DNA of 64,000 nt, from NCBI GenBank assembly GCA_945890715.1, contig CAMDCX010000003.1, forward strand, positions 34,705 through 98,704, given 5' to 3'. This stretch comes from PVC group bacterium. Lineage in GTDB: Bacteria > Verrucomicrobiota > Kiritimatiellia > CAIKKV01 > CAITUY01. Under the pieces are notes generated by a model. That model was not told where the DNA came from. It did not search any database and saw only the letters and a program-made list of their open reading frames with translations. The translations under genes and the position numbers were made by a program. Of this stretch, positions 1 through 64,000 are shown one piece after another (position 1 is the stretch's first letter; every line of letters begins with the position of its first letter).

Positions 1-714
1 TGCCACTACCGCAAAGAGCGCCACCAACAAAATCACGCTAAAGATCGGATTAAACTGGCGAACCCCTTCAACGGCTGTAAACATCTGAATCGCATACGCC
101 ACTGCGGAAGGCAATCGACTTACAATGCCCTCGGTAATGATGAGCGAAATACCATTTCCGATCCCCCGTTGGGTGATTTGTTCCCCAAGCCACATGATAA
201 ACATGGATCCAGCTGTCACGGACACCACCGTCATAAACTTGAATCCAATTCCCGGGTTCAGGACAATCTGGTGGTTAAGCCCCATGCTCCCGGGATTTTC
301 AAGTGTAATGGCAAGGAACCATCCCTGAACAATGCAAAGAAACACGGTGAGGATACGGGAATACTGCGTAATTTTTTGCCGTCCCGAATCACCCTCGCGC
401 GACAATCGCCCCAAGGTTGGCACGACTGCTGTTAAAAGCTGAAGGATAATGGAAGAGCTGATGTAAGGCATAATGCCCAACGCACCCACCGCGCAATTGC
501 TTAGAGCTCCGCCGCTGAACATATCCAGCAATCCCAGCATCCCGCCACCCGAGCTTTTCTCAACATCTGCAATCAGTCGCTGAAGTGCAAGAGGATCCAC
601 CCCGGCAATAGGTACATTGGCTACAATCCGGCAGACAAATATCAAACCCATCGTGAACAAAATTCGCGCACGAAGCTCAGGGATCTTAAAACAATTTGTA
701 AACGCAGATAGCAT
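1..714 (-). CDS. secY: Preprotein translocase subunit SecY, partial (C-terminus off the left edge)
   Basis: Minus-strand reading from ATG at 714: MLSAFTNCFKIPELRARILFTMGLIFVCRIVANVPIAGVD...; position after rplO at the end of the spc operon. Confidence 0.93.
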   Translation of the reverse strand, partial: MLSAFTNCFKIPELRARILFTMGLIFVCRIVANVPIAGVDPLALQRLIADVEKSSGGGMLGLLDMFSGGALSNCAVGALGIMPYISSSIILQLLTAVVPTLGRLSREGDSGRQKITQYSRILTVFLCIVQGWFLAITLENPGSMGLNHQIVLNPGIGFKFMTVVSVTAGSMFIMWLGEQITQRGIGNGISLIITEGIVSRLPSAVAYAIQMFTAVEGVRQFNPIFSVILLVALFAVVA

Positions 715-742
715 TTCGCCGTATCTTCTTCCTCTTACTGAC

Positions 743-1183
743 TTAAATAACTTCGCAGGATCCGCCAGCCGCCTCAATCTTGGCCTTTGCGCCGGCGCTG
801 AATGCATGAGCCTTTACCGTCAATTTCTTACTGAGGGTTCCAACACCCAAAATCTTGATCCCGTCAAAGACTCCGTTTGCCAACCCCATTCCCTGAAACA
901 ACTCGGGAGTCACAACCGCACCCGTCTCGAACACGTTGAGGGATGAGATATTCACCGCAAGGAACTCCCTTCGTGAAATATTCTTGAAGCCTCTTTTTGG
1001 GATACGTCGAATCAGCCGCATCTGGCCGCCTTCAAACCCTGGCTTATGCTTATGCCCCGAACGAGCATATTGCCCCTTGTGTCCACGCCCCGAGGTTTTC
1101 CCGAGTCCTGAACCGGTCCCCCGCCCTAAACGTTTACGCGTTTTCCGCGACCCGATTTTATTTTTCAAAGAATGCAAATTCAT
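743..1183 (-). CDS. rplO: 50S ribosomal protein L15
   Basis: [38 protein letters not shown]; start refined inside the longer ORF. Confidence 0.97.
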
Positions 1184-1220
1184 TGTGTGTATCCCGCCTC
1201 TGGAGTCAGTTATTCCTTGA

Positions 1221-1718
1221 TTATCCCTGTCGTGCAGCCATGATCTCCTCGCGAGACCGGAGATTTTCAAGCGCATCAATCGTGGCCTTAACCACATTCA
1301 CTTTATTGCCGCTACCCAGGGATTTCCCGAGCACATCATGCACGCCAGAAAGCTCCAGAACCGCGCGCATACCGCCACCGGCAATCACGCCGGTACCTGC
1401 CGACGCGGGCTTTAACATCACATAACCACCGTCACACTGCCCCGTCACCTCGTGAGGAATCGTTCGATCTTTAAGGGTTACCTGGAACATGTTTCTCCGC
1501 GCGATTTCCCCGCCCTTTCGAATGGCGTCCGCCACCTCATTGGCCTTGCCAAATCCGTAACCCACCATCCCATTCCGATTGCCCACGACGACAATCGCGC
1601 TGAAGCTAAAACGTCGCCCGCCCTTCACCACTTTCGCGCAGCGGTTGACAAACACCACGCGCTCCTCGACCTCAGAAGAGGATGTCGAATTTCTATCCGC
1701 TGTTGATCGTTCTTTCAC
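1221..1718 (-). CDS. rpsE: 30S ribosomal protein S5
   Basis: [28 protein letters not shown]...; operon position. Confidence 0.97.
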
Positions 1719-1744
1719 GTTCTTCTCTTTCCTGGCTATCGGGG

Positions 1745-2098
1745 CTAAAATTTAAATCCCGCTTCACGCACGGCATCAGCAATCGCTTTGACTCGGCCGT
1801 GATACTTGTACCCGCCGCGGTCAAACACAATATCCTTGACGCCAACTTTTTTGGCAATTTCAGCCAACCGCTGACCAATCATTCTGGCACCCTCGGCGTT
1901 CTTCTTCCCCACACCGTCCTTGCCGGATGAGGAAACCGAAGCCAAAGTTGCCGCCTTTTCATCATCTACCAGCTGTGCATAGATATGCTTATTCGACACC
2001 ATGACACACAACCGAGCACGATCCGCTGTCCCGGAAATTTGCTTCCGAACACGGGCGTGCCGGCGCACACGACTTTCTTTTCTATCCACAATTTTCAT
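1745..2098 (-). CDS. rplR: 50S ribosomal protein L18
   Basis: L18 family sequence and operon position. Confidence 0.97.
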
Positions 2099-2101
2099 AG
2101 G

Positions 2102-2635
2102 TTAAGCCACCGTCTTTCCGGCCTTACGCCGGACATGTTCGCCTTTATAACGGACGCCCTTGCCCTTATAAGGCTCAGGCGGATAGAACGACCGGATTCG
2201 GGCGGCGACATCGCCGACCATCTGCTTATCCGAACCGCTCACCGTAATGACACTTTCCTTAACCGACACCGTGATTCCCTTGGGGGTCTCGAACACCACG
2301 GGGCTCGAATATCCAAGATTCATCGTCAGCTTGCTACCCTGCACGGCGGCACGAAACCCAACGCCTTGCAGTTCAAGTTCAATCACATATCCCTTGTCGA
2401 CTCCCATCACCATATTAGCAATGAGACTTCGAATCAAACCATGCCGACTCCGTCCCGTCGCAGTATCCTCGGTGCAGGTTATGAGTACCGTACCATCCTT
2501 GACATCCGCCTTAATAGACGGCATGAGTACAACGGATAGCTCTCCTTTGGGTCCCTTGGCCGACACCGTTGTGCCGCTCACCTGAACCGTCACACCGCTC
2601 GGGATGGCCACCGGTTTTTTGCCGATTCTTGACAT
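2102..2635 (-). CDS. rplF: 50S ribosomal protein L6
   Basis: MSRIGKKPVAIPSGV...PPEPYKGKGVRYKGEHVRRKAGKT. Confidence 0.98.
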   Translation of the reverse strand: MSRIGKKPVAIPSGVTVQVSGTTVSAKGPKGELSVVLMPSIKADVKDGTVLITCTEDTATGRSRHGLIRSLIANMVMGVDKGYVIELELQGVGFRAAVQGSKLTMNLGYSSPVVFETPKGITVSVKESVITVSGSDKQMVGDVAARIRSFYPPEPYKGKGVRYKGEHVRRKAGKTVA

Positions 2636-2712
2636 TCTTTATCCCCTCTTTAAATCTGATTACCCGCGCCCTCCCAGGCAACGGAGCCGATCCATTCGCC
2701 GACTAAGGCGGT

Positions 2713-3111
2713 TTACCAAATCTGGCAGAGCAACTCGCCTCCAACACGTTTTTGACGCGCCTCACTATCCGTCATGATTCCCGCGGGTGTGCTAATAATC
2801 GAGACACCCATGCCGCCCAGCACCAGCGGGATCTGATCGAACCCAACATAGCGCCGAAGTCCCGGTTTACTGACCCGACGCAATCCTCGGATCGTGGGCT
2901 TCCGGTTGGCATCATATTTTAGCACCACCCTCAAGGTCTTCTCCCGACCGATGCCCTCGACAGAAATATCGCGGACATAGCCTTCCTTTTTCAAAATAAC
3001 TGCAATCGCACCTTTCATCATTGAATGGCCGATGTCAGTTGTTTTCAAGCCCGCTTCGGATGCATTCCGTATGCGGTTCAACATGTCACTGATTGGATCC
3101 GACAAACTCAT
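2713..3111 (-). CDS. rpsH: 30S ribosomal protein S8
   Basis: [17 protein letters not shown]...[22 protein letters not shown]; start refined to 3111. Confidence 0.97.
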
Positions 3112-3122
3112 AGGCTCTCCTT

Positions 3123-3308
3123 TTACCAGCTCGCCTTTATCACGCCGGGGATCAATCCCACGGACGCTAGTTCCCGGAAGCAAATACGACATACCTGGAA
3201 CTTACGCATATACGCATGGCGTCGCCCGCAGCGCTTACAACGGTTATAGCGACGCGTGCTAAATTTCGGCTTGCGGCTCGCCTTTATTTCTTGTGATTTC
3301 TTAGCCAA
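3123..3308 (-). CDS. rpsN: 30S ribosomal protein S14, zinc-binding type
   Basis: 61 aa with [21 protein letters not shown]. Confidence 0.96.
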
Positions 3309-3329
3309 AAGAACGTCCTCCCTGCCGCG

Positions 3330-3872
3330 CTACTTGTGCGCCTTCGCGAATGGAATTCCGGTCAGCGTGAGCAGTTCACGCGCCCGTGCGTCCGTTGACG
3401 CCGATGTGACAATCGTCACGTTCATACCCTGTACCTTCTTGACATCGTCTGGATCAATTTCTGGAAAAATCGTCTGCTCCTGAAGCCCAAAGGTGTAACT
3501 TCCTCGTCCATCAAAACCCCGTACCGGCAAACCCCGAAAATCCCGAATTCGAGGTAGCGCAGCGTGAATCAGGCGCTCCAGAAAATCATACATCCGCTCG
3601 CCGCGAAGAGTAACTTTTGCCCCCACCGGCATCCCCTGCCGAAGTTTGAAATTTGAGATACTCTTGCGCGCCTTGGTAATCACAGCCTTCTGACCTGTGA
3701 TGCGTCCCAAATCATCCGCAATAGTTTTGATCTGATCCTTGTCCATGGATGCATTAAAGCCCATGTTTAGATTGACCTTTAGAATGCGCGGAACGTCCAT
3801 CACGTTCTTGCATCCCAGCGCTTTCATCAGCGCAGGTACAATCTCCGTCTTATATTTTGCCTTAAGTCCCAT
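3330..3872 (-). CDS. rplE: 50S ribosomal protein L5
   Basis: L5 family sequence, operon position. Confidence 0.97.
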   Translation of the reverse strand: MGLKAKYKTEIVPALMKALGCKNVMDVPRILKVNLNMGFNASMDKDQIKTIADDLGRITGQKAVITKARKSISNFKLRQGMPVGAKVTLRGERMYDFLERLIHAALPRIRDFRGLPVRGFDGRGSYTFGLQEQTIFPEIDPDDVKKVQGMNVTIVTSASTDARARELLTLTGIPFAKAHK

Positions 3873-3880
3873 AATCCACC

Positions 3881-4192
3881 TTACGTATCAAGCGCCTGGG
3901 CGCATTTTTTACACTTTCGAACGCGCTTATCACCTTCAGTCACGCGTTTCACCCTCACCGCCTTTTTGCAGTGCTGGCAATAGAGCATAAGATTCGACAA
4001 CTCAATAGAGGCTTCCTTCCGGGTAATCCCGCCCTTTGGATTGTCTTGCGACTTCCGAAGGTGTTTTGTCACCAGATTGAGTCCCTCCACAATGGCTCGG
4101 TTCTTGCCCAGAAGCATCTGAAGCACTTTTCCCTGCTTGCCCTTTTCGCGACCGCGAATTTTTACAACGATATCGTTTCGCCGAATATTCAT
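3881..4192 (-). CDS. rplX: 50S ribosomal protein L24
   Basis: KOW-type N-terminus, GGITRKEASIELSNLMLYC; C-terminal CxxC pair. Confidence 0.96.
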   Translation of the reverse strand: MNIRRNDIVVKIRGREKGKQGKVLQMLLGKNRAIVEGLNLVTKHLRKSQDNPKGGITRKEASIELSNLMLYCQHCKKAVRVKRVTEGDKRVRKCKKCAQALDT

Positions 4193-4204
4193 GCATTCCT
4201 CTTC

Positions 4205-4570
4205 CTACAACACTTCGGGTGCCAATGAGACGATCTTCATGTAGTTTTTCTCGCGAAGCTCTCGAGCAACCGGGCCAAAAATACGGGTTCCCAAAGGGTT
4301 CAACTTTTCATCCACAAGAACCACCGCGTTGGTATCAAACCGCACCGCCGAACCGTCCGAACGACGGATCGGTTGCTTGGTGCGGACAATAATCGCGCGA
4401 CAGACCTGTCCCTTCTTCACCATCCCCGTGGGTTGGGCTTCCTTTACCGCAACCCGAATCAAATCTCCAATGTGGGCATACATCTTCCGCTGCCCGATCA
4501 GGCGAAAACAACGAACGCTCCGCGCGCCGGTATTATCTGCCACATCAAGGTTTGTTTCTTCTTGAATCAT
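4205..4570 (-). CDS. rplN: 50S ribosomal protein L14
   Basis: [26 protein letters not shown]. Confidence 0.98.
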
Positions 4571-4584
4571 GGTCGTTTATCCAG

Positions 4585-4869
4585 TTACTGGCGTTTCCCT
4601 ATTTCCAAGACTTCGACCAGTCGCCACCGCTTAAGCTTGCTCAGCGGACGCGTTTCGACAATCGTGACATGATCGCCTACTTTGGCCTTGCCTTCCTCGT
4701 CATGAGCATAGAACTTCTTGGACTGACGCATTTCCTTGCCATACAAGGGATGCCTCGTCTTGCGCTCCACGCTTACCACTATGGTCTTCTGCATTGAAGC
4801 GCTGACTACCACACCTGCCCGCTCCTTGCGAAGGCCCCTATCGGTTTCCGTTTCTGCCATAATCCTCAA
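4585..4869 (-). CDS. rpsQ: 30S ribosomal protein S17
   Basis: S17 family sequence; overlaps rpmC by 4 bp. Confidence 0.95.
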
Positions 4870-5063
4870 CCTTGCTGGCGACGCCGCTCGATCATCACCG
4901 TCTTCGCACGGGCAATATCCCGGCGAAGGCTGCGAATCCGTGACGGCTGTTCAATCTGGCTCGCCGATTTTCGAATTTTCAACGTACGCAACTCTTTCTC
5001 CATGTCGGAGTTTTGTTGCGCAAGTTCCTCTTTATTAAACTCTCTCAGTTTCGCGGCCTTCAT
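4866..5063 (-). CDS. rpmC: 50S ribosomal protein L29
   Basis: [16 protein letters not shown]..., 65 aa, operon position. Confidence 0.95.
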
Positions 5064-5094
5064 GGCGTCCGCACCCCTGTCCTGTTTGGCCCGG

Positions 5095-5508
5095 TTACCC
5101 GTGCCGTTTCACAAACATCGTCCGGATCGGCAACTTTGCCGCCGCCAGACGCAACGATTCCCTTGCCAACTGTTCGGTCACGCCGTCAACTTCAAACAAC
5201 ATGGCCCCTGGAAGAATAACCGAAACCCAGCAGTCCAGAGGGCCCTTACCCTTACCCGACCGCGTTTCAAGAGGTTTCTTACTGACCGGCTTATCCGGAA
5301 AAATCCGCAACCAGACCTTGCCCCGGCGCTTCATATTTCGGTTCATCGCCACGCGACAAGCCTCAATCTGAGTCGCCTTGACCCACGCCCGATCCAACGC
5401 TTTCAGCCCGTACTCTCCGAAAGCCAGGGTGTTCCCTGAATGCGCAGTTCCCTTCCGGGAACCCCGCTGCACCATACGGTGCTTCACACGTTTAGGCATA
5501 AGCGGCAT
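5095..5508 (-). CDS. rplP: 50S ribosomal protein L16
   Basis: [35 protein letters not shown]. Confidence 0.97.
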
Positions 5509-6160
5509 TAGATCGTCCCCTTACTGCCTTCTCAGGCTCTTCCTTTTCTTTACAAATCCAGACTTTGACACCAATTTTACCGGCCGTGGTATTTGCCTCG
5601 GCAAATCCGTAGTCAATGTTCGCGCGAAGCGTATGCAGAGGAATCGTCCCCTCCTTGTACCACTCCACACGGGCCAGTTCGGATCCCCCAAGCCGCCCGG
5701 CGCACTTGATGCGGATTCCCTTGACACCCAATTCCATGGCCATTTTGATCGCCCGCTTCATCGCCCGGCGAAATGACACCCGTCGCTCCATCTGCAACGC
5801 CACGCTCTCGGCGACCAATTGCGCATTCGTGTCCGGACTCCGGATCTCACGAATCTCCAAATAGATCTCCTTGCTTGTTATCTTCGCGATTTCATCGCGT
5901 ATTCGATCCAGATCCTGGCCCTTTCGGCCGATCACGATGCCAGGACGCGCGGTACATATGGTGGCGCGAACACGGTTCGCATACCGCTCAATAATGATCT
6001 CCGCCACAGCAGCCGCATCCAAACGCTTTTTCACGAGGTCACGGATCTTCAGGTCTTCCATCAGCAGGGTACCGCAGGTTTTCTTATCAGCAAACCAGCG
6101 GGACTTCCACGCCTTAGTGACGGCAATCCTGAGTCCAATCGGATTGATTTTCTGTCCCAA
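5492..6160 (-). CDS. rpsC: 30S ribosomal protein S3
   Basis: [27 protein letters not shown]. Confidence 0.98.
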
Positions 6161-6196
6161 AACGAATCTCCTTTCACATCTCCCGGCATCCGCCGG

Positions 6197-6532
6197 TCAC
6201 TTCCCGTCTGACAACACAATCGTAATGTGGCTGGTCCGTTTCCGGATCCGACTCACCATACCACGCGAACGCGCCCAAAAACGCTTCATCGCCGGTCCTT
6301 CGCCGATCGTGGCCTCTTTCACTCGCAGATCATCCGCAGAAAGCTTTGCGTTATTTTCCGCATTAGCCACCGCCGAACGAATCGTCTTCTCCAACTGCCG
6401 CGCGGCCTTGCGCTCACTAAATTCAACCGTCTTGATTGCATCGGCCACCGGCAGACCTTGAATAGCCCTCGCCATATCCCGCGCCTTACGCGGAGACAGA
6501 CGCACATACTTGGTCACTGCTTTGACTTCCAT
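6197..6532 (-). CDS. rplV: 50S ribosomal protein L22
   Basis: MEVKAVTKYVRLSPRKARDMARAIQG; start refined to 6532. Confidence 0.96.
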   Translation of the reverse strand: MEVKAVTKYVRLSPRKARDMARAIQGLPVADAIKTVEFSERKAARQLEKTIRSAVANAENNAKLSADDLRVKEATIGEGPAMKRFWARSRGMVSRIRKRTSHITIVLSDGK

Positions 6533-6542
6533 TGCCTTACTC

Positions 6543-7037
6543 CTAGTTCCCGAAACCGGTAACAACAACTGCCCGGTCCTGAACCCTGGGAAATGCCCGA
6601 TTCGTCTTCTGGATAACAGCTCCGGCAACCGCCGCCCGAACATCCACAACCCGCATCGTGGCCACAGCCCGATCCTCTTGCATCACCGCGAACTGCAGAC
6701 CCGGCTTTACACCGTCCTGTCGCCCGCCGTCAAGGATCACCATGCCCAGCTCTTTGTTTACGTCTAAAATTCTAAACTCTTTTTTCCTCATTTCGGCTGG
6801 GGCAACGGGCCTTCCGCCCCTCCCCCCCGCCGTTTCATAGTCCCGGCTATCCTCCCGGGCTCTCAAAACATCCACTTCCGCCTTCGTCATGGCCAGCGCC
6901 TCGGTCAAGTATTTAACCTGACGCCGGAGACATTCGTCTTGGCCTCCGTCAACTCCCGCCTTTAAACTGTACCCCACCAGCAGGCACACAATAGCGAGAG
7001 TCAATCCAAACCGCCGCGCCTTATTTCCCGCACGCAT
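6543..7037 (-). CDS. Predicted membrane-anchored coiled-coil protein of unknown function, inserted in the S10 operon
   Basis: 164 aa; N-terminal TM (FGLTLAIVCLLVGYSLKAG), coiled-coil segment, C-terminal beta-rich part (ILDVNKELGMVILDGGRQDGVKPGLQFAVMQ); fits the gap between rpsS (4 bp) and rplV (10 bp). Confidence 0.8.
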   Translation of the reverse strand: MRAGNKARRFGLTLAIVCLLVGYSLKAGVDGGQDECLRRQVKYLTEALAMTKAEVDVLRAREDSRDYETAGGRGGRPVAPAEMRKKEFRILDVNKELGMVILDGGRQDGVKPGLQFAVMQEDRAVATMRVVDVRAAVAGAVIQKTNRAFPRVQDRAVVVTGFGN

Positions 7038-7041
7038 ACGA

Positions 7042-7326
7042 CTACTTCAACGCCACCGTCTTATCGGTATGCGTGCCGTGCTTTCGGAAAATGCGTGTTG
7101 GTGCAAATTCACCCAAACGATGACTCACCATATGCTCCGTGATGTACACGGGAACATGCTGCTTGCCATTGTGTACGGCTAGCGTATGCCCGACAAACTC
7201 AGGAACAATCATGGAACGACGGGACCACGTCTTGACCACGCGCTTTTCGCCAACGCGATTCATTTTCTCGACGCGCTCCAGAAGCTTCTCATCAACAAAC
7301 GGCCCCTTTTTTAATGAACGGCCCAT
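7042..7326 (-). CDS. rpsS: 30S ribosomal protein S19
   Basis: [23 protein letters not shown]. Confidence 0.98.
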
Positions 7327-7329
7327 GGC

Positions 7330-8154
7330 TTACTTTCTCCGCCTGACAATAAATTTGCTCGACGTCTTCCGTCCCGCACGGGTCTTCTTGCCCTTCGTGA
7401 GCTGACCCCACGGCGTCACCGGGTGACCACCGCCGGACGTACGACCTTCACCGCCACCCATCGGATGGTCAACCGGGTTCATCGCCACACCACGTACAGT
7501 GGGCCGAATCCCCTTCCAACGCTTACGCCCGGCCTTGCCCAGGCAAATTCCATCATGATCCAAATTACCAACCTGGCCAATCGTCGCCTGACACTCCACA
7601 TTGATTTGCCGAATTTCACCTGACGGCAACTTCACCTGAGCGTACCCCCCCTCACGCGACATCAACTGTGCGGTCTGACCAGCACTGCGAACCAATTGCG
7701 CTCCGCATCCCGCCGTCAACTCGATATTGTGAATCGGCAAACCAAGCGGAATTTTCGCAAGGGGCAAGGCATTTCCATTAATCGGTTCGGCATCCGGACC
7801 TGACATCACCGTTGTGCCAACCTCCAACCCAACCGGGGCCAGAATATAACGTTTTTCCCCGTCCTTGTAGGCGAGAAGGGCAATGCGAGCCGTTCGGTTC
7901 GGATCATATTCAATCGCTTGAACCTTAGCGGGAATACCAACTTTATTCCGCTTGAAATCAATAATTCGGTAGTGATGCCGGTGCCCACCGCCACGATGAC
8001 GAACGGTGATTCGTCCCGCAGAATTGCGTCCCGCTTTCGACTTCTGTGATTTCGTGAGCGACCGCTCTGGCTTGCTCCGGGTTATTTCATCAAACGTCGA
8101 GAGCTGCGTGTGTCGCATACTCGGCGTCGTCGGTTTGTAGGTTTTCAGCGCCAT
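7330..8154 (-). CDS. rplB: 50S ribosomal protein L2
   Basis: L2 family: [28 protein letters not shown]. Confidence 0.98.
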
Positions 8155-8164
8155 GTCGTGCTTC

Positions 8165-8446
8165 CTATTCCAAATCTATCTTATCGCCTTCTCTCAAAGT
8201 CACCACCGCGCGCTTCCAGGCCGGCTTCTTACCGGAATGAACCGTGCGTTCACGACAAGCCTTACCATCGTAATTCATGGTATTGACCTTCATGACCTTG
8301 ACCTTGAAAAAATCCTCAATCGCCTTTTTAATCTCAAGCTTGTTAGCCGAGGGATCAACCTTAAATAAATATTTGTTTTGCCCAGCAAGTAACGACCCCT
8401 TCTCCGTGATATGCAGACCACGAACTGCGGAAAGTGAATTTTTCAT
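8165..8446 (-). CDS. rplW: 50S ribosomal protein L23
   Basis: L23 family sequence and position. Confidence 0.95.
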
Positions 8447-9084
8447 GATTTCCTCCCCGGCTCGCCCTCAAGCCGCGCCTTCAACTGATCCATCGCGGCA
8501 CGCGTTACCACGGTCACGGGAAAACGAACCAGTTGAAACGTGCTAACATCCCGGGCCGTTGTCGCCTCCACCTGAGGCAGATTTCGGAACGCGCAAAGCA
8601 GATTTTTATCCAGCTTGTCAACCACGATCAGAACGCCCTGCTTAAGCCCTAACGATTTCAACAACGCGACTGCGGTCTTCGTCTTAGGCTCCGTCACCGT
8701 CAGCTTTTCCAGAACCCGTATACGATCTTCCCGGATCAGATCGCTTAAGGCGCTACGAAATGCCAGACGTGCGACTTTCACCGGAATGCGCTTCGCGTAA
8801 CTCCGCGGATGGGGACCATGAGCCACACCACCGCCCCGCCACACAGGAGATTGCCGGAAACCAGCCCGGGCACGCCCGGTTCCTTTTTGTTTCCACGGCT
8901 TCTTGTTGCTACCCGCCACGGCACCCTTTCCAAGAGTGGAGGCCGACCCCGCGCGTAATCCTGCCTGATAGGCCACGATAACATCACGAACAGCCTGCTG
9001 ACCCTTGCTCGTCATCAGCTCGTCCGGGAAGTCAACCTTCGCCAACGAGGATCCTTTCATGTCATAGACAGAAAGCTTGCTCAT
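8443..9084 (-). CDS. rplD: 50S ribosomal protein L4
   Basis: KKPWKQKGTGRARAGFRQSPVWRGGGVAHGPHPRSY. Confidence 0.98.
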   Translation of the reverse strand: MSKLSVYDMKGSSLAKVDFPDELMTSKGQQAVRDVIVAYQAGLRAGSASTLGKGAVAGSNKKPWKQKGTGRARAGFRQSPVWRGGGVAHGPHPRSYAKRIPVKVARLAFRSALSDLIREDRIRVLEKLTVTEPKTKTAVALLKSLGLKQGVLIVVDKLDKNLLCAFRNLPQVEATTARDVSTFQLVRFPVTVVTRAAMDQLKARLEGEPGRKS

Positions 9085-9728
9085 TTACCCTGCCCCGCCT
9101 TCGTCTTCTTCAATGCTTTTCGTATTTCAACCAGAGCTCCAGCCGGCCCGGGAACTGCCCCTTTAACCAGGATCAGATTCTCGCTCGCCCGCAACTGAAC
9201 CACTTTCAAATTTTGCGTTGTAACCCGCACATTACCCATGTGTCCCGGCATGCGCTTACCCTTGTGAACGCGTCCAGGAAAGGAACGACATCCAATCGAG
9301 CCTACGCGCCGCTTGGAATGGCCACCATGCGTCATCGGACCGCCCGCCATCTTGAAGCGACGGACAACACCTTGAAACCCGCGGCCCTTGGTAATCCCAA
9401 TAATGTCGACGTAATCCGCTCCATCCAGAACAGAAGCCGTCACGGTATCTCCCGCCTTGACTTCATCACCGGAATCAACCTCAAATTCACGCAGAAAGCG
9501 CTTCGGCGTCGTGTTGACCGCCTTAAACTGTCCCGCATGCGCCTTGTTCGCTCGCGAGGCCTTAACCTCTACGAACCCGAGTTTCAGCGCCTCATAGCCA
9601 TCCTGGCTCTTCGTCTTGCGCTGGACCACAACACATGGCCCGATTTCAATGACCGTGACGGGAGTCTGTTGACCTTCGTCGCCGAAAACCCGCGTCATTC
9701 CGATTTTTTTTCCGAGTATCCCTTGCAT
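9081..9728 (-). CDS. rplC: 50S ribosomal protein L3
   Basis: MQGILGKKIGMTRVFGDEGQQTPVTVIE. Confidence 0.98.
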   Translation of the reverse strand: MQGILGKKIGMTRVFGDEGQQTPVTVIEIGPCVVVQRKTKSQDGYEALKLGFVEVKASRANKAHAGQFKAVNTTPKRFLREFEVDSGDEVKAGDTVTASVLDGADYVDIIGITKGRGFQGVVRRFKMAGGPMTHGGHSKRRVGSIGCRSFPGRVHKGKRMPGHMGNVRVTTQNLKVVQLRASENLILVKGAVPGPAGALVEIRKALKKTKAGQGK

Positions 9729-9738
9729 GGCTACCTGC

Positions 9739-10050
9739 TTAAATCTTGATCGTTATATCCACACCGGCGGGCATATTGAGTTTCTTCAACTCATCCACCG
9801 TCCTTGCCGTCGGCTCCACAATGTCCAAAACCCGCTTATGGGTCCGGACCTCAAATTGCTCCATCGATTTCTTATCGGCATGCACACTGCGATTAACACT
9901 GTAACTCTCAATGCGCGTTGGCATCGGAATGGGCCCCACCACCCGGGCTCCTGTTCTCTTTGCCGTTTCCACAATATCGGACACAGACTGATCCAGCACC
10001 CGATAATCGTAGGCTTTCAAACGTATACGTATGCGTTGCTTTTCCATCAT
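9739..10050 (-). CDS. rpsJ: 30S ribosomal protein S10
   Basis: [28 protein letters not shown]. Confidence 0.98.
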
Positions 10051-10054
10051 TCAC

Positions 10055-12247
10055 TCACCGTTCCAGAAGTTGCTGTTGTATCGCCTCCGGCACTACATCA
10101 AAACACGCCGGCTCCATCGTGTAACTCGCCCGCCCCCGCGTCAGAGACCGGACGGCCGTCGAATATCCAAAAAGTTCCGCCAGCGGAACTCGCGCATGGA
10201 TCACCTGCACGGTTTCCTTACCAACCATGTCCTGAACATGTCCGCGTCGGGCGCTCACATCGTTCAACACATCCCCCAAATGATCTGCCGGAAGAATAAT
10301 CTCAAGCGACATGATGGGCTCCAGAATCGCCGGCCTTGACGCCTTCGCCGCCACTCTCAGGGCCATCACTCCTGCCGTCCGGAAGGACACCTCCGTGGAT
10401 TCCTGATCATGAAACTCGCCGCCCACCACCCTGACCCTAACGTCTACCATTGGATAGTTCGCCAGAATTCCAGTCGTAAGTCCATCCCGAACCCCCTCCT
10501 CCACAGCGCCGCGGAATTCAGCCGGGATTCGAGTGTTCGACACATCAAATTCGACTGAAACTCCTGAGCCGCGTTCAGAGGGCTCGACATTCAGAACGAC
10601 CACGGCAAATTGAGGTTGCCCGGCAATGTCACGCTCAAAGCGATATTCACCCCGACCTGAAGCCAGAACGGTCTCCCGGTACGCCACCATCGGCCTCCCC
10701 GCATTCGCCTGCACCTTGTACTCACGAAACATCCGGTCTTTCAAAATCTCAAGATGCAACTCGCCCATGCCACTCAAAAGAGTCTGGCCGGTATCAGGAT
10801 CCACCGACACGATACAGGTCGGATCCTCCGCTGCAAGTGCACTCATGGCCTCGCCCAACTTCTCGCGATCAGCCTGCGATTTTGGCTCGATCGCCATGGA
10901 AATAACCGGCTCCGGAAAACGGATACGCTCCAGCTCGACGGGCATATTCTCGACACACAGAGTATCGCCTGTCGTGATCTGCTTCAATCCAACCACCGCA
11001 CCGATTTCCCCGGCATGCAAAACGTCCACCTCCTGGCGATCATCCGCATGCAGGAGCACCAATTTCATCACACGTTCACGTTTCCGGGTACGGGCATTAA
11101 ACACATTTTGCCCCTTCCGGATCTGTCCGGAATAGACACGAACAAAGGCGAGTCGCCCCATATAGGCATCGCTCATCAACTTAAAAACCAACGCACTCTG
11201 AGGAGCGAAATCATCCGCTTCACGAGACACAACTTCACGGGTCTTGGGATGTTCGCCTCGAACCGGAGGAACATCTATCGGAGCCGGAAGAAAATCCACG
11301 ACGGCGTCCAACAACTGCTGAACCCCCTTATTACGAAGTGACGATCCACACAAAACCGGCGTCAGGGTCTGTGCGAGCGTCGCACGTCGCAACCCATCCC
11401 GTAGAACCTGCGCAGGAACATCGGCACAGTCCAGATAGGATTCAAGAACTTTTTCATCCCGTTCAGTTAAAATCTCGATGAGCTGAGCACGAGCCTTCTC
11501 AGCCTCCACGGCCAGCTCAGCAGGAATCGAAACCGCCTGAACCTTGCTCCCGAAGGAAGTGTCGTCATAAACAATGGCTTCCATGGCCAGCAGATCAATG
11601 ACCCCGCGGAATCGATCTTCAGAACCCCACGGGATCTGAATGGGCACCGGAACTGCTCCCAAACGGGTTCGTATCTGAGCAACCACCGAATTGAAGTCAG
11701 CGCCAATACGATCCATTTTATTCACAAATGCAATGCGGGGAACATGATAGCGATCCGCCTGATGCCAGACTGTTTCAGACTGCGGCTGCACGCCGCCCAC
11801 ACCACAAAACACCACAACCGCACCATCCAGAACACGCAACGACCGCTCGACTTCAACTGTAAAATCAACATGCCCGGGAGTGTCGATGAGATTGATCTGG
11901 TGATCCCGCCAGAAACAAGTCGTCGCGGCGCTCGTAATGGTGATGCCGCGTTCCTTTTCCTGCGGCATCCAGTCCATTGTGGCGGTTCCCTCATGGACTT
12001 CACCCATACGATGCACTCGACCGGCATAAAACAGAATACGCTCGCTCGTCGTGGTCTTACCCGCATCGATGTGGGCAATGATCCCGATATTGCGAACGGC
12101 GGACAGAGGACGTACACGATCCGCCGCTTCACGCTGGCGCGCGTCCCCTGTGGCTCCACCTTGTTTATTCTGTTCCAAAACTGTTTCCATTTGATTCACT
12201 AAACAAACAACACCCGCCGCCCGATCGTCGGACGACGGGATATTCAT
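10055..12247 (-). CDS. fusA: Elongation factor G (start uncertain; 12190 is an alternative ATG)
   Basis: [53 protein letters not shown]; preceded by a long N-terminal extension. Confidence 0.96.
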
Positions 12248-12256
12248 AAGCTCAAC

Positions 12257-12730
12257 TTACCATCGATAATGGGCAAACGCCTTGTTTGCCTGGGCCATCT
12301 TATGCGTGTCGTCGCGCTTTTTAATGGCATTGCCCTGCTCGGCATAGGCATCCAGAATTTCCTGAGCCAGCGCACGCCGCATCGGCACACCCTTCCGGGT
12401 CTTCGCGTACTGGATCAACCAGCGCATTGCCAAGGCACCCTGTCGATCCGGAGTCACTTCAACCGGCACTTGATAGGTCGCACCACCGACACGGCGCGAT
12501 TTCACTTCGACTTTCGGCTTCACGTTGTCAATCGCGCGAAGAATCACTTCCAGCGGATCGCCATCAGGATGCTTCTCTTGAATCACCTTCAGGGCATCGT
12601 AAACAATGTTTACCGATACCGATTTTTTCCCAACCTTCATCAGGTGGTTCACCAGACGACCGACCAACTCGCTGTTGTACTTCGGATCCGATTGAACCGC
12701 TCGCCGCACTGCTCTACGTCTTCGTCCCAT
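12257..12730 (-). CDS. rpsG: 30S ribosomal protein S7
   Basis: MGRRRRAVRRAVQSDPKYNSELVGRLVN. Confidence 0.98.
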   Translation of the reverse strand: MGRRRRAVRRAVQSDPKYNSELVGRLVNHLMKVGKKSVSVNIVYDALKVIQEKHPDGDPLEVILRAIDNVKPKVEVKSRRVGGATYQVPVEVTPDRQGALAMRWLIQYAKTRKGVPMRRALAQEILDAYAEQGNAIKKRDDTHKMAQANKAFAHYRW

Positions 12731-12744
12731 GATCTTGCGCCGTC

Positions 12745-13122
12745 CTACGCCTGCTTCGGTGTTTTGACGCCATACTTGGAACGGCCCCGGTGCCGTCCCT
12801 CTACGCCCAGTGTATCCAAAGTACCACGAACAATGTGATACCGCACACCAGGCAAGTCCTTTACGCGACCGCCCCGCACAAGCACAACACTGTGCTCTTG
12901 AAGATTGTGCCCTTCGCCCGGAATATAAGCGGTCACTTCCTCGCCATTGGTCAGACGAACACGCGCCACTTTACGCAGCGCCGAGTTCGGCTTTTTGGGT
13001 GTCTGTGTTTTCACGGACAGACACACGCCGCGACGCTGAGGACAATTCTTCAGCGCGGGCGATTTGCTTTTATTACGGATTTTCTTTCGTCCGTTTTTAA
13101 CCAGTTGATTAATCGTCGGCAT
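12745..13122 (-). CDS. rpsL: 30S ribosomal protein S12
   Basis: [14 protein letters not shown]...[38 protein letters not shown]. Confidence 0.98.
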
Positions 13123-13187
13123 AGTTACATTCCCTTCCAAACGCAAAGCGCGCAAAAGTGCCAGAAGTGATAGGTCCTTGTCAAGCT

Positions 13188-16100
13188 TTATCCCAAAAGC
13201 TCCTGAGCTTTCTTCAGCGCTTCGCTTTCCTGACGCAAGTCTTCCTCAGGAATCGGCTCCGCAAGAGGCACTAATTTGATGTTCCGGAACATTGGGAAAC
13301 CGGTTCCGCCCGGAATCAAATGGCCCATGATAACATTCTCCTTGAAGCCATACAGCGTATCCACACGCCCCAGCGTGGCAGCCTCGGTCAGCACTCGGGT
13401 GGTATCTTGGAACGACGCCGCCGAAATAAAACTCTCGGTCTCGAGCGCCGCCTTGGTGATCCCAAGAAGAGCCGGAGACGCTTCCGCCGGACGTTTGCCC
13501 TCGGCCTGTGCCTTGGTGTTCATCTCCTGGAATAACCGTTTTTCCACCTGCTCGCCCCAAAGAAAATCAGTATCGCCCGCATCCGTGATCCGGACTTTGC
13601 GCAGCATTTGACGGACAATGATCTCGATGTGCTTGTCGTTGATTTCAACACCCTGCAACCGGTAGACTTCCTGAACCTGATTGACTAGGTATTCCTGCAA
13701 CTCCTGAGGGCCACAAATCTCCAGGATTTCCTGAGGAACCACGGGGCCTTCCGTGAGCTGTTGCCCCTTCTGAACATAATCGCCCTTATACACAACGATA
13801 TGCTTGCCCATCGGGATCAAATGCTGCTCCTCGTCACCCGTAACCGCATCACGGATCAACAAGCATCGACGTCCACGCTGATTCGCTCCAAAATCCACCA
13901 TACCATCGATCTTCGCAATCTCGGCAGCATCCTTCGGCCTGCGAGCCTCAAACAGTTCCGCCACACGCGGCAGACCTCCAGTGATGTCCTTGGTCTTGGA
14001 CTCCTTACGAGGCGTCTTCGCGATCACCTCACCAGCCATGACCTTCTTCCCGTCCTTGATCATAACATGAGCGCCAGCCGGAATATTATACGCCATGGGC
14101 GGCTCGTTATGACCGAAGGTAATCACGATCTGGGGATGCAAATCCTCCTTGTGCTCAAGAACGACGGTACCCATCAGACCGGTGGACTGATCCACCTCCT
14201 TCTTGACCGTTACATTCTCAATAAACCCCTGGAAGTGAACCGTACCGGGCTTCTCCGCAAGAATAGGCACACTGTAGGGATCCCATTCGATGAAGCTTTG
14301 CCCCTTCTTTACCCTACCCCCATCCGCCTCGGCAATGATCGCGCCAATGGCGATCGAATGTCGCTCAACCTCACGGCCGGTATCATCAAAAACAGCCACA
14401 GAACCATTCTTATTAAGCACCACAAATTTGCCCTGCTCATTCACTACCGTACGCATATTGGTATACTGAATGATACCGTCGTGCTTGGAGATCACATGGG
14501 GCTGTTTAAAGACCGAGCTCGCGGTACCACCAATATGGAACGTCCGCATGGTCAACTGGGTACCCGGCTCACCAATGGATTGCGCCGCAATAATTCCGAC
14601 AGCCGCACCCATTTCCACGGGGCGCCCATTCGAGAGATCGCGTCCATAGCACTTAGCACATATTCCTCGACGGGATTCGCATGTCAAAACACTGCGGATA
14701 CGAACCTTCTCAATATCCGCGTTCATAACCGCCTCGGCCAGCGCCTCATCAATGAGCCCACCAGCGGGAACAACCAGTTGACGCGTCACGGGATTAACAA
14801 TGTCGTTCAACGCCGTACGACCCTTGATGCGATCAGCCAACGAAACCACATTCTCATCGCCCTCACCGATGGCTTTAACCTCGATACCATTAAGGGTGTT
14901 GCAGTCTTGTTCGATGATCCGGACATCCTGGGCCACATCGACCAGTTTACGGGTTAAATACCCGGCATCAGCGGTCTTCAGGGCGGTATCAGCCAGACCT
15001 TTTCGGGCACCATGGGTACTGATGAAATACTCCAGAACACTCAGACCCTCTCGAAAATTCGACACAATGGGTCGCTCAATGATTTCCCCGGACGGCTTGG
15101 CCATCAAGCCTCGCATACCCGCCAGCTGACGAATTTGCTGGCGACTACCACGAGCCTTGGAGTCCACCATCATAAAGATCGGGTTGGCTTCCTCGCTCCC
15201 CGCATTCTCCTCGATCGCACGATACATGGCGTTCGAAGTTTCATCCGTCGCCTGGGTCCAAATATCGACGATCTTGTTGTAACGCTCTCCGTCCGTAATG
15301 ATACCGCGTCGATACTGGCTTTCCACCTCGCCCACAGCCTTATGCGCCTTGGCAATGATGTCTTCCTTCTCGGCCGGAATAATCATGTCCGACAAACCAA
15401 TCGAGATGCCCGCCAGCGTCGCGTTCTCAAAGCCAATGTTCTTGAGGCTTTCCAAAACTTTCACGGTCTCGGTATGGCCGCTGACACGATAACACTGCCA
15501 AATCAACTTCCCGAGAAATGACTTATCGCAACAACGATTAATAAACCCAAGCGTCAAAGGAAGGATTTCGTTGAAGAAAACGCGACCAACGGTGGTGATC
15601 AACATCTTTGAATGATTGTCGCCAAAAACCGTCTTGCGTCCAAAATCGGGATTCCTGAACCGGATGCGGTTGTGGATCTTAAGTGCGCCGTCATCATACG
15701 CCAGACGAACCTGGGACGCCTCATCAAAAATAGGAAGCCGTTCCTGCTCCTGACCCTGACCGGATGCTTTGCGTCGCACCTCCTTGATTCGATCCTTTTG
15801 GGCCGATGAAGTGAGGTAATAGATACCTAACGCAATATCCTGAGTAGGCGTCATAACCGGCTTGCCACTCGAGGGGGAGAACACATTGTTTGTTGAAAGC
15901 ATCAGAAGGCGAGACTCGATCTGGGCCTCGATAGACAACGGCACGTGCACCGCCATCTGATCCCCGTCGAAGTCGGCATTATATGCTGTACACACCAACG
16001 GATGCACTTGGATCGCTTCTCCCTCCACCAGGATGGGCTCAAACGACTGAATGCTTAAACGGTGAAGCGTCGGCGCGCGGTTCAGCATGACGGTCTTGTC

Positions 16101-17369
16101 GCGCGTGATCTCCTCGAGAATTGCCCACACCTCGTCCGACTGCTTATCGATCAGTTTCTTCGCACTACGAACCGTGTGCGCTACACCCATTTCCTTCAGG
16201 CGACGAATGATGAAGGGCTCAAACAAAACCAGAGCCATCTTTTTAGGCAGTCCGCACTGATTCAGTTTAAGTTCGGGACCAACGACGATCACAGAGCGTC
16301 CGGAATAGTCGACCCGCTTTCCGAGCAGGTTCTGACGGAACCGTCCCCCCTTGCCCTTAAGCATATCGCTCAGGGATTTCAGCGGGCGATTCCCGGCTCC
16401 GGTAACGGCTCTTCCATGGCGCCCGTTATCAATGACGGCATCCACCGCCTCTTGAAGCATACGCTTCTCGTTTCGAATGATTACATCGGGCGTCTTGAGT
16501 TGGAGAAGATTCTTCAACCGGTTATTCCGATTGATGACCCGTCGATAAAGATCGTTCAGATCCGATGTCGCAAACCGCCCCCCCTCAAGAGGGACAAGCG
16601 GACGCAAGTCAGGCGGAATCACCGGCAAGACTTCCATAATCATCCACTCCGGGCGGGTATTGCTAGTCAGGAATCCTTCCAGGACTTTCATGCGTTTGGA
16701 GTATTTTTTGCGATTTTGCTTGCTGCGCGTGGTCTCCATCTGCGCATCAAGCTCCGCAAGACACTTTTCCAAGTCGATTTTCTTCATCAGGTCGCGAACC
16801 GCTTCAGCGCCAATACGGGCCACAAATGCGTCGCCGTACTTCTCCTGAGCTTCTCGATATTCCATTTCGCTGAGAAGTTGCTTTTCCTGAAGCGGCGTAT
16901 CGCCCGGCTCCACCACAACATAATCCTCATAGTAAAGAATGCGCTCCAAAGATCGGGCCGTCATATCGAGAACCAGACCCAAACGACTCGGAGTACATTT
17001 AAAAAACCAAATATGGGATACAGGAACCGCTAAATCAATATGCCCCATGCGTTCACGCCTCACGCGTGACTGCGTAATTTCTACGCCACACCGGTCGCAA
17101 ATCACACCCTTGTGCTTGATGCGCTTGTATTTCCCGCAACTGCACTCCCAGTCCCTCGTCGGGCCGAAGATGCGCTCGCAAAACAAACCGCCCTTCTCGG
17201 GCTTATAGGTACGATAGTTGATCGTTTCCGGGTTCTTCACCTCACCATGGCTCCACGACCGGATTGTTTCCGGTGAAGCCAGAGTGATGTTCACAGAATC
17301 AAACCCCTCCATCAGGGGCATTCCAAGCCGCTCACGGGCGGCAGAATTTGTCAAGGTACGTTCCGACAT
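13188..17369 (-). CDS. rpoC: DNA-directed RNA polymerase subunit beta'
   Basis: [17 protein letters not shown] catalytic motif; start refined to MSERTLTNS at 17369. Confidence 0.98.
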
Positions 17370-17397
17370 AGGTGACTCAGCGTTACCGCCGCCTCCG

Positions 17398-20300
17398 TTA
17401 AACTCGTTTTTCCTTCGCTTCAGCCCGCACGTCCAACCCAATGGCCCTCAACTCGTTAATCAGCACGTTGAATGACTCGGGGCGATCCGCCTCAAGCACA
17501 TTCTCGCCTTTCACGATGGACTCATAAATCCGGGTGCGCCCATTGGTGTCGTCGCTCTTGACGGTCAACAACTCCTGTAGCGCGAATGCCGCTCCATAAG
17601 CCTCAAGCGCCCACACTTCCATCTCCCCCAAGCGCTGTCCGCCATACTGCGCCTTGCCCCCCAGCGGCTGCTGGGTGACGAGCGAGTACGGCCCTACCGC
17701 ACGGGCATGGATCTTGTCACTGACCAAATGGTGAAGCTTTAGCATATAGATATAACCCACCACCACCCGCTGATCAAATGATTCACCGGTACGTCCGTCA
17801 AAAAGTTGCGTCTTCCCATCGGACGGAAGTTTTGCATCCTTCATCAGATCGTGAATTCGCTTTTCAGAAATACCGTCAAAGACCGGTGTGCTGGCATACA
17901 ACCCAAGGATCTTACAGGCCCACCCCAAGTGCGTTTCAAGAACCTGCCCCACGTTCATACGTGACGGCACGCCGAGCGGATTAAGCACAATGTCAACGGG
18001 AGTCCCATCAGGCAGGAACGGCATATCCGCTTCCGGCAGAATTCGAGCCACAACGCCCTTGTTTCCATGGCGTCCAGCCATCTTGTCACCAACCGATAGC
18101 TTTTTCTTGCTGGCGATGTAAACACGAACCTGCTTGATAATTCCCTGATCCACTTCATCGCCGCTCTCTAGGCGATCCATGGCGTTTTCGTATTCATGCT
18201 CAAGCTCAATGAACTTCTGCTGATATTCGCCAATGATTTCCTGTATCTTGATCTGAATAGGACTGCTTTCGATCGCAATATGAGCGCTCTCATTTGCCAG
18301 CTTGCGCAACAGCGTCTTGGTAATCTTCCGGTTGGCGGGAATAATAATCTCACTGGAATCAATATTCACAACATCCAGCGGAATTTTTTCACCCAACAGG
18401 ATGTTGCTCAGCGCTTCTGTAAGCTGATCCACCAATTCCTGCTTTTTGGATTGCTGCTCCTGAGTCACATTTTTGGCTTGGCGCTTCCGTTCCGCAGGTG
18501 TCATCTTTTCCCGGGCAATGTCCTTGTGAGCCGAGACCTTGACATCCATCACGATTCCATAGGTTCCGCTCGGAACTGTCAGGGACGTGTCGCGAACATC
18601 CGCTGCCTTTTCACCGAAAATCGCACGCAACAAGCGTTCCTCCGGAGCCAGTTCGGTTTCGCTTTTGGGCGTGATCTTTCCGACAAGAATATCATCGGGC
18701 TTGACCTCCGCACCAATTCGAATCACCCCGTCTGAACCCAGATTACGAAGAGCCTCTTCTCCGACATTTGGAATATCCCGCGTGATTTCCTCCGGCCCAA
18801 GCTTGGTATCACGGGCGCCTGCCTCAAATTCCTGAATATGAATTGAGGTGAACACATCGTCCCGAACCACCCGCTCACTGATTAGAATGGCATCTTCGAA
18901 GTTGTAGCCGCACCACGGCATGAACGCCACGAGTACATTGCGTCCGATCGCCAATTCGCCACCCGCAGTGGCCGGACCGTCAGCCAAGACATCGCCCGTC
19001 CTGATCTTCTGACCAACTCGCACAACTGGTTTTTGATTGACGCAGGTTCCGGCATTCGAACGCATAAACTTGTTCAGGCTATACGTCCGCTCACTATCCT
19101 TCTTCTTACCTGCCGCCTTATCATTCGTCACAACGACTTTATTGGCCGAAACATAGGTCACCACGCCGGGCTCCACGGCAAGCATCAGTACACCCGAATC
19201 ATGCGCAATTCGCCCCTCGAGGCCGGTTGCCACAAACGGACGCTCCGTCTCCAGAAGAGGGACGGCCTGACGCATCATGTTCGATCCCATCAAGGCACGA
19301 TTCGCATCATCGTGCTCCAGGAAAGGAATCAATCCGGCCGCCACCGACACAACCTGCTTGGGCGACACATCCATGTAGTCCACCTTCTCCTTCGGGACCT
19401 CCATAAACTCGCCACGATGCCGAACGGCAATCGCTTCACGCGACATGCGGCTACGGGCATCCAGCGGCGTATTGGCCTGGGCAATGACGAATTTCTCCTC
19501 GCGATCGGCACTGAGATATTCAACAGAATCCGAGACCGTCCCGTTATTCACCTTGCGGTAGGGCGTCTCAATAAATCCGTACTCATTGACGCGGGCATAA
19601 ATGCCCAGCGAGGAAATCAGGCCGATGTTCGGCCCTTCCGGTGTTTCAATGGGACAAATCCGACCATAATGACTGCTGTGAACGTCACGAACCTCAAATC
19701 CCGCACGTTCTCGGCTCAACCCGCCCGGACCCAGCGCGCTGAGACGTCGCTTATGCGCCAACTCGGACAACGGATTGGTCTGATCCATAAACTGGCTCAA
19801 CTGACTGCGTCCGAAGAAATCCTTCACAACGGCAGACAATGTTTTGGGATTAACCAGGCGTTGCGGGGTTAGAGTCCCCGTGTTTGGATCAAACAAGGTC
19901 ATTCGCTCACGCACCAGTCGCTCCGCACGAGCCAAGCCCACCCGGCACTGGTTTTCAATCAGTTCACCGATCGTACGCAATCGGCGGCTTCCAAGATGAT
20001 CAATGTCATCAATGGTTCCCTGCCCGCTTCGAATGCTGATCAGATAGCGAATGGCCGCAATCAGGTCGCTTCCATCCGGGCTCAATGTACGCAGGCGCTC
20101 CTCTTCCGTGACGGTGATGAAGGCATCCTTTTCTTTCGTGTCCTTCTTCCCCATAATCACGGAAATCAAGTCCATGGAATCCTTGATTTCCGAGTCCAAT
20201 TTCTGGCTGATCTTGTACCGACCAACCCGACCCAGATCATAACGCCGCACATCAAAAAACAGCCGTTTGAGCAACTGGCGGGCATTTGACACCGTGGCGG

Positions 20301-21228
20301 GATCTCCCGGCCGTAATCGGAGATAAATGTCTTTCAGGGCGTCATCCATCGAATGCGTAGGATCTTCCTTGATGCTCTTCAACATCACCCCGGAGTCCCA
20401 GGAAACATCAACTACCTCGACATCCTTAAACCCTGCAGCCTTCATCTGAGACAGCACGTTTTCGGAAAGAGGTTCATAACGGCGAGCCAGCACGGTTTGG
20501 GAATCGACATCAATGACATCATCCCGGAAAACCAAGGTCGCAAGCTTCTCCGCGCTGACTGACTCAGACATCTTCATCTTTCGGAAGGTGTAGAATAAGC
20601 CAAGCAGATCGGCATCAGTTCCATAACCTAATGCGCGAAGAAAAGTTGTCGCTAAAAATTTCCGGCGCCGGTGGCGACGATCCATGTAGATCCACAACAG
20701 ATCTGAGGCATCAAACTGAACCTCCACCCACGATCCCCGATCGGGAATAATGCGGAAGGAATACAGCATATTGCCGCTGGAATGAACGGACTGCTCGAAA
20801 CAGATCCCGGGCGACCGGTGCAACTGACTGACAATAACCCTCTCGGCACCGTTGATCACGAAGGAACCCTGCGGCGTCATGAGCGGAATTTCGCCCATAT
20901 ACACGGTTTCCTCGCGAACCTCTTCCCCGTCCTTGAGCCGGAACGTTACATGCAGGGTTCCGGCATAAGTCTGCCCTTCCCGAAGAACCTCAAAAGGATC
21001 TGCCTTGGGGAGAGTAAACTCATACTTCACAAAATCCAACACGTACCGCCCATCGTAGCTCTCGATGGGGAAAACTTCCTTGAAGACCGCCTGCAGTCCC
21101 ATGTTATGGCGACCACCGGGGGCGATATCGAGTTGGAGGAAATCTTTGTAAGACGCCGTCTGAATTTCAATCAGATTGGGCGGCTCGATTACCTCGACCA
21201 GTTTTCCGAAGTTCGTTCTCTCAACCAT
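17398..21228 (-). CDS. rpoB: DNA-directed RNA polymerase subunit beta
   Basis: [40 protein letters not shown]. Confidence 0.98.
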
Positions 21229-21315
21229 TCAAGCACCTGCTGAACCGGGTTTTCCAGGACACCACCACCGCGACCCCATGGCCGCCCGTCGCAAACCACA
21301 ACCTCAGAAGGGGGC

Positions 21316-21714
21316 TTACTTGATCTCGACGGTTGCGCCAGCCTTCTCCAAGACTTCCTTGAGCTTGGCGGCTTCGTCCTTGGAAACACCTTCCTTGACG
21401 GTCTTCGGGGCACCTTCGACCAGATCCTTCGATTCTTTGAGACCCAGACCGGTAATGCTACGGATTTCCTTGATGACGCCGATCTTGTTGCCACCCGCAC
21501 TGGCGAGCACAACCGTGAACTCCGTCTTCTCAACCGCTGCTGCCGCCGCCGCACCCGCCGGGGCTGCCGCCGCCATGGCCATCGGCGCCGAGGCGCTGAC
21601 TCCCAGGCGCTGCTCCAGGCCCTTCACCAGCTGTGAGAGCTCCAGCACGCTCATGCTCTCGATCGCTTTGACAATCTCTTCCATCTTGCCTTCCAACTTG
21701 ATTTCCTCAGACAT
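21316..21714 (-). CDS. rplL: 50S ribosomal protein L7/L12
   Basis: Ala-rich hinge; C-terminal [29 protein letters not shown]. Confidence 0.98.
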
Positions 21715-21757
21715 GGTATTCTCCCTTTTCTTAACTCTAACACTAAAACAAACGTCA

Positions 21758-22273
21758 CTACGCCGCGTTCTTCTTGTCCTCGACAGCCTTCAATACGTAA
21801 ACAATAGTCGACACCTTCTGTTTCAACACGCCTACCAGACGCGACAGAGGAGCCGCCACGGTGCCCACCACCTGGCCCAACAACACTTCCCGGGGAGGCA
21901 GTTCCGCCAAGACATCAATCTGTTCCGAAGTAAGGATCAGGTTCCCCATGACCCCCGCCTTCATGGTTGGCAACCCGCCTGTACGACTGAATTGCTTGAT
22001 CGTCTTGGCCGCCTGAACCACATCCGTACCGGTTATGATCGCGGACTGCCCCTTGAAGGACGTCTCCAGACCCGACCAGCCCTTATCCCGCATGATCAAG
22101 CGCAGAAAACGATTTTTAACAACCTGCATCCGGGCGCCCGTCTTGCGAAGCTGACGGCGCAACTCGGAGAACTGATCCACCTTCATACCGCGGTATTCCG
22201 CCACCAGCACAAAAGATGACCCGTTAATCCGGGCGGTTATTTCCTCATAAATCGATTGTTTTTCCGGTCTCAT
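21758..22273 (-). CDS. rplJ: 50S ribosomal protein L10
   Basis: L10 family: [32 protein letters not shown]. Confidence 0.96.
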
Positions 22274-22290
22274 AGCACCGAGCCTTTTTA

Positions 22291-22974
22291 TTAATCCCTC
22301 ACATCCACACGGAGACCTACTCCCATCGTGGAACTGAGCGTACAGCGTTTGATAAATGCACCCTTGGCCGCAGCCGGGCGTGCCGCCCGAACCGCCACGA
22401 TCAGGGCGTTAACATTCTCCAGAAGCTTGGACTCATCGAACGATAGCTTCCCGAAGGGAACCTGGACATTGCCGCTGCGATCCATGCGGTATTCCACGCG
22501 CCCCGCCTTGCTATCACGCACTGCTGAAGCGGTATCATCCGTGACCGTCCCGGTCTTCGGGTTCGGCATCAAGCCACGAGGACCCAACACTTTTCCCAGT
22601 TTGCGGACTTCCTTCATGGCATCCGGCGTCGCGATAGCGACATCGAATTCCGTCCACCCTCCCTTGACCTTTTCGATTAAATCTTCGTTCCCGACGACAT
22701 CGGCACCCGCAGCCCGGGCCGCATCAGCCGCAGCCCCGGCAGCAAACACCGCGATGCGGATTTTCTTACCCGTCCCGTGAGGAAGCCCGACCGTGCCGCG
22801 CACCGTCTGATCCGTCTTCTTCGTATCCACTCCAAGCCGAATCGCAATCTCTGCGGTTTCGTCAAACTTGGAAACCTTGTTCGCTTTCAGGAAGCGAATC
22901 GCCTCAGCCAGGTCATAGACCTTGTTCTCGACGCCGGCCTTCACCTTGTTATATTTTTTTCCGTGAGTTGCCAT
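22291..22974 (-). CDS. rplA: 50S ribosomal protein L1
   Basis: [17 protein letters not shown]. Confidence 0.98.
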
Positions 22975-22976
22975 GG

Positions 22977-23402
22977 TTAACGAACCACCTCGATTCCCAT
23001 GCTACGCGCCGTTCCCTCGATCATGCGGGCGGCGTGATTTTCATCGGTTGCATTCAGATCATTCATTTTGGTGCGCACGATCGCAAGCACCTGCTGGGCC
23101 GTCACCTTGCCAACCTTGTCGCGGTTAGGCTGCGCGGATCCCTTGGCCAGACCGGCCTCACGCTTCAACAGCGAGGAAGCGGGCGGGCTTTTGGTGATGA
23201 ACGTGAACGAGCGATCCTGGTAGACTGTGATGACCACGGGGATCACCAAGCCAGCCATGCTCTGCGTCGTCGCGTTGAATTCCTTGCAGAACTGCATGAT
23301 ATTCACACCGTGCTGACCCAGCGCCGGCCCCACGGGGGGCGCCGGATTCGCCTGCCCGGCGGGAATCTGCAACTTGATTTTTCCTGTTACTTTCTTTGCC
23401 AT
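22977..23402 (-). CDS. rplK: 50S ribosomal protein L11
   Basis: [35 protein letters not shown]. Confidence 0.98.
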
Positions 23403-23432
23403 ATCTTTCCCCTGCCTCGCCGTCGCGAAGGC

Positions 23433-23984
23433 TTACTGCCGTTCCACCTGCCAGCACTCCAGTTCCACCGGAGCCGAGCGGCCGAAAATGGCCACCGACA
23501 CCTTTAGTTTGCCTCGATCCGCATCCACTTCGTCCACGGTGCCGGTAAAATTCATGAAGGGACCATCCGTGATTTTGACCGTCTCTCCGGCCTCGTAAAT
23601 CACCTTCGGCTTGACCTTCTCCTTCTTCTCTTCCACCTGGAACAGAAGCTGCTCAACTTCATCGGGTCTGAGAGGCGCAGGCCGTTCTCCACCCACAAAC
23701 CCGATCACACCGGGCGTCTCGCGAATAAAATACCAGACCGTGTCGACGACTTTCTTGTCATCGCCGTAAAGTCGCATGTTCACCAGGACGTACCCCGGGA
23801 AAAATTTACGCGTGATGACGCTCTTGACCCCTTTTTTCGTTTCGGAGACTTTTTCCGTGGGAATCAGGATCGGCCCGACATAGTCCCGCATCTCCTCCTT
23901 GTCGAGGCGGCGCTCAATGCTTTCCTTGACCTTCGCCTCCTGGCCGGTCAACGTATGCAGCACAAACCACTGTTTTTCACTCAT
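23433..23984 (-). CDS. nusG: Transcription termination/antitermination protein NusG
   Basis: [21 protein letters not shown]...[10 protein letters not shown]...[18 protein letters not shown]. Confidence 0.97.
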
Positions 23985-24008
23985 GAAAACCCCGGTCCTG
24001 AATGCCCG

Positions 24009-24230
24009 TTAATGACGCGCAAGAAAACCCATACACTTTCGCAACACGGTGTCGCAGAGTCCGATATAAATCGCGAACAAGATCACCGACACGATCACCA
24101 CCACCGTGGACTCGATCAATTCCCCCCGTGTCGGCCAGGTGGACTTGCGCAGCTCGTTCTGGACATCTGCCAGAAAAAACCGGACTTTTCTAAAAGTTTC
24201 CGTTACCGTGCTCACCAATTTACTCCACAC
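24009..24230 (-). CDS. secE: Preprotein translocase subunit SecE
   Basis: 73 aa, single TM, ELRKSTWPTRGELIESTVVVIV; upstream of nusG. Confidence 0.93.
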   Translation of the reverse strand: MWSKLVSTVTETFRKVRFFLADVQNELRKSTWPTRGELIESTVVVIVSVILFAIYIGLCDTVLRKCMGFLARH

Positions 24231-24242
24231 TCATGTCTCATT

Positions 24243-24318
24243 TGGCAGGCCAGGAGGGCATCGAACCCGCAACCTCCGGTTTTGGAGACCGGCGCTCTGC
24301 CAATTGAGCTACTGGCCT
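24243..24318 (-). tRNA. tRNA-Trp (anticodon CCA), CCA end encoded
   Basis: Minus strand AGGCCAGTAGCTCAATTGGCAGAGCGCCGGTCTCCAAAACCGGAGGTTGCGGGTTCGATGCCCTCCTGGCCTGCCA folds as a cloverleaf. Confidence 0.95.
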
Positions 24319-24334
24319 ATATCAAGTCAACCCC

Positions 24335-24487
24335 TTACCGGGTCTCCTTGTGAATCGTATGCTTCTTCTCGAATCGGCAGTACTTCTTAAGTTCCATCCG
24401 ATCCGGTGTCAGCCGTTTGTTTTTCGTAGTCGTGTAATTCCGACGCTTGCAATCCGTGCAGGCGAGCGTGACCAATTCCCTTGCCAT
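24335..24487 (-). CDS. rpmG: 50S ribosomal protein L33
   Basis: [50 protein letters not shown]. Confidence 0.97.
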
Positions 24488-24575
24488 GGTGTTCCATCCT
24501 TCATCAGAGCAACGGGCGGCGTCCCTGCGGCGCACCGCCCGCGCATATTATCCCGACCCACGGCCGGATGATTGG

Positions 24576-25784
24576 TTATTGCAAAATTTCCGTCACCGTA
24601 CCGGCGCCCACCGTGCGTCCACCCTCACGAATGGCGAACCGCATGGATTTCTCCATGGCGATCGGAGCGATCAGGGTCACTTCCATCGAAATATTGTCAC
24701 CGGGCATCACCATTTCGACGCCTTCAGGCAACGTGACGTCACCCGTCACATCCGTCGTGCGGAAATAGAACTGCGGGCGATACCCCTTGAAGAACGGGGT
24801 ATGACGTCCACCCTCATCCTTGCTCAGAACATACACTTCGCACTTGAACTTCGCGTGCGGCAGGATCGAACCCGGCTTCGCCAGAACCTGACCCCGCTCC
24901 ACATCTTCCTTCTTCGTGCTGCGCAACAGGCAACCCACATTGTCACCCGCCTGGCCCTGATCCAACAGCTTACGGAACATTTCCACGCCCGTGACTGTCG
25001 TCTTGACTGTCGGCTTCAAGCCCACGATTTCAACTTCCTCGCCAACCTTGATGATCCCGCGCTCGATACGGCCCGTCACCACGGTTCCACGTCCTTCAAT
25101 CGAGAACACATCTTCGATCGAAAGCAGAAACGCCTGATCAATTACGCGAACCGGCTCAGGAATAAAGGTATCCAGGGCTTCCATCAGCTCCTTGATGCAT
25201 TTCGTGCCGGGATCATCAGGAGACGTGGCCGAAATGGCCGCCAACGCGCTGCCGCGGATGATCGGGGTCGTATCCCCGGGGTAATCATACTTGCTCAGCA
25301 ATTCGCGGATTTCCAGCTCGACAAGATCCAGCAACTCGGGATCATCCACCGTGTCCACCTTGTTCAGGAACACGACCACCTTGGGCACACCGACCTGGCG
25401 AGCCAACAGGATGTGCTCGCGAGTCTGGGGCATCGGACCGTCCGAGGCGCTGACCACAAGAATCGCGCCGTCCATCTGGGCCGCACCCGTGATCATGTTC
25501 TTGACATAGTCCGCATGGCCGGGACAGTCGACATGCGCATAATGACGCTTCTCGGAGCTGTACTCCACATGCGAGGTCGCAATGGTCAGAATCTTGGTGG
25601 GATCACGGCGACCCTGCGATTCCGAGGCCTTCGCAACCTGATCATACTTGACATAGGTGCTCAAGCCACGCAATGACTGCACATAGGTAATGGCCGCCGT
25701 CAAGGTGGTCTTACCATGGTCAACATGCCCGATTGTACCCACATTCACATGAGGCTTGGTTCTGTTAAATGATTCCTTCGCCAT
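24576..25784 (-). CDS. tuf: Elongation factor Tu (non-canonical switch I)
   Basis: [33 protein letters not shown]...[23 protein letters not shown]. Confidence 0.97.
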
Positions 25785-25861
25785 TGTCGTACTCCTTACT
25801 TTTTCCCTGCTTCAGTCGTTTTTTTTACCGTTCCGGCCAGCCGGATATTCCCAATCAAATC

Positions 25862-25937
25862 TGGAGCCCACGAGCGGGATCGAACCGCTGACCTCGTCCT
25901 TACCAAGGACGTGCTCTACCAACTGAGCTACGGGGGC
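25862..25937 (-). tRNA. tRNA-Thr (anticodon GGT), CCA end encoded
   Basis: Minus strand GCCCCCGTAGCTCAGTTGGTAGAGCACGTCCTTGGTAAGGACGAGGTCAGCGGTTCGATCCCGCTCGTGGGCTCCA. Confidence 0.94.
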
Positions 25938-26074
25938 TTCGCGTTCAATCCTTGCCAAAAACAAACACAAAAGAACGAATTCCTGTTGCTTTCATCAAAT
26001 CCGGCAACAGAAAACTTCGCTCTCTATTATTTATCCCACAAAAAAAGGCCTACCAACTAAAAATCAGATCGAAG

Positions 26075-26102
26075 AAAGTACCACAGTCCGATTTGATGTC
26101 AA
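26075..26102 (-). promoter_or_regulatory. Candidate promoter for the tRNA-Thr/tuf/secE/nusG transcription unit
   Basis: Minus strand TTGACA (26102-26097), 16-nt spacer, TACTTT; good -35 but weak -10. Confidence 0.4.
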
Positions 26103-26148
26103 CCACTTTGTCTCTTTTTTGTAATTTTTTTTCATCCCCCGCTTCACC

Positions 26149-27744
26149 TTAGACTCGGGGTTCTCCCGGTTTCGGCGCCGTGTTGAAAAAACTCTCCCCC
26201 GTCTCAGCGTTTCGGATTTCAAAATCCTCAACATGCCGCCCGGGGTCCGCCCGGAAACTGAGATATCCCGAAAATTTACTCTCCAGATCCATCAGAATCA
26301 TTTCGTCTTCCTTGCGTAGACGCTCCAGCACCGTTGGATTGACTACGACCTGAAGCTTTCGCTGTCCTGCGTCCTTGAACCGTCGCATCAACGCCGAAAC
26401 CTGCCGCTGGATCTCTACGCTCATTGAAAGCGAGGACTTCACACTGCCCTTGCCCTTGCAGTACGGACAATCGACATACATCGATGAAAGCACGCCCTCA
26501 TCCACGCGTTGCCGGGTCATCTCCAGTAACCCCAGGTTCGAAATCGGAAGCACGTTCGTCTTCGCCTTGTCTCGATGCAGGGCGTCTTTGATCGTTTTAA
26601 AGACCGCGTTGCGATTCTTTTTCTGCTTCATGTCGATGAAATCGACCACGATCAACCCACCCACGTTGCGAAGTCGCAACTGACGGGCCACTTCCTCAGC
26701 CGCCTCTGTATTCACTTCAAATATCACATCCTCCTGGGTCTGGCCCCCTTTGTGTCGGCCCGTGTTCACATCCACCGAGATCAGCGCTTCGGTCTCCTCA
26801 AAGATGATGTAGCCACCGGACTTGAGCATCACTTTCCGGGCAAAGGCATTTTCAAGTTGCCGCTCCAGATTGAAATGCTCAAAAATCGGCACCGATCCCT
26901 CGTACTGCTGAATTCGGGAGCGAACCCGTCTGGAAATCCGGGAGGCCAGATCCTTAATGCTTTCAAACTTGGCCGGGTCATCAACCACAATGCGATCAAT
27001 ATCTTCAGTCAGCCAGTCGCGCACCACCCGTTCCACCAGGTCGAGCTCCTCATAAAGACAGCATGGCGCGGGCGTTTCGCGGATTCGCCGGGTAATTTCG
27101 GTCCACCCATCCACCAGCCCGCGCATGTCACGGACAAAGCTTCTCTGCTTGGCGCCCATCCCCGCCGTGCGAATGATCAGCCCCACTCCCTCCGGCATCG
27201 GCAGACGGGCCAGGACCTTCTTAAGGCGCATACGCTCTTTCTCGTCCTCAATCTTACGGGAAACCCCCTTCAGATTACTCCCCGGCATCATCACGAGATA
27301 ACGACCCGGAATGCTCAGGTTTGCCGTCACGCGGGGGCCTTTTGTACTGATGGGCCCCTTAGTCACCTGCACGACGATTTCGGAGCCGATCGGAAACATT
27401 CGCGCGATTTCTTCGCTCGAATACCGCTTCTTTTTAGCCATCGTCCGGATCGTGATATCTTCGGCCGCCTCCAATCGCGCCGCATCCTCCGGAATCATAT
27501 CCCAGTAATGCAGAAACGCATTTTTTTTAAGGCCAATATCCACAAAGGCCGCCTGCAACCCATCCTCAAGGTTCTTGACCACCCCTTTGTAAATGCCCCC
27601 CACAATCCGCTCCTCGGTGGGATGTTCCACCTGAAACTCCTCAAGCTTGCCATTCTCGAGCACCGCCACACGCGTCTCGAGGCTTTCGACATTGATGACA
27701 ATCTCACGCTTAAAACTCTTCCGCCCAAACCGGAATCCAAACAT
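26149..27744 (-). CDS. rng: Ribonuclease G/E family protein
   Basis: S1-like N-terminus; IDVNTGRHKGGQTQEDVIFEVNTEAAEEVARQLRLRNVGGLIVVDFIDM. Confidence 0.93.
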   Translation of the reverse strand: MFGFRFGRKSFKREIVINVESLETRVAVLENGKLEEFQVEHPTEERIVGGIYKGVVKNLEDGLQAAFVDIGLKKNAFLHYWDMIPEDAARLEAAEDITIRTMAKKKRYSSEEIARMFPIGSEIVVQVTKGPISTKGPRVTANLSIPGRYLVMMPGSNLKGVSRKIEDEKERMRLKKVLARLPMPEGVGLIIRTAGMGAKQRSFVRDMRGLVDGWTEITRRIRETPAPCCLYEELDLVERVVRDWLTEDIDRIVVDDPAKFESIKDLASRISRRVRSRIQQYEGSVPIFEHFNLERQLENAFARKVMLKSGGYIIFEETEALISVDVNTGRHKGGQTQEDVIFEVNTEAAEEVARQLRLRNVGGLIVVDFIDMKQKKNRNAVFKTIKDALHRDKAKTNVLPISNLGLLEMTRQRVDEGVLSSMYVDCPYCKGKGSVKSSLSMSVEIQRQVSALMRRFKDAGQRKLQVVVNPTVLERLRKEDEMILMDLESKFSGYLSFRADPGRHVEDFEIRNAETGESFFNTAPKPGEPRV

Positions 27745-27768
27745 ACTTGCCTTCCTTTCTTTACGGCC

Positions 27769-28947
27769 TCACAAACCCGGACGCCGCACATATACACTCT
27801 GAATCAAACCTAAAGTAAACAGGGTGATCACCATGAACGTTCCGCCGTAACTCACCAGAGGCAGGGGGATCCCCACCACCGGAAGCACGCCGATCGTCAT
27901 CGCTACATTCACGAACGCATGCGTAAAAAACATCGTCACGATGCCCACACATAACACCCGCCCCATCTTGTCGCGCGCCACCATGGCCGCGTATAACCCG
28001 CAAACCGTCAGAATCCCATACAGCGCCAGCACCAGTAACGCCCCCGCAAATCCCGTCTCCTCCGCAATAACGGAAAAGATAAAATCGGTAGGGGCCACTG
28101 TTCGCGGAAGGAAGCCCAGAATATTCTGGGTTCCATTCAGGAATCCTTTTCCCGTGAGTCCACCCGAACCCACGGCTATCTCAGACTGACGCTTGTTCCA
28201 CCCCGTCCCCATCGGATCCTTCCCGGGGTGCAAAAACACCGCAATCCGGTCGCGCTGGTAATCGCTTAACCGGATCGTTTGAAAAAACTTCTCCTGGTGC
28301 TCGGGCGTCATGCCCAGCCGTTCAGGCAGGGCCACCGCCGCCAGCACCAACAGCACAACCAACGCCCCGCCAGCCATCAGCGTCACCAACGGCCGCACCG
28401 GGGTTCCCGCCGCAAACAGCATGGCCGTCACAATCGGAAGAAACACCAGCGCACTCCCCAGATCGGGCTCCTTCATCACCAAAAGCATCGGCACCCCGGC
28501 TAGGGCGAACAGCTTCCACAAGGACGGCAACCGGGCATACTTTTCCACCAGCGGGCTCAACAGGCAGGCTCCAAGGATAATCACCGCCAGCTTCCCGATC
28601 TCAGACGGCTGCACCCCGACACCCAGAAACATCAGCCAGCGCTTCGCCCCATAGATCCGGGTTCCAAAAAACAACACCGCCACCAGCAGGATCACCCCCA
28701 TGGCATAAAGCCCCCAGGAGACATCCCGGAGTCGGCGATAATCCGTCATCGCCGTCATCAGATAACATCCCAACCCCGCCGCCGCCCACACCATCTGCTT
28801 CCGGAAAAGATCCGCCGTGGAATCCTCCCGCATCGATGTGGCGCTATAAATAAAAAATACGCCGATCACAATCAGTCCCAGGATCGCCGCCAGCATCAGC
28901 CAGTTCATTCGCTTAAGCAGGCGCAGACTGGAGAGAAATTCACTCAT
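27769..28947 (-). CDS. rodA: Rod shape-determining protein RodA (SEDS family)
   Basis: Multi-TM; GWNKRQSEIAVGSGGLTGKGFLNGTQ, FLPRTVAPTDFIFSVIAEE. Confidence 0.95.
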   Translation of the reverse strand: MSEFLSSLRLLKRMNWLMLAAILGLIVIGVFFIYSATSMREDSTADLFRKQMVWAAAGLGCYLMTAMTDYRRLRDVSWGLYAMGVILLVAVLFFGTRIYGAKRWLMFLGVGVQPSEIGKLAVIILGACLLSPLVEKYARLPSLWKLFALAGVPMLLVMKEPDLGSALVFLPIVTAMLFAAGTPVRPLVTLMAGGALVVLLVLAAVALPERLGMTPEHQEKFFQTIRLSDYQRDRIAVFLHPGKDPMGTGWNKRQSEIAVGSGGLTGKGFLNGTQNILGFLPRTVAPTDFIFSVIAEETGFAGALLVLALYGILTVCGLYAAMVARDKMGRVLCVGIVTMFFTHAFVNVAMTIGVLPVVGIPLPLVSYGGTFMVITLFTLGLIQSVYVRRPGL

Positions 28948-30776
28948 CCCCCCGCCCCCGTTTCCGTCGCCGGAGTACCGCCGAAAATCCCCAGCATCAG
29001 CTCATGCACCCGAGGCCCCACGGTCAGCCCGCCCGATACCGCATCATCCACCACCATGGCTACCGCATAACGGGGCTTGTCATACGGCGCGAACACGATC
29101 ATCCAGCCGTGTTTCTTGCGATCTTCCTTTTGTCCGTATTCCGCCGTCCCGGTCTTGCCGGCCATTTCAACACCGGGAATCCCGGCCCGTCTTCCGGTAC
29201 CCGTAGGCGCCATTACCACATCATGCATCCCCTGGCGCACCGCCTCCATCACCGCCGGGGCCACGGGAAGCTGCCTCACTTTGACGGATGGAAAATTCGT
29301 CAGGATCGTTCCCTGCCAGTCCCGCAGGGCTGTCACCAGACGCGGCCGGTATACCGCTCCCCCATTCGCCAACGCGGCGGCCATCAATGCCATTTGCAGC
29401 GGCGTCACCGCCAACGCCCCCTGCCCGATCGAAAAATTACAGGTATCCCCGACACGCCAGTCATCACGCCAGGCATTCTTCTTCCACTCCGGAGTCGGCA
29501 CCAACCCCGGCGCCTCCCGATCCAGCTCAATTTCCGTTTTTGCCCCCATCCCGAATAGCAGAGCAAGGTCGGAGATGGCATCGTTACCACACTTGACGCC
29601 AATCGTTGCAAAATACACATTGCAGGACTGCTCGATGGCGCGTCGCAGATCGACCCGTCCGTGCCCGTTCGGATTCCAGCACTTCATCGCTTTTTTCCCG
29701 ATCATGTAATAGCCCGGACAATCCACCGTCATCCCGACTGATACGGCTCCGTTGTTAAGAGCCGCCAGCGCCGTTACTGGCTTGAAAATGCTTCCCGGCG
29801 CGTACACCTCCGCCACGGCCTTGTTCAGCATGGGACGATTCGGATCCGCGTTTAACTGTTCCCAGAGAACCTTGGGGACAATCGGCACGAACTGACTGGG
29901 ATTGAAAGTCGGCGAACTGGCCAGCGCGAGGACATCACCGTTTCGGGGATCAAGGACCACCACGGCGCCGGGCACATCCCGGATCGCGGATTCGGCCAGC
30001 GCCTGGATTCGGCTGTCGAGCGCCAGAATCACCGAGTCCCCGGCTCGCGGCTCCTGCTCAACCTGCTCCGCATGCTTGAATCCCGACGCATCAATACGAA
30101 CCAGCCGTCCGCCCGCCTCTCCGGCCATTACCTTATCGAACTTGCGCTCCAATCCCATCTTTCCTTCCATCTCAGGCAAGGTGTACTGGTAGCCGGCAAT
30201 ATCCGCATCGGATAACTCCGCCTTGCCTACATACCCGAGCAGGTGCGCCGCAAGCTCGTTTCGCGGATAGATCCGCGCCGGCTCGACATAAATGTCAACC
30301 CCGGTCATGTCGCAGGAAGCCTCGGTCAGGCGCGCCAATGCAGCGGGATCCAGGCTCCGCCAGGCCACAAGCGGCAGGGGAAGCCGCCGCCGGATGTGAA
30401 GCCAGATATCATCTTCGGTAATCACCGGCTTGCGACCAATGAGCACGGCAAGCTCCGTAATCCGCCGTTGAATTTCCGCCACAGTATATTTCCATTTCCC
30501 GGGCTTCCTTATCTCCTCGAGGTATAAGGCCAGGCAGTAACAGGGCTGATTGTCGGCCAGAGCGACCCCGTTACGATCCAAAATAAGACCCCGGGGGGCA
30601 GGCAGGCGGATCCGGCGCATGCTTTGCCGATGCAGGCTTTCCTCAAACTCGCCCTCGCGGGATACCTGAAGACTGAACAGCATTCCCCCAAGCAGAGCCA
30701 GAAGAACAAGCATAATGATCAGAATCAGTCGGATCCTGCCCAGCTCAGAATTGATCGTGTTGTTCGCTGCCGGCAT
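28944..30776 (-). CDS. mrdA: Penicillin-binding protein 2
   Basis: PAPRGLILDRNG, YAPGSIFKPVTALAAL, SCNVYF, AGKTGTAEYG; adjacent to rodA. Confidence 0.95.
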   Translation of the reverse strand: MPAANNTINSELGRIRLILIIMLVLLALLGGMLFSLQVSREGEFEESLHRQSMRRIRLPAPRGLILDRNGVALADNQPCYCLALYLEEIRKPGKWKYTVAEIQRRITELAVLIGRKPVITEDDIWLHIRRRLPLPLVAWRSLDPAALARLTEASCDMTGVDIYVEPARIYPRNELAAHLLGYVGKAELSDADIAGYQYTLPEMEGKMGLERKFDKVMAGEAGGRLVRIDASGFKHAEQVEQEPRAGDSVILALDSRIQALAESAIRDVPGAVVVLDPRNGDVLALASSPTFNPSQFVPIVPKVLWEQLNADPNRPMLNKAVAEVYAPGSIFKPVTALAALNNGAVSVGMTVDCPGYYMIGKKAMKCWNPNGHGRVDLRRAIEQSCNVYFATIGVKCGNDAISDLALLFGMGAKTEIELDREAPGLVPTPEWKKNAWRDDWRVGDTCNFSIGQGALAVTPLQMALMAAALANGGAVYRPRLVTALRDWQGTILTNFPSVKVRQLPVAPAVMEAVRQGMHDVVMAPTGTGRRAGIPGVEMAGKTGTAEYGQKEDRKKHGWMIVFAPYDKPRYAVAMVVDDAVSGGLTVGPRVHELMLGIFGGTPATETGAGG

Positions 30777-30777
30777 G

Positions 30778-31284
30778 CTATCTTTCTTCCGCCCTTGTTA
30801 ATCCCACATGACGCTCAAGCGTGTCCGCCATCCACCATACCAGCGGCGCCACCATCAGACCCAGAAGCGCATTACCGCCTGCTTTCAGCGCCACCCACCA
30901 CAGAGGCATGTCGGCCGCAAGAGAATTCAGGGAGAGCATTCCATACAGGCCGAACGTGGTGAAAGCGGCCATCGACGCCCCCAGCACCGCCACCGTGAGA
31001 AAACTGTCCCGGAACATCGTCTCACGGGTCTGCACCACAAATAACGCAAAAACAACAAGACAAAGTGATGACGTTCCCACTGGAAACAGGCTCATGGTAT
31101 CCTGGATCACGCCCGCCAGAATGGCCGCCGTCACAGCCATTCCCCTCGGATAAATCAGAGCGTAATACAACGCCACAGCCTGCAGAATCGGCGGCTTGGA
31201 AAGCCCCAACCACGCCGCCGCCGGAATCAGACCCTGAATGAGCGCGCCCACCAGTAATAAAAAGATCATGATTGCCGCAGTCAT
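30778..31284 (-). CDS. mreD: Rod shape-determining protein MreD
   Basis: Hydrophobic protein of about 168 aa between mreC and mrdA. Confidence 0.82.
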   Translation of the reverse strand: MTAAIMIFLLLVGALIQGLIPAAAWLGLSKPPILQAVALYYALIYPRGMAVTAAILAGVIQDTMSLFPVGTSSLCLVVFALFVVQTRETMFRDSFLTVAVLGASMAAFTTFGLYGMLSLNSLAADMPLWWVALKAGGNALLGLMVAPLVWWMADTLERHVGLTRAEER

Positions 31285-32132
31285 TGGTTCTCACCCTGTT
31301 TCCCGGTCACCACCAGAACACTCCTGAGTCGACCCAGATCGGCCACCGGTTCAACATCCCCATGCTGATACAGCCCGGTCTCGTCAAGGGTCACCCGAAC
31401 CACTCGTCCCACGGCCAAGCCGGGCGGGAAAATTCCGCCCAACCCCGAGGTCATCACCCGTTCCCCGGCCTGAATTGCCAGATCCTTGCGCAAATAGTCC
31501 ACCCGGAAGGGACCGGGGACACACAACACCCCCGTGCTGTGGACACCCCTCAGCGAAACTCCACCGCCATGCAGAATCCCGAATGAACCCTCCTGGTCGA
31601 ATCGGACGGATACCTTGAAGGATCGGTCTGAAATCAGCAGGACATCGCACGTCTGATCCGACACCTCGGTCGTTCGGCCCACCACCCCGTCGGGTGTAAT
31701 CACCGGCATGTTGGCGGCAAGGCCGTGTTTTCGCCCCTTGTCCAATCGGAGAGTCTGCCACCAGCCATACCCGTCATCACGGGCAATCACCTCACAGGCA
31801 ACGGTTTTCAGGGATACTCGCCGCTGGTAGTCAAGCTGCGCGCGTAACTCCTGGTTTTCACGAGCCAGGGGCTCCAGATTCCGAAGTCTGGTGCGGAGCC
31901 CCATGGCCTCGCGGTCAAGCCGGTCACGCTCCTGGATCACCTCCGTGATATTCCCCACTGCCGAGGACGTCTTTTGAACACCGGACATCAAGCGGGTGAC
32001 GCCACCCTGATAGGTGGCCATGCTTTCGCGAAAGAATTCCCGCAGGGAGGACGACACGGTGGGGGGCAGGTTCAGGAGAACCAGGAAAAAGGTCGCCAAT
32101 ATCACCCAGAAAAGAAAATTTTTATCCCTCAC
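31281..32132 (-). CDS. mreC: Rod shape-determining protein MreC
   Basis: TM plus coiled coil, VIARDDGYGWWQTLRLDKGRKHGL..., GVVGRTTEVS; next to mreB. Confidence 0.92.
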   Translation of the reverse strand: MRDKNFLFWVILATFFLVLLNLPPTVSSSLREFFRESMATYQGGVTRLMSGVQKTSSAVGNITEVIQERDRLDREAMGLRTRLRNLEPLARENQELRAQLDYQRRVSLKTVACEVIARDDGYGWWQTLRLDKGRKHGLAANMPVITPDGVVGRTTEVSDQTCDVLLISDRSFKVSVRFDQEGSFGILHGGGVSLRGVHSTGVLCVPGPFRVDYLRKDLAIQAGERVMTSGLGGIFPPGLAVGRVVRVTLDETGLYQHGDVEPVADLGRLRSVLVVTGKQGENQ

Positions 32133-32202
32133 GTCAAAAGTCCTTTAAATCAAACAAAACCCACTTGGACGTGGAGAGGACGGACTTTGAGGATGGTGAT
32201 GA

Positions 32203-33324
<1,122 letters not shown>

Positions 33325-33405
33325 TCAAGCCCCAAATCCATCGGATAGTCTGGACAGAACAGGGGAATGGGTTGATAATTGCGTCCTATTTCCAAGGAGG
33401 GTGTT

Positions 33406-34365
33406 GTGCATCGAGCGAGTCTGACCGTCCTGCTGGGCTTCATAGCCCTGGCCCAAACAGGTTTCACCCTGCCCCAAAAGGAGGCAACAATGAATGAATG
33501 GCGCAAACTCACCCCGAAGGAAGAACAGGTTATTGTTCAAAAAGGAACTGAAGCCCCTTTCAGCGGACGATTCGACAAATTCAAGGCCGAGGGCCTCTAC
33601 ACCTGCAGGCGATGCGGAGCCGCCCTCTACCGGTCGGAAGACAAATTTGACTCAGGTTGCGGCTGGCCCAGCTTCGATGCCGAGATCCCGGGCGCAGTGA
33701 AGCGACTAAAAGATCCCGATGGACGACGTATTGAAATCGAGTGCGCCCATTGCAACGCCCATCTGGGACATGTCTTCACAGGCGAAAAGATGACCGCACG
33801 GAACACTCGACACTGCGTGAACTCGATTTCCATGGACTTCATCCCCCAGGCGGACATCGCCAGGCATTTTGAGCGGGCAATTTTTGCCGGAGGGTGTTTC
33901 TGGGGCGTGGAATATTATCTACAGAAGGCACCCGGCGTGTTAAGCACCACGATAGGCTACACGGGCGGCAAAACCATCAAACCCACCTATCAGCAAGTCT
34001 GCGCTCACGGAAGCGGCCATGCGGAAGCCGTCGAAGTGGTGTATGACCCGCGCCAAACCACATTTGAAAAAATGGCCCGTCTCTTTTTTGAGATTCATGA
34101 CCCCACGGAACTTAACCGCCAGGGCCCGGACGTCGGTGACCAGTACCGTTCGGAAATCTTCTATCTGACATCGGAACAAAAGGAAATTTCAGAAAAGCTC
34201 ATTAAAGCACTCAAGAACAAGGGCTGGGCAGTCGTCACCCGCCTCACCCACGCCGTTGCCTTTTGGCCTGGTGAGGAGTACCACCGTGATTATTACCTGC
34301 GAAACGGGAAGACCCCCTACTGCCACCGCCCTGTTCCAAGATTTGAAAAAGGAGAAACCTTATGA
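33406..34365 (+). CDS. msrBA: MsrB-MsrA fusion methionine sulfoxide reductase; possible second start at 33490
   Basis: MsrB part: YTCRRCGAALYRSEDKFDSGCGWPSFD...RHCVNSISMDF; MsrA part: AIFAGGCFWGVEYYLQKAPGVLSTTIGYTGG. GTG start at 33406 after AAGGAGG; ATG 33490 after AAAAGGAGG. Confidence 0.92.
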   Translation: MHRASLTVLLGFIALAQTGFTLPQKEATMNEWRKLTPKEEQVIVQKGTEAPFSGRFDKFKAEGLYTCRRCGAALYRSEDKFDSGCGWPSFDAEIPGAVKRLKDPDGRRIEIECAHCNAHLGHVFTGEKMTARNTRHCVNSISMDFIPQADIARHFERAIFAGGCFWGVEYYLQKAPGVLSTTIGYTGGKTIKPTYQQVCAHGSGHAEAVEVVYDPRQTTFEKMARLFFEIHDPTELNRQGPDVGDQYRSEIFYLTSEQKEISEKLIKALKNKGWAVVTRLTHAVAFWPGEEYHRDYYLRNGKTPYCHRPVPRFEKGETL

Positions 34366-35213
34366 CCCATCAGGCTGAAACTAAAAATATGGCTCTGTTC
34401 TGCGATTTCGAGAATGTCGCCCTCGGCGTTCGCGACGCCAACTATGCCCAATTCGACATCAGCAAGGTGATCGAGCGACTTTTGCTTAAGGGAAACATCG
34501 TCGTCAAAAAGGCCTACTGTGACTGGGGTCGCTACAAGGAGTTCAAGGCGACCATGCATGAGGCGTCTTTCGAACTCATCGAAATTCCGCATGTACGGCA
34601 GTCGGGCAAGAACTCGGCAGATATCCGGATGGTGGTGGATGCGCTCGACCTCTGCTACACGAAGTCCCATGTGGACACCTTTGTCATCATCAGTGGCGAT
34701 TCGGATTTCTCACCTCTGGTCAGCAAGCTCCGGGAAAACAATAAAATTGTAATCGGGGTCGGCGTCAAGAACTCGACCTCTGATCTTCTGATCGCCAACT
34801 GCGATGAGTTCATCTACTACGATGATCTGGTACGGCGCCAGGCGCCTCGTCCGCCCCCTCCCCCGCGCCCCAGCATCCCTGCCGGACGTAAACCCGTGCG
34901 TCAGACGCCCCCGCCGCCTGCGCCTTCTTCGCCCCCCAACGACAAAAAGAGGGAAGCCTTTGAGCTGATTGTCTCCACGGTTGAGGCGCTGATCCAGGAA
35001 CGGGGCGAAGGCGACAAAATCTGGGGCTCCATGATCAAACAGACGCTTAAACGGCAAAAACCGGGATTCAACGAATCCTATTATGGCTTCCGAACTTTCA
35101 GCCAGCTCCTCGATGAGGCCGCCGCGAGCGGTGTTCTGGAACTGGAACATGACGAAAAATCCGGCGGTGTCATCATCAAGAACTGCCACGCCCGCGATCC
35201 GCTTCCTTTTTAA
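34362..35213 (+). CDS. NYN (PIN-like) domain protein with C-terminal OST-HTH/LOTUS-like domain
   Basis: ALFCDFENVALGVRDANY..., VVDALDLCYTKSHVDTFVIISGDSDFSPLVSKLRE; Pro-rich linker; C-terminal region QTLKRQKPGFNESYYGFRTFSQLLDEA. 4-bp overlap with msrBA. Confidence 0.82.
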   Translation: MTHQAETKNMALFCDFENVALGVRDANYAQFDISKVIERLLLKGNIVVKKAYCDWGRYKEFKATMHEASFELIEIPHVRQSGKNSADIRMVVDALDLCYTKSHVDTFVIISGDSDFSPLVSKLRENNKIVIGVGVKNSTSDLLIANCDEFIYYDDLVRRQAPRPPPPPRPSIPAGRKPVRQTPPPPAPSSPPNDKKREAFELIVSTVEALIQERGEGDKIWGSMIKQTLKRQKPGFNESYYGFRTFSQLLDEAAASGVLELEHDEKSGGVIIKNCHARDPLPF

Positions 35214-35216
35214 CTG

Positions 35217-35292
35217 GTAGGGCGGCCAGGCTCTGGCCGCCGCGGCGCGCAAGGGCCCTTCGGCAAGCTCAGGGGAGCCCTGCGCGCCCTAC
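35217..35292. repeat. Palindromic REP-like doublet between convergent genes
   Basis: Ends GTAGGGCG.../...CGCCCTAC; inner hairpin GGCGGCCA-ggctc-TGGCCGCC; second imperfect hairpin GCGCGCaaGGGC...GCCCTGCGCGC. Confidence 0.75.
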
Positions 35293-36482
35293 CTGACATA
35301 ACAGGGCGGAGGAGAGATAGGGGTATCGCGGTATTGGCCGGGAGAGCCGGGAAGATTCGACTCGGCGGCTTTCACCAGATTGTGCATTTCGCGGGCGGTC
35401 ACATAGTGAAGCTGCCAGTGATGTCCGTCATTAAACTCCCGCTGTAAGGTTTCGTGCATAGCCCGCATCGGGGAGCCCAGAAGCACCCTGGTATTACCCG
35501 GCACACAACCATGAGTGTGAAGCTTTACAAACACCCAGTCAGGTCGTCCCTTCACCCCGATCTGCTGACGTGCCCACAACCGGACCCGATCCGCTGTCGG
35601 CAAATTCGCCCCTGAAATATCGGCATTTTCCAGTCGCGGCAAAATCCCCCATTTGCGACGCCGCCAGTTAAGGGCCAAAGGGCCGGTGATGAGCATCAAT
35701 GGAACAGTTGTTGAGCTGCCCCGTTGTTGGGTTGTTGAGCAAGAACTCAGAGAGTCCTGCGAACTTTCATTTAACAACCCAGCAACCCGACAACTTGACA
35801 ACTTTCCTTTATCTGCCCCGCGCGGCTGGCCGGGCACATCTTTTGCATAGTAAATCGCATTCACCATCTTCGGCTGTGTTGGCGACGGAGCAGACGGAAA
35901 GGTGAAATCCGCATAGCAACCTGTTTCCGCGAGGATTCCGAGTTCCTCATTCACTCCGCACCAGTCCCCATCCGGCCGCGAGTTGCACAACGACCAGTTG
36001 CCATGGATAAAGGCGTAGCGAATAGAGGGGTCACCCTGAACCCTGAACCCTGCCCCCCTTTTCTCTTCCCCCAACAGCCCGTGTTTTTCATGTAATAGAT
36101 CGCGGAACGCTACCAGCTTTCCCTGAAACCCCTCGGCGGTATCGTGTCGGTGATGGAGGTGAATTTCGACCTCACCAAACCCGCGCCGACAAAAGGCGGC
36201 GAGGGAGTCGAGAATAGTCGCATCATACTCCTCCTGCGGATAAAAAAAGGTGTGGCGCGGGGGAAGACCTTCGGAATCACGATAAGAGTCAACCGATCCC
36301 GGATAAGCCGCGAGCCAATCGTGCACCGTCTGGCGGGCGGCAGCCACATCGACGCCATCACGAAACGGCTCGTAATGGTCGCACACACAGACGACTAGGT
36401 GGCGGATACCAGTGACCGGGCCAGGGCGAGCCAAAAGTGACCGAAGGTAACCCGGAAACCACTTATCGATGGCTTTAAACAT
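35289..36482 (-). CDS. Putative polysaccharide deacetylase-like protein carrying two repeat-derived insertions
   Basis: HLVVCVCDHYEPFRDGV..., EIHLHHRHDT, YAFIHGNWSLCNSRPDG; interruptions GKLSSCRVAGLLNESSQDSLSSCSTTQQRGSSTT and GAGFRVQG correspond to repeat DNA. Confidence 0.55.
   Translation of the reverse strand: MFKAIDKWFPGYLRSLLARPGPVTGIRHLVVCVCDHYEPFRDGVDVAAARQTVHDWLAAYPGSVDSYRDSEGLPPRHTFFYPQEEYDATILDSLAAFCRRGFGEVEIHLHHRHDTAEGFQGKLVAFRDLLHEKHGLLGEEKRGAGFRVQGDPSIRYAFIHGNWSLCNSRPDGDWCGVNEELGILAETGCYADFTFPSAPSPTQPKMVNAIYYAKDVPGQPRGADKGKLSSCRVAGLLNESSQDSLSSCSTTQQRGSSTTVPLMLITGPLALNWRRRKWGILPRLENADISGANLPTADRVRLWARQQIGVKGRPDWVFVKLHTHGCVPGNTRVLLGSPMRAMHETLQREFNDGHHWQLHYVTAREMHNLVKAAESNLPGSPGQYRDTPISPPPCYVR
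35704..35803. repeat. Inverted arrays of CAAC-type octamers inside the 35289-36482 CDS
   Basis: gttgttgagctgccccgttgttgggttgttgagc ... ttaacaacccagcaacccgacaacttgacaac. Confidence 0.7.
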
Positions 36483-36494
36483 GGAGGGAGAGCC

Positions 36495-38876
36495 CTATCG
36501 CGTTTTCTTCCTTGCACGAATCACCATCCACAACCATGCGCCCAGCAGCACACTCAATGTGGTGAGCGAAATGGTGAGTCCAATCCAAAGAACCCGTGGC
36601 GAGAATTTAACGGTAATCACGCCGCTACCGGCTTCAGGGATCACAATGCCCTTGAAAGCACCAAAGGCATGAATGATCGGGTATTGGCCAGCATTGGCCT
36701 CCCAGCCCGGATAGAAGCTTTCCGAAATGAAAATCACTCCCGGCGCCGTAGTCTGATAGGAAATCTGATACTGATCAGAATTAATAGGCGTGAAATGAAT
36801 CTTGGCCTCCGCCCCAGCAGGCGGCGCAGACGTCGAAACCCCATATTTCACACACTCCTCACGCAAAACCCCAAGGGTTCGATAATAATCCAGTCGGCCT
36901 GCACCCAGTTCCTCATACAATCCCTTGGCATCCGCATACGCCCTGACATCATGATAGAACTTAGCGCGCGGCAAAGAATTGGTATACCGCATTAGCCCAA
37001 CTTGACGCGTCCTCGAGTCCAGATTGGCAATGACTCCCACATTCTGAATATCGAGCCGAATCCGTTCATTGGTGATGGCGTTGAAGGCACTCCAATCTTT
37101 AAGATCAAAAAGAATATACCCTTCCCACGCCTCATAGTCCGAGTGCAGATATCCTGTGTTGCGAGGAAAAATAACTTCCTCGGAAAGCTTTCCATCCCGC
37201 AGTTGAGCAAAACGGAAGGGCCCATTCTGTTCTTTCATTTTCGTCATTTGACCAATTAGCCCATTGCGATCCGCATAGTATTCATCAGGGTTGCCTTTAC
37301 CCCCATGAAAATGTTGAAACGCAAGATAGAGATCACCAAAAGTGAGTGCTGCCAACAATCCGACCCCAATGAGTCCACCTCGCATGGATTTCGCACGCGC
37401 CATGAACCAGAATACGGCTACGAGCAACCCGAAAAACAAAACACTCTGCAGCGACTGCCGGACAGAATATCCCCAAAGGGCGGCATTCTTCAATTCAGGG
37501 AAACACGACGCCCCAAAAACAAGAATCCAGACAATAAAGAGGCCGTAGAAAATCATCAGAACAAAAAGAGGACGACGCAAATTCAGTTCCTCTTTTTTCT
37601 CCATAACAACATTCACAATAAACGCCACATTGACTGCCAGGCAAAAATCCAAAAGACACCCGATACGAGCGGGCGCACGGAACAAGGAAAATCCAGGAAC
37701 CCAATGATAAAAGGCTGAAAAAAGGAAACCGTACCGTCCCGTCATCAAAACAAGCACAGGAAACAACGCGAGAAAGAAAAACAACTTTTCGCGTTGCGAA
37801 CTCCATAACCGACGGAAGTTAAACGCCACGACCACAGCGGCAATCAATGCGATTTGCCCCGCGTAAAAGCCAAATTCCCAGTATTGCCATGCCCCTGCAT
37901 GCCAAATCGAGTATCCATACGATTCCTTATCAACACCCCAGAACGGCACTCCATTCCCAGCCCCATTGGAAACCCCGAAAAAGTTTGGAACGAGGCCGTG
38001 GATGAGGTAGTACCAGGGGAGAGAATCATTCGCGATTTCGAGATAAGCGTACTTTTGACGGGCACTCAACATCCAGTTTTCCGCAACGGGAAAGAATTGC
38101 GCCGCGCCCGCAAGAATCACACACAGAAAAACAAAGCCAGTTTTTACCCCTTCGAATAGAACACCCCGAACCTTCTGAATCACCGAGGACTTAGGCTCTA
38201 CGTTTTGCCTTAGGAAATACAGAAACAGCCAATAGGTTCCCACAAGGTAAGAATTATACATGACAACCTGAGGGAAGCCCGCCAGGAACGACATCAGCGT
38301 CGCGCCCATCAACCCGAGGTAATGTCCCGCCTTGAACGGTCTACCCACAATCCTGTTGACGAACAGAAACTGAAGCGGAAGCCACAGAAAAGCCGTAATG
38401 ACATTCGCATGAATAATATGCAGTGACATGAACGAGGAAAACACAAACACAATCATACCCACAACCGCCGCACCAACCTGCAGTCTCAAATCGCGCAGGA
38501 ACCAATAGGCAAGCAATCCGCCGACGACCAATTGCAAAACCAGGTAGACTTGATAGGCGACAACCGAGACATGCCCGCCCGGAGCAATCATGGCCAATAG
38601 CCAGAGCGGCGGATAGAAGGCCGTCAGATTCAGGTTAGTATAGAACGGCAACCCATTTCTCATTCCGCTAATCCAGAGAGGAAAGCGACCGGAATGAAGC
38701 GCGTCAGAAAAATAACTGGCGCTTGGATAGGAATAAAAGAGGAGATCTTCCCAGAGAAAGGACTCTCCAACAATAAATGCGTAATAGATAACCCCAAGGC
38801 ACAAAAGCAAAATCGTCAGAGCAAAGAAGACGTCATAATGACTAAACCGCCAAATATTTCGAGTCAAACTTTTCAT
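36495..38876 (-). CDS. Large integral membrane protein, YfhO-like family
   Basis: 793 aa, many TMs, LWEDLLFYSYPSASYFSDALHSGRFPLW, C-terminal VIFISESFYPGWEA. Confidence 0.68.
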   Translation of the reverse strand: MKSLTRNIWRFSHYDVFFALTILLLCLGVIYYAFIVGESFLWEDLLFYSYPSASYFSDALHSGRFPLWISGMRNGLPFYTNLNLTAFYPPLWLLAMIAPGGHVSVVAYQVYLVLQLVVGGLLAYWFLRDLRLQVGAAVVGMIVFVFSSFMSLHIIHANVITAFLWLPLQFLFVNRIVGRPFKAGHYLGLMGATLMSFLAGFPQVVMYNSYLVGTYWLFLYFLRQNVEPKSSVIQKVRGVLFEGVKTGFVFLCVILAGAAQFFPVAENWMLSARQKYAYLEIANDSLPWYYLIHGLVPNFFGVSNGAGNGVPFWGVDKESYGYSIWHAGAWQYWEFGFYAGQIALIAAVVVAFNFRRLWSSQREKLFFFLALFPVLVLMTGRYGFLFSAFYHWVPGFSLFRAPARIGCLLDFCLAVNVAFIVNVVMEKKEELNLRRPLFVLMIFYGLFIVWILVFGASCFPELKNAALWGYSVRQSLQSVLFFGLLVAVFWFMARAKSMRGGLIGVGLLAALTFGDLYLAFQHFHGGKGNPDEYYADRNGLIGQMTKMKEQNGPFRFAQLRDGKLSEEVIFPRNTGYLHSDYEAWEGYILFDLKDWSAFNAITNERIRLDIQNVGVIANLDSRTRQVGLMRYTNSLPRAKFYHDVRAYADAKGLYEELGAGRLDYYRTLGVLREECVKYGVSTSAPPAGAEAKIHFTPINSDQYQISYQTTAPGVIFISESFYPGWEANAGQYPIIHAFGAFKGIVIPEAGSGVITVKFSPRVLWIGLTISLTTLSVLLGAWLWMVIRARKKTR

Positions 38877-38911
38877 TTATCTCTTCGTAATCGCGCTACT
38901 ATGAAAATTCA

Positions 38912-39670
38912 TCAAACGAGTTTTTGGCCATTTTCAGAAAGAATCGGACATCGAATGATCCCGCGTCGGTGCAGAAAAACCCTGACGGCGGTCAACATAC
39001 AGCCAGTCCCATACACAACACTCTGAGAAAAGTTAGCCGATCCTGCTTCGGAAAAATACTTTGCCGGACAACTAATTTCGCCGATTTTGTAGTTAAAATG
39101 AATTATTTGACTTAGCATTTGGTTGTCAAAAACATAGTTATTAGAGTTTTCGCCCAATGGAAGTTTTTCCAAGATTTCCCGCCGAAACGCCCGAAAACCC
39201 GTATGATACTCTGATATTCTTTTTCCATAGAGCAAGTTTTGTGCTCCAGTTAAAAAACGATTTGAAATAAACTTCCACATTGGCATTCCCCCTTTGAGCG
39301 GACTATCGACCAGCACTCTCGATCCTAAAACACAATCATAGACACCAGAAGCAATCATTGCAGCCATTGTTGTGGCAAGTTTTGGGTTATACTGATAGTC
39401 AGGATGAACCATCACAATAATGTCGGCTCCGTGGTTCAATGCCTGTCGATATAGTGTTTTTTGATTTCCGCCATATCCCATATTTTTATCATGCCGAAAA
39501 ACCGTGATGCCAAGCTTATTCGCCATTTCAACCGTTCTGTCTTGTGATGCATTATCAGAAAGCAGAACCTCATCAATAATGTCATGATCAAGATCTTTAA
39601 AAGTCTTTTCCAGTGTTTGTTCGACGTTATACGCAGGCATCACGACAACAATCTTTTTTCCATTAATCAT
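38912..39670 (-). CDS. Family 2 glycosyltransferase (polyprenyl-phosphate hexosyltransferase-like)
   Basis: MINGKKIVVVMPAYNVEQTLEKTFKDL, DNASQDRTVEMA, MVHPDYQYNPKL; start refined to 39670. Confidence 0.85.
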   Translation of the reverse strand: MINGKKIVVVMPAYNVEQTLEKTFKDLDHDIIDEVLLSDNASQDRTVEMANKLGITVFRHDKNMGYGGNQKTLYRQALNHGADIIVMVHPDYQYNPKLATTMAAMIASGVYDCVLGSRVLVDSPLKGGMPMWKFISNRFLTGAQNLLYGKRISEYHTGFRAFRREILEKLPLGENSNNYVFDNQMLSQIIHFNYKIGEISCPAKYFSEAGSANFSQSVVYGTGCMLTAVRVFLHRRGIIRCPILSENGQKLV

Positions 39671-39677
39671 GTTTTCC

Positions 39678-41069
39678 TTATTTTTTTCCAGATAATGTCT
39701 GCCTAACATCACGACAAGATCGATACCCATTTTCGCTCGCACCCTCCGCTGATCGAGAACGCAGAATTTCAAGCATCATCAAAAATCCAAAAAGGAAAAC
39801 AAAGGGGAATTTATTAGCCGCCCAAGAATGCCTAGCAAATCCGCCGCTTTTGGCAATACAGGCCATGATTAGGAATTGAAGAAAAAGAAATACAAGTGCT
39901 TTCGAGTCGGCACTATTCGCATACTGATATGCCCATCGAATCGCAAATACCGAAAAAGGACCCGCCAAAAGAATGAGCTTATAATCATTGCTACAGTTCG
40001 GAACAAGCATCATAACAGGTATTGAAACCGCAAATAGTAATAAGGCATTCGAAGCGGAATACCCACGCCGCCAGAGAACCAGCGCACAACAGGCCCACTG
40101 ACTTAAAACGGCCGCTATGAGCAACCCTTCGCCAGCCTGGATCGATAATCCATATGACCTTAACGTGGTGTAGGCAAATGAAAATGCAGAGTGATCCCCC
40201 CACCATCCATCAGGTGTCGCTTTAAGTCTTGCAACTCCCTTTAAAAAAATCAGTGCATTTTCGCGTCCCCACACCATCATCAAGGCTGAATTGATTACTG
40301 TCATCGGAATTATTACGCGCCACCTATGCTTCCAGAGGATCAGAACACTAAATATTACAGGAGTTAGTTTTATATTAATAGCGCAGGACAGAAGCAATGC
40401 CTGCATCCACATCCGATCAGGATGACGAATCAAGGCATATAAAAATAACCAGGAAAATAACATGGCAAAAACATCCGAACTGCCACGCTCTACGCTAAAG
40501 AGAAAGCCATAACTCGAAATCGTGATAAACGCAATGGCCGCAATCACCGCGTATGTTATGGCAGAAGAAATTGAGATATCGTCTCCTGCATGAAGTAGAA
40601 ATTTCCTCGCCATCATCGAGGCCAGAAAAATAACCGCCATATTCGACAAAAGAATAAGAAACATCTGAATTGAATAGGCATCGGAATACGATATGAAAGA
40701 GTAGGGAATATAGACAAAAAAAGCAAACGGCGGGTAAACCAAGATGCCGCGAGCTCCCTCAAACAAGCCTCGCCGACTGACTGGAATGCTTTCGGGCAAG
40801 CTATTAATATTATGCCCGCTTAGAAGTACTTTCGAATAGGTATAGGTTACCCAGAAATCATGTCCGGCTAAAACCCCGGACGGAAATGGGGTTCCCCAAT
40901 AATATCCCGACTCATCGCCGCCTTGAGGAAAAACTCGCGCAACAATATTGATCCATAAGTATATTACACAGGCCGCAATACAGAAGGCATATATTAAAAA
41001 GTTTACACGCTTTCCGGATCCTTCACCACTCGCGTAAAGCCATCTTTTTTGTTGAAAATACTTCATCAA
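39678..41069 (-). CDS. GT87/DUF2029-like integral membrane glycosyltransferase
   Basis: Multi-TM; YPPFAFFVYIPYSFISYSDAYSIQMFLIL, INIKLTPVIFSVLILWKHRWR. Confidence 0.62.
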   Translation of the reverse strand: MMKYFQQKRWLYASGEGSGKRVNFLIYAFCIAACVIYLWINIVARVFPQGGDESGYYWGTPFPSGVLAGHDFWVTYTYSKVLLSGHNINSLPESIPVSRRGLFEGARGILVYPPFAFFVYIPYSFISYSDAYSIQMFLILLSNMAVIFLASMMARKFLLHAGDDISISSAITYAVIAAIAFITISSYGFLFSVERGSSDVFAMLFSWLFLYALIRHPDRMWMQALLLSCAINIKLTPVIFSVLILWKHRWRVIIPMTVINSALMMVWGRENALIFLKGVARLKATPDGWWGDHSAFSFAYTTLRSYGLSIQAGEGLLIAAVLSQWACCALVLWRRGYSASNALLLFAVSIPVMMLVPNCSNDYKLILLAGPFSVFAIRWAYQYANSADSKALVFLFLQFLIMACIAKSGGFARHSWAANKFPFVFLFGFLMMLEILRSRSAEGASENGYRSCRDVRQTLSGKK

Positions 41070-41236
41070 TATTTTTTCGTTTTTTTGATGTATGTTACAG
41101 ACACACTAAAGAATAATCATCTATATCCACGCAACTCTAATAGTATTTTTCTTAAAAAAAGAGCACCCATGTGCAAGCCCACGAGGGATATAAAGCAAGC
41201 CTCAAAACTTTATCCTCAATTCCTCCCGAAAGGGCC

Positions 41237-41290
41237 TTTCACGATTTTTACTGGATCCCGCCTTGACGGGATGCAGCAAAAATCGTGAAA
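41237..41290. repeat. Long hairpin repeat in an intergenic region
   Basis: TTTCACGATTTTTaCTGgATCCCG-ccttga-CGGGATgCAGcAAAAATCGTGAAA. Confidence 0.7.
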
Positions 41291-41375
41291 CAGTCTCTTG
41301 CATGCCATGAGCTTGTCGAATGGTCTTCATTAGTGCGAATCAGTTCAGATTAGTTGAAGTCTTCCTCTTCACCTC

Positions 41376-41744
41376 TTACGCAACAGGCAGGGGGCCTGAG
41401 GCGACCAGCCTCTTCTTGGATGAATCAACCATGAAATTCAATCCTTCAAGAGTTCGCGCGCCGAGCAGAATCAGATCTCCAGGTTCCGCAAAGACTACTT
41501 CGTCAATAGTAAACGCCGCCCCAATACGCAGAATTGCGAACCCCACATTACGAGTAATGAGCTGTCCGTTGGCCATGACAAATTGAATGTCCTTCTTTTC
41601 TCTCGCCACACCAATAGTCTCTAATTTGGATGAGGGAGCCCAAGTGTATTCACTCCCCGTATCCACCAGCATCTTGGGAACGATTACTGATTGAGTGCGG
41701 CGAACGTGATTCTCAACTTTGCAGCCTATGTAAAATGTACCCAT
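41376..41744 (-). CDS. Small retropepsin-like aspartyl protease-family protein
   Basis: MLVDTGSEYTWAPSSKLE... ILLGARTLEGLNFMVDSSKKRLV; start at 41744 inferred. Confidence 0.6.
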   Translation of the reverse strand: MGTFYIGCKVENHVRRTQSVIVPKMLVDTGSEYTWAPSSKLETIGVAREKKDIQFVMANGQLITRNVGFAILRIGAAFTIDEVVFAEPGDLILLGARTLEGLNFMVDSSKKRLVASGPLPVA

Positions 41745-41755
41745 AACGATAAATG

Positions 41756-42493
41756 CTACGCTTTTCCCAAATTTCCACAATTTCTTTCCGCAGTCGAATC
41801 CAATTTGGAGTGCGGCGGCTTGACGCCGCTTTGTTCTTGCGCGGCTTGACGCGCTGGGTTGAAGGGGGACAAAAGCCCGCAAGGAACAGAGCCCGTCAAG
41901 CCGGGCTCTTGGAAAGCGGCGTCAAGCCGCCGCACTCCAAAACGCGGGGAGACACACTCCGGTTGAGTTTCTGAGAAATAGTGTGCCTGAAAAGCAGGAA
42001 CATTTCCTGCTTGCTCCTCAATTTTCTCCCTCCCCAGCAACAACCCAGGCCTACGGGCACCATAAAGCAATACAACCTTATTAGGGTGCTGGGGGGTTAA
42101 TCCCTCTATGAACGCCTGAAAGGCGGTAATCCTGGTTCCCCCGGCAATCAGGACAGCATCTGTCCCACCATCAACCACAAACTCACCATAAGGAAGCTTG
42201 ACCCACACTGATTTACCAACGCACAATTCCGCCTCCATGCGAGCGGTATACTTTCCTTTCACTGAGTAAATAAGGGTGAGAGCACTTCGATCCGCAGGAG
42301 AGGACGCAATCGAAAACACCCGGGACTCCGGCCAGAACCCCGAGGGATCATACTCGTCCAGCGTCAAGTGTAGGAATTGCCCGGGGAGGAAAGCAGGAAC
42401 AGCCCGCTCGGGCTTGAGCGCAACCGTATAAACCCGGTCACCGTGATTTGCGACTTGCTCAACAATACATCTGATTTTCCTGGGTGTGCTCAT
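41756..42493 (-). CDS. Flavin/NAD oxidoreductase (FNR-like), likely truncated and decaying; C-terminus runs into a palindromic repeat
   Basis: FLPGQFLHLTLDEYDPSGFWPESRVFSIASSP; NAD motif reads AGGTRITAF; last ~65 aa are repeat-derived plus read-through. Confidence 0.6.
   Translation of the reverse strand: MSTPRKIRCIVEQVANHGDRVYTVALKPERAVPAFLPGQFLHLTLDEYDPSGFWPESRVFSIASSPADRSALTLIYSVKGKYTARMEAELCVGKSVWVKLPYGEFVVDGGTDAVLIAGGTRITAFQAFIEGLTPQHPNKVVLLYGARRPGLLLGREKIEEQAGNVPAFQAHYFSETQPECVSPRFGVRRLDAAFQEPGLTGSVPCGLLSPFNPARQAAQEQSGVKPPHSKLDSTAERNCGNLGKA
41805..41940. repeat. Four-hairpin inverted repeat with 28-bp perfect terminal arms
   Basis: TTGGAGTGCGGCGGCTTGACGCCGCTTT at both ends in inverted orientation; internal hairpins with loops GCTTGA, GCTTGA, TCAAGC, TCAAGC. 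Confidence 0.9.
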
Positions 42494-42507
42494 TCCAGAT
42501 TTTCACG

Positions 42508-44391
42508 GTAGAGTAGAGATGCCCGCTTGCGCGGGCATCCCCCTCGTCAAACCGGACGTGCAGATTTCCCGCATCCGGCTTTCCATAAGAAAATTTTGTT
42601 TCACAAGAGGCGTTCACAAGACAGTCAATCCCAGTTTGATGAGTTGCTGATGGTAGCCCAGACCTCCGGGCAGTTTATATTTCCGCTGGCTTCGACGATT
42701 GAGATGCCGGATTAGGCGTTCTTTGACATAGCAATTTATGTTCCGAAACGCCTGCCGGGGATACCCGTGCCCGTAATAGTTCGACCATCCTCGCAGTTGG
42801 CGATTGATCCTTTCTATTAGTTCCGGAATCGGTGTACAGCACTGCCGTTTATCCGTCATGGCTTTCAGCTTTACCCTTTCGCGTTTGATCGCTTTGGGCG
42901 AAGGTGAGACATTCAGATATTTCCAAGGCCGCCCTTGCAGGTCCCGGTAATACCTGAGTCCATACCCCAGAAAGTCGAGCCTTTGCCCTTCTTCCTTGAG
43001 GTTCACACAGCGCGTTTTCTCCCTGTTTATCCTCAGCCCCATCCATCCTTCCAGCTTTTCCTCGATGAACGCTTTGAGCGTATCAGGAAGTTCTCTAGTC
43101 AGGATGACAAAGTCGTCCGCGTACCTGACAATGCCGGCTGCTAGGTGTCCTCGTTTGAGTTCCTTTAGCAGCACCACCTCAAACCAATGCAGGTAGAGGT
43201 TGGCCAATAGTGGCGAAATCACGCCACCTTGCGGGGTTCCCTTGTCGTTCCGCGTCACTTTCGGGGGCTTCCCTTTCTCCGTCGCGTCTACCACCGGAGC
43301 TTTCAGCCACTGACGAATTAGCCGCAGCACACTCCCATCCACGATCCTCATCCGCAGACACTCTATGAGCTTGTCGTGCGGAATTGAATCGAAGTAGCCA
43401 GAGAGGTCTGCGTCATAGATTTCGTTCTTCCCGTCTTTCAGATGCCCTTGAATGGATCGTATCGCGTCCTGTGCCGACCGCCCTGGCCGATAACCATAGG
43501 AACAGTCGTTGAAGTCTGCCTCAAATATCGGCTCGATAATGAGTTTGACCGCCATTTGCACAACCCGATCTTTAATGGTCGGGATGCCTAATGGCCGCAA
43601 CTTTCCATTCTCTTTCTCAATGTACACCCTACGAACAGGCTTGGCTCTATAGGTCTTCTCCTTCAGCTCCTTTTCCAGCTCGCCAAGAAAGCGTTCAACC
43701 CCGCCTTCCTGCTGTTCAATCTGTTCGAATGTCACTCGATCCACACCGGGCGCACCTTTATTCCGGCGAACCAGTTTCCAGGCCCACTTCAATGTATCCG
43801 GATGAGTGACCAGACTGTACAGGCTGTAAAACCGATACTTCTTCTCCTGCTTTGCCTTTTCGCTTAGCGTCTGTCTCCACGCAACGAGTTTCAGGGGCAT
43901 TCCGGGCTCCGTTATTATCGGCTCCCAGTCATCCCAATATTCTGTCGTAGATGTTTCCATCCATCAGCCCTTTGCGTCTTCTGACTTAGCTTTTCTTATG
44001 CAGAGGCCCTTCGCTCCACGGTCGTTACCCGCTTCATCACTACTACGGCCTCCTCCGCATCCGCCGTTGTTGTCCGGCGGGTTTTCCCAAGTTCCTGGCA
44101 GAACTGTCCGGGCGCGCTATCCTTCTCTACCCCGTCGTGTGCCGTCCGGCTCATTCCCGTTCTTTGTTGGACAGCTTCTGGTTTCAGACTCTTCGACATC
44201 CTGACCACACGAAATTGGCGTCACGAGGCTTAAACAAAGGTTCACTTGCGTTATGGCTCACCCGTTTGCAGACATGAAGCTTCATCCGGTTAGTTGCCCT
44301 TCCAAATGTCCATGCTGCTACTCATCTACGGTCATTTCATGAGACAAACACCTTTCAGTTTGTTAGTTCTGCCAAGCTTTGCTTGGCGCAC
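42508..44391 (-). mobile_element. Group II intron (about 1.9 kb) with encoded reverse transcriptase/maturase
   Basis: 5' end GTGCGCCAAGCAAAGCTTGGCAG; domain V-like AAGCCGGATGCGGGAAATCTGCACGTCCGGTTTG; 3' end ...CATCTCTACTCTAC; ORF inside. Confidence 0.85.
42614..43960 (-). CDS. ltrA: Group II intron reverse transcriptase/maturase (no HNH domain seen)
   Basis: [81 protein letters not shown]. Confidence 0.95.
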
Positions 44392-44507
44392 CGAAGCCGC
44401 GAAAGGGATTATTTCTATTGTTCTCTACCATGACTATTCCCCGGTTTTCATCTTCGTGTCTTCGCGCCTTCGCGTGAACCAATCTTCATTTTCATTTCCC
44501 GAATGCC

Positions 44508-45821
44508 TTATCGGCCCTTCACAAAATCACCAAAACTCCCGGCCATGTATTGGAGATGAGCGTCGGTCAACCCAGGATACACACCGATGAAAAAGGTGTT
44601 CGTCGTAATAAGATCCGTATTCAAAAGGTCACCGACAATCCGGCACGGAATTCCCTCGAACGCCGGATGACGCAACAGATTGCCGCTAAACAGATTTCGC
44701 GTCTCAATCTTCCGGCTCTCCAGGAATTGCGTCAGGTCATTCCGGGTAAACCCGGCTTCCTCCCGAACTGTGATCGGAAAAGCAAACCAGGCGGGATCCG
44801 ATTTCGGTGTCGCTTTGGGTAAAATTAACTGCCCCTCAAAAGGCTTGAGCATGCTGGTCAATTGAGTGAAGTTCTCCTTGCGACGCGCCACAAATCCATC
44901 CAGCTTTTTCAACTGCGCACACCCAATGGCCGCCTGCATATCCGTCACCTTGAGATTGTAGCCAATATGACTGTACACATACTTGTGGTCATATCCGGCA
45001 GGCAGGGTTCCAAACTGCTGACTGAACCGCTTTCCACAGGTATTGTTCTCACCCCCCGCGCAGTAACAATCACGTCCCCAATCTCTGAATGAGCGCGCGA
45101 TACGAGCCAGTTCGTCATCGTTTGTCACCACACAACCGCCCTCGCCCATCGTAATATGGTGAGCTGGATAGAACGAATGAGAGGCAAGATGACCGAACGA
45201 GCCCGTCAACTTTTCCCGGTAAAGAGAGCCCAGAGCATCACAGTTGTCCTCAATCACCCAGAGATCATGCTTTTTCGCCAACTCCAAAACACAGTCCAGA
45301 TCAAAGGGAACTCCCAGCGTATGCGCCATCATGATCGCGCGTGTTTTCGGCCCGATGGCCGCAGCAATTCGCTCCGGAATGGCGGTGTAGTCACCCAGAT
45401 TGACATCAATAAAAACGGGCACCAAATTATTCTGAAGAATCGGCGCCAGAGTCGTGGGAAAGCCCGCCGCCACCGTCAACACTTCATCGCCCGGCTTAAG
45501 CCTGCGCGCCCCCAACTTGGGCGACGTCAGAGTCGTCAGCGCAATGAGGTTTGCAGAGGATCCTGAATTGACCAGCAGAGCATTAGAAACCCCCAACTTA
45601 TCCGCAAAATCTGCCTCAAATTCTTCGGAATACCGCCCGGCTGTCAGAAAAAAATCTAAACTGGAATCGATCAAGTTGTGCAATTCATCGGCATCAAATA
45701 CGCGACCGGCGTAGTGAACAAGGTCGTTCCCGGGCGAAAAGGGCGCCTTCGTGAACTTCTCGGAACAATACACTTCAACTAATTTTAAGATCTCTGCGCG
45801 CAACTCATTCGGATTAGCCAT
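44508..45821 (-). CDS. rfbH: RfbH-type CDP-4-keto-6-deoxyglucose-3-dehydrase (DegT/DnrJ/EryC1 fold)
   Basis: SGSSANLIALTTLTSPKLG, EDNCDALGS, HSFYPAHHITMGEGG with His at the usual PLP-Lys position. Confidence 0.9.
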   Translation of the reverse strand: MANPNELRAEILKLVEVYCSEKFTKAPFSPGNDLVHYAGRVFDADELHNLIDSSLDFFLTAGRYSEEFEADFADKLGVSNALLVNSGSSANLIALTTLTSPKLGARRLKPGDEVLTVAAGFPTTLAPILQNNLVPVFIDVNLGDYTAIPERIAAAIGPKTRAIMMAHTLGVPFDLDCVLELAKKHDLWVIEDNCDALGSLYREKLTGSFGHLASHSFYPAHHITMGEGGCVVTNDDELARIARSFRDWGRDCYCAGGENNTCGKRFSQQFGTLPAGYDHKYVYSHIGYNLKVTDMQAAIGCAQLKKLDGFVARRKENFTQLTSMLKPFEGQLILPKATPKSDPAWFAFPITVREEAGFTRNDLTQFLESRKIETRNLFSGNLLRHPAFEGIPCRIVGDLLNTDLITTNTFFIGVYPGLTDAHLQYMAGSFGDFVKGR

Positions 45822-45857
45822 AATTTGAGCTTCCCTTGAATTTAAACCTGCGCATAA

Positions 45858-45952
45858 CCCCCTCTCCCTTTAGGAGAGAGGGTTGGGGTGAGGGTGTTCA
45901 GATCCTGGATAATACCCTCACCCTTTCCCTCTCCCCCAAGGGGAGAGAGAAA
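45858..45952. repeat. CCCTCTCCC/GGGAGAGGG doublet palindrome
   Basis: CTCTCCctttaGGAGAG ... GGGTGAGGGTG ... ACCCTCACCC ... CTCTCCCCcaaGGGGAGAG. Confidence 0.7.
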
Positions 45953-45970
45953 AGAGCACTACACAATAAT

Positions 45971-48067
45971 TTATTTTCCGCGTCCCCGCACAGTCAGCAG
46001 ACCGCCCAACAACGCAACCACTGACATCCCGCCCAGCACGCCAACCACTTGGAAAAGCGTCTCGTGCCAGCGCATCACGCCCAACACATAACCGCCCGCA
46101 CATAAATACAACGGAATCATGATCCTGAACCGCCGCTGGGCGAGTTCATAATTCATCAGCACCGTCAAGAGCGTCAGGGGTGCCAGAGCAAGCGCCATGC
46201 ACCTTAGGATATTGGCCTGGCCGGGATGAATTTCCTTGGACAAAATCCCCAGCAAAAATTCCGGAAATGCCAGACAAACCAACCCGATGCCGCCTCCGAG
46301 CAAAGCGGTCAGAATCATGGCCTTGATCAAGGTCCGGTGATTGGCACGGGAGGATTCGCCCACGGATGTCACCTTGGGAAACATAGCGGAACAAACAGGG
46401 CCGGGCAGGAAAAAGGCCATTCGTGCCCACATCGTTGCCTTCGAAAAAGCACCCGCTTCCTCAGGCGTGAAGTAGTATTTCACCAGCAGAACATCCGCAC
46501 TCGTCAGGACACCAAACGCCGTGACCGTCATCATGTACCCCCCCATATAGGAATACAAACCTGCCGGACGCTCCACTGTCTTCCAATGCCGACCCAGAAG
46601 CGAGAGGCAGACGGCTAAGGACAACACTACCGAGATCAGGATCCCGACCATATTGGCTGCCAACCCGCCCATTGCACCCAGTCCCAGCAGAGCCAGAATA
46701 ATCCCCAGCACCAGCCGCAGCAAAGTCCACCCATTCCCGATCAACGCAACCCACTCAAAGGCCTGCATCCCCGACAATACCCCTGAAGCCACCGATCCCA
46801 GCATCATCAGCACAATGGTTCCCGCGGCCAGATAAACCGGTCCTGGCGAATCCAGCTTGAACGCTCCCATCACGTCATGACGCCACAACACGACCATCAG
46901 CACAATCAGCACCGCAGGCAGCAGCAAATCCCGAAACAGCCCCACCATCATGGCAATAATTTTTTCCTGCTTTTCTTGCGCCGTGAAAAGCGCCGTGAAA
47001 TGGGTCACCGCCCCACTCAACGCACTGAGCGGCATGCTCAACATCATCAGGGCGCTTAAGGTCGCAAATAGCACCCCGTATTCCGCATTACCCAGCATTC
47101 GCGCCATGATAATCTGGAAGAGCATATTGCAAATATTGCCGAACTGGGCTCCTATAAACAAAACCAGACTGTGGGTAATCAGATGATCCCGCGCTTCCCC
47201 CACAGGATGAATCCAGGGACCCACAAATCCATACAGCTTCACCACCCAGCTAAACGGCGAATAGATCAGCCGCAACCGGACAAGCGCCATCATCATCTCC
47301 GTCGAAGCTTTTCCGACCTGAATCTTGGAGCCCTCAACATCATGCCAGGTTGTGGGGATTTCCTTGATGGCATACCCCGCCCGCCGCAATTGAAAAAGCA
47401 AATCGACATCAAAGGCCCACCGGGTAATCCCCAGATGCGGCAAAATGGCCTGAATCGCCTCTCGTCGCATTAATTTGGCGCCGCATTGGGTATCGGTGAG
47501 CCGTAACCCGAACAGGGTACGGGTCATCAGATTGAAAATCCGAGAGGCCAGTCGGCGGTCAAAGGATTGGCGGGGACTAACCTGAGACCCTCTGGCCCAG
47601 CGGGAGGCAATAATCCCCCCCGCCTCACCGATATTCTCGACCAAGTCATGAAAGGCTTCCGGCGGTGTGGAGCCATCGGCATCCACAAAGCCAATCAGAT
47701 CCCCCTTTGCCTGGCGGAACCCGACCATCAACGCCCCCCCCTTGCCGATGGGCTCGGGTTCGACGATAGTCCGGACAACTCCTTGAAAAGCACCTGCGGC
47801 CGCCGAGGCCGGCGGCCCTCCCTCAAGAACCGTTCCCATTGAATTCGGGAGGGCCAGCGGCCTCGCTGGCCGCCCTTTTGGATCGCAGGAATACTTAGCC
47901 GCAAAATCCGCCACAACCGCTTCGGTCTTATCCGTTGAACCGTTGATCACGATCAAAAATTCAACATCCGAGCCGTATCGGGAGGTGAAATAGGGAAGGT
48001 AGGCCTCCAACATGGGCCCTATCCGGTGCTCTTCATTATGGGCAGGAACAACTATCGAAAGCCGCAT
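45971..48067 (-). CDS. Fusion of GT2 glycosyltransferase and Wzx/MATE-like polysaccharide flippase
   Basis: MRLSIVVPAHNEEHRIGPMLEAYL...PIGKGGALMVGFRQAKGDLIGFVDADGST; then 10+ TMs. Repeat-coded insert PKGRPARPLALPNSMGTVLEGGPPASAAAGAFQG. Confidence 0.8.
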   Translation of the reverse strand: MRLSIVVPAHNEEHRIGPMLEAYLPYFTSRYGSDVEFLIVINGSTDKTEAVVADFAAKYSCDPKGRPARPLALPNSMGTVLEGGPPASAAAGAFQGVVRTIVEPEPIGKGGALMVGFRQAKGDLIGFVDADGSTPPEAFHDLVENIGEAGGIIASRWARGSQVSPRQSFDRRLASRIFNLMTRTLFGLRLTDTQCGAKLMRREAIQAILPHLGITRWAFDVDLLFQLRRAGYAIKEIPTTWHDVEGSKIQVGKASTEMMMALVRLRLIYSPFSWVVKLYGFVGPWIHPVGEARDHLITHSLVLFIGAQFGNICNMLFQIIMARMLGNAEYGVLFATLSALMMLSMPLSALSGAVTHFTALFTAQEKQEKIIAMMVGLFRDLLLPAVLIVLMVVLWRHDVMGAFKLDSPGPVYLAAGTIVLMMLGSVASGVLSGMQAFEWVALIGNGWTLLRLVLGIILALLGLGAMGGLAANMVGILISVVLSLAVCLSLLGRHWKTVERPAGLYSYMGGYMMTVTAFGVLTSADVLLVKYYFTPEEAGAFSKATMWARMAFFLPGPVCSAMFPKVTSVGESSRANHRTLIKAMILTALLGGGIGLVCLAFPEFLLGILSKEIHPGQANILRCMALALAPLTLLTVLMNYELAQRRFRIMIPLYLCAGGYVLGVMRWHETLFQVVGVLGGMSVVALLGGLLTVRGRGK
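47786..47879. repeat. Two-hairpin palindromic element inside the GT2-flippase CDS
   Basis: GGCCGCCG-AGGC-CGGCGGCC (47798-47817) and GGCCAGCG-GCCT-CGCTGGCC (47852-47871) within inverted outer arms AAAAG.../...CTTTT. Confidence 0.9.
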
Positions 48068-48117
48068 GCGAAGCATGATGCCAGAAGGACCCCAACAGGA
48101 ACAGGAAGAAGTTTTAA

Positions 48118-48400
48118 GATTTACCACGGAGTCGACGGAGGGCTGAGAGAGAGGAAAACGAAAAGAAGAAAATGTTGCGGCATTTGTATGCGGCGAGTAC
48201 ACCGCATAAAAATGCCGCAACACCGTTCCTGGAGAAGAGGAGAGGGTTTCAATAGTGCGAAGCACTTTTATTAATGCTTCTCGAATTTTCCTTCCAGAGA
48301 GGCGTTGCGCGATTTTTTCAAATGGAGTACTCACCATTTGAAAAAATCGTGCAACATTTCTTTCTCTCTCCCATTCCCCTCCGAGTCTCCGTGGTAAATC
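48118..48400. repeat. ~280-bp two-hairpin element, copy 1
   Basis: Ends GATTTACCACGGAG.../...CTCCGTGGTAAATC; hairpins 48174-48221 and 48304-48355. Confidence 0.92.
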
Positions 48401-48412
48401 TTCTCTTTCAGG

Positions 48413-49135
48413 CTAGTTTTTTCGCCAGGTCAGTCTCAGGGATGTCAGGTAGAGGAGATGACGGAGGCCGTTGAAGATTTCGAAGGGGGGGATTTTGGAG
48501 GCGCCCGCCCTCCGGTCGGCAAAACAAATCGGCACTTCGGCCATGCGGGCTCCCACACGGGAAAGCCGGAACACAATTTCCATGAAAAAACTGTAGCCAT
48601 TGGATTTGATCTTCCCCAAATCCACCCGACGCAGGAACTCAACGTCAAATGCCCGGAACGATGTCGTCATCTCGTGAAGAGGGATGCCCAGCAACCGCCG
48701 CGCCCACCAATTGGCCCAGATACTGATCACGCGCCGATACCCCGTATAGTTGCAGGAGCCACCCTTCATGTAGCGGGAGCCTGTCACAAAATCCACACCC
48801 TCAAGGGCTTTCAGGAGTCTCGGGATATCGTTCGGATCATGCGAAAAATCAGCATCCATGGTCACCAACGCCGCGTAATGCTGCTGTTCGGCATATGCCA
48901 TGGCCAACTCGTGGGCGCTGCCCAAACCCATTTTCCCGGGCCTGTGAATAACCTTGAGCCGGGAATGGGTAGTCGCCAACTCATCCAGACGCCGCCCCGT
49001 TCCATCCGGTGAGTTATCGTCCACCACCAGCATTTCATACCCGGGATCCAGCCCCAGAATCGCCGTGCATAACGGAACGATGTTCTCGCCCTCGTTATAC
49101 GTCGCCGTAAATATGAGCGTCTTCTTCCCCATCAT
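48413..49135 (-). CDS. Polyprenol-phosphate mannosyltransferase-like GT2 (DPM1 family)
   Basis: LIFTATYNEGENIVPLCTAIL, MLVVDDNSPDGTGRRLDEL, MDADFSHDPNDIPRLL, SRYMKGG. Confidence 0.9.
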   Translation of the reverse strand: MMGKKTLIFTATYNEGENIVPLCTAILGLDPGYEMLVVDDNSPDGTGRRLDELATTHSRLKVIHRPGKMGLGSAHELAMAYAEQQHYAALVTMDADFSHDPNDIPRLLKALEGVDFVTGSRYMKGGSCNYTGYRRVISIWANWWARRLLGIPLHEMTTSFRAFDVEFLRRVDLGKIKSNGYSFFMEIVFRLSRVGARMAEVPICFADRRAGASKIPPFEIFNGLRHLLYLTSLRLTWRKN

Positions 49136-49156
49136 TAAACTCCTAAGAGAAGAGAA

Positions 49157-49434
49157 GATTTACCACGGAGAGGCGGAGGGTTGCGAGAGAGAAAGACGAA
49201 AAAAGAAAATGTTGCGGCATTTGTATGCGGTGAGTACTCCGCATACAAATGCCGCAACACCATTCTGGAGAAGAGGAGAGGGTTTTAATAGTGCGAGACA
49301 ATACTTATGCTCTTCGGATTTTCCTTCCGGAGAGGTGTTGCGCGATTTTTTCAAATGGAGTACTCACCATTTGAAAAAATCGCACAACATTTTCTTCTCT
49401 CCCTCATCCCCCTCCGCCTCTCCGTGGTATAATC
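49157..49434. repeat. ~280-bp two-hairpin element, copy 2
   Basis: GATTTACCACGGAGAGGCGGAGGG.../...CCCCCTCCGCCTCTCCGTGGTATAATC; hairpins 49211-49258 and 49337-49388. Confidence 0.92.
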
Positions 49435-49440
49435 TTTTCT

Positions 49441-51249
49441 TTACACGCCCAGGCGCTGCTTCAGGCCTTCCAGCTCCTTTTTCAGAGCGGCAGGAAGTTT
49501 ATCACCAAATTTATCGTAGTTGGCGCTGATGTCGGCGATCTCTGCCTTCCATCCCTCGGGATCAACGGCCAGCAACTGCTTCATGTCCTCAGGCGTGGTC
49601 TTCAGGCCGGACAAATCGAGCCCGTCCGCCGTCGGCAGATTGCCGATCGCCGTCTTGACCGCCTTGCCGGTGCCCTCAATGCGCTCGCAAATCCACTTCA
49701 GGACGCGACTGTTGTCACCGTACCCCGGCCACAACCACTTGCCTTCAGGACTCTTGCGGAACCAATTGACAAAGAAGACTTTCGGCAACTTGCTCCGATC
49801 GGTGCGACCCGCCATAGACAACCAGTGTGCAAAGTAATCACCCATGTGGTAGCCACAGAACGGCAACATGGCAAACGGATCACGCCGCAACACGCCAGCC
49901 TTGCCCAACGCCGCCGCCGTGGTCTCGGACCCCGTGGAGGACCCCATGAACACCCCATGCTCCCAGCTGAACGCCTCATTCACCAGAGGAATCGTCGAAG
50001 GACGCCGTCCCCCAAACAGGAACGCCGAGATCGGCACGCCGGCCGGATTCTGCCAGTCCTCATCAATCACCGGGCACTGGGCCGCAGGCGCCGTGAAACG
50101 GGCATTCGCATGCGCCGCCTTGCGACCACAATCCGGAGTCCACTCCTTGCCTTCCCAGTCAATCGCCTTCGCCGGCGCGGGAATTCCCATATCTTCCCAC
50201 CAGATATCGCCTTCGGGCGTCAGGGCCACATTCGTGAAAATGGTGTCCTTAACAATTGTCTTCATCGCATTGGGATTCGACTGGTCCGAGGTGCCCGGCG
50301 CCACGCCAAAGAAACCGGACTCGGGATTCATCGCATACAACCGGCCATCCTCACCCACACGAATCCAGGCAATATCATCACCCAGGCACTTGACCGACCA
50401 GCCCGGCAGGCTCGGCTGCATCATGGCCAGATTCGTCTTGCCGCACGCGCTCGGGAAGGCGGCGCAGACATAATGCTTCTTGCCCGCTGGCGAAGTCAGA
50501 GCCAGGATCACCATATGTTCAGCCATCCAGCCCTCTTTGCGGGCAATGGACGACGCAATGCGAAGCGCCAGGCATTTCTTGCCGAGCAGAGCGTTTCCAC
50601 CATACCCCGAACCATAGGACATGATCGACTGCTCTTCGGGAAAATGAACGATATACTTCTTTGCGGGATCCGGCTCGCAGGGCCAGGCCACATCCGCTTG
50701 ACCGGGCTTCAGCGGCGCGCCAACCGAGTGCATACACTCCACGAAACTACCCGTAGCGCCCAGCTTGTCGAGCACGGCCTTGCCCATACGGGTCATGATC
50801 CGCATATTAACCACAACATAAGCCGAATCGGTAAGTTCAATACCGATCTTGGCGATGGGAGAGTCCAGAGGCCCCATCGAGAACGGAATCACATACATCG
50901 TGCGACCCTGCATACAACCGGCATACAATCCGGACATCATCGTCTTCATTTCATCGGGATTCGCCCAGTTGTTGGTCGGACCCGCATCATCCTTCGACTT
51001 GGAGCAGATATAGGTGCGATCCTCCACGCGAGCCACATCGCTGACATGGGAACGGGCAAGAAAACAGCCGGGCCGCAACTTTGGGTTGAGGGGCGTGAAT
51101 GTACCCGCCTTCACCATGTCCTGGCAAAGTCGGTCATACTCGGCCTGGGAGCCATCGCACCAATACACATTGGCCGCCTGGGTCAGCTTGGCCACTTCAT
51201 TCACCCAATCCATCAGCTTACGGTTCGTGGTCGGTACAGTTGACATCAT
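49441..51249 (-). CDS. pckG: Phosphoenolpyruvate carboxykinase (GTP)
   Basis: [46 protein letters not shown]; start refined to [11 protein letters not shown]. Confidence 0.96.
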
Positions 51250-51359
51250 TTTCTCCTTAGGTTTATCGAATTTGGCGGCGCAGTCTAACAGGGAAGACCC
51301 CAAAAACAAGCCTAATTTGAGGTCGCTTTCCAGAAAAACAATCGGTAGTAAAAGGAGCC

Positions 51360-51947
51360 ATGCAACTGATTTTGGCTTCACAATCCAAGGGACGGGCGGC
51401 CTTGTTAAAGGCGGCAGGCTACCGATTCCGGCAAATTCCATCCCGAATCGAGGAACCGCCACCACCTGAAGGAGCTCCTCTGGAACAATATGTTCTGGAG
51501 CTCGCCATTCTGAAGGCCAAGGCCATTGCTGAAAAGCATCCCAACGCCATCGTCATCGGGGCCGATACCGCCCTGATACTTGGCCGGAATGTAATCGGGA
51601 AACCCGGCACTCTGGCCGCCGCCCGCCGGATGCTCGCCTTACTGGGCGGACGGAAACACCTCATCAGCAGCGCAGTATGCATCATTTTCCCGAAACGTAC
51701 CCCGGGCGGGAAAAGCCGGATTCTGAAAGTCGTGGATACCGCCCAGGTCACTTTGCGAAAATGGTCCCCCGCCCGCATCCAGATGCATGTGGCCTTAACC
51801 CGCCCGCTCTCCTGGGCTGGCGCCTACGCCGTTCAGGATCCCTTCTCCGCCGCAATTGTTGAGCGGATTGATGGAGACCTCGCCACTGTTATAGGACTAC
51901 CGTGGGCAAAGTTGGAGAAAGTACTCAGAAGTCAGTATTCAGAATAA
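51360..51947 (+). CDS. maf: Maf-family nucleotide pyrophosphatase
   Basis: [42 protein letters not shown]; start after AAAGGAG; last residues lie in a heptamer repeat. Confidence 0.93.
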
Positions 51948-52018
51948 AGCAAAAAGGCATGAAGCGTTGCCACTCCATGCCCTCCATTCTGAATTCTGGA
52001 TTCTGACTCCTGAATTCT
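51921..52018. repeat. Inverted heptamer arrays (TCAGAAT/TCAGAAG type) flanking a central hairpin
   Basis: gtactcagaagtcagtattcagaat ... ggcatg...ccatgcc ... attctgaattctggattctgactcctgaattct. Confidence 0.75.
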
Positions 52019-52025
52019 CCCCTCC

Positions 52026-53270
52026 TTACACCCTCTTCAGCAACAGCGACGCATTATGTCCGCCGAAGCCGAGGGAGTTGTTCAGACAGGCGCGAATCTG
52101 GAACTGGCGGGTCTGGTTCGGCACATAATCCAGATCGCACTCGGGATCCGGCGTCGTATAGTTCCATGTTCCAGGCACCACGCCCGTATGAATCGCCATC
52201 GCGCAAACCACGGTCTCCAACCCGCCCGCCGCACCCAGAAGGTGGCCGGTCACCGACTTGGTGGAGCTGACCATGACCTTCTTCGACTGTTCGCCGAGTG
52301 CCAGTTTCACGGCAGCCGTCTCGTTCTTGTCGTTAAGCGGGGTGCTGGTGCCGTGGGCATTGACATAATCAATCTGGTCCGGCGTCAGTTTCGCATCCGC
52401 AATCGCCTTGGACATGGCGCGCGCCGCGCCCTCGCCACCGGGTGCCGGGGCCGTAATATGGCTGGCATCGCAAGTGGCTCCATAGCCACTGACTTCGGCG
52501 TAAATCCTGGCCCCGCGTTTGACCGCGTGCTCATATTCCTCAAGAACGACAATGCCAGCGCCTTCGCCCATGATAAACCCGTCGCGATCCAGGTCAAACG
52601 GCCGGCTGGCATGCGTCGGGTCGTCATTCCGGGTGCTCATCGCCTTCATCGCCGAAAATCCGGCAATCCCCAGTGGACAGACAACAGCCTCGGTTCCGCC
52701 CGCCACCATGATGTCGGCATCACCATACTGGATCTGGCGTGTCGCGTCACCAATCGCATGGGTTCCGCTCGCACAGGCCGTCACCACACAGGTATTGGGG
52801 CCTTTCAGACCGTGCTCAATGGCCACCATACCGGAGGCCATATTGACAATCATCATCGGAATCATGAACGGGGAGTTGCGATCCGGACCGCGGTTCAACA
52901 GAACCGAGTGCTGATCCTCCATCGTGATCAATCCGCCGACACCCGACCCGATCATGCAACCCGCGCGGTTCGCATCCTCATTGGCAAATTGAATGCCAGA
53001 ATCCTGAACAGCCAGCTTGGACGCTGCCACAGCATAGTGACAGAACGGATCCATCCGGCGCTGTTCTTTTTTAGGAATATACTTGTCGATCTCAAATTCA
53101 ATCACTTCGCCGGCAATCTGAGTGGCCATGGCGGAAGCGTCGAATCGTGTGATGCGGCGAATGCCGGACGTCCCGCTCAGGAGCCTCTGCCAGAAGACAG
53201 TGAGATCACATCCCAGCGGCGACACCACACCCAAACCCGTAATAACAACTCTGCGTTTTTCCATAGCCAT
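52026..53270 (-). CDS. fabF: Beta-ketoacyl-ACP synthase II
   Basis: RRVVITGLGVVSPLG, VTACASGTHAIGDA, NAHGTSTPLND; start refined. Confidence 0.97.
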   Translation of the reverse strand: MAMEKRRVVITGLGVVSPLGCDLTVFWQRLLSGTSGIRRITRFDASAMATQIAGEVIEFEIDKYIPKKEQRRMDPFCHYAVAASKLAVQDSGIQFANEDANRAGCMIGSGVGGLITMEDQHSVLLNRGPDRNSPFMIPMMIVNMASGMVAIEHGLKGPNTCVVTACASGTHAIGDATRQIQYGDADIMVAGGTEAVVCPLGIAGFSAMKAMSTRNDDPTHASRPFDLDRDGFIMGEGAGIVVLEEYEHAVKRGARIYAEVSGYGATCDASHITAPAPGGEGAARAMSKAIADAKLTPDQIDYVNAHGTSTPLNDKNETAAVKLALGEQSKKVMVSSTKSVTGHLLGAAGGLETVVCAMAIHTGVVPGTWNYTTPDPECDLDYVPNQTRQFQIRACLNNSLGFGGHNASLLLKRV

Positions 53271-53354
53271 TCCCTCAAAATTACGTTTCGTGCCAAATGA
53301 AAGCAGAGCCGGGGAGATGTTGCCATCTCCCCGGTTCCACAAGCCGTTCAGAAC

Positions 53355-53594
53355 TTAGGCGCCGATGCCCTTGCTCTTCAAATACTCGATGACGCCGCCG
53401 ACCGTGGTCAGCTTCTCGGCATCCTCATCCGGAATCTCAGCGCCGAATTCCTCTTCGAACGCCATGACGAGTTCCACCGTATCCAACGAATCCGCGCCCA
53501 AATCCTCGATGAAAGAAGCCTCGGGGGTGACCTGTTCGGCATTCACGCCCAGCTGTTCGACGATGATATCCCTGACTTTATCTTCCAATGCCAT
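53355..53594 (-). CDS. acpP: Acyl carrier protein
   Basis: [37 protein letters not shown]. Confidence 0.98.
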
Positions 53595-53626
53595 GTTCCT
53601 ACTCCTTCTTTATGTTTCTCTCAGCC

Positions 53627-54373
53627 TTATTGCATCACCATTCCACCGCAAACCGGGAGAACCTGACCTGTCATGTATGACGAGTTTTCACCCGCCAGAA
53701 ACAGCACCACGTTCGCCACGTCATCCGGCTGGCCAAACCGGCCCATCGGAATGATATCCAACATCTTCTTGCGCACCTCTTCGGGAAGTACATCCGTCAT
53801 CCGGGTCTGGATAAACCCCGGGGCGACAGCGTTCACCCTGATGTTGCGCGGGGCCAGCTCCTTCGCCGCCGACTTCGTCAACGCGATGACTCCAGCCTTT
53901 GAGGCGGCGTAATTACACTGTCCCGCATTGCCAATCAAGCCAATAATTGAAGCCACATTGACGATGGCGCCGGTGCGCTGCTTCATCATCGGGCGAGCCA
54001 CCGCCTTGGTGAACAGGAAAGTCCCCTTCAGGTTCACTGAAATCACGGCATCCCAGTCCTCCTCAGACATCCGGATCATGAGGGTATCCTTCGTGATTCC
54101 GGCGTTATTGATCAAAATATCGATCTTTCCAAACTCTTTGATGACCCCGCCGACAACGGCATCCACGGCGGCAGATTGGCTCACATCAGCCTCATAACAC
54201 TTCACCTTCCGCCCGGCCGCCTCAATCAGGCCCACCGTTTCGGTCAGCCATTCGGCCTTCAGGTCGCACAGGGCAATGTCGCATCCCTCAACCGCCAGCT
54301 TTTTCGCAATCGCCTGCCCGATACCCCGGGCCGCCCCCGTCACTAAAGCAATTTTACCTGTCATTGTACTCAT
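53627..54373 (-). CDS. fabG: 3-oxoacyl-ACP reductase
   Basis: [49 protein letters not shown]; start refined. Confidence 0.97.
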
Positions 54374-54387
54374 TAGTTGCTTCCTTT

Positions 54388-54426
54388 CACCCTCACCCCA
54401 CCCCTCTCCCCTCAAGGGAGAGGGAG
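54388..54426. repeat. Solitary CCCTCACCCC...CTCTCCC/GGGAGAG hairpin unit
   Basis: CACCCTCACCCCACCCCTCTCCCCTCAAGGGAGAGGG; same family as 45858-45952. Confidence 0.65.
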
Positions 54427-54430
54427 ACTC

Positions 54431-55360
54431 CTACGCCTTCAACGCCGCGACCGCTTTGTCCAGCGAAGGCCCATCCTGAATGCTCATCGACGAGGCATCC
54501 TTGTCGATCCGCTTGATCAAGCCCGCCAGAACCTTGCCCGGCCCGCATTCAATGTATTCGGCCACACCCGCCTGCTTGAACCCCTCGATCGTCGACACCC
54601 ACTGCACCGAAGAGGTCACCTGCTTCACCATTTGAGCCTTGATGTCCGCCGGTTCCCCGTGCGGCTTGGCCGTCACATTCGACACCACCGGAACGGCGGG
54701 CTTCTGAAACGTCATCCCAGCCAGAATCTGCTCCAACTTCGCCGCCGCAGGCGCCATGAGGGACGAATGAAACGCCCCCGCCACCGGCAAGACCACGGTT
54801 TTCTTGGCACCGGCCGCCTGGGCCAGTTTCTCGGCCACGGCAATCTTGTCCTTGTCGCCGGACAACACAATCTGCTCGGTTGAATTGATATTGGCCATCT
54901 GGACGCCCGCCTCAGCACAGACTTTCTCCAGGGCGGGAAGCGCAAGCCCCATCACGCTGACCATGCCGCCCGGCTGCTCCGTACAGGCTTCCTGCATGGC
55001 TTTTCCGCGGGCCTGAAGCACTTTCACCGTGTCTTCAAACGACAACACCCCGGCCGCCCACAGCGCCGTCCACTCTCCCAGACTCAGACCGGCAAACCCG
55101 GAAACCTGAAGTTCGGGAACCAGCTTCTTCAGAGCGGTAAAACACGCCGCACTGGTCACAAAAATAGCAGGCTGACACTTGTCGGACTTGGTGATTTCCT
55201 CGATCGGCCCCTCTGCACACAGCGCGGCAAGATCATAGCCGAGCACCGCACTGGCCCGGTCAAACAAATCCTTGCACTCAGGATACGCCGCCGCCAAATC
55301 CTTGCCCATGCCCACAAACTGAGCACCCTGCCCCGCAAAAACTATTACTTTTGTTTTCAT
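54431..55360 (-). CDS. fabD: Malonyl CoA-ACP transacylase
   Basis: VFAGQGAQFVGMGKDLA, GFAGLSLGEWTAL, GAFHSSLM. Confidence 0.96.
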   Translation of the reverse strand: MKTKVIVFAGQGAQFVGMGKDLAAAYPECKDLFDRASAVLGYDLAALCAEGPIEEITKSDKCQPAIFVTSAACFTALKKLVPELQVSGFAGLSLGEWTALWAAGVLSFEDTVKVLQARGKAMQEACTEQPGGMVSVMGLALPALEKVCAEAGVQMANINSTEQIVLSGDKDKIAVAEKLAQAAGAKKTVVLPVAGAFHSSLMAPAAAKLEQILAGMTFQKPAVPVVSNVTAKPHGEPADIKAQMVKQVTSSVQWVSTIEGFKQAGVAEYIECGPGKVLAGLIKRIDKDASSMSIQDGPSLDKAVAALKA

Positions 55361-55385
55361 GATATCAGCTCCTTATTTCGAAGTC

Positions 55386-55450
55386 CGAATTCAGAAGTCA
55401 GGAGTCAGAATGAGAAATTCTGAATTCTGTCTCCTGACTTCTGACTCCTA
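55386..55450. repeat. Inverted heptamer arrays between fabD and fabH
   Basis: gaattcagaagtcaggagtcagaat gagaa attctgaattctgtctcctgacttctgactcc. Confidence 0.75.
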
Positions 55451-56446
55451 TAGTCTCACCACCATCGCACCCCAGGTGAATCCGCCCCCAAAGGCAACCA
55501 GAACAATGTTGTCACCCTTCTTGACCCGCCCCTGCTGAATGGCTTCATCCAACGCAACGGGAATCGAGGCGGCGGACATGTTTCCATACTTATCGAGATT
55601 GATGAAAAACTTTTCCGGCCCCACGCCCAACCGATCCCGAATGGCTTCAACAATCCGCATATTCGCCTGATGTGGCACCACGCAGGCCACATCGGCAATG
55701 GTCAGCCCGGCCTTCTCCAGAGCCTTCCTGGCCGCCTCGCCCATGGCACGAACGGCATGCTTGAACACTTCCTTGCCCTCCATTTTCATGAAGTGCATGC
55801 GCTTCTCGATCGTCTGTGCAGACACCGGATGCCGACTCCCGCCACCGGGAATGTTCAACAGGGCATTCAACGTTCCATCCGAACCCGTCACGGTCGAGAG
55901 AATGCCCTCGCCCGAGTCGCGAGCCTGCAACACCACCGCGCCGGCGCCATCCCCGAACAGAACACAGGTTGTGCGATCCTGCCAGTCGGTCACCGTGCTC
56001 AATTTTTCCGCCCCGATCACCAGCGCCGTCTTGAAACGCCCGGTCAACAGGTACTGATTGGCGGCATCCACGGCAAATAGGAACCCCGCGCAGGCCGCTT
56101 CAAGCCCGATACAGGTCGCGTTTTTGGCGCCAATCAATTTCTGAACAAAACAGGCCGTGTTGGGAAACGGCATATCGGGGCTTAACGTGGCCACAATGAT
56201 CAAATCCACGTCCTCGGGCTTGAGTGCGGCCTTGGCCAGAGCCCGTTTCGCCGCCTCGGCACCCAGATCGGAGGTCGCTTGATCCTCGCGGGCAATGCGC
56301 CGTTCCCGGATTCCGCTCCGGCTGACAATCCATTCATCGGTGGTATCCACCATCTTTTCAAGTTCGGCATTGGTCAGAATCCGCTCCGGGAGATAGGATC
56401 CGATTCCCACAATGGCCACGTGTCGATTCGGTTGGGTTGTACTCAT
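55448..56446 (-). CDS. fabH: Beta-ketoacyl-ACP synthase III
   Basis: GIGSYLPERILTNAELEKMVDTTDEWI, ATCIGLEAACAGFLFAVD. Confidence 0.97.
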   Translation of the reverse strand: MSTTQPNRHVAIVGIGSYLPERILTNAELEKMVDTTDEWIVSRSGIRERRIAREDQATSDLGAEAAKRALAKAALKPEDVDLIIVATLSPDMPFPNTACFVQKLIGAKNATCIGLEAACAGFLFAVDAANQYLLTGRFKTALVIGAEKLSTVTDWQDRTTCVLFGDGAGAVVLQARDSGEGILSTVTGSDGTLNALLNIPGGGSRHPVSAQTIEKRMHFMKMEGKEVFKHAVRAMGEAARKALEKAGLTIADVACVVPHQANMRIVEAIRDRLGVGPEKFFINLDKYGNMSAASIPVALDEAIQQGRVKKGDNIVLVAFGGGFTWGAMVVRL

Positions 56447-57450
56447 GGTGTTTTCTTCAGTTTGCTGACTTCTTCAATAATATGGTCATTCACATGATGG
56501 CCCACCGATTCGCAGGCCACCCGAACCGCATGAAAAATCGCGGTGCGCGAGGAGGATCCGTGCGTAATAATGCACACCCCCTTCACGCCCAACAAAGGCG
56601 CGCCCCCGAATAGTTCCGGATCCATTCTTTTCTTGATCGTCTTCAGGGCACCCCGAAGCAGCAAGGCTCCCAGAATCCGGATCGGATTCGCCTTGAACTC
56701 CTTCTTCAGCCACGAACCGATGGCATGGGCGGCACTCTCGCTCGTTTTCAAAACCACGTTCCCGACAAATCCGTCGCACACCACCACATCGGTTTCGCCC
56801 AGGAACAAGTCATGCCCCTCGACATTACCGCGAAAATTCAGGGGAGCCTCACTCAGGAGGCGAAACGCCTCCTTGGTGGTCTCGTTCCCCTTGGACTCCT
56901 CGCCGCCAATACTCATCAGGCCGACAACCGGTTTCGCCTGACCCAGAATCTCGCGGGAATAGACGCTTCCCATGATGCCGAATTCCGCGAGCATCTCCGG
57001 TGTACAATCCGTATTCGCGCCGGCATCAATCACGACGATCGGACGGCCTGATGTCGGCATCACCGTGGCAATCGCCGGCCGCTGAATCCCCTCTAGGGTC
57101 CTCAGCTTCAATGTCGCCGCCACCACCATCGCGCCTGTGTTTCCGGCGGAAACTGCAGCATCCGCCTCACCGGCCGTGATCATATCCATCATCCGACTGA
57201 TGGAATTGTCTTTCTTTTTGCGGATCGCCAAAGCGGGAGACTCCTCCATGCCAATCACTTCGGAGGCATGGCGAATAACCAGCTTTGCAGGAATAGTCCC
57301 GTATTGCTTGAGTTCCTGACGAAGCACCTCTTCCGGACCAACCAGAATAAGAGTCGTCAGATCCTTCAAGCCCCGGGCGGCATCAACCGCCCCGGCTACA
57401 ATTTCCCGGGGAGCATGGTCGCCCCCCATCGCATCAACGGCGATACGCAT
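56443..57450 (-). CDS. plsX: Phosphate acyltransferase PlsX
   Basis: MRIAVDAMGGDHAPREIVAGAV. Confidence 0.97.
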   Translation of the reverse strand: MRIAVDAMGGDHAPREIVAGAVDAARGLKDLTTLILVGPEEVLRQELKQYGTIPAKLVIRHASEVIGMEESPALAIRKKKDNSISRMMDMITAGEADAAVSAGNTGAMVVAATLKLRTLEGIQRPAIATVMPTSGRPIVVIDAGANTDCTPEMLAEFGIMGSVYSREILGQAKPVVGLMSIGGEESKGNETTKEAFRLLSEAPLNFRGNVEGHDLFLGETDVVVCDGFVGNVVLKTSESAAHAIGSWLKKEFKANPIRILGALLLRGALKTIKKRMDPELFGGAPLLGVKGVCIITHGSSSRTAIFHAVRVACESVGHHVNDHIIEEVSKLKKTP

Positions 57451-57454
57451 AGGC

Positions 57455-57637
57455 TTAGTCAGCCTTGACGCTCACCACCTGCCGCCCGCGGTAATAGCCG
57501 CAGGACCGACAGACCCGGTGCGGCTCCTGGGGAGCACCACACTGCGGGCAATTTTTGATGGTCATCACACGGGCTTTGATGCAGGCGCGACGCGTGCGGA
57601 TCTTAGCCTTCGATTTCTTCCGTTTAGGTACTGCCAT
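57455..57637 (-). CDS. rpmF: 50S ribosomal protein L32
   Basis: MAVPKRKKSKAKIRTRRA...CPQCGAPQEPHRVCRSCGYYRGRQV. Confidence 0.97.
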   Translation of the reverse strand: MAVPKRKKSKAKIRTRRACIKARVMTIKNCPQCGAPQEPHRVCRSCGYYRGRQVVSVKAD

Positions 57638-58118
57638 TTTTCACCTCAATCTTGTCCAACCCACTCAACGCCGACCACCGTTCTGTCTCCAGCGGCTTAC
57701 AGCCACACTGTTCCCGGTTCAAATTTACCCCGCACCGGGGACATAGCCCCCGACACGATTCCTGACACAGCGGATAATTTGAAAAGCCGAGGATAATAGT
57801 TTCGCGGACTTCATTCGTCAAGTCCAGGGTCTCATGAAGATTGGGAACCTCTTTTTCACAAAAAAACGAATGATCCCGGACGTCCTTCTGAAATGGTTCC
57901 GCACACCTCGAGCAGGTGAACTGAACCTCCGCTTCCACCATTCCCGTCACAATCAATTCATGCTGAAGGCACTGCGCATGCAGGTTGTAGCGTATAGGCC
58001 CCACAGCCTTCGCTCCCGCATCCTTCTCCAACGCAAGGAGTTCCGGCAACTCTTCACCCTCAATATCCTTGCCGTCCTCAGGAATTCTCCAAGGTTCTAT
58101 AATGATTGCCATAATCAA
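57624..58118 (-). CDS. DUF177 (YceD-like) protein
   Basis: FTCSRCAEPFQKDVRDHS, CPRCGVNLNREQCGC; upstream of rpmF, overlaps it by 14 bp. Confidence 0.88.
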   Translation of the reverse strand: MIMAIIIEPWRIPEDGKDIEGEELPELLALEKDAGAKAVGPIRYNLHAQCLQHELIVTGMVEAEVQFTCSRCAEPFQKDVRDHSFFCEKEVPNLHETLDLTNEVRETIILGFSNYPLCQESCRGLCPRCGVNLNREQCGCKPLETERWSALSGLDKIEVKNGST

Positions 58119-58127
58119 CCTCCTTAT

Positions 58128-58296
58128 TGACGCCTTGGCGCCTTGGCGCCTAGGCGCCTAGTATTCAGAAGTCAGAATTCAGAAGTCAGAATTCAGAATT
58201 CAGGAGTCAGGAGTCAGAATAAGAAAAACGACTCTATTCTGAATTCTTACTCCTGAATTCTGACTCCTGAATTCTGACTCCTGACTCCTGAATACT
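58128..58296. repeat. GCCTTGGC/GCCTAGGC octamers followed by inverted heptamer arrays
   Basis: cgccttggcgccttggcgcctaggcgcctag, then tattcagaagtcagaattcag...ggagtcagaat / attctgaattcttactcctgaattctgactcc... Confidence 0.85.
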
Positions 58297-58765
58297 TCTT
58301 TTCAATGAACTTCTTCACCGACGGCGGCACGAATTGGCTGATATCCCCGCCCCGGTCGGAAATTTCGCGGACTGTGCTGGAACTGATATAACTGTGCGTT
58401 TCCTTGGGCATCAGGAAAATCATCTCGATTTCCGGCGCCAGCTTCCGGTTTGCCAGCGCCATCTGAAACTCATATTCGAAGTCCGAAAACGCCCGAAGCC
58501 CGCGCAGCAGGACATGAATTTTCTTTGATCGGGCATAATTCACCAGAAGCCCATTGAAGGAATCCACTTTGACGTTCTTCAGGGACTTCACGGAGGATTT
58601 GACCATTTCAATCCGCTCTTCCGCGCTGAAAAAGGTTTTTTTCCGGGAGTTCACCCCCACCGCCACCACCACATGATCAAATATATGCGAGGCCCGCTCG
58701 ATCAGATCAAGATGCCCCGAAGTCAAGGGATCAAAGGATCCGGGATATATCGCCGAATGTCTCAT
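58247..58765 (-). CDS. coaD: Phosphopantetheine adenylyltransferase with repeat-encoded C-terminal tail
   Basis: MRHSAIYPGSFDPLTSGHLDLIERASHIFDHVVVAV; start refined (GGAGAAGACAGC-ATG); tail KKYSGVRSQNSGVRIQE. Confidence 0.95.
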   Translation of the reverse strand: MRHSAIYPGSFDPLTSGHLDLIERASHIFDHVVVAVGVNSRKKTFFSAEERIEMVKSSVKSLKNVKVDSFNGLLVNYARSKKIHVLLRGLRAFSDFEYEFQMALANRKLAPEIEMIFLMPKETHSYISSSTVREISDRGGDISQFVPPSVKKFIEKKYSGVRSQNSGVRIQE

Positions 58766-58800
58766 GCTGTCTTCTCCTAACCCGGCATCGCCGGAACAAA

Positions 58801-58897
58801 AATCATAATCGTAATCGTAATCATAATCGTAATCCTTTTTCTTCAGCCCCATGCAAGCCAGAGGAGATTACGATTACGATTATGATTACGATTATGA
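58801..58897. repeat. Inverted hexamer arrays (GTAATC/ATAATC and GATTAC/GATTAT)
   Basis: aatcataatcgtaatcgtaatcataatcgtaatc ... gattacgattacgattatgattacgattat. Confidence 0.85.
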
Positions 58898-58905
58898 GAA
58901 ATTTC

Positions 58906-59508
58906 CTACCTAAACTCGATTGATTCAATTCGTAAGGGTCTATAGATCGTCAACCGCGTGCCCCCATACTCCTTCATCGTCACCACATCCCAGGCCGGAT
59001 GGGCGGCCTCCGCCTCCTCGCGCGCCTGCTCCATCACAAAGAATCCATCCCCCGCCAGAACCGGGGTTGTAGCCAGTTCATCCAGTAACCGAACCGCCCA
59101 CCGTTCCACCCCCGCGCGGTCATAGGGCGGATCCGCAAAAACGATGTCATACGGCTCGACCTCCCGAAACCCGCTCAAAAAGCGAAACACCTCGCTCCGG
59201 ATCATCCGCCAGTCCTGATTCCCGGTCTGTCCCGCCTCGGAACCGCATAACGTCTGGATATTCCCCTGAAGCACCCGAAAGGCCTTGGCATCCCCTTCGA
59301 CCCAGCAGATCCGCCCGGCACCCCGGCTCCAGGCTTCCAGTCCGACCGCCCCTGATCCGGCAAACAAATCGAGAAACCGACATCCCGGAATCCGCGACGC
59401 CAGAGATGAAAACAAAGCCTGCCTCACCATGTCCTGAGTAGGCCGCACCGCATCGCCCTTGGGCACTTTCAGGATTCGCCCCCGTAATACTCCTCCGGTT
59501 ACTCTCAT
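58906..59508 (-). CDS. rsmD: 16S rRNA (guanine966-N2)-methyltransferase
   Basis: MRVTGGVLRGRILKVPKGDAVRPTQDMVRQALFSSL, FLDLFAGSGAVGLEAWSRGA, DIVFADPPYD. Confidence 0.94.
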   Translation of the reverse strand: MRVTGGVLRGRILKVPKGDAVRPTQDMVRQALFSSLASRIPGCRFLDLFAGSGAVGLEAWSRGAGRICWVEGDAKAFRVLQGNIQTLCGSEAGQTGNQDWRMIRSEVFRFLSGFREVEPYDIVFADPPYDRAGVERWAVRLLDELATTPVLAGDGFFVMEQAREEAEAAHPAWDVVTMKEYGGTRLTIYRPLRIESIEFR

Positions 59509-59630
59509 AGAGGGAGGAACTATACCCGTTCGCGGGGGGACAATTCAATGTCCAACAACAAACCCCATCACTGAGGGAGCGCATGTCATTGCAGCAGGGC
59601 TTATTCACAGACACACAGCAGAACGGAAAA

Positions 59631-59910
59631 GATTTACCACGGAGAGAAGAAAAGAGAGAATGTTGCGGGTATTTAAGCTGCGGAGTACCGCACCTGAAAT
59701 TCCCGCAACCCTTTCTGGAGTAATTCGCTGAGCCCATCGACATGCTCAGGGCAAGCGAGAAGAGACTCATCAGCACACAACACATCTCATCCCTCTCTGG
59801 TCTTCCTCCAAGAGGGATGGCGTTTATTTTGGCCACGGTATTCCCGTGGACGAAATAAACGCCACATTGCATCTTCTCTCTCTGAAGTCTCCGTATCTCC
59901 GTGGTAAATC
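59631..59910. repeat. ~280-bp two-hairpin element, copy 3 (diverged stems)
   Basis: GATTTACCACGGAGA.../...TCTCCGTGGTAAATC; hairpins 59662-59709 and about 59819-59863. Confidence 0.85.
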
Positions 59911-59924
59911 TATTATCTTCGCCA

Positions 59925-60311
59925 TCACAGGGGCTGGCTGAACGCAAGCCCGCAGGTCAAGCCGGAGGCATTCGCATGAAGAACTGTTGCAGCGGTCATG
60001 ATCTCAACGGCGCGACTCGCACCCGGAAACCATTCCGGCATTTGGAAGGAAACATGACACCGGGTAAAGGACTCGAGAACAGTGGAACATTTCAGAAGCA
60101 TTCCGCCGGAAGAAATATTCTTCGCCTCTGCCATAATGACCTCAACCTGCCCGGGAGTATCCACATGAATTTCAACCGGAAACAGACAATCATACCGCGT
60201 GAAACGCCGCTTATTTCGGGTCTGAAGACCCATGGAATTCAATCCCCGCTTCATCATTCTCCCCCATGAAGAAGCCGCCCGTTTAGCCTGATGCTGGACT
60301 CTTGTACTCAT
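59925..60311 (-). CDS. PilZ-domain-like protein
   Basis: RNKRRFTRYDCLFPVEIHVDTPG...AEAKNISSGGMLLKCS. Confidence 0.72.
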   Translation of the reverse strand: MSTRVQHQAKRAASSWGRMMKRGLNSMGLQTRNKRRFTRYDCLFPVEIHVDTPGQVEVIMAEAKNISSGGMLLKCSTVLESFTRCHVSFQMPEWFPGASRAVEIMTAATVLHANASGLTCGLAFSQPL

Positions 60312-60410
60312 TCACCACCCCCGATGTAACAAAATACTAACCGATTCGTCCGAAAAGTGCCAGAATTTCCAAAATTTTCAGAGTTTACTAACGTTCTCCT
60401 AATAATCCAG

Positions 60411-60496
60411 ACATCCACTGGTGGACGCCGACCTCCGGGCGGCGTCAAACCGCGCCCGGAGGTCGCGGTCCACCTTCGAGGATGTTTAGATTATTC
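60411..60496. repeat. Two-hairpin palindromic element with complementary 9-nt loops
   Basis: GACGCCG-ACCTCCGGG-CGGCGTC (60424-60446), ACCGCG-CCCGGAGGT-CGCGGT (60449-60469); outer AATAATCcagACATCC / GGATGTttaGATTATT. Confidence 0.92.
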
Positions 60497-60511
60497 CATG
60501 AATGTCATCAA

Positions 60512-62812
60512 CTACGCCCCCAATGACGCAAAGGGATTTGAATTGAATGCCGGGCGGGCTGCAGGACGTGGACCGGCTGAAGGGCCACGCCGTTCACCGG
60601 GTTTTCCGCCACCCCCACCCCCGCCGCCAGGCCGCCCCGGCCCTTTGGCACTCAGGGCAATCCGCTTGCGGGGAATGTCCACATCTATCACCCAGACCTT
60701 GACGCGATCCCCCGTCTGAACCACTTCCGCAGGGTCGGTGATATATTTTTCCGACAGCGCGGAGACGTGCACCAATCCGTCCTGATGCACCCCGATATCC
60801 ACAAACGCGCCAAAAGCCGTCACATTGGTGACAATCCCCATCAGTTCCATACCGGGCTTCAAATCCTCCATCGTGTTGACATCATCCCGGAAACACGGCG
60901 CTTCAAATGTCTCGCGGGGATCCCTGCCCGGCTTTTTCAACTCGGCAATAATGTCCTTGAGCGTAGGCTCTCCCACTTCGGCACTGACATATTTCCGGAT
61001 GTCAATTTTGTCGGCCAGTTCCTTGCTCCCGACAAGATCCTTCAGATCAACCCCCACATCCTTTGCCATCTTCTCAACCAGGGCGTACCGCTCCGGGTGT
61101 ACCGCCGAAGCATCCAGGGGATGATCCCCGCTACGAAGCCTCAGGAAACCCGCCGCCTGCTCAAAGGCCTTTGGACCAAGACTGGACACCTTGAGCAGGC
61201 CCGCCCGACTCGTGAACGCCCCCGTCTTGTCACGGTGCGAAACGATTTTCTTGGCCAGACTGTTGCCAATCCCGGACACCCGCGCCAGCAGGAAGGCGCT
61301 AGCCGTGTTGAGTTCCACGCCCACATGGTTCACGCAACTGACCACCACATCCTCCAGCTTCTGGGCCAACAGGGGCTGGTGCACATCATGCTGGTACTGC
61401 CCCACCCCAATGGACTTGGGATCAAGTTTCACCAGTTCAGCCAGCGGATCCTGAAGACGACGTCCGATTGAAATCGCGCCGCGTACTGTCAGATCCAAAT
61501 CCGGAAATTCATCGCGAGCCACTTCGGAAGCACTATAGATGCTGGCGCCGGATTCGTTGACCTGGATCACCATGACGTTCTTGATGTTGGCCTTCTTCAG
61601 GGTGTCCCGGATAAACCCCTCTGTCTCCCGTCCGCCGGTCCCATTTCCAACCGCAATTGCGGCGGGCTGGCACTTGGCAATCAGTTTGGCAAGGTCAATG
61701 CGCGCTTCCATTTCAGAGCGGTCACCCTGGCTGAGGTACAATGTTGTATTGGCCAGAAACTTGCCCGTCGCATCCAGCGCCGCCACCTTGCAGCCGGTAC
61801 GGATTCCGGGATCCACCGCAATCACCGCCCGTCCACCCAACGGCGCCGCCAGCAGAAGACTGCGCAGGTTCTTGGCAAAGATTTCCACCGCCGCCCGGTC
61901 GGCCTTCATCTTCAGGTCGACGGACACATCGGTCTCGACGCTCGGCGCAATCAGCCGCTTATAGCTGTCCTCGAGCGCCGTGCGCAGATGAATGGCGAAC
62001 GGGGACCGATCGTTGACCTTCATCAGCTCACACATCCGCTTGAGAATGGGATCGACGTCAACCGTGAAGGAGCGCTTCAGGACTCCTTCGTTTTCCCCAC
62101 GGCGGATAGCCAGATAGCGATGCGAGGGAATATCAACCGCCTTCTCCTTGAAATCATAATACTGCTCGAACTTGGTCGGTTCCTTTGTGGCGTCCTTGAC
62201 CGCCTCGGATACCACGACGCCGTTGGCGGCGAAATACTGGCGAGCAAAAGCCCGGATTTCGGCATTTTCAGACGCCAGTTCGGCCACGATATCACGGGCA
62301 CCTGACAGGGCATCCTCAACCGATTCCACTTTCTTCTCTGCATCGACAAACGCCTTCGCCGCCTCGTCAGGATGTCCCGACACTGGCTGCTGAAGAATCA
62401 TAGCCGCCAGCGGTTCCAGCCCCTTCTCCCGGGCGATCATGGCGCGCGTCCGGCGCTTCGGCTTGAACGGCAAATACAAATCTTCCAGCGCATTTTTTGT
62501 AGTGCAGGCCAGAATCTTCGCCTTGAGGTCATCGGTCAGTTTCCCCTGCTCCCCGATGGAGGCCAGGATGGTGGTTCGCCGCTCCTCAAGATCCTTGTAG
62601 TATTCGAGACGCTCCTGAATCTTCCCGATTTGAACTTCGTCCAGATTCTCAGTCACTTCCTTGCGGTACCGGGCGATAAAGGGAATGGTACTCCCCTCAA
62701 AAAGCAATTTGGCCACCGCCAGAACCTGACGGGGCGCAATATTCAATTCGGCGGCAAGGCGCGGAATGGACGAGGCATCAAGCGATTCATTTTGATCAAT
62801 CTCAGCAACCAT
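60512..62812 (-). CDS. tex: Tex-family S1 RNA-binding transcription accessory protein
   Basis: ALEDLYLPFKPKRRTRAMIAREKGLEPLA, AVDPGIRTGCKVAALD, SIGVGQYQHDV, C-terminal S1 domain; Gly/Pro-rich tail. Confidence 0.95.
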   Translation of the reverse strand: MVAEIDQNESLDASSIPRLAAELNIAPRQVLAVAKLLFEGSTIPFIARYRKEVTENLDEVQIGKIQERLEYYKDLEERRTTILASIGEQGKLTDDLKAKILACTTKNALEDLYLPFKPKRRTRAMIAREKGLEPLAAMILQQPVSGHPDEAAKAFVDAEKKVESVEDALSGARDIVAELASENAEIRAFARQYFAANGVVVSEAVKDATKEPTKFEQYYDFKEKAVDIPSHRYLAIRRGENEGVLKRSFTVDVDPILKRMCELMKVNDRSPFAIHLRTALEDSYKRLIAPSVETDVSVDLKMKADRAAVEIFAKNLRSLLLAAPLGGRAVIAVDPGIRTGCKVAALDATGKFLANTTLYLSQGDRSEMEARIDLAKLIAKCQPAAIAVGNGTGGRETEGFIRDTLKKANIKNVMVIQVNESGASIYSASEVARDEFPDLDLTVRGAISIGRRLQDPLAELVKLDPKSIGVGQYQHDVHQPLLAQKLEDVVVSCVNHVGVELNTASAFLLARVSGIGNSLAKKIVSHRDKTGAFTSRAGLLKVSSLGPKAFEQAAGFLRLRSGDHPLDASAVHPERYALVEKMAKDVGVDLKDLVGSKELADKIDIRKYVSAEVGEPTLKDIIAELKKPGRDPRETFEAPCFRDDVNTMEDLKPGMELMGIVTNVTAFGAFVDIGVHQDGLVHVSALSEKYITDPAEVVQTGDRVKVWVIDVDIPRKRIALSAKGPGRPGGGGGGGGKPGERRGPSAGPRPAARPAFNSNPFASLGA

Positions 62813-62875
62813 GAAGTGTCTCCCGAAAAAGGGGGGCATTTTACAGATTTGTGGCAGGAAGAAAGGAAAAAGTAA

Positions 62876-64000
62876 TCACCGCAACGACAAGGATGCCATC
62901 GTCGTGGCATAAATGCGGCCGCCAGCGGAACCCCAGCGGTCGTCGGGTTTCCAGCTTCCGGTGTCGGCTCCGTGCTTATCCTGCCGGGAAAGGAGATCGT
63001 GGCGAAGTGCGACCAAGCCCCGGCGCGCAGACTCCTCATCTATTTTCTTAAGGGCCGAAGCCAGGAAATACCGACGGTAATAATCCATATCGGCACCGGG
63101 ATTGGTGGCCAAACCCTGCATCCGGGCCTTAATGGCCTGACGCCGTCCAGGCGAGACAAGTCCACTATGGGCGAGATCCAGAAAGCTCATGGCGCCCATA
63201 GCCGAGAGAGTTTGCGAGGTGCCGCCAGATGTGTCGCCTCTCGCCTGGTAGCCAAATGAACCGTCATCCGACGCCACACCCGCCATCCAACGGAAGCCGC
63301 GCTCCAGGTTCGGCCGAACTTGCGGCCAACCCTGGGCTGCGGCGAGGCGCAACGCCTCAAGCTGCCATAAGGTGACGGAGAGGTTTGAGGCGGGACGCGC
63401 TTCCTGATGATACCCCCAGCCACCATCGGCATATTGGCGAGAACAGATTGCTGACACCGCCCGATCGAGGGCAAGCCGCAGCGTTTCGTCCTGACGCATC
63501 TCATACGCTTTCGCCAGCGCCAGAGTGGCAATGCCGTGGTTATAGGGTGCACCGGAGAAGGATTCACCGAACTGGCCATCTTTCTGCTGACACCGGATCA
63601 GATAAGCAATCGCCTTGTCGATGGACGGCTTTGCAGAAGACTGGCTCGACTCTACAATCGTCAGCAAGGAAAGCCCGGTCAGCGCCACTTCAAAATGCTT
63701 GTCGCCACCCCACCGCACGGTACTCCAGGACCCATCCGGCTCCTGGGTATGACAGAGCCACGCGATCGCCTGCTGGCCAGGATCAGCAGCTGTTATTCTC
63801 ATCATCCACAAACCGCCCAGCAATAACGTCACGGCCGCCGCCAAGGGAATTACAAGACGCCAGACTGAACGATTCCCCTGTAGTAACCGGCGTGTCGCCG
63901 GTATACGCACAGGAAAGATGCCGCCGACACGGCGGCTACTACAGGAAGTCAACAGGGTTTCCGTCCTCACCCTCGCCAGAATTTCCGGCGCCAGATCATG
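62876..64000 (-). CDS. Membrane-anchored prenyltransferase/squalene-oxidase-repeat (terpenoid-cyclase-like) protein, N-terminus beyond right edge
   Basis: Repeats such as AIAWLCHTQEPDGSWS, AIAYLIRCQQKDGQFGES, AVSAICSRQYADGGWGY; frame open to the window end. Confidence 0.78.
   Translation of the reverse strand, partial: HDLAPEILARVRTETLLTSCSSRRVGGIFPVRIPATRRLLQGNRSVWRLVIPLAAAVTLLLGGLWMMRITAADPGQQAIAWLCHTQEPDGSWSTVRWGGDKHFEVALTGLSLLTIVESSQSSAKPSIDKAIAYLIRCQQKDGQFGESFSGAPYNHGIATLALAKAYEMRQDETLRLALDRAVSAICSRQYADGGWGYHQEARPASNLSVTLWQLEALRLAAAQGWPQVRPNLERGFRWMAGVASDDGSFGYQARGDTSGGTSQTLSAMGAMSFLDLAHSGLVSPGRRQAIKARMQGLATNPGADMDYYRRYFLASALKKIDEESARRGLVALRHDLLSRQDKHGADTGSWKPDDRWGSAGGRIYATTMASLSLR
63877..63945. 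repeat. 69-bp two-hairpin REP-like doublet inside the prenyltransferase-repeat CDS
   Basis: CCTGTAGTA-[ACCGGCG TGT CGCCGGT]-...-[GCCGCCG ACA CGGCGGC]-TACTACAGG. Confidence 0.9.

Follow-up and report, generated by a model that had tools for sequence, protein, structure and literature searches.

A probable REPIN of a RAYT-linked repeat family inside a larger palindromic element downstream of tex in a PVC group bacterium

The hairpin pair between the PilZ gene and tex

The window is the whole stretch of DNA that was analyzed, 64,000 nucleotides from a PVC group bacterium of the class Kiritimatiellia. A PilZ gene (PF07238; 59925-60311) and the Tex gene (60512-62839) lie on its reverse strand, and the interval that separates them harbors two adjacent hairpins whose 9-nt loops, ACCTCCGGG (60431-60439) and CCCGGAGGT (60455-60463), are perfect reverse complements. 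The first hairpin belongs to a 27-nt unit on the forward strand, unit A (GGTGGACGCCGACCTCCGGGCGGCGTC; 60420-60446), which consists of a GGTG head, the 5′ stem arm GACGCCG (60424-60430), the loop ACCTCCGGG, and the 3′ stem arm CGGCGTC (60440-60446). The second belongs to unit B (GGTGGACCGCGACCTCCGGGCGCGGTT; 60448-60474), an inverted unit on the reverse strand that also carries a GGTG head and the loop ACCTCCGGG, and that reads on the window strand as ACCGCG (60449-60454), CCCGGAGGT, and CGCGGT (60464-60469). The stem of B is GACCGCG/CGCGGTC in the family as a whole and GACCGCG/CGCGGTT in the window copy. The two units have their first seven bases and the loop in common and differ in their stems; the loops are reverse-complementary because one loop sequence is present twice in opposite orientation.

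A single base (60447) separates the two 27-mers, a spacing identical in all 55-nt copies, and two bases lie between the 3′ stem arm of A, CGGCGTC, and the ACCGCG of B. The pair as a whole (60420-60474, forward strand) is an A-B heterodimer with its heads pointing outward. It is flanked by AATAATC (60401-60407) and GATTATT (60489-60495), which bound a long imperfect hairpin on the forward strand (60401-60495). The 121-nt stretch folds as RNA with a minimum free energy of -63.3 kcal/mol, compared with -32.2 ± 3.3 for shuffled sequences (z = -9.4), and none of 200 shuffles was as stable; unit A alone, as single-stranded DNA, folds at -11.1 kcal/mol with an A-G mismatch and a triloop. The hairpin pair is not due to chance, given this fold z-score and the presence of the unit at more than 20 further places in the same genome. 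An Rfam search of the window at the gathering threshold returned no match at the site.

The original prediction, made from the letters of the window, described the two adjacent hairpins with exact complementary loops between the PilZ gene and tex, inside AATAATC...GATTATT, and the sequence is exactly as described at that place. It set the element at 60411-60496, which is correct as to place and too narrow as to extent: the conserved sequence spans about 60385-60511 and reaches the tex stop codon.

A dispersed family of A/B doublets

The genome that contains the window is a 2.1-Mb MAG of 89.5% completeness. It yielded 47 BLAST matches, which were parsed into 24 doublets: eleven of the 55-nt form seen in the window, seven of 61 nt in which an unrelated hairpin (TTCCCGCCACGGCGGGA) takes the place of the B hairpin, four of 82 nt in which about 28 nt separate the units, and two, of 102 and 130 nt, that carry insertions. 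Each of the 24 is classed as one A and one B unit, and neither this genome nor the same-genus genomes showed an A/A or B/B doublet. A/B repeats occur in three of the five same-genus genomes (G001, G003, and G005); exact matches are absent from the other two (G002 and G004), one of which, G004, holds a single diverged copy (L242). In other Verrucomicrobiota, the head and loop are kept and the stems differ (GGC, GCG, ACGCG, and so on); the doublets there are heterodimers and sometimes homodimers, the latter mostly with longer spacers.

These repeats have several of the properties by which REPs and REPINs are recognized. They are short palindromes in many copies (27-nt hairpins in 24 doublets of the MAG), and the GGTG/GTGG head beside the stem, almost invariant among the doublets, is a near variant of the 5′ GTAG tetranucleotide and not canonical GTAG. 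Two such REPs stand in inverted orientation and are able to form one hairpin. Five copies (L030, L070, L106, L123, and L026) have a further palindromic sequence within the REP loop, at GACCT^CCGGG; in three copies it is a 48-nt sequence, TGCTACTCTGCGAAG...GCACGAG. The REP loops look like targets for insertion.

Local hairpins, long hairpin, and the loop-loop contact

Pairing within the stems was examined in 96 distinct units picked by head and loop alone, the head being a selection criterion. An average of 5.56 of seven stem positions pair in these units, compared with 4.19 ± 0.10 when the 3′ arms are shuffled, a comparison that overstates significance as the units are related. Among 16 distinct 55-nt copies, three pairs of the local stems have changed on both sides (1.0 in shuffles), with six compensatory cells (1.4 in shuffles); a change from C-G to U-A in B is one example. 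The local hairpins with compensatory stems that had been proposed from the single copy are thus supported by covariation in both sets.

The proposed kissing contact is not supported. A structured RNA that regulates tex or pilZ and in which two local hairpins kiss over 9 bp would account for loops that are exactly complementary and stems that vary by compensation. The nine loop-loop pairs, however, have no compensatory change, and all loop variants are one-sided. In the MAG, the B position holds an unrelated hairpin in the seven 61-nt copies and in the 102-nt copy, which makes seven to eight copies whose B loop is unrelated; at two pairs of orthologous loci (L025 and L073, L019 and L086), one lineage has the normal B and the other has the 61-nt form. 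The loops therefore change independently of each other, the very outcome that had been named as speaking against the contact. Folding also disfavors the device: as RNA, the core forms a long hairpin at -46.4 kcal/mol versus -27.0 for the two local hairpins, a preference of about 19 kcal/mol as free RNA and about 7 as single-stranded DNA, and the loop-loop pairs are the central part of that long hairpin, which itself has no covariation. The copies are also scattered over the genome beside unrelated sequence, and the element is missing from the tex-pilZ junction of a close relative. On all these counts, a regulatory kissing RNA is extremely improbable.

RAYT transposases among the repeats

Two relatives in the genus encode a RAYT among A/B REPINs of this family. 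These are P0002 in G001 (L159, 1417-1914; 165 aa) and P0001 in G003 (L115, 149-664; 171 aa), which are 72% identical. Both match Y1_Tnp, and both match REP_Tyr_transpos at scores (71.7 and 62.9 bits) below the curated cutoff of 80 bits. The sole PDB match of P0002 is the E. coli TnpA-REP structure 4er8 (E = 8.6e-7); the alignment covers the HxH and YIxxNPV regions. RAYTs of 50-52% identity from other families (G022 and G042) have flanking GGTGG units whose loops resemble ACCTCCGGG and whose stems are different but paired. The rule for the loop is not absolute, as two homologues of similar identity in G004 have nearby GTGG-headed hairpins with differing loops. GTAG units with other loops, likewise in pairs of unlike stems, flank the more distant homologues (about 36-42% identity).

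A search of the 89.5%-complete MAG itself found no close relative of the cognate RAYT, and the only good RAYT there (L034; 83 bits) has none of these REPs beside it; present activity in this genome is therefore only putative, and the RAYT association is one of the lineage, at L159 and L115. Two other candidates were set aside. A gene of 289 aa between two REPINs on contig C101 of G005 is a different gene and not a RAYT, and a Y1_Tnp locus of the MAG (C38) has no REPs nearby.

The outer palindrome and its interiors

The REPIN core sits in the middle of a composite palindrome of about 127 nt (60385-60511). On the forward strand, the left outer arm (TTACTAACGTTCTCCTAATAATCCAGACATCCACT; 60385-60419) matches the arm consensus at 29 of 30 positions and recurs in other copies around unrelated interiors. 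The right outer arm (60475-60511, forward strand), a degenerate TTGGAGGATGTCCAGATTATTTCAGGAACGTTAGTAA, matches at 22 of 30 positions and ends at the tex stop codon. Compact copies across genomes have conserved flanks of about 36 nt on each side in two main variants, and the inverted terminal arms (TTAYTAAYGTTC...) match at 20-30 of 30 positions in 28 copies. The spaced A/B form of 82-83 nt has no conserved flanks.

A similarity search with the arms alone revealed that they also surround other interiors. G000 and G002 have another pair of hairpins there, with TTATCA-like loops, and G004 has diverged forms of it; in G003 the interior is a GTAG REPIN, and L239 holds a third kind. Whatever the interior, most arm-bearing copies have a total length of 127-130 nt. 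The GTAG interior is also found free-standing many times in G003, where matches often end at the GGTAG/CTACC heads, and two copies adjoin another RAYT. ORFs were listed around nine unpaired arms. When outer elements standing alone around a short center were sought by strict pattern, no convincing case emerged.

Comparison with relatives reveals loci without the element. An alignment of window positions 60328-60553 with contig C40 of G005 shows that a segment of about 124 nt (60392-60515, forward strand) is missing as a unit from the orthologous tex-pilZ junction, so that the gap takes the arms and the core together. Comparable empty sites exist for copies L009, L012, and L145, with no clear target-site duplication in the empty-site alignments; the tex loci of G001, G002, and G004 were excluded as empty sites because the sequence downstream of tex was unalignable. 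Each empty site may also reflect excision in the relatives instead of insertion here. The moving unit of the compact form is the 127-nt composite. The spaced doublet moves as a unit of its own: in G005, an 83-nt A/B REPIN (L133; C40, 3467-3549) lies in frame in a squalene-hopene-cyclase-like gene, to which it adds 84 nt, or 28 codons, and the window orthologue of this gene (62876-63970) lacks it. The A/B REPIN thus occurs both alone and inside the larger unit.

The same evidence bears on two further readings of the site. A plain MITE, that is, a palindrome with terminal inverted repeats that depends on a DD(E/D)-type transposase and in which the REP-like hairpins are incidental, would fit arms conserved at about 127 nt, the unrelated interiors between them, and the absence of the whole unit from relatives. 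It is nevertheless unlikely, as the A/B pair exists without arms as an 82-83-nt unit, one copy of which is the in-frame insertion, and as the pair surrounds a RAYT in two genomes; among the loci examined, no arm-flanked transposase was found, and the arms flank no Y1_Tnp locus there. The MITE reading may be true for the outer arms only.

An intrinsic terminator or 3′-end stabilizer of the tex transcript is suggested by a strong hairpin directly 3′ of the tex stop codon, and REPs elsewhere can act on transcript ends. A terminator scan, however, found no terminator-like site and the hairpin has no T-run, the element is missing downstream of tex in G005, and the repeat is dispersed; this origin is therefore highly unlikely. 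There is no sign that the element has a conserved role for tex or pilZ: it is absent there in a close relative, is dispersed, and has no terminator tail. Effects on the end of the tex transcript are possible, with terminator action as a side effect.

Proposed mode of action

We put at about 0.87 the probability that the site is not a kissing-loop RNA device but a REPIN, composed of the inverted REPs A and B of one RAYT-linked family, within a larger palindrome. By homology to the systems of E. coli and Stenotrophomonas, the A/B pair would be mobilized, now or formerly, by a RAYT. The enzyme would act on single-stranded DNA and recognize two features there, the head at the 5′ end (GGTG/GTGG) and the loop, ACCTCCGGG, which contains an A-G mismatch. 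A paired stem would be required and a particular stem sequence would not. In the biochemical work on such systems (PMC8266576), the GTAG tetranucleotide is essential; in both group 3 systems that were tested, the loop bases are critical and stem swaps are mild in effect. The simplest account here would be a RAYT for which head and loop are the signal and any paired stem suffices. Recognition of this kind would keep the loops identical, and reverse-complementary after inversion, while the stems change by compensation; the inversion of the units would then yield complementary loops and swapped stems, with no need for a loop-loop contact.

A and B always have unlike stems, so that no doublet forms a perfect palindrome. 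An inverted pair of A units would form a perfect hairpin of 26 bp, with a calculated energy of -40.9 kcal/mol as single-stranded DNA, versus -27.0 for A/B. These energies are consistent with, and no proof of, the idea that A pairs with B because perfect palindromes are avoided. In Di Nocera et al. (2013; PMC3733652), heterodimers are preferred in many REP families, and protection from SbcCD cleavage of perfect hairpins is suggested. The strict A/B pairing bears on a question posed in that paper, namely why REP dimers avoid perfect palindromes.

At the window locus, the REPIN is nested centrally in the element of about 127 nt, and the whole composite would have inserted downstream of tex, the REPINs having been captured by the outer element. 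More generally, and only tentatively, the arms can be viewed as a mobile palindromic scaffold of near-constant length (127-130 nt) that carries centrally interchangeable REPINs, or REPIN-like hairpin pairs, of different RAYT lineages. If so, REPINs hitch-hike on, or are captured by, a second mobile element, and exchange of cassettes and loops in place would explain why orthologous copies differ inside.

Relation to known REP and REPIN families

The closest parallels are the GTAG-superfamily REP dimers of Opitutus terrae and others. Di Nocera et al. (2013; PMC3733652) describe verrucomicrobial REPs with GTGG-variant heads in GTAG-20, dimers with 1-2 bp between partners in GTAG-17, preferred heterodimers with unlike stems, insertions inside genes, and association with RAYTs. 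Compared with that text, the window family combines one loop with many stem variants and one RAYT clade, and it is nested in a common outer palindrome with interchangeable interiors; the comparison with the O. terrae families is by description, not by sequence identity.

In Pseudomonas fluorescens SBW25 (Bertels and Rainey 2011; PMC3116915), an inverted REP doublet is likewise the replicating unit, and its REPINs are extragenic, are predicted to form a long hairpin, and lie near RAYT genes. The GI doublets of SBW25 have a spacer, with 71 bp between the first residues of the invariant 16-mers, whereas the compact form in the window has one base between its units and travels with outer arms of about 36 nt. 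The BIMEs of E. coli, which comprise y and z REPs and are served by TnpA-REP (4er8; PMC8266576), resemble the window family in their inverted pairs of different REP types, their hairpin mismatch, and an HUH transposase related to P0002. The E. coli loops tolerate change (PMC8266576), whereas the loop is the most constant part of the window family, in likeness to the group 3 systems of Stenotrophomonas and Marinomonas (PMC8266576).

GTGG-headed REPs, close-set dimers, heterodimers, and intragenic copies are thus already known from PMC3733652, as are mobile doublets from PMC3116915. What is new is that the REPIN lies within a shared palindromic scaffold whose interiors are exchangeable, an arrangement for which a limited literature search found no description; the literature that combines REPIN and Verrucomicrobia gave nothing relevant. 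With its many stems, one head, one loop, and a RAYT clade, the family amounts to a natural mutagenesis experiment on what the transposase reads. A scaffold whose interiors can be exchanged would give REPINs a means of spreading that is, to our knowledge, undescribed.

Other repeats in the window

The window harbors a second REPIN (35216-35293) of the GTAG kind found in scaffold interiors of G003 (GGTAGGGCGGCC...GCGCGCCCTACC), with an CTTCGGCAAGCTCAGGGG-like sequence inserted in one loop. Another palindrome, ATGTTGCGG...CCGCAACA, is present three times (48162-48228, 49199-49265, and 59650-59716), with CTCCGTGGTAAATCT-type sequence nearby. A large inverted repeat, TTTGGAGTGCGGCGGCTTGACGCCGC..., at 41804-41941 has arms of 57 nt that are 82% complementary. 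Inverted arrays of 14-nt GAATTCAGGAGTCAG-like units lie at 58160-58296 and also at 51914-52035 and 55380-55459, and an inverted repeat of AATCGTAATC units (58803-58897) encodes the DYDYDYDYD start of the ORF at 58247-58852. Positions 42508-42583 match a group II intron at 50.1 bits.
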